This document shows, one piece after another, positions 1-64,000 of a stretch of DNA of 64,000 nucleotides. This stretch comes from Brevundimonas pondensis (GTDB taxonomy: Bacteria > Pseudomonadota > Alphaproteobacteria > Caulobacterales > Caulobacteraceae): NCBI RefSeq assembly GCF_017487345.1, contig NZ_CP062006.1:1556001-1620000 (forward strand), read 5' to 3'. Within the stretch, counting starts at the first letter, position 1. Each line of letters opens with the position of its first letter. Below the pieces are notes generated by a model. It searched no databases. It was given only the letters and a program-made list of their open reading frames with translations, and was not told the DNA's origin. The position numbers and the translations under genes were made by a program.

Positions 1-1144
1 AGGTGTCGGCACGATCGGGTATGCCGATGTCGCTGGCCGGCCGAATCTCGACCTCCTCCTCAAGCCACCTGCCGAAAGCCTTCACGCGGCCGCGGAAGAC
101 GCCAGCCGCGTCAATTTGGCCTTCGATATGGTGTTCCAACTGCTCGAGCTGGAAGCGCGAAAGCTGTCGATCCGAACCCAGAACCCAGTGTTCTCCCACG
201 AGCGGGATGGTGCGGACGGCGTAGCGGAAGTGCGGATCGACTGCGTTGAGCTCTGGACGCGTCGGATCAACGTAGGGGTCCACGAAACCGGCGAGCGTCT
301 CGTGGAATCGATCAATGGCAGCCACAGCGGACTGGTCTGCGGTCTTCCGATCCAGGCACAGGGCGGTAAGATCATAGCCAACGCCAGCCAGGATTAGGGC
401 CGTGCCCTGGGCGTCGCCGTCCGACCACACGCTCCAGCGCTCCAAATGCCTCTCGTCTAGCCAAAGGTTGCTCAGGCCCGCACGAATGGCCTCCGAGGGT
501 GCCGTGGTCCGCCCGGCCGAACCGGCCTCCCGCTCAGCCTCGTAGAGGGCATCGAATGAAGCCCAGGCGGCCGAGACCCGTGCCGCTCGGACGGGATCCG
601 TTCCGCCCGACAGATTCTCCAGCAGCTGCGACACGAGGGCGGGGAGACTCCGTAGGATCTCGACAGGATCGTCGATCTCGATAACCGGGACGCGGATGTC
701 GGCCAGCGTCAGAAAAGGATTCTCGAACAGGCGCCAATCCACCAGGGCGCCGACACAGGGTTGACCGCGCCGCTTTGACAGCAACAGCAGCACCGGGGCC
801 AGGTTTGCGCAGGACAACCGGCCGATGCCCTTTTGGCCCTGTTTGGGGCGGATCGGCAGGCCGTTGCGATCGCTAGCAGGCGTATCGCCGGAGGTCGCCT
901 TGGATTCGGTGCCGACTACTAGCCAGCGGCGGATGAACTCGTCGCGGTTCATGCCGTGGCCGTCGTCAAGGATCGTCGCCACCCCGCTACCGTCGTCGTG
1001 GATGTTCAGCTCGACGTTGCGAGCGTAGGCGTCGAATGCATTCTTCCAGAGCTCCGACACAGCGGTCGGCGCATCAGCGATCTGTTCGCGTCCAAGGTGA
1101 TCGACCGTTCGGGCGGCGGTCTGGAAGGAAATCTGATTGATCAT
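1..1144 (-). CDS. GHKL/Hsp90-like ATPase, 3' part outside window
   Basis: An open frame of 381 codons runs off the left edge, so the C-terminus is missing. The first 110 residues carry the three ATP-binding motifs of GHKL (Hsp90, MutL, histidine kinase) ATPases: an N-box ELWKNAFDAYA near residue 31, a G1 box DDGHGM near residue 59 and a glycine-rich lid KQGQKGIGRLS near residue 100. This layout matches stand-alone 'ATP-binding protein' families seen in accessory regions. The rest of the visible part, with no motif I recognise, is probably the transducer and a family-specific region. The ATG at 1144 is the first start before the N-box; no strong ribosome-binding site is visible. ATP binding is well supported. 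The biological role (defence, repair or chaperone-like) cannot be told from this sequence. Confidence 0.8.
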   Translation of the reverse strand, partial: MINQISFQTAARTVDHLGREQIADAPTAVSELWKNAFDAYARNVELNIHDDGSGVATILDDGHGMNRDEFIRRWLVVGTESKATSGDTPASDRNGLPIRPKQGQKGIGRLSCANLAPVLLLLSKRRGQPCVGALVDWRLFENPFLTLADIRVPVIEIDDPVEILRSLPALVSQLLENLSGGTDPVRAARVSAAWASFDALYEAEREAGSAGRTTAPSEAIRAGLSNLWLDERHLERWSVWSDGDAQGTALILAGVGYDLTALCLDRKTADQSAVAAIDRFHETLAGFVDPYVDPTRPELNAVDPHFRYAVRTIPLVGEHWVLGSDRQLSRFQLEQLEHHIEGQIDAAGVFRGRVKAFGRWLEEEVEIRPASDIGIPDRADT

Positions 1145-1192
1145 GAGGCCGATTCATACCGGGATTCAGTCACGGCAAAGCGTATCATCGAT

Positions 1193-1204
1193 GTTCGATC
1201 GAAC
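1193..1204. promoter_or_regulatory. 12-bp perfect palindrome upstream of the ATPase gene
   Basis: GTTCGATCGAAC is a perfect palindrome 49 bases upstream of the start of the minus-strand ATPase gene. Its position suits an operator. It is not a LexA box, because the half-sites are not spaced by seven bases. Confidence 0.3.
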
Positions 1205-1656
1205 ACCTTGATTTTTCACTTCCGGCTACCCGCCCATTCTTTGCCGATGCATCGTTGCCTTGGGAGGCGTCAAATGCAACCGAAGATTTTCTGTCGTTTG
1301 CGTCTGCAACTCTCGATCCGAACATCCAGGTCCAGGTGCGCTGGCTAGGCGGTCGGCGATACTCTTGCCCTTCATCTCGGGCTATCCAAGAAACTAACCG
1401 CACGCGAATTCGCGACCCATGCGGCCCAGACACGAGCTGCTTATCGTCGTCATGTCCAATGATCTGGAGAAATGGCCCGGTTGATCGCGCCTGCCAGCGC
1501 CCTGCGCCCGCCTTAGGTCAACTGCCTCGCAGAATTCTTCGCAGTCTGCGAGCCGTAAGTCCAACGCCGATCTGAAGACCAACTTCGGTGTCGGGGCATT
1601 CGGACCTTTGGCGCGGAGAAAAATTTAGGACCGTCTCTGACATCCTGCCGCTAGCA
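1205..1656. other. Non-coding or decayed stretch
   Basis: No frame here has a recognisable protein family, a convincing start or a ribosome-binding site. The several open frames of 60 to 106 codons overlap each other on both strands and look like chance frames of GC-rich DNA. It is probably decayed DNA between the ATPase gene and the first leader repeat. Confidence 0.5.
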
Positions 1657-1732
1657 TTTAGGGGCCAAGTCGCGCCAATTCGTCTCTCCACTGCGATGTT
1701 TCGAGTGGAGTTTTTGTGCGCGGTCCGAACCT
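1657..1732 (+). repeat. Recombinase-leader repeat, copy 1 (orphan, short form)
   Basis: This is the left-most of three direct copies of the leader that precedes the recombinase at 10644. It has TTTAGGG, 17 bases, CGTCTCTC, then GATGTTT and GTGGAGTTTTTGTG, ending in a ribosome-binding site (GGAG) and a GTG at 1716. The inner hairpin of the other copies is absent. CTCCACT (1686-1692) can pair with AGTGGAG (1704-1710), and the inner CGA/TCG can pair as well, giving a compact hairpin directly followed by five T. Similarity to the recombinase gene stops shortly after the GTG, and a dctA remnant begins about 70 bases later. Confidence 0.75.
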
Positions 1733-1788
1733 GTCGTCTCTTCTACAAGTTGCGAGGCGGACTAGCCGGGCTGGCGCGCCCAACCTCA

Positions 1789-1902
1789 ATCACTGTCCTG
1801 GGCGTCGACCAGTTCCTCGGCATGGGCCGCAGCGCCACCAACGTGGTTGGCAACGCCGTAGCCGCCGGCGTCATCGCCAAATGGGAGCAAGCCCCGCACT
1901 GA
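1789..1902 (+). pseudogene. C-terminal remnant of a DctA-type dicarboxylate symporter
   Basis: The frame ending at the TGA at 1900-1902 gives about 37 residues with VDQFLGMGRSATNVVGNAVA followed by an AKWE motif. This matches the C-terminal end of DctA (C4-dicarboxylate:cation symporter), where the last transmembrane part reads like DRF-ALTN-VGN-VA-AKWE. Nothing upstream in this frame resembles the other roughly 400 residues, and the leader repeat sits immediately before it. It is therefore a 3' fragment left by a recombination or deletion. It is not a copy of the intact symporter at 48562, whose corresponding segment differs. Confidence 0.7.
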
Positions 1903-2178
1903 CGTGGCCGAACAGTCATCGGCCCTCGGTGCCGACGACGGGGCGACGCTGGCGCCGGAGGCTGCTGTCGCTGCGACCCAGCTGAGCCTTCTCATGTTTG
2001 TCCGGCGGGAAAAGCGACTCGGCCGATCTGGGCGCAACCTGGCCAGTGGCTCTCTGATATAGCCGGCGCATACCCTCGACGCCCCGCGCCCCCGGCGGGA
2101 GGGTTGCATGACGTCCTGAGGGCGAACTGCTGTGCAGAAAAGATTCCACGATCGGGCTTCCGCTGGCCAACCTGCGGC
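1903..2178. other. Intergenic, nothing recognised
   Basis: This stretch between the dctA remnant and the small minus-strand gene contains only short overlapping frames with no family resemblance, no tRNA and no clear terminator. Confidence 0.4.
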
Positions 2179-2343
2179 TTAGCGGTTGCGCCGTCTCAGC
2201 AGTCTGGCCGCCTCTTCCTTCCACAGCGCCCGGAAACGCAGCAAGATCGATCCCGGCAGGGTGGCCGCCGCACGGGAACGGCGATGGAGTTCCCTGGCTT
2301 CGGCTTCGAAACGGGCGGCCCTGTCGAGATCGGCTTCTGTCAT
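2179..2343 (-). CDS. Small protein coupled to the SRAP gene
   Basis: This 54-residue frame starts with an ATG that overlaps the TGA of the SRAP gene in an ATGA arrangement, the usual sign of translational coupling. The product (MTEADLDRAARFEAEARELH at the start) is charged and likely helical, rich in Arg, Ala and Glu, and ends in a very basic LLRRRNR tail. I recognise no family. The overlap and the compact helical composition favour a real gene. A partner or modulator role for the SRAP protein is inferred from position only. A longer in-frame start exists at 2433 but lies inside the SRAP gene and is less likely. Confidence 0.5.
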   Translation of the reverse strand: MTEADLDRAARFEAEARELHRRSRAAATLPGSILLRFRALWKEEAARLLRRRNR

Positions 2344-2912
2344 GTGGTTTCTGGCCAGACTTTCTGTACGACCAGCGTCCCGGCAGGGCAGGGCTGGAGG
2401 ATAAAATCCTCTGGGGCGCTCAGGTTCAGCCAACGGGCACCGGCGCTGGGCGGCAGCAGGACGATTTGGCGGTCATGGTAGGGCGCTACGTCCGGGCCTG
2501 GCGCAGTCGTCAACATGGCGAAGGCTCCGTTCTTGATGACACCGGCGATCCAGAACCACGGATGGCCTGCCATGGTGAAGAGCCATTTCGTTTTCTTTCC
2601 CTGCACCTTTGGCTCGGTGAACTCGTAAAAACCGTCGGCAGGGATCAGGCAGCGGATCGAGTCGCCGAAAGACCGGCCGTCGGACCGGAAATTGAAGACC
2701 GGCTTGCCCGTCGGGCTTTTCCATGCCCAGCGCGTCATAAGCAATTGCGCGCCATCGGGGCCTTGGGTGACTACGGGGGCGGCGTCGCCGATGCTGTAAT
2801 CCGCTGGCTCCAGGTTGGGCAGACCGCCCGGAAAGACGAGCGTCCGCCCCGCGTCGCGGAACGGCGCAGCGAGTTGATTGGCGGGGATGTGCAGGCGGTA
2901 GTTGTTGCACAT
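2340..2912 (-). CDS. SRAP family abasic-site-processing protein (YedK/HMCES-like)
   Basis: The 190-residue product begins Met-Cys, and Cys2, exposed after Met removal, is the family nucleophile that crosslinks to abasic sites in single-stranded DNA. The other active-site positions fit: Asn74 in FNFRSD (usually NAR-E), Glu97 in GFYEF and His146 in PYHDRQ. SRAP proteins shield abasic sites near replication forks, and bacterial members are linked to the SOS response. The NFRSD segment departs from the common NARAE form. No GTTC-N7-GTTC LexA box is visible in the 500 bases upstream. The gene lies in the first cassette-like segment, beside toxin-antitoxin genes and upstream of the mutasome. Confidence 0.9.
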   Translation of the reverse strand: MCNNYRLHIPANQLAAPFRDAGRTLVFPGGLPNLEPADYSIGDAAPVVTQGPDGAQLLMTRWAWKSPTGKPVFNFRSDGRSFGDSIRCLIPADGFYEFTEPKVQGKKTKWLFTMAGHPWFWIAGVIKNGAFAMLTTAPGPDVAPYHDRQIVLLPPSAGARWLNLSAPEDFILQPCPAGTLVVQKVWPETT

Positions 2913-3397
2913 GGGCGAATCCTCTCACGGCCTCAGTCAGTTGTGGAGTCCGGCGCCCGTGGAGCGCTTTTCGGCCTCGCGATTGCGCGGCCCATCCCTT
3001 CGTAGGGGTAGCTCCAGCAGGAGCCTGTGCCGCTAAGATCAGTCCAGCCCGCTTTCACAGTGGCGGCGGCCGCGATCGACAGAAGGGGGCCTCGCCTGAC
3101 ATCGGCCTGCCGACCAGGGCCAGGTCGTGCTCGCGCTGGGGCCCTGAGGACATGGCGCGATGTGCCACCGCCGACCTTGCAGGAGTAGCGGCCATCTAGC
3201 CCTGAAGATCAGCCGCGGCGGCACCGATCTCCAGCGAACGGTTGTCGATGTCGGCCGCGGCCAAGCTTTCCGCCAGAGCTGGGCGCGGGACGCAAGAGCG
3301 TCGCTGTCATCCTGCGTGATGAGCGTACCGGCCTTGGCGGCTCGTCGTCGTGAACGGCGCGTGACCCGAGGCTCAGCGGTTGATAATCGACCGGATA
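2913..3397. other. Intergenic region between SRAP and toxin-antitoxin genes
   Basis: About 490 bases hold no convincing gene. Reading the minus strand from about 3370 to 3190 shows peptide-like stretches (TLITQDDSDALASRAQLWRK, then DIDNRSLEIGAAAADLQG) in two different frames. This might be a frameshifted remnant, but no family is recognisable. The region should contain the divergent promoters of the SRAP gene and the toxin-antitoxin operon. Confidence 0.4.
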
Positions 3398-3410
3398 TGG
3401 ACTATGTCCA
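3398..3410. promoter_or_regulatory. Candidate operator of the MbcA-RES operon
   Basis: TGGAC-tat-GTCCA is an inverted repeat ending 19 bases before the antitoxin start. Toxin-antitoxin operons are usually autorepressed through sites placed like this. The assignment rests on position and symmetry. Confidence 0.35.
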
Positions 3411-3429
3411 GATTTGTTAGGAGATGGTC

Positions 3430-3954
3430 ATGGCGATAGGCATCGTTTCCGGTCGCGATCCGCAAGTGGAACTGCCGCGCATCGATGTGGCGCGCTTCGC
3501 TCCGGCGAACCGGCGCCGTCTGAGCGCGCCCGCGCTTCGCACATTCACCGCCATTGCCGATCTCTGGGGCCTGAACGAGGAACAGCGCCGCCTGATCCTC
3601 GGTTATCCGTCGCGCTCGACCTATCAGAGCTGGTGCAAACAGGCCCGCGAACATGGCGACATCACGCTCGACGTCGATGTGCTGACGCGCATTTCGGCGC
3701 TGCTGGGCATCCATCAGGCCCTGGGCGTCCTGTTCGCCGATGAGCATGACGGCGTCCATTGGCTGCTCCGAACGCACGATGCGGCGGTGTTCGGCGGGCA
3801 TCCGCCCATCAACTTCGTGACCAACGGGACCCAGGATGGCTTGATGACGGTGCGTCGCTTCCTCGACGCCGCGCGGGGCGGAGCCTACATGGCCCCCAAC
3901 GCCCTTGATGCGGCGTTTGACGCCTATGACGACAGCGAGATCGTCTTCAGCTGA
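3430..3954 (+). CDS. MbcA/ParS/Xre-type antitoxin (DUF2384)
   Basis: The 174-residue protein has an N-terminal Xre-like helical region (LRTFTAIADLWGLNEEQRR, then a YPSRSTYQSW segment) and a C-terminal toxin-binding part (DVLTRISALLGIHQALGVLF through a GLMTVRRFLDAARGG motif). This is the MbcA/ParS organisation. The antitoxin should bind and block the RES toxin encoded immediately downstream and repress the operon. An upstream ATG at 3424 touches the AGGAG, while the ATG at 3430 sits six bases after it, so 3430 is preferred. The stop overlaps the toxin start by one base (TGATG), as expected for coupled translation. Confidence 0.88.
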   Translation: MAIGIVSGRDPQVELPRIDVARFAPANRRRLSAPALRTFTAIADLWGLNEEQRRLILGYPSRSTYQSWCKQAREHGDITLDVDVLTRISALLGIHQALGVLFADEHDGVHWLLRTHDAAVFGGHPPINFVTNGTQDGLMTVRRFLDAARGGAYMAPNALDAAFDAYDDSEIVFS

Positions 3955-4622
3955 TGGAGAAGCTCGTCGCTGCGCCCCGTCCGGCCCACCGGCTGGTGCC
4001 ATCGCGCTTTCCGCCGATCGGCCTGTTCGACACCGTGGCGACAGCAGCCGACGCCGCGGCGGTGATGGAGCTGTCGGGCTGGACCAATGACCGCTTGGTC
4101 GCTGAACGGATCGACCGCCTGCCGCGCGATCAGTGGGTGTATGGCCGAGCCAACGCCAGCGTCGTAATGGCGTCTTTCCTCCACGTCGCGCCGGGCGGCA
4201 TGCGATTCAATGGTCCGGACCTCGGCGCCTGGTATGCGGCGGCGTCGATCGTCACTGCAGCCGCCGAGGTCGGCCATCATCTGCGCCGCGAATCCGTGGC
4301 GCGATCGGTGAAAGGAATGCGGCGGACCTATCGCAACTATACCGCCGTCTTGATCGGCGACTATCACGACATTCGTGGCCGACAGGCCGCCTTGCCCGAC
4401 GCCTACGCCTCAAACAGCTATGGGGCCGCGCAGGCGTTCGGCGAAGGCGTGCGGGCGTCCCAGGCGTCTGGGCTTCTTTACGACAGCCTGCGCCATCGCG
4501 GCGGATGCAACATCGTCGCCTATCGGCCTGTCGGCGTCACCGAAGTCGTGCAGGCGGAGCATTTCGAGATCAGCGTCGAGGCGGCGTCTCACCGGATCGA
4601 GGTTCACAAGCTGAGCGCATAA
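3954..4622 (+). CDS. RES domain NAD+-degrading toxin
   Basis: The 222-residue product matches RES toxins, which are NAD+ phosphorylases or hydrolases that deplete cellular NAD+. The residues that name the family are present: Arg84 in GMRFNGPDLGAWYAA, Glu105 in TAAAEVGHH and Ser178 in LLYDSLRHRGG. Tyr94 and the central YRNYTAVLIGDYHD segment also fit. The start overlaps the antitoxin stop, giving the standard antitoxin-first operon. The protein is slightly longer than the minimal RES domain because of an N-terminal extension of about 60 residues, also seen in MbcT-like members. Activity itself is inferred. Confidence 0.88.
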   Translation: MEKLVAAPRPAHRLVPSRFPPIGLFDTVATAADAAAVMELSGWTNDRLVAERIDRLPRDQWVYGRANASVVMASFLHVAPGGMRFNGPDLGAWYAAASIVTAAAEVGHHLRRESVARSVKGMRRTYRNYTAVLIGDYHDIRGRQAALPDAYASNSYGAAQAFGEGVRASQASGLLYDSLRHRGGCNIVAYRPVGVTEVVQAEHFEISVEAASHRIEVHKLSA

Positions 4623-4738
4623 TAACGGCAAGGCCGCCGTTGGTCGGAGCCGCACGCGCTTCGCGCATGGCGTCGCGCCGCGAATGCACGGCGACGGCGA
4701 CTGAGGGGCTGCTGTTCCGTCAGAACTCAGCCTGACCA

Positions 4739-4832
4739 TTTAGGGCTTGAGGCTCGCACATACGTCTCTCCACCGGTCGCCTGCAGGGCGATGTTTCCAG
4801 TGGAGTTTTTGTGCCCAGTCCAAAGTCTGTAC
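4739..4832 (+). repeat. Recombinase-leader repeat, copy 2 (orphan, full form)
   Basis: This is a direct copy of the leader at 10574. TTTAGGG (4739-4745), 17 bases, CGTCTCTC (4763-4770), an inner hairpin TCGCC-tgcag-GGCGA (4777-4791), then a 25-base block (4790-4814) identical to copy 3. The block contains GGAG, five T and a GTG at 4811. CTCCAC (4768-4773) is complementary to GTGGAG (4800-4805), which includes the ribosome-binding site. Resemblance to the recombinase gene continues for about 18 bases after the GTG and then stops. The dnaE2 stop codon of the opposite strand is reached at 4857. Confidence 0.8.
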
Positions 4833-4854
4833 CCGCCTCTACGTGCTATATCAC

Positions 4855-7800
4855 TCAATGGAAGTCCCGCGACCCCGGCAGGATGCGGACGTCACGCGGA
4901 TGCCGGTGCGGCGGGTGTCGCGGCGGTTGCGGGTTGGCGATGACATCGGCGCGGGCGAGCTGGATGTCGGTCTCATGGTCTTCTGACAGGCGGGACAGTT
5001 CGGCGCTGCGGTCGATGACGCGGCGGGCGACGACATGGATGACGCCTTCGGGGCTCTTCTCGACCAGGCCTTCGACCTGCATCAGGCGGGCGCTCATGAC
5101 CTCGCGCCGGTACTGGTCGAGCATCCGCGCCCAGAGGACCACGTTGGTGATGCCGGTCTCGTCCTCCAGGGTGACGAAGACAGCGTTGCCCTTGCCCGGT
5201 CGTTGACGCACCAGGACCACGCCCGCGACCCGCACCAGGGAGCCGCCGCGCTTCGCCTCGGTCTGGGCGCAGGTCAGCACGCGGTCAGCGGCGAAGACGG
5301 GGCGCAGGATGGCCATGGGGTGGGCCTTCAACGACAGGCGGGCGGTCTGATAGTCGGCGGCGACGTGCTCGCCCAGCGGCATCAGAGGCAGATGGGCGTC
5401 GGGCTCCGCGCCCAGTTCGCGGGCGCCGCGTTCGCGCGCCTCGGCGGCGGCGAACAGGGGCAGGGGGTCGTCGTCGGGCAGGCGGCGCACCGCCCACAGG
5501 GCCTCGCGCCGATCCTGTCCCAGGGAACGGAAGGCGTCGGCGTCGGCCAGTTTGCGCATGGCGGCGGCGGGCAGTTCGGCGCGCCGAGCCAGGGTTTCGA
5601 TATCGGCGAAGGGCGCCGCGGCCCGCGCCGCCGACAGGGCCGTGGCCCAATCCTCCCTGAAGCCGTCGATCTGGCGCAGGCCCAGACGCAGGGCGGGCGC
5701 GTTCGCCGGCCCCTCCAGGCTGTTGTCCCAGTCGCTGTGCGAGACGTCGATAGGGCGCACCTCGACTCCGCCGACCTCCTGCGCCTCGCGCACGATCTGG
5801 GCGGGGGCGTAGAAGCCCATGGGCTGGCTGTTCAACAGGGCGCAGGCGAAGGCCGCCGGGTGGCGATGCTTGATCCAGGAAGAGACATAGACCAGCCGGG
5901 CGAAGCTGGCGGCGTGACTTTCGGGAAAGCCGTAGGAGCCGAAACCCTTGATCTGCTCGAAGCAGCGCTGGGCGAAGGCCGGGTCATAGCCGCGCCCGAC
6001 CATCCGCCCGACCATCCGGGTTTCATAGGTGTGCAGGCTGCCGTCGCCCCGAAAAGTACCCATGGCCTTGCGCAGGCCGTTGGCCTCGCCGTCGCTGAAC
6101 TCGGCGGCGACGATAGCCAGCTTCATCGCCTGTTCCTGGAACAGGGGCACGCCGAGGGTCTTGTGCAGCACCTGTTCCAGTTCGTCGGGCGGGCCGTGAT
6201 CTGGGGAGGGCGAGGAATAGACGACCTCCTCCACACCGTTGCGGCGACGCAGATAGGGGTGAACCATGTCGCCCTGGATCGGGCCGGGGCGGACGATGGC
6301 GACCTGGATGACGAGGTCGTAGAGGCAACGGGGCCTCAGCCGAGGCAGCATGTTAATCTGGGCCCGGCTCTCGACTTGGAAGACTCCGATGGACTGGCCC
6401 CGGCACAGCATGTCGTAAACGGCCGGGTCCTCGCGCGGGAGGGTGTGCAGTTCCCAATCCTCCTTCTCATGCGCGCGGATCAGGTCGAACGCCTTGCGGA
6501 TGCAGGTCAGCATGCCGAGCGCCAGCACATCGACCTTCATCAGGCGCAGGGCGTCGATGTCGTCCTTGTCCCATTCGATGAAGGTGCGGTCCGCCATGGC
6601 GGCGTTGCCGATGGGGACCATCTCGTCCAGCCGGTCCTGGGTCAGGACGAAGCCCCCGACATGCTGGCTGAGGTGGCGGGGGAAGTTCAGCAGGCGGGAC
6701 GCCATCTCGACCGCGCGGGCGATCATCGGGTTGGCGGCGTCCAGTCCCGCCTGAACGACGTGGCGATCGCCGATCTCGGTCCCCCAACTGCCCCAGTGGC
6801 TGGAGGCCAGACGAGCGGTGACGTCTTCGGTCAGACCCAGAACCTTCCCCACCTCGCGGATGGCGCTGCGGGGGCGGAAGTGGATGACGGTGGCGGCGAT
6901 GCCGGCGCGATGGCGGCCATAGCGTTCGTAGATATGCTGGATGATCTCTTCGCGCCGCTCGTGCTCGAAATCCACGTCGATGTCGGGCGGCTCGTTTCGA
7001 TCCTCGGACAGGAAGCGTTCGAACAGCAGGTCGGACTCCATCGGGTCCACCGAGGTGATGCCCAGGACATAGCAGACCGCCGAGTTCGCGGCCGAGCCGC
7101 GCCCCTGACACAGGATGCGCTTGTTGCGCGCCACGCGGACGATGTCGAAGATAGTGAGGAAATAGGGGGCGATATCCTTGCGGGCGATAAAGGCCAGTTC
7201 CTTGTCCAGCAAGGCCTGCACCTTGTCGGGAACGCCGTCGGGGTAACGCATGGCGGCGTGACGCCCTGTAAGTTCTTCCAGCCAGGCCTGCGGCGTCCAA
7301 TCGGGCGGGACGGGCTCTTCCGGGTATTGATAGCTGAGTTCGGACAGGTCGAAGGTCGCGCGCGACAGGAAGGCGGTCGTCTCGCCTATGGCTTCGGGCG
7401 CATCCCGGAACAAACGGGCCATTTCGTCCACGGGCTTCAGCCAGCGTTCGGCGTTGGCCTCCAGCCGGCGGCCGGCGGTTTCGATGGTCACGCCCTCGCG
7501 GATACAGGTCAGGACGTCCTGCAGGTCGCGGTCATCGGGGGCGGCGTAGAGGACATCGTTGAGCGCCAGCAGGGGAACCTCCACCCGCTCGGCCATGGCC
7601 TTGAGCCGCGCCAGCCGGCGCCGGTCGTCGCCGCGCCTGTGCAGGGCGGCGCCCAGCCAGACTGCGCCCGGCGCCGCTTCTTTCATGCGGGCCAGAATCG
7701 CTTCCAGCCCGGTCAGCCGGTCCGGCGGGACAAGTATCAGCAGCAGGCCTTCGGGATCGGCCAGCAGGTCGCGCAGGCCGATCTCGCACTCGCCCTTCTT

Positions 7801-8244
7801 CGCCCGGCGGTTGCCTAGGGTCAGCAAGCGCGTCAGTCGGCCCCAACCCGCCCGCGTCTCCGGATAGGCGATGACGTCGGGCGTTCCTTCGTTGAAGACC
7901 AGCTGCGCCCCGGTCAGCAGGCGGAAGCCCGCCGCACGACGCTTCACCTCTTCGGAGAGGACCGGGTCGTTCAGCGGGTTCTCGATGAAGGCGATCTCGC
8001 CGGGACTGCCGCCGTCGCGCACCCTGTCCGGCGGGGCCAGACCCTCGATGCGAATCTCCTTCAGCGCGCTCCAGGCGCGCACCACGCCCGCCACGGTGTT
8101 GCGGTCGGCCAGCCCCAGCCCGGCGTGGCCGCGCAGGATCGCCGTCAGCACCAGGTCCTTGGGGTGCGAGGCGCCGCGCAGGAAGGAGAAGTTGCTGGCC
8201 GTCGCCAGCTCGGCGTAGGCGCCGCACGGGTCGAGCCTCCTCAT
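4855..8244 (-). CDS. dnaE2: Error-prone DNA polymerase DnaE2 (ImuC)
   Basis: The 1129-residue protein is a C-family polymerase of the DnaE2/ImuC type. The N-terminal PHP domain starts at YAELATASNFSFLRGASHP, the catalytic core has RGSAANSAVCYVLGIT and PPDIDVDFEHERREE, and a C-terminal OB-fold part ends in the characteristic HPRDVRILPGSRDFH. It performs translesion synthesis with ImuB at damage. The frame is open further upstream, but the ATG at 8244 overlaps the imuB stop (ATGA) and immediately precedes the conserved PHP start, so it is preferred. It is the last gene of imuA-imuB-dnaE2 and should be LexA-controlled through the box at imuA. Length fits the family. Confidence 0.96.
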   Translation of the reverse strand: MRRLDPCGAYAELATASNFSFLRGASHPKDLVLTAILRGHAGLGLADRNTVAGVVRAWSALKEIRIEGLAPPDRVRDGGSPGEIAFIENPLNDPVLSEEVKRRAAGFRLLTGAQLVFNEGTPDVIAYPETRAGWGRLTRLLTLGNRRAKKGECEIGLRDLLADPEGLLLILVPPDRLTGLEAILARMKEAAPGAVWLGAALHRRGDDRRRLARLKAMAERVEVPLLALNDVLYAAPDDRDLQDVLTCIREGVTIETAGRRLEANAERWLKPVDEMARLFRDAPEAIGETTAFLSRATFDLSELSYQYPEEPVPPDWTPQAWLEELTGRHAAMRYPDGVPDKVQALLDKELAFIARKDIAPYFLTIFDIVRVARNKRILCQGRGSAANSAVCYVLGITSVDPMESDLLFERFLSEDRNEPPDIDVDFEHERREEIIQHIYERYGRHRAGIAATVIHFRPRSAIREVGKVLGLTEDVTARLASSHWGSWGTEIGDRHVVQAGLDAANPMIARAVEMASRLLNFPRHLSQHVGGFVLTQDRLDEMVPIGNAAMADRTFIEWDKDDIDALRLMKVDVLALGMLTCIRKAFDLIRAHEKEDWELHTLPREDPAVYDMLCRGQSIGVFQVESRAQINMLPRLRPRCLYDLVIQVAIVRPGPIQGDMVHPYLRRRNGVEEVVYSSPSPDHGPPDELEQVLHKTLGVPLFQEQAMKLAIVAAEFSDGEANGLRKAMGTFRGDGSLHTYETRMVGRMVGRGYDPAFAQRCFEQIKGFGSYGFPESHAASFARLVYVSSWIKHRHPAAFACALLNSQPMGFYAPAQIVREAQEVGGVEVRPIDVSHSDWDNSLEGPANAPALRLGLRQIDGFREDWATALSAARAAAPFADIETLARRAELPAAAMRKLADADAFRSLGQDRREALWAVRRLPDDDPLPLFAAAEARERGARELGAEPDAHLPLMPLGEHVAADYQTARLSLKAHPMAILRPVFAADRVLTCAQTEAKRGGSLVRVAGVVLVRQRPGKGNAVFVTLEDETGITNVVLWARMLDQYRREVMSARLMQVEGLVEKSPEGVIHVVARRVIDRSAELSRLSEDHETDIQLARADVIANPQPPRHPPHRHPRDVRILPGSRDFH

Positions 8245-9800
8245 GCGAACAGGCCGTGGATGAACCAGCGCGGCTCGAGCGTCTCGCCATAGAGGCCTTG
8301 GCGGAACAGCCAGAAGCGACGGCCGTCCCGGTCCTCGACCCGGTAATAGTCGCGGGTGCGCTGGTTCGGGGCGCGCCACCATTCGCCGCTGATCCGCTCG
8401 GGCCCTTCGGCGCGCGTCACCTCGTGCAGGACGCGGCGCCAGCGGAACTTCAGCGGATAGCCGTCGGGGACCTCGGCCAGGGTTTCGACCGGCTGGGGCG
8501 GGTCGAACATCTGCAGGGGGCGCAGGGGCGGATCGTCGGGATCGAGGTCGGGCCAGGTCTCGTCGCCATGAAGGGCGGCGGCCGGGACCAGTCGCGCCGC
8601 ACGTTCAGGAATGTGCGAGGCGAAGGGCTCGAAGCGCAGCACGGCCTCCGGCCCCAGACGCGCGGTCAGCCGATCGACCAGACGGCTGAAGGCCTCCTCG
8701 CCGGGCATCTCGCGTTCCAGTCCCTGCTGGGTCGGCGCCAAAGCCTGGGTCCAGGGTACGGACATCCGCATCTGGTCGAAGCCGAAGCCGGGGTCCAGCG
8801 GGGCGGCCAGGGCCGCCATCCGCTCGCGGAACAACCGCAGGGTCGCGGGGGCGTCGCGGGTCGGGCGGCCGGTGCGAACGACGATGCGGCGCATCTCGCC
8901 GTCCACCCGATAGAAGCTGGCCTCGAAGGCGCGACCGCCCCGGCCCGTCTGATCCAGCCGGTCCATGGTCTCGATCAGCAGGTCGGACAGAACCCGCTCC
9001 ACGTCCTCGGGCGCCGAGATCGGCTCGAAGAAGACGCGGTCGATGATCACGGGGGCGGCCGGACGATGCGGGGTGATGCGCACGTCCTCGTCGCCCAGAA
9101 CCCGCGCCAGCCGGGTCGGGAAGTCGGCGCCGAAGCGGGCTGCCAGGGGCGCGCGAGGCCGGTCGTCCAGATCGCCCAGCCGCTTCAGGCCCAGACGGCG
9201 CAGGGCCTCGTCTTCCTTGTCCGAAAGCTCCAGGGCGGCGACCGGCAGGCGGCGCGCGGCGGCGCGGTCCTGGCCGGGTTCGAACCGGCCGCCGGGGCCG
9301 AAGCGGGCTAGGGCGCGCGCGACCTGGGGCGTGCCGGCCAGGGCGCACCGGATTTTGAGTCCGGCGCGTTCCGCCCGCGCTTGGACCGTCCGCATCAGGT
9401 CCGCTTCGCCACCGAGCAGGTGGGCGCAGCCGGTCACGTCCAGCATCAGGCCATGCGGCGGGTCCAGCGCGATCATCGGGGTGAAGCGGCCGAAATCCTC
9501 CAGCACCCGCCCCAGCAGGGCGTCGTCGAGGTCCGGTCGATGGGCGACGACGCGCAGGGCGGGGGTTCGCGCCCGTGCATCGGCCAGGGCCAGGCCGGGA
9601 GTCAGTCCCGCCCGCGCCGCCGCCGGATCGACGGCCGCCAGCCGCAGCGCGCCCTTGACCTTCTCGGCCAGGACGACGGGCGGCGTATCCTCAGGCGGCG
9701 CGTCGGCTCGCTGTTCCTGACGCCGCAGCCGGTCGCTGGGCAGCCAGGGGAACCAGACCGCCAGATAGCGGCGCGGGCGGGCGGAAGGTTCGCTGTTCAC
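8241..9800 (-). CDS. imuB: ImuB, Y-family polymerase homologue of the mutasome
   Basis: The 519-residue protein opens with YLAVWFPWLPSDRL, where active Y-family polymerases have a DMDAFF motif, so the catalytic acidic residues are replaced, as is known for ImuB. The middle carries the typical LDVTGCAHLLGGE segment and little-finger-like sequence, and the C-terminus is the long family tail. ImuB acts as a hub that links ImuA, the sliding clamp and DnaE2. Translation starts at a GTG (9800), and the conserved start of the family lies directly behind it. The first 110 bases overlap the end of imuA in another frame. The stop overlaps the dnaE2 start. Confidence 0.94.
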   Translation of the reverse strand: MNSEPSARPRRYLAVWFPWLPSDRLRRQEQRADAPPEDTPPVVLAEKVKGALRLAAVDPAAARAGLTPGLALADARARTPALRVVAHRPDLDDALLGRVLEDFGRFTPMIALDPPHGLMLDVTGCAHLLGGEADLMRTVQARAERAGLKIRCALAGTPQVARALARFGPGGRFEPGQDRAAARRLPVAALELSDKEDEALRRLGLKRLGDLDDRPRAPLAARFGADFPTRLARVLGDEDVRITPHRPAAPVIIDRVFFEPISAPEDVERVLSDLLIETMDRLDQTGRGGRAFEASFYRVDGEMRRIVVRTGRPTRDAPATLRLFRERMAALAAPLDPGFGFDQMRMSVPWTQALAPTQQGLEREMPGEEAFSRLVDRLTARLGPEAVLRFEPFASHIPERAARLVPAAALHGDETWPDLDPDDPPLRPLQMFDPPQPVETLAEVPDGYPLKFRWRRVLHEVTRAEGPERISGEWWRAPNQRTRDYYRVEDRDGRRFWLFRQGLYGETLEPRWFIHGLFA

Positions 9801-10479
9801 GATCCCACTCCATGATCCAGGTTCCGGTCGCCCCGCCGCCGCGCCGCCGCAGCAGGGTCGCGGAAAAAGACGGCCGCCCCGGCGCTCCGCCTTCCAGAGG
9901 TTCCGAAGCGCAGGACGTCACCGACCAGCGGGTCTCGGCTGCGCTGGGGCAGGGTTCGGCCGCAGCACGGACCAGAAACAGCGTCCCGCCGCCGCTCTCG
10001 GCCGCCAGAGCCAGTCGTCGGCTGGCCGTCAGGCTGAAGGCCTTGGCCTCGCCCCAGGCGCTCAACAGCACGGCGCCCACAGCGGGACTGCGCAGGGCTT
10101 CTTCGCCGACGGCCAACAGGGTCTGCACGTCGCGCGTCCGCACTAGCAACAGGTCGCGCGGCGACAAGCCCATCTCATGCAGGCCCGGCCCATGCGGCCG
10201 TCCCGCCTCCTGGGCCATCATCTCATGCAGTCCCCAGACGATGGGCCGCCCAGCCGCTGCCCGCAGCGCCATTCCCAGACCGAAGGCGTTGACCGTTACG
10301 GCGTCGGCAGGGGCGGCAGCGTAGAGGTCGTGGATCACGCCTGTGGCTAAGGGTGCGAAGGCATCGTGGCCCGCATTACGCGCAGCCGCGCTGACCCAAC
10401 GTCCGCCGGATCTCTCCAAGGCCTCAAGACGGGTCTTCAGCGTGGTCAGCGCGTCAGATCGCGAACATATGTTCTTCAT
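9691..10479 (-). CDS. imuA: ImuA, RecA-like mutasome accessory protein
   Basis: This is the first gene of the mutasome operon, encoding 262 residues with the RecA-fold-like ImuA organisation. LYAAAPADAVTVNAFGLGMA is followed by PIVWGLHEMMAQEAGRPHGPG and ends near a WIMEWDRE motif that is usually close to the family C-terminus. The last 30 or so residues, rich in Pro, Ala and Arg, overlap imuB and look like read-through to the next stop. The ATG at 10479 lies inside the LexA box, so the transcript must start very close to or at the start codon. The product aids the ImuB-DnaE2 complex in damage-induced mutagenesis. Confidence 0.9.
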   Translation of the reverse strand: MKNICSRSDALTTLKTRLEALERSGGRWVSAAARNAGHDAFAPLATGVIHDLYAAAPADAVTVNAFGLGMALRAAAGRPIVWGLHEMMAQEAGRPHGPGLHEMGLSPRDLLLVRTRDVQTLLAVGEEALRSPAVGAVLLSAWGEAKAFSLTASRRLALAAESGGGTLFLVRAAAEPCPSAAETRWSVTSCASEPLEGGAPGRPSFSATLLRRRGGGATGTWIMEWDREQRTFRPPAPLSGGLVPLAAQRPAAASGTASRRAA

Positions 10480-10485
10480 TTGTTC
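10471..10485. promoter_or_regulatory. LexA box (SOS operator) of imuA-imuB-dnaE2
   Basis: GTTC-TTCATTT-GTTC is a perfect alphaproteobacterial LexA site. It overlaps the imuA start codon, so bound LexA would block initiation directly. A perfect palindrome, GAACATATGTTC (10463-10474), overlaps its left half. Confidence 0.9.
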
Positions 10486-10573
10486 TATATGCGCCCGGCA
10501 TCCCGGGGGGAGTCAAGCGGGGCTGTCGCCAAGGTCCGCCGTCGCCACGTCCGGACGCATGATCGCATCGACG

Positions 10574-10664
10574 TTTAGGGTGAAGCCTCTTCTGAAACGT
10601 CTCTCAACCGTCGTCCGAAGACGATGTTTCCAGTGGAGTTTTTGTGCTCGATCCAAAGTTTGTA
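10574..10664 (+). repeat. Recombinase-leader repeat, copy 3 (attached to intact gene)
   Basis: This copy is the 5' leader of the recombinase gene: TTTAGGG (10574-10580), 17 bases, CGTCTCTC (10598-10605), an inner hairpin TCGTC-cgaa-GACGA (10611-10624), then the conserved block with GGAG, five T and the GTG start at 10644. CTCAAC (10603-10608) pairs with GTGGAG (10633-10638) with one mismatch. Compared with copy 2, the inner hairpin has a C-G pair changed to T-A, so pairing is kept. A 13-codon frame, MFPVEFLCSIQSL, starts at the ATG at 10624, ends at the TAG at 10663 and overlaps the recombinase start. Confidence 0.8.
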
Positions 10665-12539
10665 GACGGTTCGTCAGTTGATGCGTCCGTTCAGAGAAAA
10701 AGGGGCAGGCCGCCGCTGCCCATCGTCACCCATCCCGTCAGCTTGTGGGAAGTCCATGAAGACCCCAGGGACTTCCATGCCGCCCTGGATCTCCAGATCC
10801 GTCGGCACGGCGAGAACTCCCATCGACTGCATCGGGCTATCGTGGCCGCCGGCGGGCTGACGGATCGGACCACGCTCGCCGCCTGGCGGCGCGGCCTGAA
10901 GGTCCCACAGACGCCCGCGAGCCTAAAGGTTCTCGACATCATCGAGCATCGCTATCGGCTGGAGACCGGATATCTGCGGTCGCGGCTTCAGCGCCGACGC
11001 GCCCTGAGGGGGCTTGTTCCGCCCGAGACGCCCTATTCGGAATCGCGGCGTCTCGCCTGGCATCTGCCGGATGATTTCGATGAGAGGTCAGCCCGGGAAC
11101 AGGAGGAAATCCTGGACTGGGTACGCGCGACCATTCTGTCGGGCGGCACGGCCTATCATCGCTATCACTCGACCGTGTCGAAACATCGGTTCGCGCTCCG
11201 TTTTAACGGAAGCGGCCCGGAAGACTTGGCTGCGCCGACGCATTTGAGGGAAGAGATGGACGCCCTGCTGCGGTTCAAGTCTGCGACCCTCACCGATATC
11301 GGTTATCAGCGCTCGGGCGTGTGGGGGCCGGAAACGGCAGCGCAACGCGAGGAGCATCTGGCGCTTCTGTTCGGCGCCCTGGCCGCTCTGCCTGACGATG
11401 AAGTCAGTGGCCTGGGCGTGGCCAAGGAGGACCTGACCTTCGGGCTTCTCGTCGTGCCGTCCGTCTGGGACTGGTATGTCCAATGGCGCGAGCGCCGCCG
11501 CGGCTTCTTCACCGGTTGGGAAAGCGAGATGCTTCTGCTCGGCGCCGCCTTCTCGCGTAGTGAGACGGGGTGGATCAGGCAGAACCCGTGGTTGGCGGGG
11601 CGGCTGCGCCCGGTTCCCGGCATCATTACGCAGGAGGAAATCGACCGTATCAGCGGACATTGGGATGAAGCCTGCGAGCGGGTGCATCGCCACGCCCTGG
11701 CCAGAGCCAAGGAGATCGAACGCGTCGCTCGGGTGCATCGGGACCCCTTTGAACCGATCCTGCCCATTCTGGAGGCGACGAGTCCCGTTGGCGAGTACCG
11801 CAAGATCACTGAAGAAGTTCTACGCCGGATGCCTGATGAGAGACGCTACCCTCGGGCGGCGGCCGAAGCCGTCCGCTCATTCCTCATGCTGCGACTGGGG
11901 TTGCACCTCGGCGTCAGGCAGAAGAATCTCCGGCAACTCCTGCTGCGTCCCCGCGGAAGCCCGGCGACGCCGGAAAGGGAGCTGGAGAGCAGGCGATGCG
12001 GCGAGCTGCGCTGGAGCGATAGGGAAGGGGGCTGGGAGGTCTTTATCCCATGCGTCGCCTTTAAGAACTCAGGTTCGGCCTATTTTTCCAAACGTCCGTT
12101 CCGGCTTCTCCTTCCGGACCTGGGAGGACTGTACCGTTGGATCGACGCCTATGTGGGCCGCCATCGATCGGCCCTGCTGAATGGGTCCCGCGATCCCGGC
12201 ACCTTCTTCGTGAAGACCGTCAAGGTCTCCAGCCGCAACGCCGCCTATAATCAGAACACCTTCTACGATGCCTGGCGACAGGTGATTCAGCGCTACGGGA
12301 TCTACAACCCGTACACGCAGAAGGGCGCCATTCGAGGCTTGCTTCCTCATGGACCGCACAATGTGAGGGACGTCTTGGCCACACATGTGCTGAAGCAGAC
12401 CGGCTCCTACGAACAGGCCAGCTACGCCATTCAGGATACGCCGGCCACGGTCGCTGCCCACTACGGGCGCTTTCTCCCGCAGGATAAGGCGGCGTTGGCG
12501 GCCCAGGTCTTGAACCGCGTCTGGGACGAGGCCGCATGA
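10644..12539 (+). CDS. Large tyrosine recombinase (site-specific integrase)
   Basis: The 631-residue protein has a C-terminal tyrosine-recombinase catalytic domain: Arg425 in LGVRQKNLRQ, a candidate Lys474 in AFKNSG, the HxxR box His572-Arg575 in HNVRD and the nucleophile Tyr607 in AAHYGRF. The usual second His before the tyrosine appears replaced (IQDTPATV). The N-terminal 100 residues contain a basic RKRGRPPLP segment and an Xre-like helix pair (TDRTTLAAWRRGLKVP). The long middle part is unassigned. Translation from the GTG at 10644 uses the GGAG of the leader repeat. The gene stands alone rather than in a three-recombinase set, and sits between the mutasome and dinB-alkB. It probably mobilised the neighbouring segments, which is an inference from the repeats. 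Confidence 0.88.
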   Translation: MLDPKFVDGSSVDASVQRKRGRPPLPIVTHPVSLWEVHEDPRDFHAALDLQIRRHGENSHRLHRAIVAAGGLTDRTTLAAWRRGLKVPQTPASLKVLDIIEHRYRLETGYLRSRLQRRRALRGLVPPETPYSESRRLAWHLPDDFDERSAREQEEILDWVRATILSGGTAYHRYHSTVSKHRFALRFNGSGPEDLAAPTHLREEMDALLRFKSATLTDIGYQRSGVWGPETAAQREEHLALLFGALAALPDDEVSGLGVAKEDLTFGLLVVPSVWDWYVQWRERRRGFFTGWESEMLLLGAAFSRSETGWIRQNPWLAGRLRPVPGIITQEEIDRISGHWDEACERVHRHALARAKEIERVARVHRDPFEPILPILEATSPVGEYRKITEEVLRRMPDERRYPRAAAEAVRSFLMLRLGLHLGVRQKNLRQLLLRPRGSPATPERELESRRCGELRWSDREGGWEVFIPCVAFKNSGSAYFSKRPFRLLLPDLGGLYRWIDAYVGRHRSALLNGSRDPGTFFVKTVKVSSRNAAYNQNTFYDAWRQVIQRYGIYNPYTQKGAIRGLLPHGPHNVRDVLATHVLKQTGSYEQASYAIQDTPATVAAHYGRFLPQDKAALAAQVLNRVWDEAA

Positions 12540-12589
12540 CGCCGTAAGGGCGTTTCCGGCGGAATGCGTTCATATGAACAGACAGAAAT

Positions 12590-12604
12590 GTTCCTATTTT
12601 GTTC
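12590..12604. promoter_or_regulatory. LexA box (SOS operator) of dinB-alkB
   Basis: GTTC-CTATTTT-GTTC matches the alphaproteobacterial SOS operator perfectly and ends 21 bases before the dinB start. A separate perfect palindrome, GTTCATATGAAC, lies just upstream at 12568-12579. Confidence 0.9.
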
Positions 12605-12625
12605 TCAAACTGCTAGGCGTGGTCC

Positions 12626-13702
12626 ATGGACGTAGCTGCGCCCCGCAAGATCATCCATGTGGACATGGACGCCTTTTTCGCCTCGGTGGAGCAGAGGGAC
12701 GACCCCGCGCTGCGTGGTCGGCCCGTCGCCGTCGGCCATGCCGCCTCGCGCGGCGTGGTCGCCGCCGCCAGCTATGAGGCACGTCGTTTCGGGGTACGCT
12801 CGGCCATGCCTTCGAGCACGGCCTTGCGCAAATGCCCCGAGCTGATCTTCACGCCGCCGCGCTTCGAGGTTTATCGGGCCGTTTCCGCGCAGATCCACGT
12901 CATCTTCGCCGACTATACGCACCTGATGGAACCGCTCTCCCTGGATGAAGCCTATCTCGACGTCACGGCCAACATCCGGGGACTGCCGACAGCGTCCGCG
13001 ACGGCCGAGGAGATCCGGTCAAGAATTCTCCGGGAGACCGGCCTGACGGCGTCTGCCGGCGTGTCCTACAACAAGTTTCTGGCCAAGCTGGCTTCGGACC
13101 AGCGCAAACCCAACGGCCAGTTCGTGGTTGCGCCGGGGCGGGGAGAAGCCTTCGTGGAGGCTCTGCCGGTCAAACGCTTTCATGGCGTCGGGCCGGTTAC
13201 GGCGGCAAAAATGAACAGGCTAGGCATAGAGACCGGCGCGGACCTCAAGCGTCAGTCCCTGGCCTTCCTTCAGCATCATTTCGGCAAGTCGGGCGCCTGG
13301 TATTATGGCGTAGCGCGGGGAGAGGATCATCGTCCCGTCAATCCGAACCGCGAACGCAAGTCCAGCGGGTCGGAAACAACCTTCGCCGGCGACCTGGTCG
13401 ATCCCGCGGCGATCGAGGCCGGGCTGGACGAGATGGCGGACGATGTCTGGGCCTGGTGCGAAAAGGCCGGGTCGCTCGGCCGGACCGTCACGGTGAAGGT
13501 CAAATGGGCGGACTTCCAGCAATCGACCCGGAGCCGGTCCTTCAAGGAGCCGGTCACCTCGAAAGCGCGGTTGCGTGAGATCGCGCGCCTTCTGGTGCGA
13601 TCCCTCTATCCGCCGACAAGAGGCGTGCGGCTTGTCGGCGTGACCTTGTCCAATCTGGAGAAGGCCTCGCCTAAGGCGGCTCCGGGCGAGCTGGCGTTGT
13701 GA
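12626..13702 (+). CDS. dinB: DNA polymerase IV (DinB)
   Basis: The 358-residue Y-family polymerase has intact catalytic acids: Asp13 and Asp15 in HVDMDAFFASVEQ, and Asp107 with Glu108 in SLDEAYLDV. The steric-gate region, the thumb motif FHGVGPVTAAKMNRLGI and a little-finger domain follow. It extends primers across damaged bases. The C-terminus ends at GELAL with no obvious beta-clamp motif of the usual type. Its own LexA box lies directly upstream, and alkB follows with a four-base overlap, so the two form an SOS operon independent of the mutasome promoter. Confidence 0.96.
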   Translation: MDVAAPRKIIHVDMDAFFASVEQRDDPALRGRPVAVGHAASRGVVAAASYEARRFGVRSAMPSSTALRKCPELIFTPPRFEVYRAVSAQIHVIFADYTHLMEPLSLDEAYLDVTANIRGLPTASATAEEIRSRILRETGLTASAGVSYNKFLAKLASDQRKPNGQFVVAPGRGEAFVEALPVKRFHGVGPVTAAKMNRLGIETGADLKRQSLAFLQHHFGKSGAWYYGVARGEDHRPVNPNRERKSSGSETTFAGDLVDPAAIEAGLDEMADDVWAWCEKAGSLGRTVTVKVKWADFQQSTRSRSFKEPVTSKARLREIARLLVRSLYPPTRGVRLVGVTLSNLEKASPKAAPGELAL

Positions 13703-14277
13703 CGGCGATGTTCCAGGCCGACCTGTTCGGTCAAGCCCCCGGGCCCGTCGTTCCGTTCGGCTTCGACTACTGGCCGGATACCCTGTCGGCACCTGAGCAG
13801 GCGGCGGTGGTAGAGCAACTGCAGCGGCTGAACTTCAGGCCCTATGAGCACATGGGCTACCAGGGCTTCCGGCGGATCGCCGCCTTCGGGCGCCGCTATA
13901 ATCCGGAGCGGCGCGAGCTGGAGACGACCGAGCCCTGGCCGGACTTCCTGCAGCATCTGTTACGACGTCTGGCCGGACGGCTGGGTCTTGATGACGGGCC
14001 TTTCGTCCAAGCCCTCGTCAACGAATATGCGCCTGGTGCGGGGATCGGCTGGCATCGCGACCGGCCGGTCTATGGGGAGATCATCGGCGTCTCCTTTATC
14101 GCGCCCTGCGTCATGCGCTTTCGCCGCAAGGGGACGGCCCAGTGGCGTCGCGCCGGCGCGACGCTGGATCCGGGCTCGGTCTATCGGCTTTCCGGCGAGG
14201 CGCGGCGGGATTGGCAGCATTCGATCTCGCCGATGACAGCCCTGCGCTACTCCATTACTTTCAGAACGCTATCCTGA
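13699..14277 (+). CDS. alkB: AlkB-type 2-oxoglutarate/Fe(II) DNA dealkylase
   Basis: The 192-residue protein carries the AlkB dioxygenase motifs: His119 and Asp121 in GIGWHRDRPVYG, His174 in DWQHSI as the distal iron ligand, and Arg183 in RYSITFR for 2-oxoglutarate. The NEYAPGAGIGWH stretch is typical of the family. It reverses alkyl damage such as 1-methyladenine and 3-methylcytosine. The GTG start at 13699 overlaps the dinB stop (GTGA); an ATG at 13708 is an alternative. Cotranscription with dinB from a LexA box makes it SOS-inducible here, whereas E. coli alkB belongs to the Ada response. Confidence 0.93.
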   Translation: MTAMFQADLFGQAPGPVVPFGFDYWPDTLSAPEQAAVVEQLQRLNFRPYEHMGYQGFRRIAAFGRRYNPERRELETTEPWPDFLQHLLRRLAGRLGLDDGPFVQALVNEYAPGAGIGWHRDRPVYGEIIGVSFIAPCVMRFRRKGTAQWRRAGATLDPGSVYRLSGEARRDWQHSISPMTALRYSITFRTLS

Positions 14278-14286
14278 AAAGCGAAC

Positions 14287-15483
14287 CTAATTTGTGAGGA
14301 TTTCGGCGGCTTCGGGATAGCGCTGGGCCAGGCGTGACTTCCAGTCACCCGACTGTGGCCGGGGCTGCCGGGCTTCACGGGGACGCGCCAGGACGAGCGC
14401 GGCCGCCTCCCTGTGGGCGGGCCAGTCCATCAGCAACCGCATGGCCGCCTCGAAGTCCGGATGGGTCGAGGCGTGTGCGAACGCCAGGTCCAGGGCCTCG
14501 ACATCATCGAAGTCGGGCAGTCGTGAGAGGTAATCCCGAAGAACGGGCGCCGACAGGTCGCGCTCGAACAGGCTCCAGCGCAGATCCTGGGCCTCTTGGC
14601 GGTGTCCTTCGGCGTCGAGCACGTCGATGCAGGCGGCTTCCCAGGCAGGGGTCAGGCGCGGGGCGCCGTCCGTCGGGTTGTGGCCGAAGGTCCAGCGACG
14701 ATTGAGCGGCGAAAGGTTTAGGGCGCCTTCAAGGGCGGCGCGGGCTTCCGCAACGCGTCCCGCGGCGAGGAGACGGCGGGCGATATCGGCGGCGATGTCT
14801 GGCGAGCCGGCCTGCTCGGGCGTGACGAGGGAAAGCCAGAGGTCGAGATCCCCGGCCCGGTCCGCCAGGCGACGCAGGAGGTTGCGGCCCGCCGGGGTCT
14901 TCCTGGCTGAAGGGTCCAGGTTGTCCAGCAGCCGTCGCGCCGTGAGCGGGCCGAGGGCCTCGCCGGCGGCGAAGACCCAGCGCGCGTAATCCTGCGGACG
15001 GCGGCGCAGAGCATCGATCAGGTCGCGCAACGCCTGATCGTCGACGGTCTCGGCGAGAGCGAAGAGGTCCGGCGCGGCGGCCTCGAAGGCGGCGGGCAGT
15101 TCCCCCTTGGTGTCCTTCACGCGGGCGGCCAGGCCAGGATAGAGGTCGAACCAGCGAATGAGAACGGCGAGCGCCTCGCCGGGAGCCTCGGGCGCCAGGC
15201 GCTCCACGATCATGTCGCGGTGCGTGTTCAGGTCGTCGATCAGTTCGCCGCGCTTGCGCCAGGATACACGTGTGCGGGCGACGAAGACGGCGGTGATGCG
15301 CTTGTCGATCTCAAGGGCGAGGAGGTCGGGACCGGCCTCGGCCGCCAGTTCTAGACGAAGACGGCGCTTGAGATTGGCGTTCCCGGCGCCGGCCTCGATC
15401 AGCAGGTCCGCCAGGCGGGGCGCCCCGAGATGGACGAGGTTGGCTGCGGAAAGCCTGGTCGAGATCCTGGGTTGTCGCGCCAT
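14287..15483 (-). CDS. DUF6880 family protein
   Basis: The 398-residue protein begins with a helical segment (LSAANLVHLGAPRLADLLIEAG, with the basic KRRLRLELA region after it) and continues as a mostly alpha-helical chain with repeated Ala/Leu/Arg-rich helices that look like TPR or HEAT-type repeats. This matches DUF6880, whose function is not known. There is no signal peptide or membrane segment. It converges on alkB with only nine bases between the stop codons, so no room is left for a separate terminator. Its place beside the DNA-damage genes is suggestive but proves nothing about its role. Confidence 0.7.
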   Translation of the reverse strand: MARQPRISTRLSAANLVHLGAPRLADLLIEAGAGNANLKRRLRLELAAEAGPDLLALEIDKRITAVFVARTRVSWRKRGELIDDLNTHRDMIVERLAPEAPGEALAVLIRWFDLYPGLAARVKDTKGELPAAFEAAAPDLFALAETVDDQALRDLIDALRRRPQDYARWVFAAGEALGPLTARRLLDNLDPSARKTPAGRNLLRRLADRAGDLDLWLSLVTPEQAGSPDIAADIARRLLAAGRVAEARAALEGALNLSPLNRRWTFGHNPTDGAPRLTPAWEAACIDVLDAEGHRQEAQDLRWSLFERDLSAPVLRDYLSRLPDFDDVEALDLAFAHASTHPDFEAAMRLLMDWPAHREAAALVLARPREARQPRPQSGDWKSRLAQRYPEAAEILTN

Positions 15484-15576
15484 GACGTCCTTTGGGAGGA
15501 GCGGGGTCGTCCAAGGGGCAGCTATAGCACGGGCGCCAAGGACGATTCGTCGTCCCCCTTGCTATCCAGGAGTCTC

Positions 15577-15837
15577 TCAGTGTCGGGCGGGAGGCGCGCC
15601 TTCTCCACGCGGAGCTGCGGGGTGAGGACCCAGGTGGGATTCGCTGGTCGATCGATGGAGGCCGCGATCAGCCCACGCGGCAAGGTCTTCCATATCATAG
15701 ACGACCCTGCCGCCAAGCTTCCGATAGACGGGGCCTGTGCCGTAGGTGCGATGCTTTTCGAGCGTGCGGCCGGATAGTCCGAGATAACGCCCCGCCTCAG
15801 GCGTGCGCAGAAACCGCTTCACCGGAAACTGTCCCAT
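15577..15837 (-). CDS. AlpA/MerR-like helix-turn-helix protein
   Basis: The 86-residue product contains a winged-helix DNA-binding segment of the excisionase/AlpA type: LRTPEAGRYLGLSGRTLEKHRTYGTGP, then the wing VYRKLGGRVVYDMEDLAAWAD. Such proteins act as recombination directionality factors or element-specific regulators in integrative elements. The C-terminal 25 residues are Pro/His/Arg-rich and unlike the domain. The gene lies 230 bases from a tRNA-Asn, a common integration target, and behind a set of short repeats at 15983-16021. No integrase of its own is adjacent; the nearest is at 10644. Confidence 0.75.
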   Translation of the reverse strand: MGQFPVKRFLRTPEAGRYLGLSGRTLEKHRTYGTGPVYRKLGGRVVYDMEDLAAWADRGLHRSTSESHLGPHPAAPRGEGAPPARH

Positions 15838-15982
15838 GATGCCTCCCTGAAAAGAGATCGATCATGCCTTGGAAGCGCCGGAGATCAGCCCCGCTACTTC
15901 ATCACCGTAGCGACGCGGTTGGGCTTCGCGCTCAAGACAATGTGAAGCGAACGGGAACCTGGAACGATTTCGTCCAAAAGTA

Positions 15983-16021
15983 CCGTTCTAAACGCCGTTC
16001 TAAACGGCCAAGCTAGAACGG
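15983..16021. repeat. Tandem plus inverted 8-12 bp repeats near tRNA-Asn
   Basis: CCGTTCTAAACG occurs twice in immediate tandem (15983-15994, 15995-16006), and TAGAACGG (16014-16021) is the inverted form of its first eight bases. The array lies 146 bases upstream of the helix-turn-helix gene and about 50 bases from tRNA-Asn. It could be the binding array of that protein or part of an attachment region. Confidence 0.6.
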
Positions 16022-16070
16022 AGCGCTCCGGTCTCGTCGTCAGATTGTTTAGGGATTTCAATCCCCCGAG

Positions 16071-16145
16071 TGGCTCCGCGGGTAGGATTCGAACCTACGA
16101 CCAGCCGATTAACAGTCGGCTGCTCTACCACTGAGCTACCGCGGA
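16071..16145 (-). tRNA. tRNA-Asn(GTT)
   Basis: The minus strand folds as a 75-base tRNA. The acceptor arm is TCCGCGG with CCGCGGA, the D-loop reads TAGCTCAGTGGTAGAGC, the anticodon GTT lies in the loop of the CCGAC/GTCGG arm region, the T-arm has GGTTCGAATCC, and CCA is encoded. It marks the boundary between the accessory region to the left and the core genes to the right. Confidence 0.97.
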
Positions 16146-16255
16146 ACATCCCCTCGGGGGAGGCCGCCGTATAGCAGCGCCTTTTTGATTCATGCAACGG
16201 ATAAAGTGCAGAAAACGCCGAAATTTATTCAACGGTCTGGGCTAAGAGGTTCGGC

Positions 16256-17077
16256 ATGAATCTGATCCGTGTTCTCGATGCCGTCGATCCTCGCATTTGC
16301 GCCTTTCGCGACGTGAAGGAGCGCGACCTGACTGGTCGTCAGGGTCTGTTTGTAGCCGAGGGCGAGGTGGTGTTGCGGGTGCTGGTCTCGGCGGCGTCGC
16401 GTTGTGAACCGGTCGCGGTGTTGATCGCGGAGAAACGGCTGGAGGCGCTGCGCGACATCCTGGAATGTCTGCCGGAGGATGTGCCGGTCTATACTGCACC
16501 GCAGGACGTTCTGGACGGGATCGCGGGTTTCCATCTGCACCGGGGTATTCTGGCGCTGGGCCGCAAGCCTGGGGCGCCGGCTCTGGAGGACTTCCTGGAG
16601 GGGATGCCTGATCGGGCCGTGCTGGTCGGCGCCTGCGGCATCGGCAATCATGACAATATGGGCGGCCTGTTCCGCAATGCGGCGGCGTTCGGGGCGGCGG
16701 GGCTGCTGCTCGACACGACCTGCTGTGATCCCTTCTATCGCAAGGCGATCCGGGTCTCGGTGGGGGCGGCGCTGCGGACCCCCTTTGTCGAGGGCGTGAC
16801 GGCGGCGGCCATGGTCGAGGCGCTGCAGGCGCGCGATTTCGAGGTTCTGGCCCTGACACCGTCGGCGGCCGAGACCCTGGCGCAGCTCAAACCGGCGCCG
16901 CGCACGGCGATTCTGCTGGGATCCGAGGGGCCGGGGCTGCCGGCCGAGGTCATCGCGCGCTGTAGACCTCTGGCGATTCGCATGTCGGGCGGGTTTGATT
17001 CCCTGAATGTGGCGACAACCAGCGCAGTGGCGCTGCACCATCTGACAAGGGCCGCAGAGACGCCTTGGGGGGCCTAG
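16256..17077 (+). CDS. SpoU/TrmH-type RNA 2'-O-methyltransferase
   Basis: The 273-residue protein shows the three SPOUT motifs of the TrmH/SpoU family: NHDNMGGLFRNAAAFGA (motif 1, with Asn and Arg), LLGSEGPGL (motif 2) and MSGGFDSLNVATTSAVALH (motif 3, in the knotted SAM site). The N-terminal 100 residues form the substrate-binding domain typical of the 23S rRNA group. It transfers methyl from SAM to a ribose 2'-OH in rRNA or tRNA. The exact target nucleotide cannot be assigned from sequence. The gene stands alone between two tRNA genes. Confidence 0.9.
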   Translation: MNLIRVLDAVDPRICAFRDVKERDLTGRQGLFVAEGEVVLRVLVSAASRCEPVAVLIAEKRLEALRDILECLPEDVPVYTAPQDVLDGIAGFHLHRGILALGRKPGAPALEDFLEGMPDRAVLVGACGIGNHDNMGGLFRNAAAFGAAGLLLDTTCCDPFYRKAIRVSVGAALRTPFVEGVTAAAMVEALQARDFEVLALTPSAAETLAQLKPAPRTAILLGSEGPGLPAEVIARCRPLAIRMSGGFDSLNVATTSAVALHHLTRAAETPWGA

Positions 17078-17125
17078 AAGCGCCCCCGGAGCGGGAAGTA
17101 CGGAGATTGTAGGGTTAGCTCGCGA

Positions 17126-17199
17126 TGGAGGCCTGACCGGGAATCGAACCCGGGTGCAAGGATTTGCAGTCCTCTGCGTCACCACTCCGCCATCAGGCC
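17126..17199 (-). tRNA. tRNA-Cys(GCA)
   Basis: The minus strand gives a 74-base tRNA with acceptor GGCCTGA/TCAGGCC, D-arm, anticodon GCA in the loop of AGGACTGCAAATCCT, T-arm GGGTTCGATTCCC and an encoded CCA. Confidence 0.97.
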
Positions 17200-17333
17200 A
17201 TCTGGGTCTCGAAACCGAGCCCCGAACCATCGCGAGGGGCGTCAGCTATCAGATCGGATTGTCGGCTGCAACGCACGGACCTATAAGCGCCGCAGATTTA
17301 TTCGCTTACGCCGACCTGAAGGACTTCGGAACC

Positions 17334-17963
17334 ATGGATTTCGCCGCTGCACGCAAGGTCATGCTGGACTCGCAAGTCCGGGTGAACGACGTCACGGATC
17401 GCGACCTGCAGGCGGCTTTCGGCGCTGTGGAACGCGAGCGCTTCTGCGCGGCAGACCGCGCCTTCTCCGCCTACGCCGACATCGAACCGGAAGTCGCGGG
17501 CGAGCGTCGCCTGATGTTGCCGCGCGATCTGGGCAAGCTGATGCAGGCGCTGGATGCCCGCGCCGGTGAAAAGGCCCTGGTCCTGGCCGGTCCCTACGCC
17601 GCAGCCGTTCTGGCGCGCATGGGCCTGACGGTGACGGCGCAGGATTCGGACGCCGCAGTGTTCGACATCACGGGCGCAGCCCTGGCCGACGAAGGCGTTT
17701 CAACCGTGGTGGCGCCGCTGAGCCAGCCGCAGGGCGAGGGCTATGATCTGATCGTCAGCGAGGCGGCCGTGCCGGTGCGTCCCGAATCGTGGATCGCCGC
17801 CCTGCGCCCCGGCGGTCGTCTGGCCGTGGTCGAGCGCGCCGGTCCGGTGGGCAAGGCGGTTCTCTATGTTCGTGGTCGTGACGGCGTCTCGCGTCGCGAA
17901 CTGTTTGATTGCGCGCCTCCGGTTCTGGCTGAGCTGATTCCCGAGCCTGCCTTCGCCCTTTGA
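17334..17963 (+). CDS. PIMT-like protein, degenerate SAM-binding motif
   Basis: The 209-residue protein follows the protein-L-isoaspartate O-methyltransferase layout: an N-terminal MLDSQVRVNDVTD segment, the VERERFC region and a C-terminal RPGGRLAVVERAG strand. SAM motif I, normally E-G-G-GY, reads ALVLAGPYAAAVLA, and the following acidic strand reads TAQDSD. The glycine loop that holds SAM is therefore largely lost and catalysis is doubtful. The ATG at 17334 follows an AAGGA and starts the conserved part; the frame is open upstream through tRNA-Cys. In Caulobacter relatives a PIMT-like gene precedes the TolC-type exporter gene, as it does here. Confidence 0.8.
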   Translation: MDFAAARKVMLDSQVRVNDVTDRDLQAAFGAVERERFCAADRAFSAYADIEPEVAGERRLMLPRDLGKLMQALDARAGEKALVLAGPYAAAVLARMGLTVTAQDSDAAVFDITGAALADEGVSTVVAPLSQPQGEGYDLIVSEAAVPVRPESWIAALRPGGRLAVVERAGPVGKAVLYVRGRDGVSRRELFDCAPPVLAELIPEPAFAL

Positions 17964-18099
17964 GGCCTTGGGCAAGCGACGGACCCGATTGTCGTTAGCG
18001 TGAAAAAAACTTAACTGGCGTAAGGTGAGGCTTGCCTCCAACTACGCCGTTGAAGGCACTTCAGGCGCGCCATCGGGGGCGTCAGGCAGGAACAGGTTC

Positions 18100-19581
18100 A
18101 TGTTGAAACGCTCGCGCGCGCTCGCTTCGGTCGCTCTGATTGCTCTGGCTATGGGGGCGGGGGCCGCTCCTGCCGGTGCAGAGACCCTGCAGGAAGCCAT
18201 CGGGCTCGCCTATCGGACCAATCCGACCCTTCTGGCCCAACGCGCCAACCAGCGCGCTCTGGACGAGACGATCGTCCAGGCGCGTTCGGGCTTGCGTCCG
18301 ACTGTGAGCGCATCGGCCGGCGTGGATTACAGCCGCGTGGACACCGACGCTCTGGGTGTGGTCGAGAGCGATGGCGCCACCGCCAGCATCAGCCTGTCGC
18401 AGAACATCTGGACGGCCGGCCGCACCGCGCGCGGCATCGACGCCGCCGAGGCCAATGTCCGCGCCGGTCGCGAAAATCTGCGTGAAGTCGAGCAGCAGGT
18501 GATGACTTCGGTCATCCAGGCCTATGCTGACGTGGTGCGGGACATGGAGATCCTGCGCATCCGTCAGGAGAACATCACCGTCCTGCGTCGCCAGCTGGAC
18601 GAATCCAACGCCCGCTTCGAAGTGGGCGAGATCACCCGCACCGACGTAGCCCAGTCGGAAGCTCGTCTGGCCCAGTCGGACGCTGATCTGGCCAATGCCC
18701 AGGCCCAGTTGTCGGTGTCGCGCGCCGCCTATGCCGCCGTCGTCGGCCAGGCGCCTGCCGATATGGCGGCCTTGCCGGTGCTGCCGGGCCTGCCGACTGA
18801 TTTTGACGCCGCTCTTGATGTCGCTCTGGTCGAGAATCCGGGGGTTCAGGCCGCGATCTATGCTCTGCAGGCCGCCGAAGCCAATGTGGCGGCGGCGCGC
18901 GCCGAGTATCGGCCGTCGGCGCGGCTGTCTGCCTCATACGGCGGTACGGCGAACGACCTGTCAGGCTTTGATCTGACGGACCGCACGGCCTTCACCGCCG
19001 GCGCCACCGTTTCCGTGCCGCTGTTCACCGGCGGCCTGAATCGTTCGCGTGTCGCCCAGGCGCTGGAGCGCGCCAACGCCGCCCAGATCGGTGTCGAGGG
19101 CGAGCGTCGCACGGTGCTTCAGAGCGTCAGCTCGGCCTATGCCCAGACCGTCGCCGCGAAGTCGACCCTGCAGGCTGGTCAGGAAGCTGTGCGCGCGGCC
19201 TCGGTCGCCGCGGAGGGCGTGCGTCAGGAGGCCCAGGTCGGCCTGCGCACCACCCTGGACGTGCTGAACCAGGAACTGGAACTGCGCTCGGCCCAGGTCA
19301 CCCTGGCCAGCGCCCATCGCAATCAATACGTGGCCCAGGCCCAGCTTCTGGCGGCCATGGGTCGTCTGGGCGGACCGAATCTGGATCCGTCGATCGACGC
19401 CTATGACGCTGAGGCCAACTATAATGCGGTGCGTAGCCGCGGCGGTCTGCCGTGGGACGGCGCCGTCGAGGCCCTGGATCGCGTCGCTTCGCCGAGCATT
19501 GTTCCGGCGGCCGACGTTGAGGACGCGCCCATCGACACCCAGCTGAAGAACGAAATCGTCCGCACTGCGCCGGGCAATTGA
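18100..19581 (+). CDS. TolC-family outer membrane secretion protein
   Basis: The 493-residue protein has a signal peptide (LASVALIALAMGAGAAPAGA, cleaved near residue 28) followed by ETLQEAIGLAYRTNP, the typical start of mature TolC-type proteins. Two long helical repeats with ARFEVGEITRTDVAQSEARL and RQEAQVGLRTTLDVLNQELE motifs form the periplasmic barrel. The product is the outer-membrane channel of a type I secretion or efflux system. In Caulobacter the gene at this place (before popZ and valS) is an RsaF-type S-layer exporter component, so an analogous role is plausible. No inner-membrane partner is encoded nearby. The ATG at 18100 is chosen because the signal peptide begins there. Confidence 0.92.
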   Translation: MLKRSRALASVALIALAMGAGAAPAGAETLQEAIGLAYRTNPTLLAQRANQRALDETIVQARSGLRPTVSASAGVDYSRVDTDALGVVESDGATASISLSQNIWTAGRTARGIDAAEANVRAGRENLREVEQQVMTSVIQAYADVVRDMEILRIRQENITVLRRQLDESNARFEVGEITRTDVAQSEARLAQSDADLANAQAQLSVSRAAYAAVVGQAPADMAALPVLPGLPTDFDAALDVALVENPGVQAAIYALQAAEANVAAARAEYRPSARLSASYGGTANDLSGFDLTDRTAFTAGATVSVPLFTGGLNRSRVAQALERANAAQIGVEGERRTVLQSVSSAYAQTVAAKSTLQAGQEAVRAASVAAEGVRQEAQVGLRTTLDVLNQELELRSAQVTLASAHRNQYVAQAQLLAAMGRLGGPNLDPSIDAYDAEANYNAVRSRGGLPWDGAVEALDRVASPSIVPAADVEDAPIDTQLKNEIVRTAPGN

Positions 19582-19744
19582 GCCGGGATTAGCCTGACAG
19601 GCGAAAAACGTCCGTTGATTCCGACGGGCGTTGGTGCGACGACAGAGACAAGGGGAGGGCGAGTCTGTTTGTCCGGCCCTGATCGTCGCGCGCCGCCCGG
19701 CGCCTGTCGGCGGTCCCTACAGGTTCAGCCCTCAAGGTTCTGCC

Positions 19745-20308
19745 ATGACCGACCAGACCGCCCAGGAACCGACGATGGAAGAGATTCTGGCGTCGATTCG
19801 CCGGATCATCTCTGAAGATGACGCGCCGGCCGAAACCGCCGCCGCTGCGCCGGAGCCGGTTGTCGAAGCCGCGCCGGAGCCCGAGCCTGTATTCGAAGCT
19901 GCGGAACCCGCGCCGGTCGAGGATGAGGTTCTGGAACTGACCGAGCCCTATGAAGCGCCGGCCGCTGAGTCGATCGGCGATTTGGACGTCGCCGACGTGG
20001 CGCCTTTCCCCGCGGCCGAGCCCGCGCCGGAGCCGGTCGCTGCGGCGGTCTATGATTCCCTGGTCGGCGAAAGCGCGGCAGCCAGCGCCGCCTCGGCCTT
20101 CGCCGGTCTGGCCGCCACCTTCCAGAAGCCGGAAACGCCGATCGCCGCGCCTCAGGATATGCCCTTTGTCAGCGGCAATACGGTCGAGGCCATGGTCCAG
20201 GCCATGCTGCGTCCGATGCTGAAGGACTGGCTGGACGCCAACCTGCCAGGCATCGTCGAGGCCCAGGTACGCAAGGAAGTAGAACGCATCGCCCGCAACG
20301 CCGGCTAG
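19745..20308 (+). CDS. popZ: Pole-organising protein PopZ (DUF2497)
   Basis: The 187-residue protein has the conserved N-terminal helix (EPTMEEILASIRRIISEDD), a long disordered middle rich in Pro, Glu, Ala and Asp, and the conserved C-terminal oligomerisation helices (VEAMVQAMLRPMLKDWLDAN, then the QVRKEVERIARNAG end). This is the PopZ architecture, close to the 177 residues of the Caulobacter crescentus protein. PopZ self-assembles at cell poles and anchors ParB-bound centromeres and signalling proteins. The ATG at 19745 directly precedes the conserved helix; the frame is open further upstream without conserved sequence. The position before valS matches Caulobacter. Confidence 0.95.
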   Translation: MTDQTAQEPTMEEILASIRRIISEDDAPAETAAAAPEPVVEAAPEPEPVFEAAEPAPVEDEVLELTEPYEAPAAESIGDLDVADVAPFPAAEPAPEPVAAAVYDSLVGESAAASAASAFAGLAATFQKPETPIAAPQDMPFVSGNTVEAMVQAMLRPMLKDWLDANLPGIVEAQVRKEVERIARNAG

Positions 20309-20338
20309 CCCTTCGCTTCACCAGACACTAAGTCACTG

Positions 20339-20375
20339 AGGGCGGCTCCGGCGGGGTCGCCCTTTCGCTTTTTCA
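20339..20375 (+). terminator. Intrinsic terminator after popZ
   Basis: AGGGCG (20339-20344) and CGCCCT (20358-20363) form a stem around a GC-rich loop, followed by CTTTTTC. It separates popZ from valS. Confidence 0.6.
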
Positions 20376-20438
20376 GAAACCCACCCCTCGTGCAGCGACG
20401 CACCGCGTGCGGAGCGGTCGGGACCTAAAGAGAATAAA

Positions 20439-23186
20439 ATGCTCGAGAAGACTTTCGAACCCCAGGCCGCCGAACCGCGCCTCTACGCCCAGTGGGAAGA
20501 GAGCGGCCTGTTCGCGCCGCGCGCTGCCAAGCCCACCGATGGGGCAGCGGACGCCTATTCGATCGTCATTCCGCCGCCGAACGTGACGGGCTCGCTGCAT
20601 ATCGGCCACGCGCTGAACAATACGCTGCAGGACATTCTGGCCCGCTATCACCGGATGAAGGGCAAGGCCGTGCTGTGGTTGCCCGGCACCGACCACGCCG
20701 GCATCGCCACCCAGATGGTGGTCGAGCGCCAGCTGGCCGCCGCCGGCAACATCGGCCGCCGCGACATGGGCCGCGACGCCTTCATCGAGAAGGTCTGGGA
20801 ATGGAAGGCGGAATCGGGCGGCACCATCGTTCGCCAGCTGCGCCGCCTGGGTTCGTCCTGCGACTGGTCGCGCGAACGCTTCACTCTGGACGAGGGGCTG
20901 AACGCCGCCGTTCGCAAGGTCTTCGTCAAGCTGCATCAGGACGGCCTGATCTATCGCGACAAGCGTCTGGTGAACTGGGACCCGCATTTCCAAACCGCCA
21001 TTTCCGATCTGGAAGTCGAACAGCGCGAGCAGGACGGCCACTACTGGCACTTCGCCTATCCGCTGGCCGACGGCGTCACCTATGAGCATCCGGTCGCCTT
21101 CGACGAGGACGGCAAGGCGACCGAGTTCGAGACGCGCGGCTTCATCGTCGTGGCCACGACGCGCCCTGAAACCATGCTGGGCGATACCGGCGTGGCGGTG
21201 CACCCCGAGGATGAGCGTTACAAGGGCCTAGTCGGCAAGGAAGTGATCCTGCCCATCACCGGGCGTCGCATCCCCATCGTTGCCGACGACTACGCCGATC
21301 CGACCAAGGGTTCGGGCGCGGTGAAGATCACCCCGGCGCATGACTTCAATGACTTCGGCGTGGGCAAGCGCGCCGGTCTGGCCGCGCTGAACGTGATGGA
21401 CGCCTTTGCGCGCATTACCAATGAGGACGTGCCGGAAATCCCCGCCGAACTGGTCGGTCTGGACCGCTTCGCCGCGCGCAAGGCCATCGTCGCCCGCGCC
21501 GAGGAAGAGAACTGGCTGCGTGAGATCGAGAAGACCAAGCACGTCGTCCCGCATGGCGACCGCTCGGGCGTGGTCATCGAGCCGTGGCTGACGGACCAGT
21601 GGTACGTTGACGCCCACACCCTGGCACAACCGGCGCTGAAGGCGGTCGAGGACGGTGCGACTGTCTTCGAGCCTAAGTCGTACGAGAAGATCTACTTCGA
21701 ATGGCTGCGCAACATCGAGCCCTGGTGCATCAGCCGCCAGCTCTGGTGGGGCCATCGCATTCCGGCCTGGTACGGCCCGAACGGCGAGATCTATGTCGCC
21801 GAGACGGAAGAAGACGCCCGTGAACAGGCGCTGGCCGACTATGATTCCGAGGTCGTGCTGACGCAGGACGAGGACGTTCTGGACACCTGGTTCAGCTCGG
21901 CCCTGTGGCCCTTCTCGACCATGGGCTGGCCCGAGAAGACCGAGGATCTGCAGCGCTTCTATCCGACCAGCGATCTGGTGACGGCGGCGGACATCATCTT
22001 CTTCTGGGTCGCCCGGATGATGATGATGGGCCAGCACTTCATGGGCGAGGTCCCGTTCAGGCGCGTCATCATCAATGGTCTGGTCCGCGACGAGAAGGGC
22101 CAGAAGATGTCGAAGTCCAAGGGCAACGTCATCGACCCCCTGGGCATCATCGACGAGCTGGGCGCCGATCCGCTGCGCTTCACCATGGCCATTCTGTCGG
22201 GCACGCGCGACATCAAGTTGTCGAAGCAGCGCATTGAAGGCTATCGCAATTTTGGCACCAAGCTGTGGAACGCCGCGCGCTTCAGCCAGATGAACGAGGC
22301 CAAGCGCGTCGAGGGCTTTGATCCTGCAGGCGTGCAGCAGACCATCAACCGCTGGATCCGCGGCGAGCTGACCAAGGCCGAGCGCCAGGTCTCGGACGCC
22401 ATCGAGGGCGGTCGCTTCGATGACGCGGCGGGGGCCCTGTACCGCTTCGTCTGGAACGTCTTCTGCGACTGGTATCTGGAACTGGCCAAGCCGGTGTTCA
22501 ACGGCGCCGATGAGGCCGCCAAGGCCGAGACGCGGGCCATGACGGCCTGGACCATCGACCAGACGCTGAAGCTGCTGCACCCGGTCATGCCCTACATCAC
22601 CGAAGAGCTGTGGGCCGAGCTGGGCAAGGAAGGCCCGGCACGTGAAAGCCTGCTGATCGGCGCCGAATGGCCGGTCCTGCCGGACGCCTTCATCGACGCC
22701 TCGGCCGAGGCCGAGATCGGCTGGCTGGTCGATCTGGTCGGTGAAATCCGGGCCCTGCGAGCCGAGATGAACGTCCCGCCGTCGGCCAAGCCGCCGCTGG
22801 CCTTCGTGGCGCCCGACGCCGTGACCGCCGAGCGCATCGCGCGTCATCGCGATCTGCTGTTGACCCTGGGTCGTGTGTCAGAGATCGCAGTGGCCGAGGC
22901 CGCGCCCGCCGGGGCCGTGACCTTCGTCTCGGGCGGGACCACGGCGGCTCTGTCGTTGGCTGGAATTATCGACCTGACCGCCGAGCGCGCGCGTCTGGAG
23001 AAGGAGATCGCGGTCTTCGAGAGCGACATCGGCCACGTGAACAAGAAGCTGGGCAACCCCAACTTCGTGTCGCGCGCCGCGCCTGAAGTGGTGGACGAGC
23101 AGCGCGCCAAGCTGGCCGAGGCCGAAGAGGGCAAGGTCAAGCTGCAGGCCGCCCTGGCCCGTCTGGACGCGATGGCCGGGGCGTGA
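20439..23186 (+). CDS. valS: Valine--tRNA ligase
   Basis: The 915-residue class I aminoacyl-tRNA synthetase has the HIGH-type motif in [18 protein letters not shown], the KMSKS motif in [13 protein letters not shown], an editing (CP1) domain between them with [20 protein letters not shown], an anticodon-binding domain and a C-terminal coiled coil ([19 protein letters not shown]). It charges tRNA-Val and hydrolyses mischarged Thr. The length is normal. The stop overlaps the tlyA start (GTGA), so the two are translationally coupled. Confidence 0.98.
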
Positions 23187-23917
23187 GGACGGTCCGTCTG
23201 GACCAACTGCTGGTCACGCGCGGCCTGGCCGAAAGCCGGGCCAAGGCCAAGGCCGCTGTCGAGGCGGGCGGCGTCACCGTGGACGGCGCGCCCGCCAAGG
23301 CCGCGTCGCAGACGGTCAATGAGGACGCCGAGATCGGCTACGCCGCCGCCCACCGCTGGGTCGGGCGGGGCGCGCTGAAGCTGGAACGGGCGCTGGACCT
23401 GTGGCCGGTGACGGTCGATGGGCGAACGGTGCTGGACGTGGGGGCATCCACGGGCGGCTTCACCGAGGTCTGTCTGGATCGCGGCGCGGCGCGGGTCTTC
23501 GCCGTGGATGTCGGCTTCGGCCAGATGCACCCCAAGGTCGCGGCCGAACCGCGCGTGGTCAATCTGGAGCGGACGGATGCGCGCGAGCTGACGCCCGAGA
23601 TCATCCCCGAGGCGCCGTCGCTGGTCGTTTGCGACGCCAGCTTCATCGGTCTGTCGAAAGTGCTGCCCGCCGCGCTTGAACTGGCGGCGCCGGACGCGGA
23701 TCTGATCACCCTGGTCAAGCCGCAGTTCGAGGGGGCTGGCCCCAAGGACGCCGGCAAGAAGGGCGTGGTCAAGGATCCCGAAGCCCATGCGGCGGCGGTC
23801 GAGGGCGTCCGGGTCTGGCTGGAAAGCGTCGGCTGGTCCGTGCAAGAAACGGCGGAAAGCCCGATCGCCGGCGGGGACGGCAACGTCGAGTTCCTGATGT
23901 GGGCTCGTCGGGCCTAG
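23183..23917 (+). CDS. tlyA: TlyA-type rRNA 2'-O-methyltransferase
   Basis: The 244-residue protein has an N-terminal S4 RNA-binding domain ([20 protein letters not shown]) and a Rossmann methyltransferase domain with [16 protein letters not shown] and the catalytic tetrad region [13 protein letters not shown] and KPQFEG. TlyA enzymes methylate cytidine ribose in 16S and/or 23S rRNA and affect capreomycin sensitivity in mycobacteria. Which rRNA is the target here is not determined. It begins with a GTG overlapping the valS stop. Confidence 0.9.
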
Positions 23918-23928
23918 CGCCAAAATAT

Positions 23929-23958
23929 AGAGGGCCGCCGGATAACCGGCGGCCCTCT
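23929..23958. terminator. Bidirectional hairpin between tlyA and the glycine-zipper gene
   Basis: A 13-base-pair stem (AGAGGGCCGCCGG with its complement at 23946-23958) with an ATAA loop lies between two convergent genes. It is flanked by AAAATAT on one side and TTCAC on the other, so it probably serves both directions. Confidence 0.75.
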
Positions 23959-23989
23959 TCACGTCGTGGATCGACAGGGGGGCTGAAAC

Positions 23990-24661
23990 TTAATCCACGA
24001 CGCGATAGCGGCCGTTCTGGTCGGGGCAGGTGCGCACGTAACGCGTCTCGCTGCGACCATCGGGAAGACGGATACGGCTTTCGGCCAGACGGCAGTCGTC
24101 CTGACTGCGGTAGCCATAGCCTTGCGACTGGGGGCTGAAGCCGGGGTCGACGGGCTGGGCGTAGCCACGATCATAACCGTCGTTGTACTCGCGATAGTCG
24201 CGGCCATAGCCGTCGTCGTAGCGACGATCGTAACCGGAGTTATCGTAACCATAGGCTGGCGGGACATAGGTTCCGCCATAGGACTGGTTGTAGCCATAGC
24301 TGGAGTTCGAGCGGTAACGGCTGTCGCAGTTGGCGGAGCTGTTGCCCACGCCGGCGCCGATGGCCGCGCCGAGCACCCCGCCCAGGACGCTGCCTTCGGT
24401 GCGGCGGCCGCGCGCCGCCAACTGCGATCCGGCCACGGCGCCGATGGTGGCGCCGAGCACGCCGCCGGTCGTGGCCCGGCTCCGCTGGTCGCCGACGCAG
24501 GGGTCGTTGTAGCGACCCTGCGAACCGTAGTTGTTGTAGGCGGGCGGATAGCCGTAGCCATAGGTCTGGGCGCTGACGACGCCCGGAACCATGAGCGAAC
24601 CGGCCACGGCGAGGGCGGCGACAGCGGCGGCGGAGGCCTTCTTGGACAGATGAGCGATCAT
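23990..24661 (-). CDS. Glycine-zipper envelope protein
   Basis: The 223-residue protein has a signal peptide (AAAVAALAVAGSLMVPGVVSA) and two Gly-rich alternating segments, GGVLGATIGAVAGSQLAARG and GSVLGGVLGAAIGAGVG, the glycine-zipper (2TM) signature of small envelope proteins. A long Tyr/Gly/Asp/Arg repeat region (YDRRYDDGYGRDYREYNDGY) and a C-terminal part with two Cys (DDCRLAES and RTCPDQNGRYR) follow. It is likely periplasmic or outer-membrane associated. The ATG at 24661 follows a CAGGAAC and starts the signal peptide; the open frame extends upstream without one. Upstream repeats at 24686-24778 may regulate it. Confidence 0.75.
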   Translation of the reverse strand: MIAHLSKKASAAAVAALAVAGSLMVPGVVSAQTYGYGYPPAYNNYGSQGRYNDPCVGDQRSRATTGGVLGATIGAVAGSQLAARGRRTEGSVLGGVLGAAIGAGVGNSSANCDSRYRSNSSYGYNQSYGGTYVPPAYGYDNSGYDRRYDDGYGRDYREYNDGYDRGYAQPVDPGFSPQSQGYGYRSQDDCRLAESRIRLPDGRSETRYVRTCPDQNGRYRVVD

Positions 24662-24685
24662 CGTTCGTGTTCCTGTGACAGATCC

Positions 24686-24778
24686 CGAAGCTGAACGGCT
24701 TCGCTGCGCTGTCTGTTGCATCCAGAAATAGGGGGGCGAAGCTGAACGGCTTTTGATCGACCCGTTCATCTTCGTTCA
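24686..24778. promoter_or_regulatory. 16-bp direct repeats and GTTCAG motifs in a divergent promoter
   Basis: CGAAGCTGAACGGCTT occurs twice (24686-24701 and 24737-24752), 51 bases apart, upstream of the glycine-zipper gene. GTTCAT-cttc-GTTCAG (24763-24778) follows toward the methyltransferase gene. The GTTCAG hexamer is also part of the tandem sites of the two RcnB-like genes, which suggests one regulator of envelope genes. Confidence 0.5.
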
Positions 24779-24817
24779 GGTTTCAGATTTCGCTCGGGAC
24801 CGGGTAGAAGCCGCGCC

Positions 24818-26062
24818 ATGACGCAAACGCTGACCATCGCCCGCATGGGCCACCAGGGCGACGGGATCGCCGAAACGCCCAAGGGCTTCGTCTTCGTGCC
24901 GGGCGCTCTGCCAGGCGAGGTGATCTCCGGCGAGGTGAAGGACGGGCGAGTCGAGGCGTTCGACCTGATCGAAGCCAGCCCGGATCGTCGTCCGATCCAT
25001 TCCGAGACCTATGCCGAATGCGGTGTCGCACCGCTGCAGCACTGGGCGGACGAACCCTATCTGGCGTGGAAGCGCGAGGTGGTGATCCAGACCCTGGCGC
25101 GCGAAGGCATCGAGACCGAGGTCGAGGCGACGGTCGCCGTGCCGCAGGCCAGCCGCCGTCGTCTGGCGCTGCATGCACGCAGCGGGCCCGACGGTCGCGT
25201 CCTGTTGGGGTTCAAGGCGCGGCGGTCGTGGCGGCTGGTCGAGCTGACTGACTGCCCGGTGTCCGATCCAGCGCTGACGGCGGCCCTGCCGCTGCTGGCC
25301 AAGGTGGCGGCGCCCTTGCTGGGGCATCCGAAGTCGGCGCCGACCCTGCATGTCACCCTGACCGACACCGGGCTGGACGTCGACGTGACCGGGGTCGAGA
25401 AGAAGTCGGGCGGCCTGACGGCGGACGTGACGGCGCGCGCCATCGCGGCGGCGGCCGAGGCGGACCTGGCGCGGCTTAGTCTGGACGGCGACACCCTGGT
25501 GATGGCGCGCCAGCCGCGCATCACCTTTGGCCGGGCCAGCGTGCCCTTGCCGCCGGCCTCCTTCCTGCAGGCCGCGCCGGCGGCCGAGGCGGCCATGGTC
25601 AGTCGGGCGGTGGAAGCGGTGAGGGGGGCCAAGAAGGTCGCGGACCTGTTCTGCGGCGCAGGAACCTTCACCTTCCCCCTGGCCGAGGTAGCCAGCGTCG
25701 TGGCGGCGGATTCGTCGGCGGCCGCGATCGCGGCGCTGAAGGCCGGCGCGGCCAAGGTGCAAGGCTTGAAGACCATCGAGGCCCAGGCGCGGGACCTGTT
25801 CCGGCGCCCCCTGTCGCCCTATGATCTGAAGGGCTGTGAGGCCATTGTGCTGGATCCCCCCCGTGCGGGAGCTCTGGAGCAAACGCCGCAGCTTCCGGGG
25901 ACCAAGGCGTCCGTGGTGGTTGGCGTGTCGTGCAATCCCCAGACTTTCGCGCGTGACGCCCGCGTCCTGATCGACGCCGGTTTCCGGCTGGAGAAGGTCA
26001 CGCCCATCGACCAGTTCCTGTGGTCCACCCACGTCGAACTGGTCGGCGTCTTCCGCCGTTAG
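24818..26062 (+). CDS. RlmD/RumA-type RNA m5U methyltransferase
   Basis: The 414-residue protein starts with a TRAM-like domain (TLTIARMGHQGDGIAETPKG) and ends with the catalytic m5U methyltransferase domain: the SAM loop VADLFCGAGTFTFPLA, the DPPRAGALEQ motif and the nucleophile Cys in VSCNPQTFARD. The cluster region reads ECGVAPLQHW, where E. coli RlmD has CGGCSLQHL, so the usual four-Cys iron-sulfur set looks incomplete. The target is probably a uridine in 23S rRNA or tRNA. It lies head to head with the glycine-zipper gene and 14 bases before the M24 peptidase gene, probably in one operon with it. Confidence 0.88.
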   Translation: MTQTLTIARMGHQGDGIAETPKGFVFVPGALPGEVISGEVKDGRVEAFDLIEASPDRRPIHSETYAECGVAPLQHWADEPYLAWKREVVIQTLAREGIETEVEATVAVPQASRRRLALHARSGPDGRVLLGFKARRSWRLVELTDCPVSDPALTAALPLLAKVAAPLLGHPKSAPTLHVTLTDTGLDVDVTGVEKKSGGLTADVTARAIAAAAEADLARLSLDGDTLVMARQPRITFGRASVPLPPASFLQAAPAAEAAMVSRAVEAVRGAKKVADLFCGAGTFTFPLAEVASVVAADSSAAAIAALKAGAAKVQGLKTIEAQARDLFRRPLSPYDLKGCEAIVLDPPRAGALEQTPQLPGTKASVVVGVSCNPQTFARDARVLIDAGFRLEKVTPIDQFLWSTHVELVGVFRR

Positions 26063-26076
26063 AATTCGGAGCCTCC

Positions 26077-27240
26077 ATGTCCTTCATCGCGCCTCAGGCC
26101 AGCCCGATCGACGCCGCCGAGCGTCGGCAGCGAATTGAAAACCTGGCGGGACGACTGCAGACCCAGGGCGTGGCGGCGCTTCTGCTCGGCTCCACGACGT
26201 CGTTGCGCTACTTCACAGGGCTGGACTGGCATGCGTCCGAGCGTCTGACCGGCGCCCTGATCCACGCAGACGGACGCGTGGACTATGTCTGTCCGCGGTT
26301 CGAGCTGGACAAGGTCGGAGGGCTGACTTCGATGGCCGGCGCCGTGTCCGGCGACATCCTGACCTGGGAGGAGGAAGAGAGCCCCTACGCCTTGGCGGCG
26401 GATCGACTGCCGCACGGCGGAAGGCTGGCGGTGGATGAATTGGTCGCGACCTTCACCTGGTTGGGTCTGGCGCGAACGCTGGGGCAGGATCGCCTGGTGG
26501 ACGGCGGACCGCTGACCGTCGGTCTGCGCAGCATCAAGTCGCCTGCGGAGATCGCCCTGCTGCGGCGCGCCAAGGCCATCACCCTGGAAGTTCAGCGCCG
26601 GACGCGCGACTGGCTTCAGCCTGGTGTCCTGACCTCCGAGGTCAAGCGGTTCATCGACGCCGAACATCGCAAGCTCGGCGGCGAAGGCGGCTCCTGGTTC
26701 TGTCTGGTGTCCTTCGGGGACGACACCTGCCTGCCGCATGGCGGTGAAGGCGATCGAGCGCTGAAGGCCGACGACGTAGTGCTGATCGATACCGGAACCC
26801 TAGTCGACGGCTATCACTCGGACATCACGCGGACCTATGTGTTTGGTGAACCGACAGCCGAGTTCCGTCGCGTCTGGGATCACGAAAAGCAGGCGCAGGC
26901 CCTGGCCTTCGAGACCGCGCAACTGGGCGCGACCTGCGAGAGCGTGGACGCCGCCGCGCGGGACTATCTGACGGCGCAGGGCTATGGACCTGACTATCGC
27001 CTGCCCGGGCTGCCGCATCGCACTGGTCATGGCATTGGTCTGGATATCCATGAAGCGCCCAATCTGGTGCGCGGCGACCGCACGGTCCTGCAGGCCGGGA
27101 TGTGCTTCTCGAACGAGCCCATGCTGGTGATCCCGGGCAAGTTCGGCGTCCGGCTGGAGGATCATTTCTACACGACGGAGGAGGGGCCGGTCTGGTTCAC
27201 ACGGCCGTCGCACAGCCTGGATGATCCGTTCGGCGTCTAA
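26077..27240 (+). CDS. M24 family metallopeptidase (Xaa-Pro aminopeptidase-like)
   Basis: The 387-residue protein has an N-terminal creatinase/prolidase domain (TTSLRYFTGLDWHASERLTG) and a pita-bread catalytic domain. The metal ligands are in place: Asp residues in DTGTLVDGYHSDITRTY, His in LPHRTGHGIGLDIHEAPN, Glu in SNEPMLVIPG and Glu in VRLEDHF. It should remove N-terminal residues before proline or cleave Xaa-Pro dipeptides in the cytoplasm. The ATG at 26077 starts the conserved part. Its stop overlaps the end of the convergent radical SAM gene by four bases. Confidence 0.9.
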   Translation: MSFIAPQASPIDAAERRQRIENLAGRLQTQGVAALLLGSTTSLRYFTGLDWHASERLTGALIHADGRVDYVCPRFELDKVGGLTSMAGAVSGDILTWEEEESPYALAADRLPHGGRLAVDELVATFTWLGLARTLGQDRLVDGGPLTVGLRSIKSPAEIALLRRAKAITLEVQRRTRDWLQPGVLTSEVKRFIDAEHRKLGGEGGSWFCLVSFGDDTCLPHGGEGDRALKADDVVLIDTGTLVDGYHSDITRTYVFGEPTAEFRRVWDHEKQAQALAFETAQLGATCESVDAAARDYLTAQGYGPDYRLPGLPHRTGHGIGLDIHEAPNLVRGDRTVLQAGMCFSNEPMLVIPGKFGVRLEDHFYTTEEGPVWFTRPSHSLDDPFGV

Positions 27241-28304
27241 CCGAACAACTCCAGCTGCGGCCGCATGTCGGCGGGAACACGGAACTGGGTGACATCCAGC
27301 GGCACGCGCGGCGCATCCAGCCCATAGCGTTTGATCGCCGCCTTGAAACGCGCAGCGATCAGTTCGGCGACGGGCCCGGTGCCCTTCATGCGCTGGGCCC
27401 AGTCGGGGTCATAGTCCTTGCCGCCACGCGTCTGGCGGATCAGGGACATGACACGGGCGGCGCGTTCCGGCCGGGCGTCGGCCAGCCATTCACGGAACAG
27501 GTCCTTGATTTCTAGCGGCAGGCGCAGGGTCACATACATGGCCGAGGTGGCGCCCGCCTTCTGGGCCGCTTCGAGGATGGCTTCCATCTCGTGGTCGTTG
27601 AGGCCGGGGATGACGGGGGCGAAGCCGACGCCGACGGGCACGCCGGTGTCGGCCAGGCGACTGATGGCCTCCAGCCGCTTGGCGGGCGTCGAGGCGCGCG
27701 GCTCCATCGCCCGGGCCAGACCACGGTCGAGCGTCGTGATGGAGACGAAGGCCGAGGCCAGCCCGTCGCGCCCCATGGGACCCAGAATGTCGGCGTCGCG
27801 GGCGATCAGCACCGACTTGGTGATGATGCTGAACGGCTGACGGAACCGCTGCATGACCTGCAGAATCGAGCGCGTGGACCGGGTCTCGCGCTCGACCGGC
27901 TGATAGGGGTCGGTATTGCCGCCTATGTGGATACGTTTGCAGACGTATCGGGGCTTGGCGAGTTCCTGTTCCAGCAGACGCGCCGCTTCGGGTTTGAAGA
28001 AGATCCGGCTCTCGAAATCCAGACCCGGGGATAGGCCCATCCAGGCATGGGACGGACGGGCGTAGCAGTAGATGCAGCCATGTTCGCAGCCCTTGTAAGG
28101 GTTGATGGAGCGATCGAAGCCGACGTCGGGACTCGTATTCCTGGCGATGATGGTGCGCGCGTGTTCCGGCGAGAGGGTGGTGCGCAGCGGCGCGGCCGCT
28201 TCGTCCTGATCCGTCCAGCCGTCGTCGAATTCCTCGCGCCGGTCGGCTTCATACCGGCCCGAGTCGTTGGAGCGTGCGCCGCGTCCTTTCATCGCCGTCT
28301 TCAT
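27237..28304 (-). CDS. PA0069-type radical SAM protein (SplB-like)
   Basis: The 355-residue protein contains a radical SAM cluster with Cys73, Cys77 and Cys80 in INPYKGCEHGCIYCYARPSH, followed by a TIM-barrel-like chain with RIHIGGNTDPYQPVERE and SIITKSVLIARDADIL. The group is named after PA0069 and is related to spore photoproduct lyase. Members are often annotated Rv2578c/PA0069-like, and no substrate is firmly established. The N-terminal 50 residues are charged and probably flexible. A perfect LexA box lies 24 bases upstream of the start, so the gene should be DNA-damage inducible, in line with a repair role. Confidence 0.85.
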   Translation of the reverse strand: MKTAMKGRGARSNDSGRYEADRREEFDDGWTDQDEAAAPLRTTLSPEHARTIIARNTSPDVGFDRSINPYKGCEHGCIYCYARPSHAWMGLSPGLDFESRIFFKPEAARLLEQELAKPRYVCKRIHIGGNTDPYQPVERETRSTRSILQVMQRFRQPFSIITKSVLIARDADILGPMGRDGLASAFVSITTLDRGLARAMEPRASTPAKRLEAISRLADTGVPVGVGFAPVIPGLNDHEMEAILEAAQKAGATSAMYVTLRLPLEIKDLFREWLADARPERAARVMSLIRQTRGGKDYDPDWAQRMKGTGPVAELIAARFKAAIKRYGLDAPRVPLDVTQFRVPADMRPQLELFG

Positions 28305-28327
28305 AAGGGGAGGATGACAGCAAGCTG

Positions 28328-28342
28328 GAACAAATCAAGAAC
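28328..28342. promoter_or_regulatory. LexA box (SOS operator) of the radical SAM gene
   Basis: GAAC-AAATCAA-GAAC is the reverse-strand form of GTTC-N7-GTTC, a perfect alphaproteobacterial LexA site, 24 bases upstream of the ATG at 28304. Confidence 0.85.
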
Positions 28343-28384
28343 AAAATAGGCGGCCGAAACCGATCGCAGCTGGAGCGAGCCGGT

Positions 28385-29164
28385 TCAGGCTGGTGTTGCA
28401 GCGGCGAGAGCGACTTCGCTGGGTGTGGGGACCTGGACGGCCGCCGTAACGGGACGCCCTGTAGCCTCGGCGATCAGCTCTGCGGTCCTGCCTTCGATGG
28501 CGGCTTCCAGACGAGCGAGGAACTCGTCCTTGGGCAGGCCGGTCGGGATGGGGGCCAGGAACTCCAGCGTGGCGACGCCCGGCGTCTTGCGTGATTCTTC
28601 CTGGGGCCAGAACAGACCGAGATTGGTGGCCAGGGGCACGACCGGCATGTCGAAGTCGCGGTACATGTGCCAGACGCCCGAGCGATAGCGGTACTTCTCA
28701 CCGATCTTGGCCAGATGCCCTTCAGGATAGATCAGGATCTTGCGGCCTTCGCGATGGGCGTCGGCGGCGCGTTCCTTGAGCGCGGCGCGAGCCGTATGGC
28801 CGCCGCAGCTGTTCACGACAATGGCGCCGAGTTTGCGCAGGACCGTGCCAAGCAACGGGAACTTCTCAAGATGGTCGCCGGTGACGAAGGCCAGGTCGTC
28901 GAACTGGTCGTAGGTGGCGAAACCGTCGCCCCAGCTCTGATGCTTGGAAGCGACGATGAAGGCGCCGGAGGGCAGATGATTCTTGCCGCGCACCTGCAGT
29001 CGAATACCGGCGAAGAGGGCCATGGCCTGCACCATGCGGCGCACATAGCGGCGAATGACCCATGTCGTCGCGCGGCGGCCGGGGGCTAGAGCCGCGAAGG
29101 CGGCCGTCAGCCCGTAGCCGATCGACAGAATCCAGTAGACGATGTTGAACGCCAAGCTTCTCAT
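28385..29164 (-). CDS. 1-acyl-glycerol-3-phosphate acyltransferase family (PlsC-like)
   Basis: The 259-residue protein has an N-terminal membrane segment (LAFNIVYWILSIGYGLTAAFAA) and the acyltransferase motifs HQSWGD (H-x4-D catalytic pair, in VASKHQSWGDGFATYDQ) and YPEGH (acceptor binding). Further typical segments are GAIVVNSCGGHTARAALKE and VPLATNLGLFW. It should acylate lysophosphatidic acid, or another lysophospholipid, at the inner membrane. The C-terminal 20 residues are Ala/Val/Pro-rich and not conserved. It stands alone. Confidence 0.88.
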   Translation of the reverse strand: MRSLAFNIVYWILSIGYGLTAAFAALAPGRRATTWVIRRYVRRMVQAMALFAGIRLQVRGKNHLPSGAFIVASKHQSWGDGFATYDQFDDLAFVTGDHLEKFPLLGTVLRKLGAIVVNSCGGHTARAALKERAADAHREGRKILIYPEGHLAKIGEKYRYRSGVWHMYRDFDMPVVPLATNLGLFWPQEESRKTPGVATLEFLAPIPTGLPKDEFLARLEAAIEGRTAELIAEATGRPVTAAVQVPTPSEVALAAATPA

Positions 29165-29205
29165 GCCGTGGTTATGGCACGGAGAGGGGGCGGTTGGGCA
29201 ATGGT

Positions 29206-30264
29206 CTAGGCTGCGGCCTGGGCCAGGGCTTCGGCGTTGGTGACCCGATTGCGACCGCTGCGCTTGGAGGCGTAGAGGGCTTCGTCAGCGCGCTCCAGGA
29301 CGCCGAGAGCGGTTTCGCCAGGGCGGCGCTCTGCGAAGCCGACCGAAATGGTGACGGCTCCAAGGTCGTCGTTGGTGGAACGACGACGCAGCGAGCGTGA
29401 GCCGATCTCTTCACGAATGGCGTTCAGGGCGGCTTCGACCGTGCCCGGCGTTTCGCCAGGGAAGATGACCGCGAACTCCTCGCCGCCGTAACGGGCGGCG
29501 ACGCGCGGCGCGCGCGAGATGCGGCCCAGGACGCTGGCGACGTAGCGCAGCACCTGATCGCCGGTCTGATGGCCCCAAGTGTCGTTGAAGCGCTTGAAGT
29601 GGTCGATATCAACGACGGCCAGGGTCAGGCCCTTGCCCTCGGTTTCGGCTTCTTCGCAGAGTCGGGCCAACTGTTCGTCGAAGGTCTTGCGGTTGGCCAG
29701 ATTAGTCAGGGCGTCGGTCATGGCGTCGCGGCGCACCTGTTCCAGGTGTTCGCGCAGGCGGACGACTTCGCGGTTCGAGGATTCCAGGCGCTTTTCCAGA
29801 GCCGAGGTGTGGCGCTGCACCTTGCGTGTGGCCGTGGACAGGGTGCTGACGATTTCCGTCAGGTCTGTCGGGCGTTCGGCGTCCTGCATCCTGGCCGAGG
29901 CGGAGCTCAGGGTTTCGCCATAGGCCGACTGGGTCTTGCGGGCGTTGTCGATGGCTTCGGCGACGGCGGCGAGTTCGCGATTCAGCACGGCGCCGACGTC
30001 GCGGATTTCCTCGGACAGGCGGCCGCGTGGCAGGAATTCGGCCGCCAGCATCTCAGCGGTGGCGTCGGTGAAGGGGGCGTCGCCGGTCAACAGGCGATGA
30101 AGCTCGCGCCCGAGGGGGCCTTCGGGATCGCTGACGTAGTGCAGCCAGAGCTCGAAATTCAGAGGAGTCGGCCAGACGGAGGCTTCCTGCATGGCGTCAA
30201 CCACGCGGCGCGCAAGCGCATATGCCTCCGGACCCCGAAGGGCGGTTTCGACCTGCGCCGTCAT
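29206..30264 (-). CDS. Diguanylate cyclase (GGDEF domain)
   Basis: The 352-residue soluble protein has an N-terminal helical domain (residues 1-130), a coiled coil (TRKVQRHTSALEKRLESSNR and onward to about residue 185) and a C-terminal GGDEF domain. DALTNLANRKTFDEQL starts the domain, and the active site is GGEEF in ARYGGEEFAVIFPGE. It makes cyclic-di-GMP, which in Caulobacterales controls the motile-to-sessile switch. The product-inhibition I-site, RxxD five residues before GGEEF, reads RAPR, so feedback inhibition is probably absent. The coiled coil suggests activation by dimerisation; there is no transmembrane segment. Confidence 0.92.
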   Translation of the reverse strand: MTAQVETALRGPEAYALARRVVDAMQEASVWPTPLNFELWLHYVSDPEGPLGRELHRLLTGDAPFTDATAEMLAAEFLPRGRLSEEIRDVGAVLNRELAAVAEAIDNARKTQSAYGETLSSASARMQDAERPTDLTEIVSTLSTATRKVQRHTSALEKRLESSNREVVRLREHLEQVRRDAMTDALTNLANRKTFDEQLARLCEEAETEGKGLTLAVVDIDHFKRFNDTWGHQTGDQVLRYVASVLGRISRAPRVAARYGGEEFAVIFPGETPGTVEAALNAIREEIGSRSLRRRSTNDDLGAVTISVGFAERRPGETALGVLERADEALYASKRSGRNRVTNAEALAQAAA

Positions 30265-30356
30265 TCTGATTCTCGCGCCCCTAGTTCTTAGTGAGCGAAC
30301 ACTAGAACAGCGATCCGTAATGACCGGTTAAATTGACGGTCGGGAAGCCTTGTCTC

Positions 30357-31913
30357 TTAGTCTTGGAAGACGACAGGACGACGCAGGAAGGCCGGAATGT
30401 CGTCGCCGAAGCCACCGCTGGCTGCGCGCAGGGGCTGATCCTTCTGCGACTCGGACGTGCGGGTGTCGCGCGGCGCCTGATCGCGATTGCGGTCGCGACG
30501 CTGAGCGGCGGGCTTGACCGGAGCGGTCTCGATTTCAACGACGGTTTCAGGCGTTTCGGCGACGACGGTTTCGACGGCGGTTTCCGGCTTGGTCGAGCGA
30601 CGGCTGCGTGAACGACGCGGAGCCTCGTCCGCGGGGGCGTCAGCCTTGGGCGCGGCGCGGGCGATGGGCTCCATCGAGGCGACGTTGTCGCTCTTGGGGA
30701 TCGGACGCGGGCGGTCGCTGCGGTTGCGGCCACGCCCCCTGGAGTCATCGCTGCGCGGTCGGTCCTTGATGGCGGCGAAGTCGATGCCGTCCAGCGTCAG
30801 CTCTTCCGGCGCCATCTTGATCAGCTTCAGCACCTTATCCAGCGACTTGTCGTCGGAAGGGGTGACGATCATGAAGGCTTCGCCCTTACGGCCCGCGCGA
30901 CCGGTGCGGCCGATGCGGTGGACGTAGTCGTCGGCGTGGTGCGAGACGTCGTAGTTGAAGACGTGGCTGACGTCGGGGATGTCCAGGCCGCGCGCGGCGA
31001 CGTCCGAAGCCACCAGAATCTTCAGGTCGCCGGAACGGAAGTCCGCCAGGGTCTTCATCCGCAGGGACTGATCCAGGTCGCCGTGGATCGGCGCGGCGTC
31101 GAAGCCGTGCGTCTTCAGCGACTTGGCGACGATGTCGACTTCAGACTTGCGGTTGCAGAAGACGATGCCGTTCTTGACTTCGGACCGTTCGATCAGGGCG
31201 CGCAGGGCGGTGCGCTTGGCCTTGGGGTCGCTGGTCGGGATGCGGACCAGATACTGGGTGATGGTGTCGGCGGTCATGGCTGGACGCGAGGCCTCGATCC
31301 GGGTCGGATCCTTGAGGAATTGCGTGGTCAGGCGCGTGATCTCGGGCGGCATGGTGGCCGAGAAGAACAGGGTCTGGCGACGCGGCGGCGTCAGCTTGAA
31401 GATGCGCTCGATGTCGGGGATGAAGCCCATGTCGAGCATGCGGTCGGCTTCGTCGATGACCATCATCTCGACGCCGGTCAGCAGGATCTTGCCGCGTTCG
31501 AACAGGTCCAGCAGACGGCCCGGCGTGGCGATCAGGACGTCTACGCCCTTGTTCAGCAGGGCCACCTGGTCGCCCATCGACACGCCGCCGATCAGCAGGG
31601 CCCAGCTCAGCCTGGTGCCCTTGGCGTATTTGGCGAAGTTTTCGGCGACCTGGTCGGCCAGTTCGCGCGTCGGGGCCAAGACCAAGGCGCGCGGCATGCG
31701 GGCGCGGGCGCGGCCCGAGCCGAGGCGGTCGATCATCGGCAGGGTGAAGGCGGCGGTCTTGCCGGTGCCGGTCTGGGCGATGCCCAGGACGTCGCGGCCG
31801 GCCAGGGCCACCGGGATGGCGGAGGCCTGAATGGGGGTGGCTTCGGTGTAGCCCGTATCGGCGACCGCTTGCAGGGTCGTGGCCGAGAGGCCCAGCTTGG
31901 TGAATTCTGTCAT
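30357..31913 (-). CDS. rhlE: DEAD-box RNA helicase, RhlE type
   Basis: The 518-residue protein has the complete DEAD-box core: the Q motif (FTKLGLSATTLQAVADTGYT and a following PIQ), Walker A AQTGTGKTAAF, DEAD in VIDEADRMLDMGF, SAT in FSATMPPE, and HRIGRTGRAGRKG. The C-terminal 130 residues are a low-complexity Arg/Ser/Pro/Glu-rich tail that probably binds RNA. RhlE-type helicases act in rRNA maturation, RNA decay and cold growth. The gene is divergent from the small secreted protein at 32129. Confidence 0.92.
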   Translation of the reverse strand: MTEFTKLGLSATTLQAVADTGYTEATPIQASAIPVALAGRDVLGIAQTGTGKTAAFTLPMIDRLGSGRARARMPRALVLAPTRELADQVAENFAKYAKGTRLSWALLIGGVSMGDQVALLNKGVDVLIATPGRLLDLFERGKILLTGVEMMVIDEADRMLDMGFIPDIERIFKLTPPRRQTLFFSATMPPEITRLTTQFLKDPTRIEASRPAMTADTITQYLVRIPTSDPKAKRTALRALIERSEVKNGIVFCNRKSEVDIVAKSLKTHGFDAAPIHGDLDQSLRMKTLADFRSGDLKILVASDVAARGLDIPDVSHVFNYDVSHHADDYVHRIGRTGRAGRKGEAFMIVTPSDDKSLDKVLKLIKMAPEELTLDGIDFAAIKDRPRSDDSRGRGRNRSDRPRPIPKSDNVASMEPIARAAPKADAPADEAPRRSRSRRSTKPETAVETVVAETPETVVEIETAPVKPAAQRRDRNRDQAPRDTRTSESQKDQPLRAASGGFGDDIPAFLRRPVVFQD

Positions 31914-32128
31914 GGAACCTTGAGGACGGAGGAAACGTCGTAACGTCTTCGGCTTACGGAACCGCCCCTCGTGGGCGAGTGGGCGGCGCGCATCGCCAGT
32001 CCTATCCCGAGCCTGCGGCGGTATATGGAAACCCCTACGCCTCAGTCAAGTATTTCCGTTCGGGAACCGGGCGGTTGGCAAAGGCTTACAGGTCTGTAAT
32101 GTCGCCATGGGGAAGGGAAGGGTTGTGC

Positions 32129-32485
32129 ATGCGCTTGAAGACGCTGGCTTTCGCCTTGGCCGCCTGCTGCGCGGCTGCGCTACCGGCGCGGGCGGAGATG
32201 GAAAACGCTTTCGGCAACACCGTCATCTCCCACTATCCCGATGGCGCGTGGGTTAAGCACTGGTTTGACCGTGATGGCAGCTATCGCGCCGCCTTCTCGG
32301 ACGGACGTCGCCTGACGGCGCGTTGGGTGATCGAGGGCGAGCGGGTCTGTCTGAACGGTATTAGGCCCCGCATGCTGTTGTCGCGGTTCTGCACGGCGCT
32401 GGTCGAGGCTAACGTCGGTCAGACCTGGCCGGGACGCGATCCGTTAGGGCGCCGGGTGCGCAACGAACTGGTGGCCGGACGCTAG
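32129..32485 (+). CDS. Small secreted protein, unknown function
   Basis: The 118-residue product has a signal peptide (LKTLAFALAACCAAALPARA) and a mature part of about 95 residues with GNTVISHYPDGAWVKHWFDR, RRLTARWVIEGERVCLN and two further Cys-containing strands. The pattern of Trp, Gly and Asp looks like a small beta-sheet protein, of the kind seen in many alphaproteobacterial periplasmic proteins. The ATG at 32129 is preceded by a GGGAAGGG. I recognise no named family. Confidence 0.65.
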   Translation: MRLKTLAFALAACCAAALPARAEMENAFGNTVISHYPDGAWVKHWFDRDGSYRAAFSDGRRLTARWVIEGERVCLNGIRPRMLLSRFCTALVEANVGQTWPGRDPLGRRVRNELVAGR

Positions 32486-32488
32486 AGA

Positions 32489-32517
32489 CTTCCCGGTTCG
32501 CTGGGCGAACCGGGAAG
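32489..32517. terminator. Hairpin between convergent genes
   Basis: CTTCCCGGTTCG (32489-32500) pairs with CGAACCGGGAAG (32506-32517) around a five-base loop, between the secreted-protein gene and topA, which converge. The stem is perfect but no long T run follows, so termination may be partial. Confidence 0.55.
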
Positions 32518-32529
32518 CGTCGTCTGGAT

Positions 32530-35190
32530 CTAGTCGGCTTCAGCCGCCTTCTTGGGGGCGGTCTTCTTTGTCGTCGGCTTCTTGGCAGCGGGCTTTTTCG
32601 CCGCCGCGGGCTTCTTCTCGGCGGCGGTCTTGGCCGGAGCCTTCTTCGCCGCGGGCTTCTTGGCCGCAGCCGCCTTCTTCTTCGGCGCCGCGCCGGCCTT
32701 GGCGGCCAGCAGGGGCAGGGCGGCTTCCAGCGTCAGATCCTCGGGCGTCACCCCCTTGGGCAGGGTGGCGTTGACCTTGCCCCATTTGACATAGGGGCCG
32801 AAGCGACCGGCCATGACCTGAATCGGGGCCTCGTCGTCCGGGTGGGCGCCCAGTTCCTTGAGCGGGGCCGTGGCCGAACCGCGACCGGGACGGCCGGCGC
32901 GCTTTTCAGCCAGCAGGGCGACGGCGCGGTTGATGCCGACTTCGAAGACCTCGTCGATGTCCGAGACGTTGGCGTAGGTGCCGGCGTGCAGGACGAACGG
33001 GCCGTAACGACCCAGACCCGCCGTGATCATCTTGCCGTCCTCGGGGTGAGGACCGACTTCGCGCGGCAGAGCCAGCAGGCGCAGGGCCTGTTCCAGCGTC
33101 AGGGACGCGGGGCTCCAACCCTTGGGCAGGGACGAGCGCTTGGGCTTTTCCTCGCCCGGCGGGGTGGTTTCGACATAGGGGCCGAAACGACCGATCTTCA
33201 GCTGCACCGGCTGACCGGTCGCCGGATCGACGCCCAGCTCCCGATCGCCGCCGTCCGCGCCCCCTTCGGCGCCGTCAGGCGAGGCCACGGGGCGGGTGTA
33301 TTTGCAGTCGGGATAGCGCGAGCAGCCGATGAAGGCGCCGAAGCGGCTGGTCTTCAGGCTGAGCTGGCCTTGATGGCACAGGGGACATTCGCGCGGGTCC
33401 GAACCATCGCCCTTGTCCGGGAAGATGTGCGCGCCGAGGGCGTCGTTCAGGTGATCCAGGATGGCCGTGGTGCGAAGCTCGCCCGCAGCTTGGGTCGCGG
33501 CATGAAAATCGGTCCAGAAGCTGCGCAGCAGCGCCTTCCAGTCCAGCTCGCCAGCCGAAACCTCGTCCAGCTGGGTCTCCAGCGCGGCGGTGAAGTCGTA
33601 TTCGACCCAGCGGGTGAAGAACTGCTCCAGGAAGGCCGTGACCAGCCGTCCCTTGTCTTCCGGATAGAAGCGGTTCTTGTCCATGCGGACGTATTCGCGG
33701 TCGCGCAGGGTCGTCAGGATCGAGGCGTAGGTTGAGGGGCGGCCGATGCCCAGCTCTTCCAGCTTCTTGACCAGGGTAGCTTCCGAGAAGCGCGGCGGCG
33801 GCTCGGTGAAGTGCTGGTCGGTGCGCACGGCCTCGACCTTGGCCTTGGCGCCTTCCTTCAGCGCGGGCAGGCGGCCGCCTTCGTCCTCGTCATCCTCGGC
33901 CCCCTTCTGCTTCTCGTCGCGGCCTTCTTCATAGGCGGCGATGAAGCCGTCGAAGGCGACGACCTGACCCGTGGCGCGAAGGCCGGTCTGGCCGTCGGGG
34001 GTCTCGATCTCGACCGTGGTGCGGTCCAGACGCGCGCTCTCCATCTGCGAGGCGACCATGCGCTTCCAGATCAGTTCGTAGAGGCGTTGCAGGTCGCCTT
34101 CGAGGCGCAAGCTGTCGGGGTGGCGCGCGATGTTGGTCGGGCGGATGGCTTCGTGCGCTTCCTGAGCGTTCTTGGCCTTGGTCTTGTAGTAGCGCGGCTC
34201 GGCCGGGACGTAGGCGGGGCCGAAGCGGTCGGCGATGACCTCGCGCGCCTGGGCGATGCCTTCGGGGCTGACGAACAGGCCGTCGGTACGCATGTAGGTG
34301 ATCAGGCCGCCGGTGTCGTCGACACCCTCATACAGCTTCTGCGCCGCCTGCATGGTGCGCTGGGCGGTGAAGCCCAGCTTGCGCGAGGCTTCCTGCTGCA
34401 GGGTCGAGGTGGTGAAGGGCGGAGCGGGCGAGCGCTTGGCCGGCTTCTTCTCGACCGACTTGATGGTGAAGTCGCCGGCCTTGATGGCGTCGCGGGCGGC
34501 GAAGGCCATGTCCTGGGTAGGGATGTCCAGGCGCTGGATGCGCTTGCCGGCGTGCTTGACCAGACGGGTGGTGAAGGGCGGGCTGTCGGCCACCAGATCA
34601 GCCTCGACCGACCAGTATTCCTGAGCCTTGAACTTCTCGATCTCCATCTCGCGATCGACGACGATGCGCAGGGCGACCGACTGCACCCGGCCCGCCGAAC
34701 GGGCGCCGGGCAGCTTGCGCCACAGGACGGGCGAGAGGTTGAAGCCCACCAGATAATCCAGCGCGCGACGGGCCAGATAAGCCTCGACCAGCTCCATATC
34801 CAACTGACGCGGATTGGCCATGGCCTCCAAGACGGCGGCCTTGGTGATGGCGTTGAAGGTGACGCGTTGGACCTCGGTGTCCTTCAGCGCCTTCTTCTTG
34901 TTCAGGACTTCCAGAACGTGCCAGCTGATCGCCTCTCCCTCGCGGTCGGGGTCGGTCGCGAGGATGACGCGGTCGGCGCGCTTGGCCGCCTCGGCGATCT
35001 CGGACAGGCGCTTGGAGGCCTTGGCGTCGACTTCCCACTGCATGGCGAAATCTTCGTCGGGCAGGACCGAGCCATCCTTCGACGGCAGGTCGCGGATATG
35101 GCCGTAGGAAGCCAGCACCTCGTAGCCGGAGCCCAGGTATTTATTGATGGTCTTGGCCTTGGCGGGGCTCTCGACGATGACGAGATTCAT
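32530..35190 (-). CDS. topA: DNA topoisomerase I
   Basis: The 886-residue type IA topoisomerase has the TOPRIM start MNLVIVESPAKAKTINKYLG and acidic pair DPDREGEAISWH, the catalytic Tyr in GGLITYMRTDGLFVS, and a C-terminal series of topoisomerase repeats. One Cys4 zinc motif is present (CPLCHQG with GCSRYPDCKYT), then GRFGPYVETTPPG and GRYGPFVLHAGTY repeats. It relaxes negative supercoils. The last 50 residues are a Lys/Ala/Pro tail of repeated AAKKPAAKK units, resembling histone H1 and probably adding DNA affinity. The ATG at 35190 is the true start; an upstream ATG in frame adds 21 unrelated residues. Confidence 0.96.
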   Translation of the reverse strand: MNLVIVESPAKAKTINKYLGSGYEVLASYGHIRDLPSKDGSVLPDEDFAMQWEVDAKASKRLSEIAEAAKRADRVILATDPDREGEAISWHVLEVLNKKKALKDTEVQRVTFNAITKAAVLEAMANPRQLDMELVEAYLARRALDYLVGFNLSPVLWRKLPGARSAGRVQSVALRIVVDREMEIEKFKAQEYWSVEADLVADSPPFTTRLVKHAGKRIQRLDIPTQDMAFAARDAIKAGDFTIKSVEKKPAKRSPAPPFTTSTLQQEASRKLGFTAQRTMQAAQKLYEGVDDTGGLITYMRTDGLFVSPEGIAQAREVIADRFGPAYVPAEPRYYKTKAKNAQEAHEAIRPTNIARHPDSLRLEGDLQRLYELIWKRMVASQMESARLDRTTVEIETPDGQTGLRATGQVVAFDGFIAAYEEGRDEKQKGAEDDEDEGGRLPALKEGAKAKVEAVRTDQHFTEPPPRFSEATLVKKLEELGIGRPSTYASILTTLRDREYVRMDKNRFYPEDKGRLVTAFLEQFFTRWVEYDFTAALETQLDEVSAGELDWKALLRSFWTDFHAATQAAGELRTTAILDHLNDALGAHIFPDKGDGSDPRECPLCHQGQLSLKTSRFGAFIGCSRYPDCKYTRPVASPDGAEGGADGGDRELGVDPATGQPVQLKIGRFGPYVETTPPGEEKPKRSSLPKGWSPASLTLEQALRLLALPREVGPHPEDGKMITAGLGRYGPFVLHAGTYANVSDIDEVFEVGINRAVALLAEKRAGRPGRGSATAPLKELGAHPDDEAPIQVMAGRFGPYVKWGKVNATLPKGVTPEDLTLEAALPLLAAKAGAAPKKKAAAAKKPAAKKAPAKTAAEKKPAAAKKPAAKKPTTKKTAPKKAAEAD

Positions 35191-35304
35191 GGCGCTCTGT
35201 TCGGGAAATCGGGGCGCGAACGTGGTTGGCGTCGCGCGGGAAGTCAATCTCATGGATTTCCGCGAACTACCTGAGGGCGTTATGCGGCTTGATACGCTAC
35301 TAAA

Positions 35305-35325
35305 AGTTGTGCATTAATCACAACT
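35305..35325. promoter_or_regulatory. 7-bp inverted repeat before a small gene
   Basis: AGTTGTG-cattaat-CACAACT is a perfect inverted repeat with a seven-base spacer, ending 18 bases upstream of the start at 35344. It is a likely operator for a dimeric regulator. Confidence 0.45.
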
Positions 35326-35343
35326 GCAATCAGGAGCGAGACG

Positions 35344-35550
35344 ATGTCGAGCCAGGGCGTTGGGGTGCCGCTGCAGCAAGATGTTTCGAGGACCGGGCGT
35401 CCTGCGCCGGATCTCACCGATTATCCTGTACGTGAGTATGTCACGGCCATGGCGCTGGAGTTGGCCCGGATGGCGCGATGGGATGGCGACGAAGCCTTGG
35501 CAGGAGCGCTCGAAGCCGCCTCGGCGATGGCGTCCGGGGGCGTGAAGTAG
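35344..35550 (+). CDS. Small protein of unknown function
   Basis: A 68-residue frame starts at an ATG seven bases after a clear AGGAG. The product has a disordered start (SSQGVGVPLQQDVSRTGRPA) and a helical, acidic second half (VREYVTAMALELARMARWDG, DEALAGALEAASAMA). The good ribosome-binding site and the operator-like inverted repeat upstream favour a real gene. There is no signal peptide, membrane segment or recognised family. It lies between the divergent topA and the convergent dprA. Confidence 0.6.
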   Translation: MSSQGVGVPLQQDVSRTGRPAPDLTDYPVREYVTAMALELARMARWDGDEALAGALEAASAMASGGVK

Positions 35551-35555
35551 CTGGA

Positions 35556-36641
35556 TCAGGCGGAAGCAAGCCCGCCGGGCAGAAGCGTCGCTCGACCGCT
35601 CAGACTGAGTTCCAAAAGGGCGGCGGCGACAATGCCGATCGGCAGATCCAGCGCCCGCGCCAGTTCGTCGCGCGGGGTCGCCACGGGCGACAGAAGTGCG
35701 GCGACCTGTTCGACCAGCGCGTCGTCCAGATCATCTGGCGCATCCTGGAAGGGCGAATCGCTTGGCGGCTCGCTGAGGGTTCGCAGGGTAGTGAAGGCGC
35801 GCTCGATGTCCTCCAACCCCTCGCACAGGATAGCGCCCTGACGCAGTAGTTCGTTGGGGCCTTTTGAGCGCGGGTCCAGCGGCGAGCCCGGCACGGCGAA
35901 GACGTCGCGGCCCTGTTCGTTGGCCAGGCGGGCGGTGATGAGGGAGCCAGAGCGAATCTCGGCCTCGACCACGATGACGCCGCGCGACAGGCCGGAGATG
36001 ATGCGGTTGCGGCGCGGAAAGTCACGGGCCTGGGCGCGGGCGCCGACAGGGCTTTCCGAGACGATGCAGCCCTGTTCGACGATCTGGCGATAGAGGTCGG
36101 CGTTTTCGGACGGATAGATGTCGTTCACGCCGCCGCCGAGAACCGCCACCGTGCCGGTTGGAAGCGCGCCCAGGTGAGCGGCGGCGTCGATGCCGCGCGC
36201 CAGACCGGAGACGACGACGTGGCCGGCCTCGCCCAGTTGCTGCGACAGGCCGCGCGCGATGCGCTGGCCCCCTGCAGAGGCGATGCGGGCGCCGACGACG
36301 CCGATGCAGGGCTGAGAAAGCAGGGCGATATCGCCGCGCGTCCACAGCAGGGGCGGGGGCGGATCGACGGCGGCCAGCAGGGGCGGATAGTCGGCGTCGC
36401 CCAGCAGGATCAGCCGCGCGCTGACGCGCTCGCCCGCCGCCAGCTCGGCCTCGACGCGATCAATCGAGGGCAGGGCGTAGCCTTCGCGGCCGCTACGCTG
36501 GATCAGGTCAGGCAGGGCCTCGACCGCGCGGACGGCCGAGCCGAAGCGTTGCAACAGTTGGGAAAAGGCCACGGGACCGACGCGGTCGGTGCGGGCCAGC
36601 CGAAGCCGGGCGAAACGCTCGGCTTCGGACAAGGGGGTCAA
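35556..36641 (-). CDS. dprA: DNA-processing protein DprA
   Basis: The 361-residue protein has an N-terminal SAM-like helical region ([20 protein letters not shown]), the Rossmann-type DprA core ([20 protein letters not shown], then [30 protein letters not shown] and [12 protein letters not shown]) and a C-terminal winged helix. DprA protects incoming single-stranded DNA and loads RecA during natural transformation. The start is a TTG overlapping the plsY stop (TTGA). The gene closes a run that begins with ruvX and pyrB, all on the minus strand. Confidence 0.94.
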
Positions 36642-37273
36642 GCCTTCTTGGCCCCGATCTTGGGCTCGGCGCCCTTCAGCAGCCGGGCGATGTTCTCATG
36701 GTGGCGGATATAGATCAGCACGGCGGTGAAGACGGCCAGGATCAGGATGGCTGCGGGGGCGGGAAGGCCCAGTGTGGGCAGAGGCAGCAGGGCGTAGAGC
36801 GGCGTCAGCGCCGCCGCGACCAGGGCCGCCAGCGAGGAATAGCGCAGGGCGAAGGCCACGATCAGCCAGGTCGCCGCCGCCATCAGGCCCAGAGGCCAGC
36901 AGGCGGCCAGGATCAGGCCGAAGAAGGTCGCGACCCCCTTGCCGCCCTTGAAGCCCAGCCAGACGGGAAACAGATGACCCATGAAGGCCGCGCCGCCAGC
37001 AATGGCGCCTGCGGCTTCGCCGAACAGGTGCCGCGCGATCAGCAGGGCGACTGCGCCCTTGCCCGCATCGAGGATCAGGGTGGCGATGGCCAAATCCTTG
37101 CGGCCTGTGCGCAGGACGTTGGTCGCGCCGATATTGCCGGAGCCAATGTTTCGCACGTCCCCGGCGCCCGCGGCGCGGGTCAGGATGACCCCGAACGGAA
37201 TTGAACCGAGCAGGTATCCGCCAATAGCCACAAGCCCGAGCGTAAGGAGCGCCGGCCCCGCCAGATCCTGCAA
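36638..37273 (-). CDS. plsY: Glycerol-3-phosphate acyltransferase PlsY
   Basis: The 211-residue membrane protein has about five hydrophobic segments and the three PlsY motifs: [11 protein letters not shown] with [35 protein letters not shown] and a [12 protein letters not shown] end. It transfers an acyl group from acyl-phosphate to glycerol-3-phosphate, the first step of phospholipid synthesis with PlsX. No ATG precedes the first helix after the pyrC' stop; a TTG at 37273, nine bases after GGGAG, fits best. It overlaps dprA by four bases. Confidence 0.93.
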
Positions 37274-37289
37274 AGTGATTCGCTCCCGT

Positions 37290-38588
37290 TTAGCGTGCGT
37301 CGTGGACGATGCGTCCACCGACGACGGTGAGCAAGACCTTGCCTTGCAGACGACGCCCGTCGAAGGGCGAATTCTTCGATTTGGAGCGAAGCGTGGCCGC
37401 ATCGACCACAACCGGAGCGCCTGCGTCGAACAGGAATAGGTCGGCCGGCGCGCCCTGGGCCAGGACCCCGGCGTCCAGACCCAGCAGACCGGCAGGCCCC
37501 TGGGTCAGCGGGCGCAGCACGTCCAACAGGTCCAGTCCGTGCTCGTGGTGCAGCATCAGGGCGGCGGGCAGCAGGGTCTCCAGACCTACGGCGCCGGGCG
37601 CGGCCTCGGCGAAGGGGCGACGCTTGTTCTCGGCGGGTTCAGGGCAGTGGGCCGAGGTGATGGCGTCGATCAGGCCGTCGCGAACGGCCTCGACCAGGGC
37701 CTGACGGTCGCTCTCGGCGCGCAAGGGCGGGTCCAGCCGGTAGAAGGTCCGGTAGTCGCCAATGTCGATCTCGTTGAAGCAGAGGTGGTTGATCGACACC
37801 GAGGCCGAGACCTCAAGGCCGCGCGCGCGGGCGCGGGCCAGGGTCTGCAGCGCGCCTTCGGTCGAGATCTGGTCGACCAGGAAGCGGGCGCCGGTCTGTT
37901 CGACCAGGGCCAGGTCGCGTTCCAGCTGGATGCGCTCGGCGATGGCGGGGGCGCCGGACAGGCCGAGGCGCGTCGCCAGTTCGCCTGAGGTGGCGACCGC
38001 GCCCTCCGACAGCCAGGGCTCGGCCGGGCGGCAGGCGATCAGGGCGTTGAAGGCGGCGGCGTAGCTCATCACCCGTTGCAGGGTGCGGGTGTTGACGATG
38101 ACCCGGTCGCCGTCGGTGAAATAGAGGGCGCCCGCTTCGTGCATCAGACCGATCTCGGCCATGCGCTGGCCGTCGCGGCCTTGAGTGGCGGCGCCCGCAG
38201 CGCGGACGTTGACCAGGTCGAGCGCCGCTCCGCGCCGCTGGATGTGGTCGATCAGGGCGGGGTCGTCGATGGCCGGGTCGGTGTCGGGCTGGACCACGAT
38301 GGTGGTGACGCCGCCCGCCGCCGCCGACAGGCTGGCGGACTTTAGCGTTTCCTTGGGTTCATTGCCCGGCTCGCCGGTCTTGACACGGATGTCGATCAGG
38401 CCGGGCGCGAGGCAGCGGCCCTGGGCGTCGATGACGGTGACGCCTTCGGGGCGCTGGGTGGCTTGGCCGTGGACGACCTCGACGATGCGGCCGTCCTGGA
38501 TCAGGACAGCGCCGGGGCCGTCATAGTCGGTGGCCGGGTCCAGCAGACGGGCGTTGACAATAGCGAGCGTATTGGGAGCAACGGTCAT
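37290..38588 (-). CDS. pyrC': Dihydroorotase-like PyrC', probably non-catalytic
   Basis: The 432-residue protein has the amidohydrolase fold of dihydroorotase ([39 protein letters not shown]). Key residues are replaced: the zinc motif D-HVH-REPG reads [10 protein letters not shown], losing both His and the substrate Arg, and the catalytic Asp of SDHAPH is Ala in TSAHCPEP. This pattern is known for PyrC' proteins, which hold aspartate transcarbamoylase in a complex instead of acting as enzymes. It overlaps pyrB by four bases, the expected partner. A separate active dihydroorotase should be encoded elsewhere in the genome. Confidence 0.9.
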
Positions 38589-39568
38589 GCGGCGGCTCCC
38601 GCGCGGCGGTGGGCGAGGGCGGCCAGAACGGCCATGCGAGCGGCGACGCCCATCTCTACCTGATCCTGGATCAGGGAGACGCTCAGGTCGTCGGCCACGT
38701 CGGAGTCGATTTCCACGCCCCGGTTCATCGGGCCGGGGTGCATGACCTTGGCGTTGGGCGCGGCCCAGGCCAGTTTTTCGCGGTCCAGACCCCAGAAGCG
38801 GAAATACTCGCGGGTCGAGGGGATCAGGGCGCCGGTCATGCGCTCCAGTTGCAGGCGCAGCATCATGACGACGTCGCAGCCGGCCAGACCTTCCTTCATG
38901 TCGTGGAAGACCTCGCAGCCCCAGCGGTCGGCGTCGCCCGGCACCAGGGTCGGCGGACCGACCAGACGGACGCGCGCCCCCATCATCGACAGCAGGGCGA
39001 CGTTGGAGCGGGCCACCCGGCTGTGGGCGATGTCGCCGCAGATGGCCACCGTCAGTCCGCCGACGTCGCCGAAGGCGCGGCGCAGGCTCAGCAGGTCCAA
39101 CAGGGCTTGCGTGGGGTGTTCGTGGCGGCCGTCGCCGGCATTGACGACCGCGCAGCCGACCTTCTGCGAGAGCAGGTCCACGGCGCCCGACGACGAATGG
39201 CGCACCACCAGAATCTCGGGCTTCATGGCGTTCAGCGTCACCGCCGTGTCGATCAGGGTCTCGCCCTTGGCGACCGAGGAGGCCGAGACCGGCATGGTCA
39301 CGACATCGGCGCCCAGGCGCTTGGCGGCGATCTCGAACGAGGAGCTGGTGCGGGTCGAATTCTCGAAGAAGAGGTTCACGACCGTCTGACCGCGCATCAG
39401 GTCGATGCCCTTGGCCGACTGTCGGTTGAAGTCGACGAAGGCGTCGGCGAGATCCAGCAGCGCCAGGGCGGCGGGCGGGTTCAGATCGCCAGCGGCGAGG
39501 AAGTGATCGCGGGGGAACGGCAGCAGCCGTTCCTCGATGGTTTCGGTGACGGAAGCGGCATGGGTCAT
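38585..39568 (-). CDS. pyrB: Aspartate carbamoyltransferase catalytic subunit
   Basis: The 327-residue protein has the carbamoyl phosphate motif [13 protein letters not shown], the [17 protein letters not shown] motif and the aspartate-side segment [17 protein letters not shown]. It condenses carbamoyl phosphate and aspartate in pyrimidine synthesis. No pyrI-type regulatory subunit is nearby; instead the inactive PyrC' follows with a four-base overlap, as in Pseudomonas-type complexes. Confidence 0.96.
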
Positions 39569-39608
39569 CGAGACGCCGCTATAAGCCCGACTCTCCGCGA
39601 GGGGAAGG

Positions 39609-40091
39609 TCAGTCGCGCAGACGGTCCAGCGCGCCCTGCAAGATCCAGGCGGCGGCGGTGCGGTCCACCACGTCGGCGCGGCGTTTGCGGCTTAGGTCCA
39701 GTTCTTCGATCAGGAAGCGCTCGACCGCCGTGGTGGACAGGCGTTCGTCCTGGAAGGCGACGTTGACGGGACGCAGGCGCTCCAGATTGCGGGCGAAGGC
39801 GCGGCAGGACTGGGCGCGCGGGCCTTCGGTCCCGTCCATGTTCAGCGGCAGGCCGATGACCAGGGCCGAGACGTTGCGGCCGTTCATCAGCTTGATCAGT
39901 TGCGCGGCATCCTGACTGAACTTCACCTTGCGGATCAGCTGCAGCGGACTGGCGATCATGCGGCTGGTGTCGGACACCGCCACGCCAATGGTGTTCTCTC
40001 CCAGATCCAGCCCGATCCACGGGGTGTCGGGCGGGCAGGCGGCGGGCAGGTCGGTGAGGTCGAATACGGGCACGGCCTCCCCATATTGCAA
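39609..40091 (-). CDS. ruvX: RuvX/YqgF-type RNase H-fold nuclease
   Basis: The 160-residue protein has the YqgF core: [14 protein letters not shown] near residue 28 with the first catalytic Asp, [17 protein letters not shown], the acidic site in [15 protein letters not shown] and the final Asp in [18 protein letters not shown]. YqgF proteins process pre-16S rRNA and can resolve Holliday junctions in some species. It is divergent from gatC, about 100 bases away, and precedes pyrB on the same strand. Confidence 0.92.
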
Positions 40092-40192
40092 TGCGGAACG
40101 CTTGTCGAAGCCGCATCGGGCGGTTAACCCACGACAGGAGTCAGTCTGGGCGACTCCCTTGCGCCCTGACTGGATGAATTTCGGAGATTTCC

Positions 40193-40480
40193 ATGGCTAT
40201 CGACGCCGCGACGGTGAGGCGTGTCGCCCACCTCGCCCGCATCAAGACCCCCGAGGACCGCCTGGAGCCGCTGGCCCAGGAGCTGAACGGCATCCTGAAC
40301 TGGATCGAACAGCTGAACGAGGTCGATGTGCAGGGTGTCGAGCCCATGACCTCCAACGTCGCCCAACCGCTGCGCCTGCGCGAAGACGTCGTCACCGACG
40401 GCGCCAAGGTGGACGCGGTCCTGTCGAACGCCCCGAAGTCGGCTGACGGCTTCTTCGTCGTGCCCAAGGTGGTCGATTAA
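40193..40480 (+). CDS. gatC: Aspartyl/glutamyl-tRNA amidotransferase subunit C
   Basis: The 95-residue protein shows the GatC pattern: VRRVAHLARIKTPEDRLEPL, then LNGILNWIEQLNEVDVQGVE and a C-terminal RLREDVVTDG with PKSADGFFVVPKVVD. It wraps around GatA and stabilises the GatCAB complex, which converts Glu-tRNA-Gln (and Asp-tRNA-Asn) to the correct amide. gatA starts three bases after its stop. Confidence 0.96.
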   Translation: MAIDAATVRRVAHLARIKTPEDRLEPLAQELNGILNWIEQLNEVDVQGVEPMTSNVAQPLRLREDVVTDGAKVDAVLSNAPKSADGFFVVPKVVD

Positions 40481-40483
40481 GCC

Positions 40484-41962
40484 ATGACCGATCTGACCAA
40501 ACTGACGCTCAAGGATGCTGTCGAGGGCCTGAAGGCCAAGACCTTCTCGTCCGAGGAACTGACCAAGGCCTTCCTGACGAACATCGAAGCTTCGAACCCG
40601 AGCCTTAACGCCTATGTCGAGGTGACGGCGGACAAGGCGCTGGAACAGGCGCGGGCCTCCGACGCCAAGCTGGCCAAGGGCGAGGGCGGCGACCTGGAAG
40701 GCGCGCCGCTGGGCATCAAGGACCTGTTCTGCACCGAGGGCGTGCAGACGACCGCCGGCTCCAACATGCTGCGCGGCTTCGTGCCGCCCTATGAATCCAC
40801 CGTCACCGCCAATCTGTGGCGCGAAGGCGCGGTCATGCTGGGCAAGCTCAACATGGACGAGTTCGCCATGGGCTCGGCCAACGAGACCTCGGCCTTCGGT
40901 CCGGTGAAGAACCCGTGGAAGGCCAAGGGTTCGGACGCCGAGCTGACGCCGGGCGGCTCGTCGGGCGGTTCGGCTTCGGCTGTGGCCTCTGATCTGTGCT
41001 TGGCCGCGACGGCCTCGGACACCGGCGGCTCGATCCGCCAGCCCGCCGCCTTCACCGGCACGGTCGGCATCAAGCCCACCTATGGCCGCGCCAGCCGTTT
41101 CGGCATGGTGGCCTTCGCCTCCTCGCTGGATCAGGCCGGCCCGATCACCAAGACGGTGACCGACGCCGCCATCCTGCTGAAGTCCATGTGCTCGTTCGAC
41201 GCCAAGGACTCGACCAGCCTCGACATCCCGACCCCCGACTGGACCCAGTCGATCGGCCAGTCGGTCAAGGGCCTGCGCATCGGCGTTCCGGCGGAATACC
41301 TGATCGACGGCATGTCTGAAGAGATCAAGGCGCTGTGGCAACAGGGCGTCGAATGGCTGAAGGCCGCCGGTTGCGAGATCGTCGAGATCAGCCTGCCGCA
41401 CACCAAATACGCCCTGCCGGCCTATTACATCGTGGCTCCGGCCGAGGCTTCGTCGAACCTGGCCCGCTATGACGGCATGCGCTTCGGTCACCGCGCCGAG
41501 GACTTCTCGTCGCTGGACGACCTCTACGCCGCCTCGCGCGCCGAGGGCTTCGGCAAGGAGGTCCAGCGCCGCCTGACCATCGGCACCTATGTGCTGTCGG
41601 CCGGTTTCTATGACGCCTACTACGTCAAGGCTCTGAAGGTGCGTCGTCGCATCGCCGAGGACTTCGACAACGTCTGGGGCAAGGTGGACGCCATCCTGAC
41701 CCCGTCGACCCCGACGGCGGCGTTCAAGCTGGGCGACAAGCAGATCGACCCGCTGACCATGTATCTGAACGACGTCTTCACGGTGACGACCAACCTGGCC
41801 GGTCTGCCGGGCATCTCGGTGCCTGCGGGTCTGAGCAGCGATGGTCTGCCGCTGGGCCTTCAGGTCATCGGCAAGGCCCTTGATGAGGCGACCGTCTTCC
41901 AGGTCGCGGCCGCACTGGAAGACTCCGCCGGTTTCGTCGCCAAACCGGCCAAGTGGTGGTGA
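40484..41962 (+). CDS. gatA: Aspartyl/glutamyl-tRNA amidotransferase subunit A
   Basis: The 492-residue amidase-signature enzyme has [18 protein letters not shown] with the catalytic Lys, and [12 protein letters not shown] followed by [14 protein letters not shown] with the cis-Ser/Ser of the Ser-cisSer-Lys triad. It releases ammonia from glutamine for GatB. It is complete and lies in the middle of gatCAB. Confidence 0.97.
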
Positions 41963-41964
41963 GC

Positions 41965-43458
<1,494 letters not shown>

Positions 43459-43489
43459 GGCTCAGCCTTCGGATCGCAGACCATGGAAA

Positions 43490-43525
43490 AGGCCCCGGAG
43501 ATCGCTCTCCGGGGCCTCTTTCATT
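43490..43525. terminator. Bidirectional terminator after gatCAB
   Basis: A perfect 12-base-pair stem (43490-43501 with 43506-43517) has a four-base TCGC loop, with AAAA before it and CTTTCATTT after it. It can stop transcription from gatB and from the convergent RcnB-like gene. Confidence 0.85.
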
Positions 43526-43535
43526 TCAGCGCCAG

Positions 43536-44465
43536 CTACCAGTTCCAGGCGTCGCGAACGACTTCGATGATGTAGCCGTCGTATTCGTCGATCAGATAGA
43601 TGGTGTTGTCGACATAGACCCAGCGGGTTCCGGGAGGCGGATAGCCGAGGCCATAGGTCCGCCAGTCGTTGACCTGATAACGCCAGAAAACCTCGGGCAG
43701 GTACTGGCCGACGTAGTACTGGCGGTTCCAGTAGGTCCGCGGCACGCTGTAGTAGCCGTAGCCCGGTGCGAAATAGAAGCCGAGCCGGACCCCGTTCCAA
43801 CCCCGAAAGCGGCTGTCGTTGCGCCACCAGTCGCTGCGGTGACGACGGTCCCAGTCGCGCCGCCACTGGTCGCGGTTCCAGCGGTTGTGGAAGTCACGAT
43901 AATCCCGATCGTTGTTCCAGTTCGGCCGGTCAGGCCTATCGGGCCTGTCAGGGCGATCCGGACGCTGAGGCCTGTCTGGCCTGTCTGGCCGGTTGGGGCG
44001 ATTGGGCTGGTCCGGCCGATCCGGGCGGTTCCAGTCAGGGCGCTCGGGACGGTTCGGTCTGTTCGGTTGCTGATTTTCCGGTCGACCCGGACGGTTCCAA
44101 TCAGGACGATTTTCATCCGGACGGCCCGGACGGTCGGGCCGCTGCGAGCCGGGCCGATCAGGCCGGACATCGGGACGATCGACGCGGGGGGGCTGCGGGC
44201 GGCTTGCCGGCGGTTGCGGTTGCTCGCCGCCAGCCGAGGGAGGACGAGAGGGCCGCGGGACGTCCGGACGTATCTGCGGACGCTGGAACTCGGGGCGAGG
44301 TTCGCGTCTTGGCGCTTGCTCCTGGCGTTCGCCACGGCGTTGAGGTCGTTCGGTGCGCCCTTCTTCCGATTGCGCTTGTCGCGACTGGGCCAGGGTCGCC
44401 ACCGGCGCGAGGGCAGGGAGGGCGAAGCTGGCGATGGCCGTGAACACCATCAGGGAACGTTTCAT
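43536..44465 (-). CDS. RcnB-like envelope protein with Pro-Asp-Arg repeats
   Basis: The 309-residue protein has a signal peptide (SLMVFTAIASFALPALAPVA), a long unstructured middle made of repeated PDR and PNR tripeptides with WNRP units (about residues 85-185), and a C-terminal RcnB-like domain. That domain has RGWNGVRLGFYFAPGYGYYS, YYVGQYLPEVFWRY, and RWVYVDNTIYLIDEYDGYII. RcnB-family proteins are periplasmic and were first linked to nickel/cobalt homeostasis; most alphaproteobacterial members have no tested function. The repeat region is strongly cationic and acidic in alternation and might bind cell wall or polysaccharide. It shares a tandem operator with the next gene. Confidence 0.8.
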   Translation of the reverse strand: MKRSLMVFTAIASFALPALAPVATLAQSRQAQSEEGRTERPQRRGERQEQAPRREPRPEFQRPQIRPDVPRPSRPPSAGGEQPQPPASRPQPPRVDRPDVRPDRPGSQRPDRPGRPDENRPDWNRPGRPENQQPNRPNRPERPDWNRPDRPDQPNRPNRPDRPDRPQRPDRPDRPDRPDRPNWNNDRDYRDFHNRWNRDQWRRDWDRRHRSDWWRNDSRFRGWNGVRLGFYFAPGYGYYSVPRTYWNRQYYVGQYLPEVFWRYQVNDWRTYGLGYPPPGTRWVYVDNTIYLIDEYDGYIIEVVRDAWNW

Positions 44466-44523
44466 GGTCTTCTTCCTCGCACGCCGAGAGGGGCGGCTTG
44501 ATCATCAGACTGACGCGGGCGCC

Positions 44524-44540
44524 ATGAACCATGGCTGAAC
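44524..44540 (-). promoter_or_regulatory. Tandem operator GTTCAG-N5-GTTCAT of the first RcnB-like gene
   Basis: On the gene strand the site reads GTTCAG-ccatg-GTTCAT, 59 bases upstream of the ATG at 44465. The same two hexamers with the same five-base gap occur before the neighbouring RcnB-like gene. Two direct half-sites 11 bases apart suit an OmpR-family response regulator. Confidence 0.6.
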
Positions 44541-44571
44541 GCTGATCTATGGAAATCTGCAGAAATCTCTG

Positions 44572-44604
44572 AAAAAAGCCCCGCAAAGCCGAGCTCTGCG
44601 GGGC
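44572..44604 (-). terminator. Intrinsic terminator of the second RcnB-like gene
   Basis: On the minus strand GCCCCGCA and TGCGGGGC form an eight-base-pair stem (44578-44604) followed by six T. It ends the transcript of the gene at 44629-45189. Confidence 0.85.
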
Positions 44605-44628
44605 CGATTTCAAGTCCTGAGTGGGATT

Positions 44629-45189
44629 CTAGTAGACGTCGTGCAGGACGCTGGCGATCAGGCCGGTGGCGACCGCGATCAGCAGGATGTCGTTGTTGGC
44701 GTGGACGTAGCGATAGCCACGCGGGGCCGGACGCAATCCATAATAATAGGGATCGTCCACATAGTAGCCGCGATAGGCCGAGGGCAGATAGCCGCCCTGA
44801 CGCCAGCGATAGCTGTAGTAGCGCGGCTCGACCTGATAGTAACCGCGGCCTGGCGCATACCAGTAGCCGTTGCGCGCGCCGCGATAGTCCCGGAACTCGG
44901 GTCGGCCGCGCCACCAGTCGCGGTTGTTGCGGTCCCAACGGTCGGCGCGGCGATCATGGCGATAGTCACGACGGTCGTCCCGGCGATCCTGGCGCCAGTC
45001 ACGGCGATCTTCACGGCGTTCCTGACGCCACTCGCGACGATCGTCGCGGTCGTCCCGGCGGTCGTCGCGACGATCTTGGCGCCATTCGCGGCGGTCGTGA
45101 CGGTCCTCGGCCTGGGCCGCCAGCGGCGCGGCCGTCGTGGTCAGCGCCAGGGCGACGATGGCGGCCTTGGTAAGGCGGTTCATCTGCAT
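44629..45189 (-). CDS. RcnB-like envelope protein with Asp-Arg repeats
   Basis: The 186-residue protein has a signal peptide (TKAAIVALALTTTAAPLAAQ), a highly charged region of DDRRDDR and REWRQDRR repeats (about residues 28-90) and an RcnB-like C-terminus with NGYWYAPGRGYYQVEPRYYS, YLPSAYRGYYVDDPYYYGL and RYVHANNDILLIAVATGLI. It is shorter than its neighbour but has the same three-part plan, so the two probably arose by duplication. It has its own terminator and its own copy of the tandem operator, so the two genes are separately transcribed but co-regulated. An ATG two codons downstream is an alternative start. Confidence 0.8.
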   Translation of the reverse strand: MQMNRLTKAAIVALALTTTAAPLAAQAEDRHDRREWRQDRRDDRRDDRDDRREWRQERREDRRDWRQDRRDDRRDYRHDRRADRWDRNNRDWWRGRPEFRDYRGARNGYWYAPGRGYYQVEPRYYSYRWRQGGYLPSAYRGYYVDDPYYYGLRPAPRGYRYVHANNDILLIAVATGLIASVLHDVY

Positions 45190-45262
45190 GTCTCCATGGT
45201 CTGGGCGCCGAAGAAAGCTGCGGACGGCCCGTTGAACAGGCGGTCAAGGTCGGTCCCGGCGC

Positions 45263-45279
45263 ATGAACTCGTCCTGAAC
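45263..45279 (-). promoter_or_regulatory. Tandem operator GTTCAG-N5-GTTCAT of the second RcnB-like gene
   Basis: On the gene strand the site reads GTTCAG-gacga-GTTCAT, 74 bases upstream of the ATG at 45189. Both half-sites and the spacing equal those at 44524-44540, while the spacer differs, as expected for a protein-binding site. Confidence 0.6.
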
Positions 45280-45335
45280 GGCGATGTCAGGTTTCGAGCC
45301 CCGGGTTGGAGCGCCGCTTCTGCGTTAACTCTAAT

Positions 45336-45356
45336 TTCAAATCGCCGGTATTTGAA
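45336..45356. promoter_or_regulatory. 7-bp inverted repeat before the Sel1-like gene
   Basis: TTCAAAT-cgccggt-ATTTGAA is a perfect inverted repeat with a seven-base spacer, 50 bases upstream of the start at 45406. It is a likely regulator-binding site. Confidence 0.45.
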
Positions 45357-45405
45357 TGAAGGTCGAACGGCACGGTCAGAAGGACCAACGCCCGGAGGAC
45401 TGGCT

Positions 45406-45708
45406 ATGACTGCGCAAGAAACCGCGCCTGAGGCTATCGCAACCGCAGCCTTGCCGCTGCCGACCGTCGATATGGACGGGGACGCCCTGTTCCGATTGGG
45501 GCTGGCCTATTCGGCCGGACTGGACGGGTGTCCGATGGACCGGGTTTCCGCTCACATGATCTTCAATCTGGCGGCCATGAAGGGGTCGGTCGAGGCGCGC
45601 GAATATCGCCGCGACCTGAGCCAGGAGATGGAGCACGACGAGATCGCCGAGGCCCAACGCGCAGCGCGCCGCTGGATCGACGCCGGTTCCAGCACTCTGG
45701 CCGCCTGA
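45406..45708 (+). CDS. Small Sel1-repeat-like protein
   Basis: The 100-residue product has one Sel1-type helix pair (GDALFRLGLAYSAGLDGCPM, VSAHMIFNLAAMKGSVEARE) followed by a charged helix (RRDLSQEMEHDEIAEAQRAA). Sel1 repeats mediate protein contacts. GGAGG lies eight bases before the ATG at 45406, a strong start. The frame continues open far upstream, but that part is antisense to the RcnB-like gene and not coding. There is no signal peptide, so the product is cytoplasmic. Confidence 0.78.
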   Translation: MTAQETAPEAIATAALPLPTVDMDGDALFRLGLAYSAGLDGCPMDRVSAHMIFNLAAMKGSVEAREYRRDLSQEMEHDEIAEAQRAARRWIDAGSSTLAA

Positions 45709-45787
45709 AGTCGCGGGCGACGGCTGGACCGGGCGGCGAGGGCGGGTTATGGACCCGGCGAAGACCAGTCGCCGAAGGATTCCGCCC

Positions 45788-46093
45788 ATGCTCGCTCGCA
45801 TCTATCGCCCGGCCAAGACCGCGATGCAGTCGGGCAAGGCCAAGTCCAATGACTGGCGTCTGGAGTTCGAACCGGCCTCGGCGCGCACGCAGGACCCGTT
45901 GACTGGCTGGACCAGCACCACCGACATGAACGGCCAGGTTCGTCTGACTTTTGAAACCAAGGAAGAAGCGGTCGAATATGCCGAGCGTCACGGCATCGCC
46001 TTCCGCCTGCACGAGCCGCAGGACGCGCCGCTGATCCTCAAGGCCTATGCCGACAACTTCGCCACCAACCGCAAGCAGCCCTGGACCCACTAA
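45788..46093 (+). CDS. NDUFS4-type complex I accessory subunit
   Basis: The 101-residue product matches the ETC complex I subunit (NDUFS4, 18 kDa) family: ARIYRPAKTAMQSGKAKSND, then WRLEFEPASARTQDPLTGWT and the conserved VRLTFETKEEAVEYAERHGI, ending in KAYADNFATNRKQPWTH. This accessory subunit of NADH:ubiquinone oxidoreductase is shared by alphaproteobacteria and mitochondria. An upstream ATG at 45749 adds 13 basic residues, whereas the family begins at MLARIYRP (45788). The other complex I genes are not in this window. Confidence 0.93.
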   Translation: MLARIYRPAKTAMQSGKAKSNDWRLEFEPASARTQDPLTGWTSTTDMNGQVRLTFETKEEAVEYAERHGIAFRLHEPQDAPLILKAYADNFATNRKQPWTH

Positions 46094-46119
46094 GGTCCCT
46101 GCTGCGGCGCAAGGCCGAG

Positions 46120-46196
46120 GCGCCCTTAGCTCAACCGGATAGAGCACCCGCCTTCTAAGCGGGATGTTGCAGGTTCGAGTCCTGCAGGGCGCGCCA
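46120..46196 (+). tRNA. tRNA-Arg(TCT)
   Basis: The 77-base gene folds with acceptor GCGCCCT/AGGGCGC, a D-arm, the anticodon arm CCCGC-CTTCTAA-GCGGG with anticodon TCT, a T-arm with GGTTCGAGTCC and an encoded CCA. Its 3' 42 bases overlap the end of the opposite-strand lyase gene. Confidence 0.96.
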
Positions 46197-47348
46197 TGCC
46201 TCCAGACCATTTTCCAGGTCGGCAATGAGGTCCGCCGGATCTTCAAGTCCAATATGCAGGCGCAGTAACTGACCAGGCAGGTCGGGCTTATACAGGCGAT
46301 GCGCCAGTTGCGGGGTTTCGTGGGTGATCAGGCTTTCGAAGCCGCCCCAGGAATAGCCCATGCCGAACAGGTCGAGCGCGCTCATCAGGGCGTGGGCCGA
46401 GGCCTTGTCGCCGCCCTTCATCACGACGCCCAGCAGGGCCGCGCCGCCGGAATAATCGCGCCGCCACAGATCGTGGCCGACCGAGCCGGGCAGGGGCGGG
46501 AACAGGACCCTTTCAACCTCTGGCTGGATCTGCAGCCATTCGGCGACCAGAAGCGCAGACTTGAGTGCTTCGTTGTAGCGTAGCGGCAGGGTGCGCAGGC
46601 CACGCAAAGCCAGCCAGGCGTCGTCGGGCGAGACGTGCCAGCCCATGTCCTCGATCGTGTGCAGGATGGCGCGGGCGACTTCGCAGTCCTGAACCGCGAC
46701 AGCGCCCATCAGCAGATCGGAATGGCCCGCGACGTATTTGGTTATGGCCTGGACGCTGACGTCGACGCCGTGTTCCAGCGGGCGCAAGGCCAGACCCGCC
46801 GCCCAGGTATTGTCCATCACTGTCAGCACGCCGCGCGTCCGACAGGCGGCGGTCAGGGCGGGCATGTCGACGATCTCGAATGTCAGGGACGATGGCGATT
46901 CAATCAGCAGAACGCGGGTTCGTTCTGCACACAAGGCCAGAATGTCGGCGGTCGAGGAGTCCGCCGGATGGAAACGCGTGGCGATTCCACGCGCGGCCAG
47001 GTGGCGCGTCAGGAAACGTCGGGTAGGGCCGTAGATGGCGTCGCTAGTCACCACCTCGTCGCCGGGGCGCAGCAGGGCCAGCAGGGGGACGGTGACGGCC
47101 GCCAGTCCCGACGGGACCAGGAAGGCCTCGCTGGCCCCCTCCAGGTCGGCCAGGGCGGTGCGAAGCTCGCGGGCGGCGCTGGTGCCGTCCAGGCCATAGA
47201 TCGGGCCGGGCGTCGCATCCTGCATGGAGGCCGGATCGTCGCTGAGCATGGTCGAGGCGCGTTCGATCGGCGGATTGACCGGTCGCCGTCCCTCACCGCG
47301 TCGCGTGGCGGAGGCGATCAGGCGGGTGCGGTCGGAAAGGCGAGGCAT
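46155..47348 (-). CDS. metC: Cystathionine beta-lyase / Cys-Met metabolism PLP enzyme
   Basis: The 397-residue protein is a fold-type I PLP enzyme of the Cys/Met group: YGLDGTSAARELRTALADLE, a VPSGLAAVTVPLLALL segment, Asp179 in VMDNTWAAGLALRPLEHGVD and the PLP Lys204 in SVQAITKYVAGHSDLLMG. Overall features favour cystathionine beta-lyase (MetC), which splits cystathionine to homocysteine. The last 14 residues (ending LQDSNLQHPA) are encoded antisense to tRNA-Arg, so the reading frame runs into the tRNA gene before it meets a stop. The natural protein end may have been extended this way. Confidence 0.88.
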   Translation of the reverse strand: MPRLSDRTRLIASATRRGEGRRPVNPPIERASTMLSDDPASMQDATPGPIYGLDGTSAARELRTALADLEGASEAFLVPSGLAAVTVPLLALLRPGDEVVTSDAIYGPTRRFLTRHLAARGIATRFHPADSSTADILALCAERTRVLLIESPSSLTFEIVDMPALTAACRTRGVLTVMDNTWAAGLALRPLEHGVDVSVQAITKYVAGHSDLLMGAVAVQDCEVARAILHTIEDMGWHVSPDDAWLALRGLRTLPLRYNEALKSALLVAEWLQIQPEVERVLFPPLPGSVGHDLWRRDYSGGAALLGVVMKGGDKASAHALMSALDLFGMGYSWGGFESLITHETPQLAHRLYKPDLPGQLLRLHIGLEDPADLIADLENGLEAWRALQDSNLQHPA

Positions 47349-47426
47349 GACGGCTCCGGCGGGTTGCGGTTCTGGCCCTAGAGGGCTCTAAAGAAGGCGG
47401 GGGCGCAAGCTGGAGAGGGTGCCGGA

Positions 47427-48530
47427 ATGCGGGCGTCGAAGATCGTGACGGGAATATCGCTGACGCTGCTGCTGGCGACGGCGGCCTGCGACCGCCAGGC
47501 CAGGACCGATCACGCCGAAACGACGCCGACTTCGCGGCCGACCACAGCCACGATGCCGGCCGATGTGAGCAGCCCGACACTGGCGGCGATCAAACAGCGC
47601 GGCCACCTGAACTGCGGCGTCAATCAGGGCCTGGTGGGTTTCGCCTTCACCGACAATCGTGGAGCTTGGCGCGGTTTTGATGTCGACTTCTGCCGGGCGA
47701 CGGCGGCGGCCATCTTCGGTGACCCGGATGCGGTCCGCTTCGTGCCCCTGACTGCAGAACTGAGGTTTGAGGCCCTGCGCGATGGTCGCGTGGACGTGCT
47801 GTGGCGCAATACGTCCTGGACCATGAGCCGCGATACCGGCGGCGAACTGAGCTTCGCCGGGATCAACTATTACGACGGTCAGGGCTTTCTGGTGCGTCGC
47901 TCCCTGAACCTGAACAGCGCATCCGAGCTGAACGGCGCCCGCATCTGCGTGCAGACCGGCTCGACCACCGAACTGAATGTCGAGGACTATTTCCGCACGC
48001 GCGGGATCGAGTTCCGACCGGTCATGGTCAAGACCGAGGAAGAGGCCCGTCAGGCCTATGCGCGCGAGGAATGCGACGCCTTCACCGCTGACATTTCCGC
48101 ACTGGCGGCGGCGCGGACGACCCTGGCCAATCCGCAACAGCACGCCATCCTTCCGGACGTGATCTCCAAGGAGCCGCTGGGACCGGTCGTGCGACGTGGC
48201 GACGACCAATGGACGGCGGTGATCAGGTGGACGCTGAACGCTCTGATGTTGGGCGAGGAACTGGGGGTGACCAAGGCCAATGTCGCGGCTCTGGCGCGCG
48301 ACAGTCAGGAGCCGCGCACCCGACGCCTTCTGGGTGAGGAGGGCGAGTTCGGCCCGTCTCTGGGCCTGCCCCGGACCTGGGCGCGGGACGCCATCGCGGC
48401 AGGCGGCAACTATGGCGAGATATTCGAGCGGAACCTTGGCCAGCAATCGGCGCTGAATCTGGCCAGGGGCCTGAACGCGCAATGGAGCGCGCGGCCCAGC
48501 GGCCTGATCTACGCCCTGCCGATCCGATAG
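47427..48530 (+). CDS. Amino-acid ABC transporter substrate-binding lipoprotein (AapJ-like)
   Basis: The 367-residue protein begins with a lipoprotein signal (SLTLLLATAACDRQ, lipobox LATAAC). It matches the general L-amino-acid binding proteins: TLAAIKQRGHLNCGVNQGL, FDVDFCRATAAAIFGD and RVDVLWRNTSWTMSRDTGGE, with the usual ARICVQTGSTTELNVEDYF. It should be anchored in the inner membrane and bind amino acids in the periplasm. No permease or ATPase gene of an ABC system follows; the next gene is a secondary symporter 31 bases away. It may deliver substrate to another transporter or act as a sensor. Confidence 0.85.
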   Translation: MRASKIVTGISLTLLLATAACDRQARTDHAETTPTSRPTTATMPADVSSPTLAAIKQRGHLNCGVNQGLVGFAFTDNRGAWRGFDVDFCRATAAAIFGDPDAVRFVPLTAELRFEALRDGRVDVLWRNTSWTMSRDTGGELSFAGINYYDGQGFLVRRSLNLNSASELNGARICVQTGSTTELNVEDYFRTRGIEFRPVMVKTEEEARQAYAREECDAFTADISALAAARTTLANPQQHAILPDVISKEPLGPVVRRGDDQWTAVIRWTLNALMLGEELGVTKANVAALARDSQEPRTRRLLGEEGEFGPSLGLPRTWARDAIAAGGNYGEIFERNLGQQSALNLARGLNAQWSARPSGLIYALPIR

Positions 48531-48561
48531 GGCGTCGGTCGGCCGCCTGATCGGGGGACAC

Positions 48562-49866
48562 ATGACCGCAACGACCAGACAGAAGCTTCCGCTGCACGTC
48601 CTGATGTTGATCGGCTTTCTGGTCGGGCTGACAGGCGGGCTCCTGGTCAATCTTACGGTTGGCGGGGATACGCCCTGGGTTCAATGGGTGACGGCGAACA
48701 TCACCGGGCCGGCGGGGCAGATATTCCTGCGTCTGCTGTTCATGCTGGTGCTGCCCCTGCTGTTCTCGGCCCTGGTGGTCGGCGTAGCGGAGATGGGCGA
48801 CCTGAAGACCCTGGGGAGGGCCGGAACCAAGAGCCTGCTGTTCACTGTCTTCATTTCCGCCGTGGCCGTGATCATCGGCCTTGTCATGGTCAATGTCTTC
48901 CGTCCGGGCGACGGGGTTGATCCGGTGCTGGCGCAGCAGTTGCTGGAGCAAGGGCGCAGCGGGGCGGCCTCCATCGTCGGCAGCGCGCCGGATTCGGTCC
49001 GGGCGGGTGACTTCTTCCTTGATCTGGTGCCGTCCAACGTCTTCACGGCGGCGGCGCAGAACGAAATTCTGCCGGTCATGGTCTTCGCCCTGATGTTCGG
49101 GATCGGGCTGGTGCTGGCCAGGGGGCCGGCGACGGAGAACCTGCAGAAGACCATCGAGGGCGTGTTCGAGGTGATGATGAAGCTCATCAACCTGGTCATC
49201 CGCCTGGCGCCCATCGCCATCGCCTGTCTGATGTTCAATCTGGCGGCTCTGTTCGGGTGGGATCTGTTGCTGCGTCTGGCGGCCTTTGTCGCTGTCGCCG
49301 TGGGCGCGATGGCGATCCACATGTTCGTGGTCTATCCGATCTGCATCGCCACGCTGGGCGGCATGTCGCCGCTGAAGTTCTTTCGCGACATTCGCGAGGC
49401 CATGGTGGTGTCCTTCTCGACTGCCTCGTCCAACGCCAGTTTGCCGGTGTCGCTAAGGGTGGCCGAGCAGAACCTGGGCCTGCCGCGCAAGATCGCCCGC
49501 TTTGTCCTGACCGTCGGGGCCACGGCCAACCAGAACGGCACGGCCCTGTTTGAGGGCGTGACGGTGTTGTTCCTGGCCCAGTTCTTCGGCGTTGACCTGA
49601 GCCTGGGCCAGCAGTTCATCGTCATGCTGGTCTGTATTCTGGGCGGGGTCGGCACGGCGGGCGTGCCGGCGGGCAGCCTGCCGGTCATCGCCATGATCCT
49701 GGCCATGGTGGGCGTGCCGCCGGAAGGCATAGGCCTGATCCTGGGCGTGGATCGTTTCCTGGATATGTGCCGCACCACGTTGAACGTGACCGGCGATCTG
49801 GTCGTCGCGACGGTGGTGTCGCGCGGCGAGGAGGATACGGACGCTGCGCTTCCCGCTTCGGCCTGA
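48562..49866 (+). CDS. DAACS-family dicarboxylate/amino acid:cation symporter
   Basis: The 434-residue membrane protein has the family's hallmark segments: a serine-rich hairpin [31 protein letters not shown] (helix 7, NxxxT), [16 protein letters not shown] (hairpin 2) and [19 protein letters not shown] (helix 8). It imports glutamate, aspartate or dicarboxylates with Na+ or H+. It follows the binding-protein gene at a short distance and is probably cotranscribed. Confidence 0.92.
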
Positions 49867-49870
49867 GGCT

Positions 49871-50722
49871 CTAGTTCACCTCGACGGGGGTGTCCTGACG
49901 GGCGCCCCACTCGGCCCAGGAGCCGTCATATAGCTGTGATGGCCGCCCCAGCACCTCCAGGCCCAGGCTGAGGATGGCGGCGGTCACGCCCGACCCGCAA
50001 CTGGTGATCACGGGGCGATCCAGATCGACACCCGCCTCAAGGAAGGCGGCTTCCAGCGCGACGCCGCGTTTCAGTGTTCCATCCGCATTCAGCACCTTTC
50101 CGAAGGGCAGGTTGAGCGCGCCCGGCATGTGACCTGATCGGACGCCCGCGCGAGGCTCGGGCGCCTCGCCGCGAAAGCGCGGGGCGCCGCGTGCGTCCAC
50201 GACTTGAGCTGAGCCGGCCAGGGCCTGTCTGACCTGCTTCAGATCGACGACGCGGTCGCCCTGGAAGGTCGGCTGGAAGATAGCGGCCTGTTTCGGGTCG
50301 ACAGGGCCATGCTCCAGTGGGCGCCCCTCGGCTCGCCATTTCGGCAGGCCGCCGTCCAGAATCTGAACGTGACGAGCGCCCATGATCCGCAACATCCAGC
50401 GGACACGCGCCGCCGAGAACAAGCCCTGCGCGTCGTAGACGATGATGTCATCCGTGTCGCGGACGCCCAGCGCCCCCATGGCTTCGGCGAAGGCCTGGGG
50501 CGTCGGCAGCATGTGCGGGTAGGGGCTGTTGCGGTCGGACAGGGCGTCCAGGTCGAAGAAGACTGCGCCCGGCAGTCGCTCGCGATCGAAGTCCGCGTGC
50601 GCGTCACGCCCGTCTAACCACCAGCTGGCGTCGATGATGCGAAAGTCGGCGCCACTCCGCTGCATCGCCGCCAAGGCTTCGGTCGAGATCAGGGGACTGG
50701 CAGTCGGGGCGGTCTGGGTCAT
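49871..50722 (-). CDS. sseA: 3-mercaptopyruvate sulfurtransferase
   Basis: The 283-residue protein has two rhodanese domains. The N-terminal one is inactive ([35 protein letters not shown]). The C-terminal one has the active loop [12 protein letters not shown], whose CG(S/T)GVTA form marks mercaptopyruvate sulfurtransferases. It moves sulfur from 3-mercaptopyruvate to thiols or cyanide. The gene is monocistronic and convergent with the symporter gene, four bases from its stop. Confidence 0.9.
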
Positions 50723-50870
50723 GCCGTCAGGCTACCATGATCACGCGGCTGGTGGTCAGGGGCTGAGTCGCCGGGTAGGTTGCGCAAATGCGTCCGCGAC
50801 GCCACCTGTCCGCCTTGAATTCGCGGCATAGGCTCGCGAACCGCCGTTGAAACCAGTCGAAAGCGCCGCC

Positions 50871-51749
50871 GTGACCTCTCCGAACGCCGTCATCACCCTG
50901 TCCGAAGGCCTAAAGACGCCCGTCGTCATCGGCGGCGGCGCCCGCATCGTCTTCATCGCCGGCCCCTGCCAGATGCAGAGCCGCCAGCACGCGCTGGAAA
51001 CGGCTCACGCGCTGAAGGAGATCGGCGAGCGGCTGAACCTCGGCATCATCTACAAGACCAGCTTCGACAAGGCGAACCGCACCAGCGCCAGCGCCGCGCG
51101 CGGCATCGGCCTGAAGGACGCCATGCCGATCTTCGCCGAAATCCGCGAAGTCACCGGCCTGCCGACCCTGACCGATGTCCACTCCGAGGCCCAGTGCGGC
51201 CCGGTAGGCGAGGTCGTGGACGTGCTGCAGATCCCGGCCTTCCTGTCGCGCCAGACCGACCTGCTGCTGGCCGCCGCCGCCACGGGCAAGGCGATCAACA
51301 TCAAGAAGGGTCAGTTCCTGGCGCCCTGGGACATGAAGAACGTCATCGCCAAGGTGGTGGGCGCGGGTAATCCGAACGTCATGGCCTGCGAACGCGGCGC
51401 CAGCTTCGGCTACAACACCCTGGTCAGTGACATGCGCTCTCTGCCGATCATGCGCGAGATCGGCTGCCCGATCGTCTTCGACGCGACCCACAGCGTCCAG
51501 CAGCCGGGCGGGCAGGGCACGTCCTCGGGCGGTCAGCGCGAGTTCGTGCCGGTGCTGGCCCGCGCGGCCGTCTCGGTCGGCGTCGACGCCGTCTTCATGG
51601 AGACGCACGAAGACCCGGACAACGCCCCGTCGGACGGTCCGAACATGGTGCCGCTGAGCCAGTTCGAGGCCCTGGCCGCCGAACTGATCGCCTTCGACGA
51701 CCTGGCCATCAAGCTCGGTCACAAGGGGCCGATGGCGAAGACGGCGTGA
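50871..51749 (+). CDS. kdsA: 3-deoxy-8-phosphooctulonate synthase (KDO-8-P synthase)
   Basis: The roughly 292-residue enzyme has IFIAGPC-type sequence ([18 protein letters not shown]), [37 protein letters not shown] and [13 protein letters not shown]. It joins arabinose-5-phosphate and PEP to form KDO-8-phosphate for lipid A-core synthesis. The Cys in AGPC is the metal ligand of class II enzymes; class I enzymes have Asn there, so this is probably a metal-dependent form. The GTG at 50871 is preferred; a TTG at 50847 would add eight residues. hldE starts 18 bases downstream, so sugar precursors for the core oligosaccharide are grouped. Confidence 0.94.
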
Positions 51750-51767
51750 ATCCGCTAGTTCGGCGTC

Positions 51768-53228
51768 ATGGCTGAACGTTCTCTTGATCTCGGCGCCCTG
51801 CAGTCCCTGCTGGAGCGCGTGCGCGACCTGAAGGTCGCCTGCGTCGGCGATCTGATGCTGGATCGCTATGTCTATGGCGAGGTCAGCCGCATCTCGCCCG
51901 AGGCGCCGATCCCCGTTCTGCGCGCGCGCCGCACCGTGGCCATGCCCGGCGGCGTGGGCAACGTCGCCCGCAACGTCGCAGCCCTGGGCGGTCAGGCCCG
52001 TCTGGGCGCCGTGGCGGGCGATGACGCGGCGGGCGCCGAACTGGCCGAGCTGATCGCCGCCGAGGACCGGATCGACGACGCCCTGATCCGACCGGAAGGC
52101 GCAGCCACCATCGTCAAGACGCGCTTCGTCGCCGCCGGCCAGCAACTGCTGCGTCTGGACGACGAGGCCGCGACCCATTCCGGCTATGACGACAAGGCGG
52201 TGTTCCAGGGCGCGGGCGCCATCCTCCTGTCCGACTACGCCAAGGGCGTGGTGGACGACGGCGCCATTCAGGCGGCGCTGTGGGCCGGGGCCGAATACGG
52301 CGCGCCGGTCATCGTCGACCCCAAGGGCCGCGACTTCGCCCGCTATGGCGCGGTTGACGTCATCAAGCCGAACGCCAGCGAACTGGCGGGCGCCACCGGT
52401 CTGCCGACCGAGACGGACGAACAGGTCGAGGCGGCGCTGGCCGCCCTGCTGGCCGCCACCACGGCCAAGGCCGTCATCGTCACCCGCGCAGGCAAGGGCA
52501 TGACCCTGGCGAGGCGCGGGGGCGGCGTCAGCCACTTTCCCGGCCGGGCGCGCGAAGTGTTCGACGTCTCGGGCGCCGGCGACACCTGTCTCGCCGCGCT
52601 CGGGCTGGCGTTGGGCGCGGGCGCGACGCTGGAACAGGCCGTGCAGTTCGCCATCCTCGCCTCGGGCGTCGTCGTGGGCAAGAGCGGCACGGCCGTGGTC
52701 ACCCCCGCCGAACTGATCGAGGCCGAGATGAGCCAGCATGCGGCCTTGGCGCACTCCAAGGTCACGCCGCTGGACGAACTGGCTGATCAGGTCGAGGCGT
52801 GGAAGCGTCAGGGCCTGAAGGTTGGTTTCACCAACGGCTGCTTCGATATCCTGCACCGCGGCCACGTCGCCTATCTGGCCCAGGCGCGCAACTGGTGCGA
52901 CCGGCTGGTGGTGGCGCTGAACACCGATGCCTCGGTGCGCCGCCTGAAGGGCGAGGGGCGCCCCGTCAATGATCTGGATAGCCGCGCCGCCGTCATCGGC
53001 GGTCTGGCCAGCGTGGATCGTGTGACGGCCTTTGATGACCCGACGCCCATCGCCCTGATCGAGCGACTGAAGCCCGACGTGCTGATCAAGGGCTCGGACT
53101 ACACCAAGGACAAGGTCGTTGGCGCTGCCGAGGTCGAGAGCTGGGGCGGCGTGGTCCGCCTGGCCGATTTCGCCGACGGCTATTCGACCACGAAGACGAT
53201 TGAGAAGATGACCGGGGACATGGCATGA
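51768..53228 (+). CDS. hldE: Bifunctional heptose-7-P kinase / heptose-1-P adenylyltransferase
   Basis: The 486-residue protein joins an N-terminal PfkB-type kinase (CVGDLMLDRYVYGEVSRISP, PGGVGNVARNVAALGGQARL, and the FDVSGAGDTCLAALGLA anion hole) to a C-terminal nucleotidyltransferase with GFTNGCFDILHRGHVAYL (HxGH). It makes ADP-D-glycero-beta-D-manno-heptose from heptose-7-phosphate in two of the steps. The stop overlaps the hldD start by four bases. Confidence 0.96.
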   Translation: MAERSLDLGALQSLLERVRDLKVACVGDLMLDRYVYGEVSRISPEAPIPVLRARRTVAMPGGVGNVARNVAALGGQARLGAVAGDDAAGAELAELIAAEDRIDDALIRPEGAATIVKTRFVAAGQQLLRLDDEAATHSGYDDKAVFQGAGAILLSDYAKGVVDDGAIQAALWAGAEYGAPVIVDPKGRDFARYGAVDVIKPNASELAGATGLPTETDEQVEAALAALLAATTAKAVIVTRAGKGMTLARRGGGVSHFPGRAREVFDVSGAGDTCLAALGLALGAGATLEQAVQFAILASGVVVGKSGTAVVTPAELIEAEMSQHAALAHSKVTPLDELADQVEAWKRQGLKVGFTNGCFDILHRGHVAYLAQARNWCDRLVVALNTDASVRRLKGEGRPVNDLDSRAAVIGGLASVDRVTAFDDPTPIALIERLKPDVLIKGSDYTKDKVVGAAEVESWGGVVRLADFADGYSTTKTIEKMTGDMA

Positions 53229-54226
53229 CGCCGCGCATGATTGTCGTCACGGGCGGCGCGGGCTTCATCGGCTCGAACATCGTCGCCCGGCTTTGTGAAG
53301 CCGGCGCCTGGGACGTGGTTGTCTGCGACCGGCTGGAGACGGCCGATCTCGCCAAGTGGAAGAACATCGCCAAACATCCGATCGCCGACCTGTGGGCGCC
53401 GGAGGAACTGTTCGAGCAGTTGGAGCGTCACGCCGACCGCATCGAGGCGGTGATCCACATGGGCGCCATCTCCTCGACGACCGAGCCGGACGCCGACCTG
53501 ATACTGCACACCAACTTCAGCCTGTCGCGCGACATCTGGGACTGGTGCGCGGTGCGTAATGTGCGGATGATCTACGCCTCCTCGGCGGCTACCTACGGCG
53601 ACGGCGAGGCCGGGTTCGAGGACCGCGACGATCCTGAGAACCTGAATGCTCTGCGTCCGCTAAACGCCTATGGCTTCTCAAAATATCTGTTCGACCAGTA
53701 TGCCGTACGTCAGGCCGATCGGGGCGAGGCGCCGCGTCAGTGGGCCGGGCTGAAGTTCTTCAACGTCTATGGCCCGAACGAGGGTCACAAGGGCGGGATG
53801 AAGTCTGTCGTCGCCCAGATCTGGCCCAAGGTGCAGGCGGGCGAGACGGTCAGCCTGTTCCGCTCGCACAACCCGAACTACCCCGACGGCGGCCAGCTGC
53901 GCGACTTCGTCTTCGTCGACGACGTGGTCGGCATCATCCTGTGGCTGCTGGAGCGCGAGGATATCTCGGGCGTGTTCAACGCCGGATCGGGTCAGGCGCG
54001 TTCCTTCGCCGACCTGGCGCGCGCCACCTTCGCGGCGGCGGGCAAGGAGCCGTCCATCGCCTATGTGGACATGCCCGAGGCGATCCGCGACCGCTATCAG
54101 TACTTCACCGAGGCCAGCATGGACCGCATCCGTGCCCTCGGTTACGGCGGCCAGTCGACGCCGCTGGAAGAAGGCGTGCGCCGCTACGTCCAGGACTTCC
54201 TGGCCCAGCCGGATTCCTATCGATGA
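53225..54226 (+). CDS. hldD: ADP-L-glycero-D-manno-heptose 6-epimerase
   Basis: The 333-residue short-chain dehydrogenase-type epimerase has the NAD(P) loop GGAGFIGSNIVARL, an IYASSAATYGDG segment and the YxxxK motif in NAYGFSKYLFDQY, with KFFNVYGPNEGHKGGMKSVV downstream. It converts the D,D- to the L,D-heptose nucleotide for the lipopolysaccharide inner core. It overlaps hldE and the following DUF3089 gene by four bases each. Confidence 0.96.
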   Translation: MTPRMIVVTGGAGFIGSNIVARLCEAGAWDVVVCDRLETADLAKWKNIAKHPIADLWAPEELFEQLERHADRIEAVIHMGAISSTTEPDADLILHTNFSLSRDIWDWCAVRNVRMIYASSAATYGDGEAGFEDRDDPENLNALRPLNAYGFSKYLFDQYAVRQADRGEAPRQWAGLKFFNVYGPNEGHKGGMKSVVAQIWPKVQAGETVSLFRSHNPNYPDGGQLRDFVFVDDVVGIILWLLEREDISGVFNAGSGQARSFADLARATFAAAGKEPSIAYVDMPEAIRDRYQYFTEASMDRIRALGYGGQSTPLEEGVRRYVQDFLAQPDSYR

Positions 54227-55326
54227 AGATGCCCAGCCTGACCTTGCGCCAGTGGGTCGGCTACACGGGATTTGTGCTGGTCTTCATTCTGGTCGCCGCC
54301 GTCGCCGTCTGGAGAGGCGATATTCTCAAGGCTGGACTGGACCCCCAGGTGCCGTTTCAGACCTATGATCCGCCGCCTGCCCCGAACTATGAACAGGCTG
54401 CGTCCTGGGCGCTTGACGACGCGCGCGCGCCTGGTGCGGGTTCCGCGCACATCTTCTTTGTCCATTCAACGACCTATGAAGGCGGCAGGGACTGGAATGG
54501 CCCGATCGACCATCGTGACTCGGCGACGGAGCTGCGACGCAGCGTCCTTCCCAACTACGCCGGGCCATTTGCTCGGGCCGGCGATGTCAGCGCCCCGTAC
54601 TATCGCCAGGCGAACCTCTATACGCGTCTGACAATGCGGGAGGACGCGCGAGAGGCGCGGGCGTTCGCCTACAAGGACATCGACGCCGCCTTCACGCACT
54701 GGCTTCAGGCACATCCGACAGGGCCCATTATCCTGGCTGGCGTGGAACAGGGGGCGGACCTTGTTGATCATCTGCTGCATGACCGGGTAGCTATTGATCC
54801 GCTATTAAAACAAAGACTTGTAGCGGCATACCTTATGGAGGGTCTGGTTCCGGCAGAGCGCGCGCGTAACATTCCGCTGTGTGAGAGACCCGATCAGGTC
54901 GGCTGTGTCCTGGCCTGGAAATCTGTGCAGGAAGGGGACGACGCCGAGGCCAAGCGCTTGTTGCGCCGCGCCCTGGTCTGGAACGAGCGTGGCGCGCTTG
55001 ACGGCGCCGATGGGGCGCCGACCGCCTGCGTCAATCCCGTGACCGGTTCTGTTGATCAGCCTGTTTCGGCAATGCGCGACAGTCGCGGCGCCACCAATGC
55101 CACAAATCTGGAGTGGGGCGCGCGCCCGGCCTTTCAGAGCCGCATCGTGGCGGCGGAGTGTCGTGCGGGTATACTGTGGCGTTCCCCGTTGAATTCAGAA
55201 TCCTTCAGGCCCAAGGGGTCTTGGGCGGATCGTCGAAAGGCGCCGTCATTCAACCTGTTTTATGCCGATATAGAAGCTGATGCCCTGAATCGGATCGAGG
55301 CTTGGGAAAAGATCGATGGCGTTTGA
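54223..55326 (+). CDS. DUF3089 family membrane-anchored hydrolase-like protein
   Basis: The 367-residue protein has one N-terminal membrane anchor (WVGYTGFVLVFILVAAVAVW) and an extracytoplasmic domain of the DUF3089 family: AHIFFVHSTTYEGGRDWNGP, NLYTRLTMREDAREARAFAY, DIDAAFTHWLQAHPTGPIIL and LAGVEQGADLVDHLL, which stands where alpha/beta hydrolases have GHSQG, with no Ser at the nucleophile place. The fold is alpha/beta-hydrolase-like but the substrate is not known. Overlap with hldD ties it to the envelope-sugar operon. The frame is open upstream inside hldD; the ATG at 54223 directly precedes the anchor. Confidence 0.85.
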   Translation: MKMPSLTLRQWVGYTGFVLVFILVAAVAVWRGDILKAGLDPQVPFQTYDPPPAPNYEQAASWALDDARAPGAGSAHIFFVHSTTYEGGRDWNGPIDHRDSATELRRSVLPNYAGPFARAGDVSAPYYRQANLYTRLTMREDAREARAFAYKDIDAAFTHWLQAHPTGPIILAGVEQGADLVDHLLHDRVAIDPLLKQRLVAAYLMEGLVPAERARNIPLCERPDQVGCVLAWKSVQEGDDAEAKRLLRRALVWNERGALDGADGAPTACVNPVTGSVDQPVSAMRDSRGATNATNLEWGARPAFQSRIVAAECRAGILWRSPLNSESFRPKGSWADRRKAPSFNLFYADIEADALNRIEAWEKIDGV

Positions 55327-56104
55327 CGGTTCCCGGACTTTTGGCGTCGATGGCGTGATCGTCGTGAATCTGGATCGTCGCCCGGATCGATGGGAGGCGT
55401 TTCAGGTGGCCTGGCGCGACCTGTTGCCCTGGGATCAGGTCGTGCGACTTTCGGCGTCGGATGGTCAGCAGTTGACCGGTTACGGGCGGTCGCCCTGGTT
55501 CAGGGGGCGCAAGCGCGACCGGACCTGGGCGGGGCGCGCAGGTTGCGCCCTGTCCCACGCCCGCGCCCTGCGAGAAGCTCATGAACGCGGGTGGGCGCGG
55601 GTGTTGATCATGGAAGATGATGCGATCCCTGCTGGGGACGCTGGTGCACTCTTGTCTGCGCTGAATTCTCCGGGATGGGACCTGCTGTATCTGGGAGCGC
55701 GCGAGCCTGTAGGGGTCCAGGAGACGTGCGACGGGCTTGTCTCCGTGCACGGCGCGCTGGACGCCCATGCCTATGCCGTTACGGAGACCCTGAGAGACTG
55801 GATGATCAGGCGACTTCCGGAGGAAGCAAGCATATGGCCGTGGATTGCACGTGAACGTGCTGTGGACCGCTGGATGCGTCGCGAAGTTGGGCGGAACTTT
55901 CGGGTCAAGCTCTGTCAGCCGCAAGTAGCGACCCAGAAGGAGTGTCTGTCAGACATCACTCAGAGACGCGCCGCGTCCTATGTCGCCTGTCCCGATATAG
56001 CGACCACGCCGCGCCCAAAACCACGCCCATCGGAAGTCGCGCGCGCTGGTGAAGTGGCGGCCGATCGCGTTCGGGCTGCCGTGAAGCGGGTGGTCGGCTT
56101 CTAA
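55316..56104 (+). CDS. Glycosyltransferase family 25 protein
   Basis: The 262-residue protein has the GT25 pattern: VIVVNLDRRPDRWEAF near the start, GCALSHARALREAHERGW and the metal-binding VLIMEDDAIPAGD. It then has DLLYLGAREP, AHAYAVTETLRDWM and a basic C-terminus. GT25 members add galactose or glucose to lipopolysaccharide core sugars. It starts 11 bases before the end of the DUF3089 gene, as the last gene of the kdsA-hldE-hldD group. The unusually short form suggests a single catalytic domain. Its end overlaps the recG stop by four bases. Confidence 0.88.
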   Translation: MAFDGSRTFGVDGVIVVNLDRRPDRWEAFQVAWRDLLPWDQVVRLSASDGQQLTGYGRSPWFRGRKRDRTWAGRAGCALSHARALREAHERGWARVLIMEDDAIPAGDAGALLSALNSPGWDLLYLGAREPVGVQETCDGLVSVHGALDAHAYAVTETLRDWMIRRLPEEASIWPWIARERAVDRWMRREVGRNFRVKLCQPQVATQKECLSDITQRRAASYVACPDIATTPRPKPRPSEVARAGEVAADRVRAAVKRVVGF

Positions 56105-58203
56105 TCCACGCCTGGCCGGTCGTTGCGCCAGTCGAAAAGGGCTTCCAGCACCCGAACGGCCTCGCCGCGTGGGCTGGTCAAGTCGGGATCGCGGCCCAGG
56201 ATCAGGCGGGCGTCGTCGGAGGCCGCCAGCATCAGCGAGCGGTGCTTGATCGGATCGGCGAAGCGATAGGCGGGGAAGCCGCTTTGTTTCAGGCCTAGAG
56301 GGTCGCCGCCGCCGCGCAGACGGAAGTCTTCCTCGGCGATCTCGAAGCCGTCCTCGGTGCGCCGCAGGGTCTCCAGACGCTCGCGAGCCGTTTCGCCAAG
56401 TGCGCCGTCCTGACCGCCGTACAGCAGGATGCATGAACTTGACTTGGCCCCGCGTCCGACGCGGCCACGAAGTTGGTGCAACTGGGCCAGGCCGAAACGG
56501 TCGGCGTGTTCGATGACCATGATCGAGGCGTTGGGCACGTCCACGCCGACCTCGACGACCGTGGTGGCGACCAGAAGCGGAATGCGGCCCTCGGCGAACT
56601 CGGCCATGACGGCTTCGCGCTCAGCGCCGGGCATCTGGCCGTGGGCCAGACCGACCTCGACCTGAAGGATGCGGCGCAGGTCGTTGGCGCGTTCCTCGGC
56701 GGCGGCCAGATCGATGGCTTCGGATTCGGCCACCAGAGGGCAGATCCAATAGGCCTGAGCCCCGCTGTCGATCGCCGCCTTCAACCGCTTGGCGACTTCG
56801 CCGATGCGCACCAGCGGCACGACGGCGGTAGCCACGGGGGTGCGACCCGGCGGCTTCTCCATCAGGCGGCTGACTTCCAGTTCGCCGTACTGGATCAGTT
56901 CCAGCGTGCGCGGGATCGGAGTGGCCGACATGGTCAGCAGGTGGACGCCGCCAACGGTCGGATCGCCCTTGGCCTGAAGCCGCTGGCGCTCGTTGACGCC
57001 GAAGCGGTGCTGTTCGTCGATGACGGCCAATGCCAGCCGGTTGAACTGCACCGCATCCTGGAACAGGGCGTGGGTGCCGATGGCGACCTGAGCCTCGCCG
57101 GAAGCCAGGGCGGCCAGCCGCTTGCGCCGCTCGGCTTGCGTGTCGCGGCCGGTTAGCAGGACTGTCGTGATGCCGGCTTCTTCGAGCATTGGGGCCAGCC
57201 GCTGATAGTGCTGGCGGGCCAGGATCTCGGTCGGGGCCATCAGGGCGGACTGGAAGCCGCTGGAGGCCGCGTCAGCCAGGGCCAAAGCCGCGACGGCGGT
57301 CTTGCCCGAGCCCACGTCGCCTTGCAGCAGCCGCCCCATCTGCTCGCCGGAAGCCAGATCGGCGCGGATTTCCTCGATGGCGCGGGCCTGGGCGCCGGTC
57401 AGGGTGAAGGGCAGGGCGGCCAGCATCCGTTCCGAGGCCTCGCCAGGCGCGATGCGCGGGGCCGGTGTGGCGTGACGCGTCCGGCGACGACGGGCTAGCG
57501 CCAGTTGGTGGGCGAACAACTCGTCATAGGCCAGACGCTGACGCGCCGGGGCCTCGGGCGTCAGGTCCATTTCAGAGGTCGGGGCGTGCAGGGTTTCCAG
57601 CGCCGCGCGCCAGCCGGGCCAGCGTCGGGCCGCTAGCCAGGCGGCGTCCTGCCATTCCTCAAGCTCTGGTGTCGCCGCCAGCGCGCCCTGCGCCAGCTTC
57701 CTGACCACCCGCGAGGTCAACCCTTGCGTCGCCGGATAGACGGGTTCGGACAGCGGGATCTCGTCCGCCTTTTCCAGCGGCAGGATGTAGTCGGGGTGCG
57801 CGATCTGCACCTCGTTGTTGAAGCGTTCGACCTTGCCGGTCACAAGCCGCCGCTCGCCGCGCGGCGCCAGGCTTTCGATATGGCGCGGCGAGCCGGCGAA
57901 CCAGATCAGGTGGACGAAGCCGGTGTCGTCTGAGGCCCGCATCTTCAGCGGCGCGCCGATCTTGTGCGGCGGGATCAGCCGGTCGATCAGGACGTCGAAG
58001 ACGCCGATCTCGCCCTCGACAGCGGCGGCGGCGGTCGTGCGGCGGCGCTGGATGATCCCGGACGGCGACAGGAACAGAACGTCGCGCACCAGCGGACCGG
58101 CCAGTTTGTGAACCAGGGGCGCGCTTCGCGGCCCCACGCCCTTCAGGGTGGAGACGTCCGCGAACAGGGGAAAGAGAATCTCGGGCCGCATTAGCCTCAG
58201 CAT
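56101..58203 (-). CDS. recG: ATP-dependent DNA helicase RecG
   Basis: The 700-residue protein has an N-terminal wedge/OB domain (TLKGVGPRSAPLVHKLAGPL, then the GIIQRRRTT region) and helicase domains with Walker [36 protein letters not shown] [12 protein letters not shown] and the translocation motif QLHQLRGRVGRG. It remodels stalled forks and Holliday junctions. Start ATGs at 58203 and 58191 are both possible. It converges on the glycosyltransferase gene and is divergent from sdhE-mfd. Confidence 0.96.
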   Translation of the reverse strand: MLRLMRPEILFPLFADVSTLKGVGPRSAPLVHKLAGPLVRDVLFLSPSGIIQRRRTTAAAAVEGEIGVFDVLIDRLIPPHKIGAPLKMRASDDTGFVHLIWFAGSPRHIESLAPRGERRLVTGKVERFNNEVQIAHPDYILPLEKADEIPLSEPVYPATQGLTSRVVRKLAQGALAATPELEEWQDAAWLAARRWPGWRAALETLHAPTSEMDLTPEAPARQRLAYDELFAHQLALARRRRTRHATPAPRIAPGEASERMLAALPFTLTGAQARAIEEIRADLASGEQMGRLLQGDVGSGKTAVAALALADAASSGFQSALMAPTEILARQHYQRLAPMLEEAGITTVLLTGRDTQAERRKRLAALASGEAQVAIGTHALFQDAVQFNRLALAVIDEQHRFGVNERQRLQAKGDPTVGGVHLLTMSATPIPRTLELIQYGELEVSRLMEKPPGRTPVATAVVPLVRIGEVAKRLKAAIDSGAQAYWICPLVAESEAIDLAAAEERANDLRRILQVEVGLAHGQMPGAEREAVMAEFAEGRIPLLVATTVVEVGVDVPNASIMVIEHADRFGLAQLHQLRGRVGRGAKSSSCILLYGGQDGALGETARERLETLRRTEDGFEIAEEDFRLRGGGDPLGLKQSGFPAYRFADPIKHRSLMLAASDDARLILGRDPDLTSPRGEAVRVLEALFDWRNDRPGVD

Positions 58204-58274
58204 AGCTGGCGAAAACGGAACGGGAACGCTATCTGATCCAACTCTTCACATGAACGGACCGGGCAAGGAACCGC

Positions 58275-58589
58275 GTGGCCGATATTGATGCACGTCCAGA
58301 GGACGCCCGGAAACAAAGACTCGGTCGAATTTCGTATCGCGCCTGGCGACGCGGCTTCCGCGAGGCCGACATGGTGCTGGGGCCGTTCGTCGATCAGGTC
58401 GGTCCGTCAATGGACGACGGTGAGCTGGATCAGCTGGAGCACCTCCTGAACGAGGAGGACCAGTACCTCTACGCTTGGATCATCGAGAAGGAGCCGACCC
58501 CGCCCGAGTTCGACGGGCCGATGTTGGCGCGCATCCGGGCCTTCATGCGCGAACACGTCGCGGCGGAAGTGGCCAAGGGTATCGGCTGA
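58275..58589 (+). CDS. sdhE: FAD assembly factor SdhE
   Basis: The 104-residue protein has the SdhE signature RGFREADMVLGPFVD (RGxxE motif) in a small helical domain (SYRAWRRGFREADMVLG, QLEHLLNEEDQYLYAWIIEK). SdhE promotes covalent attachment of FAD to the succinate dehydrogenase flavoprotein. It starts with a GTG at 58275; the next gene, mfd, begins at its stop (TGATG). Confidence 0.93.
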   Translation: MADIDARPEDARKQRLGRISYRAWRRGFREADMVLGPFVDQVGPSMDDGELDQLEHLLNEEDQYLYAWIIEKEPTPPEFDGPMLARIRAFMREHVAAEVAKGIG

Positions 58590-61500
58590 TGGGCGAGGCG
58601 ATGGCGCGGCGTGACGTTGAACTGGGCGGCGCGCCCGAGGGGCTGGACGCGTTGGTCGTCGCCGAACGACTGAAGGCGCAGGGCGGGGTCGGCCTGTTGG
58701 TGGCGCGTGATTATCAGCGCTCGGGCAATTTTACGCAAACGCTGAGCTTCTTCGCCAAGGATATTGAAGTCCTTGAATATCCGTCCTGGGACTGCCTGCC
58801 CTATGACCGACTGAGCCCGACCGCTTCGGTCGCAGCGCAGCGGATGGCGACCCTGACCCGGCTGGCGCAACGCGATCCGGCGGACGACAGGCCCCTGCTG
58901 GTGGTCGCCACGATCGCCGCAGCGACCCAGCGCACGCCGCCGCGTCAGGCCGTCACTGGGGCCGGGTTCGAGGCCAGGGTCGGTCGCGATCTGGATACGG
59001 CGGCGCTGGAACGTTATGTCTTGGCCAACGGCTATGTGCGGGCCTCGACCGTGTCGGAGCGGGGTGAATACGCCATTCGCGGCGGGGTGATCGACGTCTT
59101 CCCGCCGGGCTTTGACGAGCCCGTGCGTCTGGACCTGTTCGGCAGCGAGCTGGAATCCATCCGCGCCTTTGATCCCGAGACGCAACGCTCGACCAAGCAA
59201 CTGAAGCAGGTCGCGCTTCTGCCGGTGTCGGAGGTTCTGCTGGACGCCGAGAGCATCTCGCGCTTCCGCAGCGGCTATCTGAACCTGTTCGGCGCGCCGG
59301 GCGACGAGCCCATGTACGCCGCCGTCAGCGAGGGCGCGCGCCGTCAGGGGCTGGAGCACTGGCTGCCGCTCTTCTACGACCGGCTTGACACTCTGTTCGA
59401 CTTCCTGCCGGACAGCGCGCCGGTCTTCCTCGACAGTCAGGTGGAGCAGGCCCGCGCCGAGCGCTGGAACCTGACGACCGACGCCTATGAGGCGCGCAAG
59501 GAGGCGGCTAAGGGCAAGGGCGGCGCGGCCTATCGCGCCGCGGCGCCCCAGAGCCTCTATCTGGACGAAGGCGACTGGAACAGCGCCTTGGCCGGCCGCG
59601 CCGTGCGCCGCCTGTCCCCGCTGTCGGGCGGCACGGGCGAGGACGCCGGCGGCCGTCTGGGCCGCAGCTTCGCCGCCGAGCGCTCGCAGGACAGCGTCAA
59701 CCTGTTCGCCGCCGTGGCCCAGCACGCCGAGGACTTGAAGGGGCAGGGCAAGCGGGTGCTGTTCGCCTCCTGGACCGAAGGCTCGGCCGAGCGTCTGGCG
59801 GCCATGCTGGGCGACCACGGCCTGACCCACGTCCTGCCGGTGCGCGACTGGGACGATGTTCTGGCGGCGCCGAAGGACATCTATCTGCGCGCCGTCCTGC
59901 CGGTCGAACATGGCTTCGTCACCGACGAGGTCGCAGTCATTTCCGAGACCGACATCCTGGGCGACCGCCTGGCGCGGCCCAAGCGCAAGCGGCGGGCGTC
60001 GAACTTCCTGGCTGAGGCCTCGGCGCTGACGGCGGGCGATCTGGTCGTCCATCTGGATCACGGCATCGGGCGCTATGAGGGCCTGAAGACGCTGGAGATC
60101 CAGGAGGCGCCGCACGACTGCCTGGAACTGCTCTACGCCGGTGACAGCAAACTCTACTTGCCGGTTGAAAACATTGACCTTCTGACCCGCTACGGGACGG
60201 ACGCCGACGGGGTTCAGCTGGATCGTCTGGGCGGAGCAGGCTGGCAGGCGCGCAAGGCGAAAGCGAAAGAGCGCCTGCGCGCCATGGCCGAGGGCCTCAT
60301 CGCCCTGGCCGCCAAGCGGGCGTTGCGCGTCTCCGACGCCATCACGCCGCCGTCCGGCCTGTTCGACGAGTTCTGCGCCCGCTTCCCCTACGAGGAGACG
60401 GACGACCAGCTGAACGCCATCGGCGACGTGCTGGAAGACCTGGGCAAGGGCACGCCGATGGATCGTCTGATCTGCGGCGACGTCGGTTTCGGCAAGACCG
60501 AGGTGGCCCTGCGCGCGGCCTTCGTCGTGGCCATGACAGGCCAGCAGGTGGCGATCGTCTGTCCGACGACCCTCCTGGCGCGCCAGCATTTCAAGACCTT
60601 CAGCGAGCGCTTCGCCGGCTGGCCGATCACCGTGCGGCACCTGTCGCGCATGGTCACGGCCAAGGACGCCAACGAGACCCGCGTGGGCCTGAAGGACGGG
60701 ACGTTCGAGATCGTCGTCGGCACCCACGCCGTGCTGGCCGAACAGGTCGGCTTCAAGGACCTTGGCCTGGTGATCGTCGACGAGGAGCAGCACTTCGGCG
60801 TCAAGCACAAGGAGAAGCTGAAGTCCCTGCGGGCCGATGTTCACCTGCTGACCCTGACGGCCACGCCGATCCCGCGCACCCTGCAGATGGCCCTGTCGGG
60901 CATTCGCGAGATGTCGATCATCGCCACGCCGCCGGTCGATCGTCTGGCGGTGCGGACCTATGTCACGCCCTGGGACCCGGTGCTGGTGCGCGAGGCCCTG
61001 CTGCGCGAGAAGTATCGTGGCGGGCAGGCCTATTATGTCGCGCCGCGCTTGAAGGACCTGCCGGAAATCGAGAAGTTCCTGCGCGAGCAGGTGCCCGAGG
61101 TGAAGTTCGTCGTCGGCCACGGCCAGATGAGCCCGACCCAACTGGAGGAGGTGATGAGCGCCTTCTACGACGGGCAGTACGACGTCCTGGTCTCGACCAC
61201 GATTGTCGAGAGCGGCATCGATATTCCGACGGCCAACACCCTGATCGTCCACCGCGCCGATATGTTCGGGCTGGCCCAACTTCACCAGATCCGGGGCCGC
61301 ATCGGCCGGTCCAAGGCACGGGCCTTCGCCTACCTTACGACCGATCCCAAGCGGCCGCTGAGCCTGTCGGCCGAGCGGCGGCTGCAGGTACTGCAGTCGC
61401 TGGACAACCTGGGGGCCGGTTTCCAGTTGGCCAGCCACGACCTGGATCAGCGCGGCGGCGGCAACCTGCTGGGCGACGAGCAGTCGGGCCATATCCGCGA

Positions 61501-62038
61501 GGTTGGGGTCGAACTGTATCAGCAGATGCTGGAAGACGCCGTCGCCGAACTGCGCGAGCAGGGCGAGGAAGTGGCCGACCGCGGCTGGTCGCCGTCGATC
61601 AATGTCGGCGCGGCGGTCCTAATTCCAGAGACTTACGTACCAGACCTGAATGTTCGCCTCAGTCTCTATCGCCGTCTGTCGGACGCCGAGAAGATGGAGG
61701 ACCGCGAGGCCATGGCCGCCGAACTGATCGACCGCTTCGGCCCGCTTCCGGACGAGGCGCAACAGCTTCTGCGGATCGTCGGCATCAAGGCCAATTGCCG
61801 CACGGCCTCGATCGAGAAAATCGACATCGGGCCCAAGGGCGCGGTGCTGACCCTGCGCAACAATAGCTTCCCCAACCCGATGGGGCTGGTGGGGCTGATC
61901 CAGAAGAACCAGGCCTTCTGGAAGATCCGCCCCGATCAGAAGATCGTGGTGAAGGGCGAGTGGCCCACGCCTGACGACCGCCTGAAGGTCGCCGAGCGGA
62001 TCACCGCCGATCTGGCGCGGGTGGCGGGGGCGGCCTAA
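58589..62038 (+). CDS. mfd: Transcription-repair coupling factor Mfd
   Basis: The 1149-residue protein has the UvrB-like N-terminal region ([20 protein letters not shown]), the RNA polymerase-interacting domain ([20 protein letters not shown]) and RecG-like helicase motifs [43 protein letters not shown] and [14 protein letters not shown], followed by the C-terminal regulatory domain. It removes RNA polymerase stalled at lesions and recruits UvrA. The true start is the ATG at 58589 overlapping the sdhE stop; an in-frame ATG further upstream lies inside sdhE. Confidence 0.96.
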
Positions 62039-62128
62039 GCGAAATCGGTCTGAATGCGATTGCATTCGAACCCAGATATTCGCTCAAGACACAGCGATGA
62101 GCCTGATCCGGCGTCTGCAGATCAGGCT

Positions 62129-64000
62129 CTAGCCGTGGCCCTTCATCTGCCGGATCAGGGCGCCGAACAGGTTGACGTAGTCGTCGGTCCAGGGCCGTAC
62201 CCCGGTCGGGGCCAGCTTGCGCCAGCGGCCGTCGCCCTTGAAGTCGGCGAGCCCCTCGGCGGTCGGTGAAATGGCCAGGGCTTCGGTCGAGGCCTCGGAC
62301 ATCTCGGGGGCATTGGGCTGCTCGATATAGATCTGATGCAGGTCGGCGGCGCCCAACTGGCGTGCGGCGGCGACGGCCGGCATGGTGATCTCGAGGTTGC
62401 GGTTGGACAGGTGCAGAACCACGACGCCGTTGGGCTTCAGGAGGTTCAGATAGCCCTCAATGGCCTCGACCGTCAGCAGATGCGTCGGCACAGCGTCGGA
62501 CGAGAAGGCGTCGATGACCAACAGGTCGTATGTGCCTGGCGCTTCCTTGGCCATGGTCAGTCGCGCGTCGCCCAGAACGGTGCGGATCGGGCCGTCGGCG
62601 CAGTGCGAGATATAGGTGAACCAGGACGGATCGCGCGACACGCGGTCCACCATGGGGTCGATCTCGAAGAAGGTCATTTCGTCTTCGGCGCGCTTGTAGG
62701 CGGCCATGGCGCCGGAGCCTTGGCCCACGATGCCGATCTTGGCCGCCGGCGTGCGGGCCTGAATGCGCTGCGCCGCCTGACCCAAGGGCGTGGCGGTGGC
62801 GTAGTACATGGTCGGGCTGCAGGCGAATCCGGGGGCGCGGGCCTGTGCGCCGTGCAGGGTCGTGCCATGCATCAGGACATGCACATCGCCGCCCATGCCG
62901 TCGTCGCGCGTCACCGCCACGCGCATCACGCCGAAGAAGCTGCGCTCGGACAGGCTCCAGTCATAACCGCGCCCGACGTGATGGGCGGACAGGGTGATGA
63001 CAGCGATGATGATGGTGAACAGAACCGCGCGATCACGCACCAGGAAGGCGCAGATCGCCGCGCCACCGAGTATGACCTGCACCATTTGCAACCTCGCCTG
63101 GTCGCTTAGCAAGGCACGGAAGTCGGGATTATAGCGCATGAACTCCAGGATAATCGGCGGTGCAGCGGCAATGCCGATGCCGAGCAGAAGAATGAGTATG
63201 TCCTGACGTGACAGCGGACCTTCGCCCCACGGGCGGGCCAGGCCGACAAGGACCATAACCAGCGGATATTCCCACACGACGTTGAAGATTGTCGGGGCGA
63301 TCAGGGCGTTGAACGCTCCGCCGACCACGCCGCCCAGAGACAGCAGGAGGTAGAACTCGGTCAGTCGGTCTGGCGCGGGTCGTCGTGCGGCCAACCGCTG
63401 GTGACACATCAGGGCGGTGAAGAAGAAGGCGGCCAGATGTGCCAGCAACAGCAGCAGCCACTGGCCCGTATTCATACCCACCAGACTGACCACGACAGCG
63501 CCGAGCGCGGCCTGCAGCACGAGCGTCGTCGGCAAGCTGATCCACGGCTTCGCCTGGAAGGCGATGACGAAGGTCAGCAGATAAAGGGCCAGAGGCGCAA
63601 CCCAGAGGAAGGGGGCCGAGGCCACGTCGGTCGAGAGGTGAGCGGTGACGCCCAGCATGAGGCTGGATGGGGCGGCGGCCAGAAGAACCAGTATGCACTT
63701 CTCGCGCCAGGGGATGGGCGCGCTGACAGCCAGGGGCGCGGGCTCGGCAGTATCCCGAACGCGTCGTCGCCAGACTGCGGCGGCCAGCACGATCACCAGG
63801 ATGACGAACAGGCCATAGCCTCCGGTCCATGTCGATCTTTGGCCTGACAGGGACATCAGGGGTTCGATCAGGGCCGGGTAGGCCAGCAGAGCCAGGAAGC
63901 TGCCGAGATTGGAGGCGGCGTAGAGGACATAGGGGTTCTGGCCATCGGCATGGCCCGCGCGAACCCGCGCATACCAGGCCTGCAGCAGGGGTGCGGTCGC
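62129..64000 (-). CDS. Membrane-embedded spermidine-synthase-like protein, 5' end outside window
   Basis: The frame is open to the right edge, so the N-terminus is missing. The visible 623 residues begin with membrane segments (YVLYAASNLGSFLALLAYPA, then eight or more hydrophobic helices) and end with a polyamine-aminopropyltransferase-like Rossmann domain: KIGIVGQGSGAMAAYKR, FFEIDPMVDRVSRDP, VLGDARLTMAKEAPGTYDLL and VIDAFSSDAVPTHLLT. The acidic motif DAFSSDAVP replaces the D-TD/S-DP motif of true spermidine synthases. Fusions of this kind are common in Alphaproteobacteria and their substrate is not known. Confidence 0.85.
   Translation of the reverse strand, partial: ATAPLLQAWYARVRAGHADGQNPYVLYAASNLGSFLALLAYPALIEPLMSLSGQRSTWTGGYGLFVILVIVLAAAVWRRRVRDTAEPAPLAVSAPIPWREKCILVLLAAAPSSLMLGVTAHLSTDVASAPFLWVAPLALYLLTFVIAFQAKPWISLPTTLVLQAALGAVVVSLVGMNTGQWLLLLLAHLAAFFFTALMCHQRLAARRPAPDRLTEFYLLLSLGGVVGGAFNALIAPTIFNVVWEYPLVMVLVGLARPWGEGPLSRQDILILLLGIGIAAAPPIILEFMRYNPDFRALLSDQARLQMVQVILGGAAICAFLVRDRAVLFTIIIAVITLSAHHVGRGYDWSLSERSFFGVMRVAVTRDDGMGGDVHVLMHGTTLHGAQARAPGFACSPTMYYATATPLGQAAQRIQARTPAAKIGIVGQGSGAMAAYKRAEDEMTFFEIDPMVDRVSRDPSWFTYISHCADGPIRTVLGDARLTMAKEAPGTYDLLVIDAFSSDAVPTHLLTVEAIEGYLNLLKPNGVVVLHLSNRNLEITMPAVAAARQLGAADLHQIYIEQPNAPEMSEASTEALAISPTAEGLADFKGDGRWRKLAPTGVRPWTDDYVNLFGALIRQMKGHG

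What the first reader, a model, noticed from the sequence alone, without database searches (positions are those of the whole stretch)
1657..10664. Recombinase leader repeated three times, delimiting DNA-damage cassettes
A leader of 76 to 94 bases occurs at 1657, 4739 and 10574 in the same orientation. TTTAGGG-N17-CGTCTCTC is kept in all three, and a 25-base block ending at the GTG is identical in copies 2 and 3 with one change in copy 1. Only copy 3 continues into a full tyrosine recombinase gene; in copies 1 and 2 similarity stops within about 20 bases of the start codon. The intervals hold SRAP plus MbcA/RES (3.1 kb) and imuA-imuB-dnaE2 (5.8 kb), with dinB-alkB after the recombinase. One reading is that the leader is the recombination site, so cassettes insert at or are captured by the 5' end of the recombinase gene, giving an integron-like array of damage-tolerance genes. 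Gene decay after duplication is an alternative.
Basis: partly seen in the sequence, partly recalled or inferred. Interest (0 to 1): 0.85.

Follow-up and report, generated by a model that had tools for sequence, protein, structure and literature searches.

The report
Cassette array inside a recombinase gene
In some Brevundimonas bacteria the start of an unusual DNA-recombinase gene is repeated in a row, and the extra copies end at the same base and are joined to different repair, toxin-antitoxin or anti-phage genes, as if the recombinase collects gene cassettes at its own front end; this would be a new, so far unproven, way to stockpile defence genes.

Summary
The repeats are real. Exact TTTAGGG-N17-CGTCTCTC occurs four times in the genome: the three window copies plus one before a second full recombinase. 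Of 131 genus genomes, 7 hold 15 copies; each of the 7 orphans lies upstream of a recombinase-linked copy on the same strand. The leader reads as a FecI-like promoter, a hairpin holding the ribosome-binding site, and the first codons of the recombinase. Similarity stops at one seam, 29 nt from the G of GTG in 13 of 15 copies: C^TAC in six orphans, C^G[C/T/A]C in the nine others. Left and right sides are mixed: one leader type joins the recombinase in three genomes, imuABC in a fourth, an AraC cargo in a fifth. B. guildfordensis and B. naejangsanensis match over 8.6 kb up to this base, then one continues into recombinase, the other into imuABC plus a second leader. Other cargo: Hachiman, SRAP with Xre/RES. 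The catalytic domain models as Cre/Xer-like. An integron-like array whose site lies inside the recombinase gene is my best reading (0.5). Recombinase action at the seam is inferred; homologous recombination between repeats remains possible, and rhizobial relatives mostly show truncation at varied points.

The parts
1627..1743 (+). Leader copy 1 (orphan): promoter-like 1657-1688, hairpin arms 1686-1692/1704-1710, GTG 1716, seam C^TAC at 1743/1744
   Evidence: (CM R1, 97.4 bits; the model was built from this copy too)
1744..4839 (.). Interval 1 (seam to seam): fragment resembling the DctA C-terminus (identification recalled), SRAP, Xre/MbcA-type antitoxin, RES toxin, leader copy 2 at its right end
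2340..2912 (-). SRAP (SOS response-associated peptidase)
   Evidence: PF02586 E 3.3e-15
3424..3954 (+). Xre/MbcA/ParS-type antitoxin
   Evidence: PF20432, PF09722
3954..4622 (+). RES-domain protein, toxin by analogy
   Evidence: PF08808 E 5.6e-25
4709..4839 (+). Leader copy 2 (orphan): promoter-like 4739-4770, GTG 4811, seam C^TAC at 4839/4840
   Evidence: (126.7 bits)
4840..10672 (.). Interval 2 (seam to seam): 14 nt, then dnaE2-imuB-imuA with upstream region (homology to the genome's other imu locus 4854-10523 only), then leader copy 3
4855..8382 (-). DnaE2-type polymerase ORF (true start probably further in)
8241..9800 (-). ImuB-type Y-family protein
   Evidence: second copy of the genome 94% identical
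9691..10479 (-). ImuA-like ORF
   Evidence: NF033429 E 3e-11, below cut-off
10544..10672 (+). Leader copy 3 (recombinase-linked): promoter-like 10574-10605, GTG 10644, seam C^GTC at 10672/10673
   Evidence: (121.7 bits)
10644..12539 (+). Divergent tyrosine recombinase, 631 aa: N-terminal part like HTH regulators, C-terminal Cre/Xer-like domain; R425, K474, H572, R575, Y607 invariant in 15 homologues (catalytic roles assigned from recall)
12626..13702 (+). DinB-type polymerase, right neighbour of the recombinase in several genomes
13699..14277 (+). AlkB-type 2OG-Fe(II) oxygenase
2..1144 (-). Start of a HATPase gene (HEF_HK domain further on) with a Response_reg_2 partner left of the window; left of leader 1; possibly older cargo

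Best explanation
The window holds a cassette array whose recombination site lies inside the recombinase gene. The unit (~130-150 nt) comprises a FecI-like promoter, a 5'-UTR hairpin and the first nine codons, ending at a seam (C^). A cassette is [TAC...cargo...leader]. Inserting a cassette at the seam of the recombinase-linked leader leaves the old leader as an orphan facing the cargo and gives the recombinase gene a new promoter and start from the cassette's own leader, so the gene is rebuilt at each insertion instead of destroyed. Shown: the repeats, the common seam, the mix-and-match of sides, the variable cargo, a filled/unfilled pair, and a tyrosine-recombinase-like fold prediction. Inferred: that the adjacent recombinase catalyses exchange at the seam, that cassettes pass through a free circle, and that a FecI-type sigma factor controls expression.
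For: 15 leader copies in 7 of 131 genus genomes, all on the strand of the recombinase, each of the 7 orphans 5' of a recombinase-linked copy. Distance GTG-to-seam 29 nt in 13 of 15 (28 in c1, 30 in G216_o); last left base C in 15 of 15; right side TAC in 6 orphans, G[C/T/A]C in the other 9. Mean identity over the 65 pairs of different right-side class is 0.39-0.86 in 4-nt blocks left of the seam and 0.21-0.33 from +12 on. Mix-and-match (types assigned by eye): leader type A joins recombinase (G102, G216, G198), imuABC (G215) and an AraC cargo (G165); imuABC is joined by leader c2 and by type A; TACAAGTTG cargo starts by c1 and by type B. G198 and G215 have no mismatch over the 300 nt left of the seam and match at 9 of 40 to its right (99.65% over 8.6 kb). 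G102_o and G198_o match at 29 of 30 left, 13 of 30 right. G215's imuABC is mostly 91-100% identical to that of the window while its recombinase is nearer to that of G102 in every block. The genome holds another imuABC elsewhere. Orphans keep the columns invariant in recombinase-linked copies (e.g. c1 vs G198_o 1/44 vs 17/43 differences, p 1e-5). Hachiman cargo. Foldseek of the catalytic-domain model: Cre prob 1.00 (E 0.012), XerH 0.99 (E 0.018).
Against: The right end of the moved imuABC segment is not pinned to a seam: G215/G000 identity falls to 74-80% already inside imuA, as homologous recombination would give. Junctions are few (three or four independent right sides). I recognised no inverted-repeat core around the seam (by eye; no tool test). 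The leftmost cargo has no leader to its left. Seven more diverged Brevundimonas recombinase neighbourhoods of 16-20 kb show no second leader. In Rhizobiaceae plasmids truncated copies break at many points (+66, +84, +151, +182, +387, +453 to +461 in three loci, +597 nt). Of the six genomes with more than one copy, the array's recombinase is a remnant in G165 and G198 and lacks about 48 residues in G215. Structure confidence is modest (mean pLDDT 61.9; no Foldseek match at E <= 0.001).
Confidence: 0.5

Rival explanations
1. A plastic hotspot reshuffled by ordinary homologous recombination: the leaders are relics of duplicated recombinase genes, and RecA-type recombination between these ~150-bp repeats, and between recombinase genes, swaps the DNA between them.
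For: Mosaic identity of the G215 array, imuA differing more than dnaE2, segments A, B and dinB-alkB in different orders in relatives, recombinase fragments in many genomes.
Against: Homologous crossovers should fall anywhere in the leader, yet the left-hand switch is at the same base in different joins; six orphans share TAC right of it, which does not stand at that place in the imu flanks of the eight other loci compared.
Confidence: 0.27
2. Gene decay: each orphan is a duplicated recombinase gene that lost all but its 5' end.
For: G102_o runs on into recombinase sequence and carries changes in the blocks; recombinase remnants are common in the genus and on rhizobial plasmids with varied break points.
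Against: Six Brevundimonas orphans break at one base; orphan blocks stay conserved while their spacers diverge (part of that may predate the orphans); 2 of 6 orphans have shifted frame yet keep the blocks.
Confidence: 0.13
3. The orphan leaders are regulatory elements in their own right (FecI-type promoter plus hairpin and T-run producing a short RNA), spread with neighbouring genes.
For: TTAGGG-N17-CGTCTCT also precedes two TonB-receptor genes beside FecR and an ECF sigma factor; hairpin kept in the alignment, 5 of 15 predicted pairs with a change on both sides.
Against: The nearest complete genes downstream of orphans 1 and 2 in the window face the other way; the sharp seam and right-side TAC are not explained.
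Confidence: 0.1

Closest known systems
Integrons (IntI / attI / attC arrays; features recalled)
   Same: Tandem cargo units bounded by same-orientation repeats beside a tyrosine recombinase; variable, stress- and defence-related cargo.
   Different: The recombinase matches no family in the libraries tried; the repeat is the recombinase's own promoter and 5' codons; cargo lies upstream of the gene; units are about 3-8 kb (50 kb between copies in G198) with several genes.
Archaeal 'suicidal' integrases (SSV1 type; PMC8371274, passages seen)
   Same: Recombination target within the integrase's own gene.
   Different: [quoted passage not shown] here bacterial, and the gene is rebuilt rather than split, because each unit brings a new 5' end. 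Site use is inferred here.
Accretion of CIMEs/ICEs and tandem ssrA islands (PMC7563491, PMC3146451, search listing only; features recalled)
   Same: Cargo without its own recombinase stacked between repeated attachment sites next to an integrase.
   Different: The target is the recombinase gene's 5' end, not a tRNA, tmRNA or housekeeping gene. Conjugation genes were not searched for.
GInts (PMC5385486, title and abstract start seen)
   Same: Defined by integrases of the tyrosine recombinase family.
   Different: Four essential genes according to the title; here a single recombinase.

Membership tests
Tyrosine recombinase superfamily | Catalytic fold and R-K-H-R-Y residues | tested here: met
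   Invariant R425, K474, H572, R575, Y607 in 15 homologues (catalytic roles assigned from recall); Foldseek top three Cre (prob 1.00), XerH (0.99), an MRSA integrase (0.66), E 0.012-0.33, none at 0.001. Sequence profiles weak: Phage_integrase E 0.015 for the C58 homologue, below cut-off, none for P0001.
Integron | Integron-integrase family member | tested here: not met
   No NCBIfam match at E <= 0.1 (that this library holds an integron-integrase model is recalled), no Pfam match for P0001.
Integron | Array of variable cargo between same-orientation sites | tested here: met
Integron | attC-type folded single-strand site | not tested
   A hairpin exists in the leader but attC boxes were not examined.
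Integron | Excision as circles and recombinase-dependent insertion | not testable with these tools
   Needs reads or bench work.
Suicidal (SSV1-type) integrase | Attachment site within the integrase gene | tested here: inconclusive
   Seam at codon 10 of the gene; not shown to be an attachment site.
Suicidal (SSV1-type) integrase | Integration splits the gene | tested here: not met
   The gene beside the array is one full-length open frame in G000, G102 and G216.
ECF (FecI-type) promoter | Motif shared with fecA-like promoters beside fecI-fecR | tested here: inconclusive
   Two sites with 2 mismatches lie directly upstream of TonB receptors beside FecR and ECF sigma; no expression data.

The most novel reading that the evidence does not exclude
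A bacterial tyrosine recombinase uses a site inside its own 5' end to stack repair, toxin-antitoxin and anti-phage cassettes; each cassette brings a spare promoter and start for the recombinase, so every insertion re-founds the enzyme's gene and may reset its control.
Probability: 0.42. Interest if true: 0.86.

Novelty: new variant of a known kind. Interest (0 to 1): 0.68.

Why it matters
If the seam is a recombination site, this is a further way, beside integrons and defence-island hotspots, to gather defence and DNA-damage genes in one place, run by a recombinase family that passed no cut-off in Pfam, NCBIfam or PHROGs and is found in 173 of 72,556 plasmid records, mostly Rhizobiaceae, often beside toxin-antitoxin or defence-like genes in the loci I opened. 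It would also be a bacterial case of a site inside the integrase gene that does not kill the gene. Strains with an intact recombinase and an array make it directly testable.

Tried and rejected
Chance: rejected, four exact 15-base matches in the genome and none with one mismatch. Plain gene decay: rejected for six Brevundimonas orphans (one seam), kept for G102_o and for most rhizobial truncations. I first read the A. fabrum pair (C58: Fic-leader-recombinase; 1D132: Fic-leader-TA pair-leader-recombinase) as a second site-specific array, but rhizobial break points vary, so it counts as suggestive only. Leader arrays of seven diverged Brevundimonas recombinase loci (L055-L061): none found. Leader of G102 on plasmids: no match; recombinase in phages: none; in IMG/VR contigs: one relative, used only in an alignment. 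Model in which the recombinase was excised and TAC is the sequence once right of it: no copy of the TACAAGTTG end found right of a recombinase in the loci scanned, nor elsewhere in the own genome. A search of the family of G559 for the rhizobial leader hit a family without any match and shows nothing. The first structure model matched mainly HTH proteins, weakly. Literature: the rows shown (15 of 82 papers; 10 of 21; 10 of 378; 8 of 11; 3 of 3; 6 of 29; 6 of 7) describe no such array as far as titles and abstract starts tell; of the papers only passages of PMC8371274 were read.
Full report
OBSERVATION. The three window copies are exact at TTTAGGG-N17-CGTCTCTC (1657, 4739, 10574) and share the 25-base block before GTG. 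The genome (G000, one contig of 3.55 Mb) holds a fourth exact copy at 610557, before a second full recombinase 90% identical to the first. No site with one mismatch exists; two sites have two mismatches; at up to three mismatches the count equals that of the reversed control pattern, 34 and 34.

WHAT THE LEADER IS. The two sites with two mismatches stand directly in front of TonB-dependent receptor genes (STN, plug, barrel) beside FecR and an ECF sigma factor, so the motif reads as a FecI-type promoter; this is inference from position. Below it lies a hairpin whose outer stem pairs CTCCAC with the GTGGAG that precedes the start codon; a C-G to U-A change keeps it in the identical leader of G198 and G215, and inner-stem pairs vary on both sides in one to three sequences. 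TTTTT and GTG follow. Single-strand folding is only mildly better than shuffles in the four folded (z -0.65 to -2.06), and copy 3 does not form the outer stem in its best fold. Several more distant recombinase genes (about 60-71% identical) keep a similar layout in other letters, by eye.

HOW MANY AND WHERE. In 199 family genomes the block is found in 4, all in the genus, the own one included. The covariance model R1, built from the 15 copies of alignment A1, recovers these 15 in 7 of 131 genus genomes and no further one at E 0.01, under strict filters. Seven are orphans, eight begin a recombinase gene (some only remnants). All orphans lie 5' of a recombinase-linked copy on the same strand and contig: G000 (3.1 and 5.8 kb steps), G215 (5.8 kb), G102 (2.9 kb), G216 (4.1 kb), G165 (8.2 kb), G198 (50 kb). 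G207 has a single copy. The pattern scan of 84,980 named genomes returned 77 stretches; 5 of them, all Brevundimonas, carry the full leader; records near the window's own genome may be left out there.

THE SEAM. Anchored at GTG, the copies part at one base: 29 nt from the G in 13 of 15, 28 in c1, 30 in G216_o. Left of it is C in all 15; right of it TAC in six orphans, G[C/T/A]C in eight recombinase-linked copies and in G102_o, which is a decayed recombinase start. Over the 65 cross-class pairs identity is 0.39-0.86 in 4-nt blocks left of the seam, 0.51 at +0 to +3, 0.22 at +4 to +7, 0.45 at +8 to +11, and 0.21-0.33 from +12 on.

MIX AND MATCH. Leader type A (types by eye) stands before the recombinase in G102, G216 and G198, before imuABC in G215, and before an AraC gene and a 2168-aa repeat protein in G165. 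imuABC is preceded by leader c2 in the window and by type A in G215. The right side TACAAGTTG occurs behind c1 and behind type B. G198 and G215 are 99.65% identical for 8.6 kb up to the seam, without mismatch over the last 300 nt, then share 9 of 40 letters: G198 continues into a recombinase remnant and dinB-alkB, G215 into imuABC, a second leader, recombinase and dinB-alkB. G102_o and G198_o agree at 29 of 30 left and 13 of 30 right; G102_o and G216_o, whose spacing differs by one base, agree at only 11 of 30 left and 14 of 30 right without gaps.

CARGO. Window: SRAP, Xre/RES and imuABC. The window's imuABC is a second copy: the genome has another at 1682664, and homology between the two covers 4854-10523 only, i.e. 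the genes with their upstream region, starting 14 nt after the seam. G215's only imuB match is the array copy. G216: HamA and HamB of Hachiman (E 1.5e-101 and 8.2e-292). G102: a 341-aa protein and an MFS-like transporter, the latter named by eye. Relatives G203 and G127, and a second locus of G165, show dinB-alkB without recombinase or leader beside it.

TRANSFER. In G215 the imuABC part is mostly 91-100% identical to the window's (86-88% in two blocks), whereas in every recombinase block G215 is nearer to G102 (82-100%) than to the window's gene (86% or less); yet identity to the window already falls to 74-80% inside imuA and stays near 80% through leader and recombinase. The left end of the moved piece is therefore at the seam within about a base; its right end is not resolved and looks like homologous exchange.

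CONSTRAINT ON ORPHANS. Of 51 columns invariant in eight recombinase-linked copies, the six orphans differ at 0 to 2 (8 in c1, 7 of them gaps), G102_o at 4; the 53 other columns differ widely (14 of 15 orphan pairs p < 0.02, one p 0.16). Part of this constraint may predate the orphans. Two of six orphans have shifted frame (c1, G216_o).

THE ENZYME. P0001 has no match in Pfam, NCBIfam, PHROGs or PADLOC at the limits used, nor in the PDB by sequence, alone or as profile A2. A model of residues 380-631 (mean pLDDT 61.9, pTM 0.58) has Cre, XerH and an MRSA integrase as its top three Foldseek matches, none at E 0.001; the full-length model (mean pLDDT 64.3) gave weak matches, mainly HTH regulators. 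Homologues: 26 of 131 genus genomes, many fragmentary; 4 of 385 class genomes, the own one included; 173 plasmid records, mostly Rhizobiaceae; no phage.

RHIZOBIAL COMPARISON. In 20 plasmid loci from 19 records the gene often follows a toxin-antitoxin-like gene (Fic, HipA, RelE/B, PIN). A. fabrum 1D132 has an orphan leader, a DNA-binding/PIN pair, then leader and gene, where C58 has leader and gene directly, with 95.3% identity up to the join. But truncated copies end at many points, so these are mostly decay. Six loci share the same right end, +2445 nt from ATG.

CONCLUSION. The anatomy is best read as an integron-like, defence- and repair-gene array with its seam inside the recombinase gene (0.5). 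Shared seam, mixed sides and cargo are shown; catalysis by the recombinase, circles and promoter control are inferred.

Noticed in passing
window 1786-1902: A fragment resembling the C-terminal end of a DctA-type transporter (identification recalled) follows the seam of leader 1, suggesting cargo that begins with a truncated chromosomal gene.
   Followed up: no
window 2-1144 and L006:2252-6983; L049:4318-9089: HATPase with HEF_HK domain plus Response_reg_2 protein, left of the first leader in G000; a gene pair with 68-76% DNA similarity in pieces lies left of the first leader of G102 in the opposite orientation. Maybe an older cassette of a conflict system.
   Followed up: partly
L052:8780-8840: GGTTCCTCTACAAGTTGCG, like the 3' end of a leader with its TAC side, without the rest of the leader, left of the G216 orphan: possible remnant of an older seam.
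   Followed up: partly
G000:C1:1305357-1306286 (L046): A third recombinase fragment (residues 292-601, 89%) in the same genome.
   Followed up: partly
L190, L193, L194, L195, L197, L181: In six Rhizobiaceae plasmid loci homology to the C58 recombinase unit ends at the same point, about 90 nt after its stop codon, though surroundings differ: a defined right end of a mobile unit?
   Followed up: no
L043 and L044: Two paralogous FecI-FecR-TonB-receptor operons lie about 9-17 kb from the two full recombinase genes of G000; coincidence or shared control is open.
   Followed up: partly
L047:13417-15458: Tandem repeats with a 255-nt step inside the 2168-aa surface-protein-like cargo of G165.
   Followed up: no
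L148, L147, L051: Segments A, B and dinB-alkB occur in different orders in G127, G203 and G198, so the dinB-alkB neighbourhood is itself reshuffled.
   Followed up: partly
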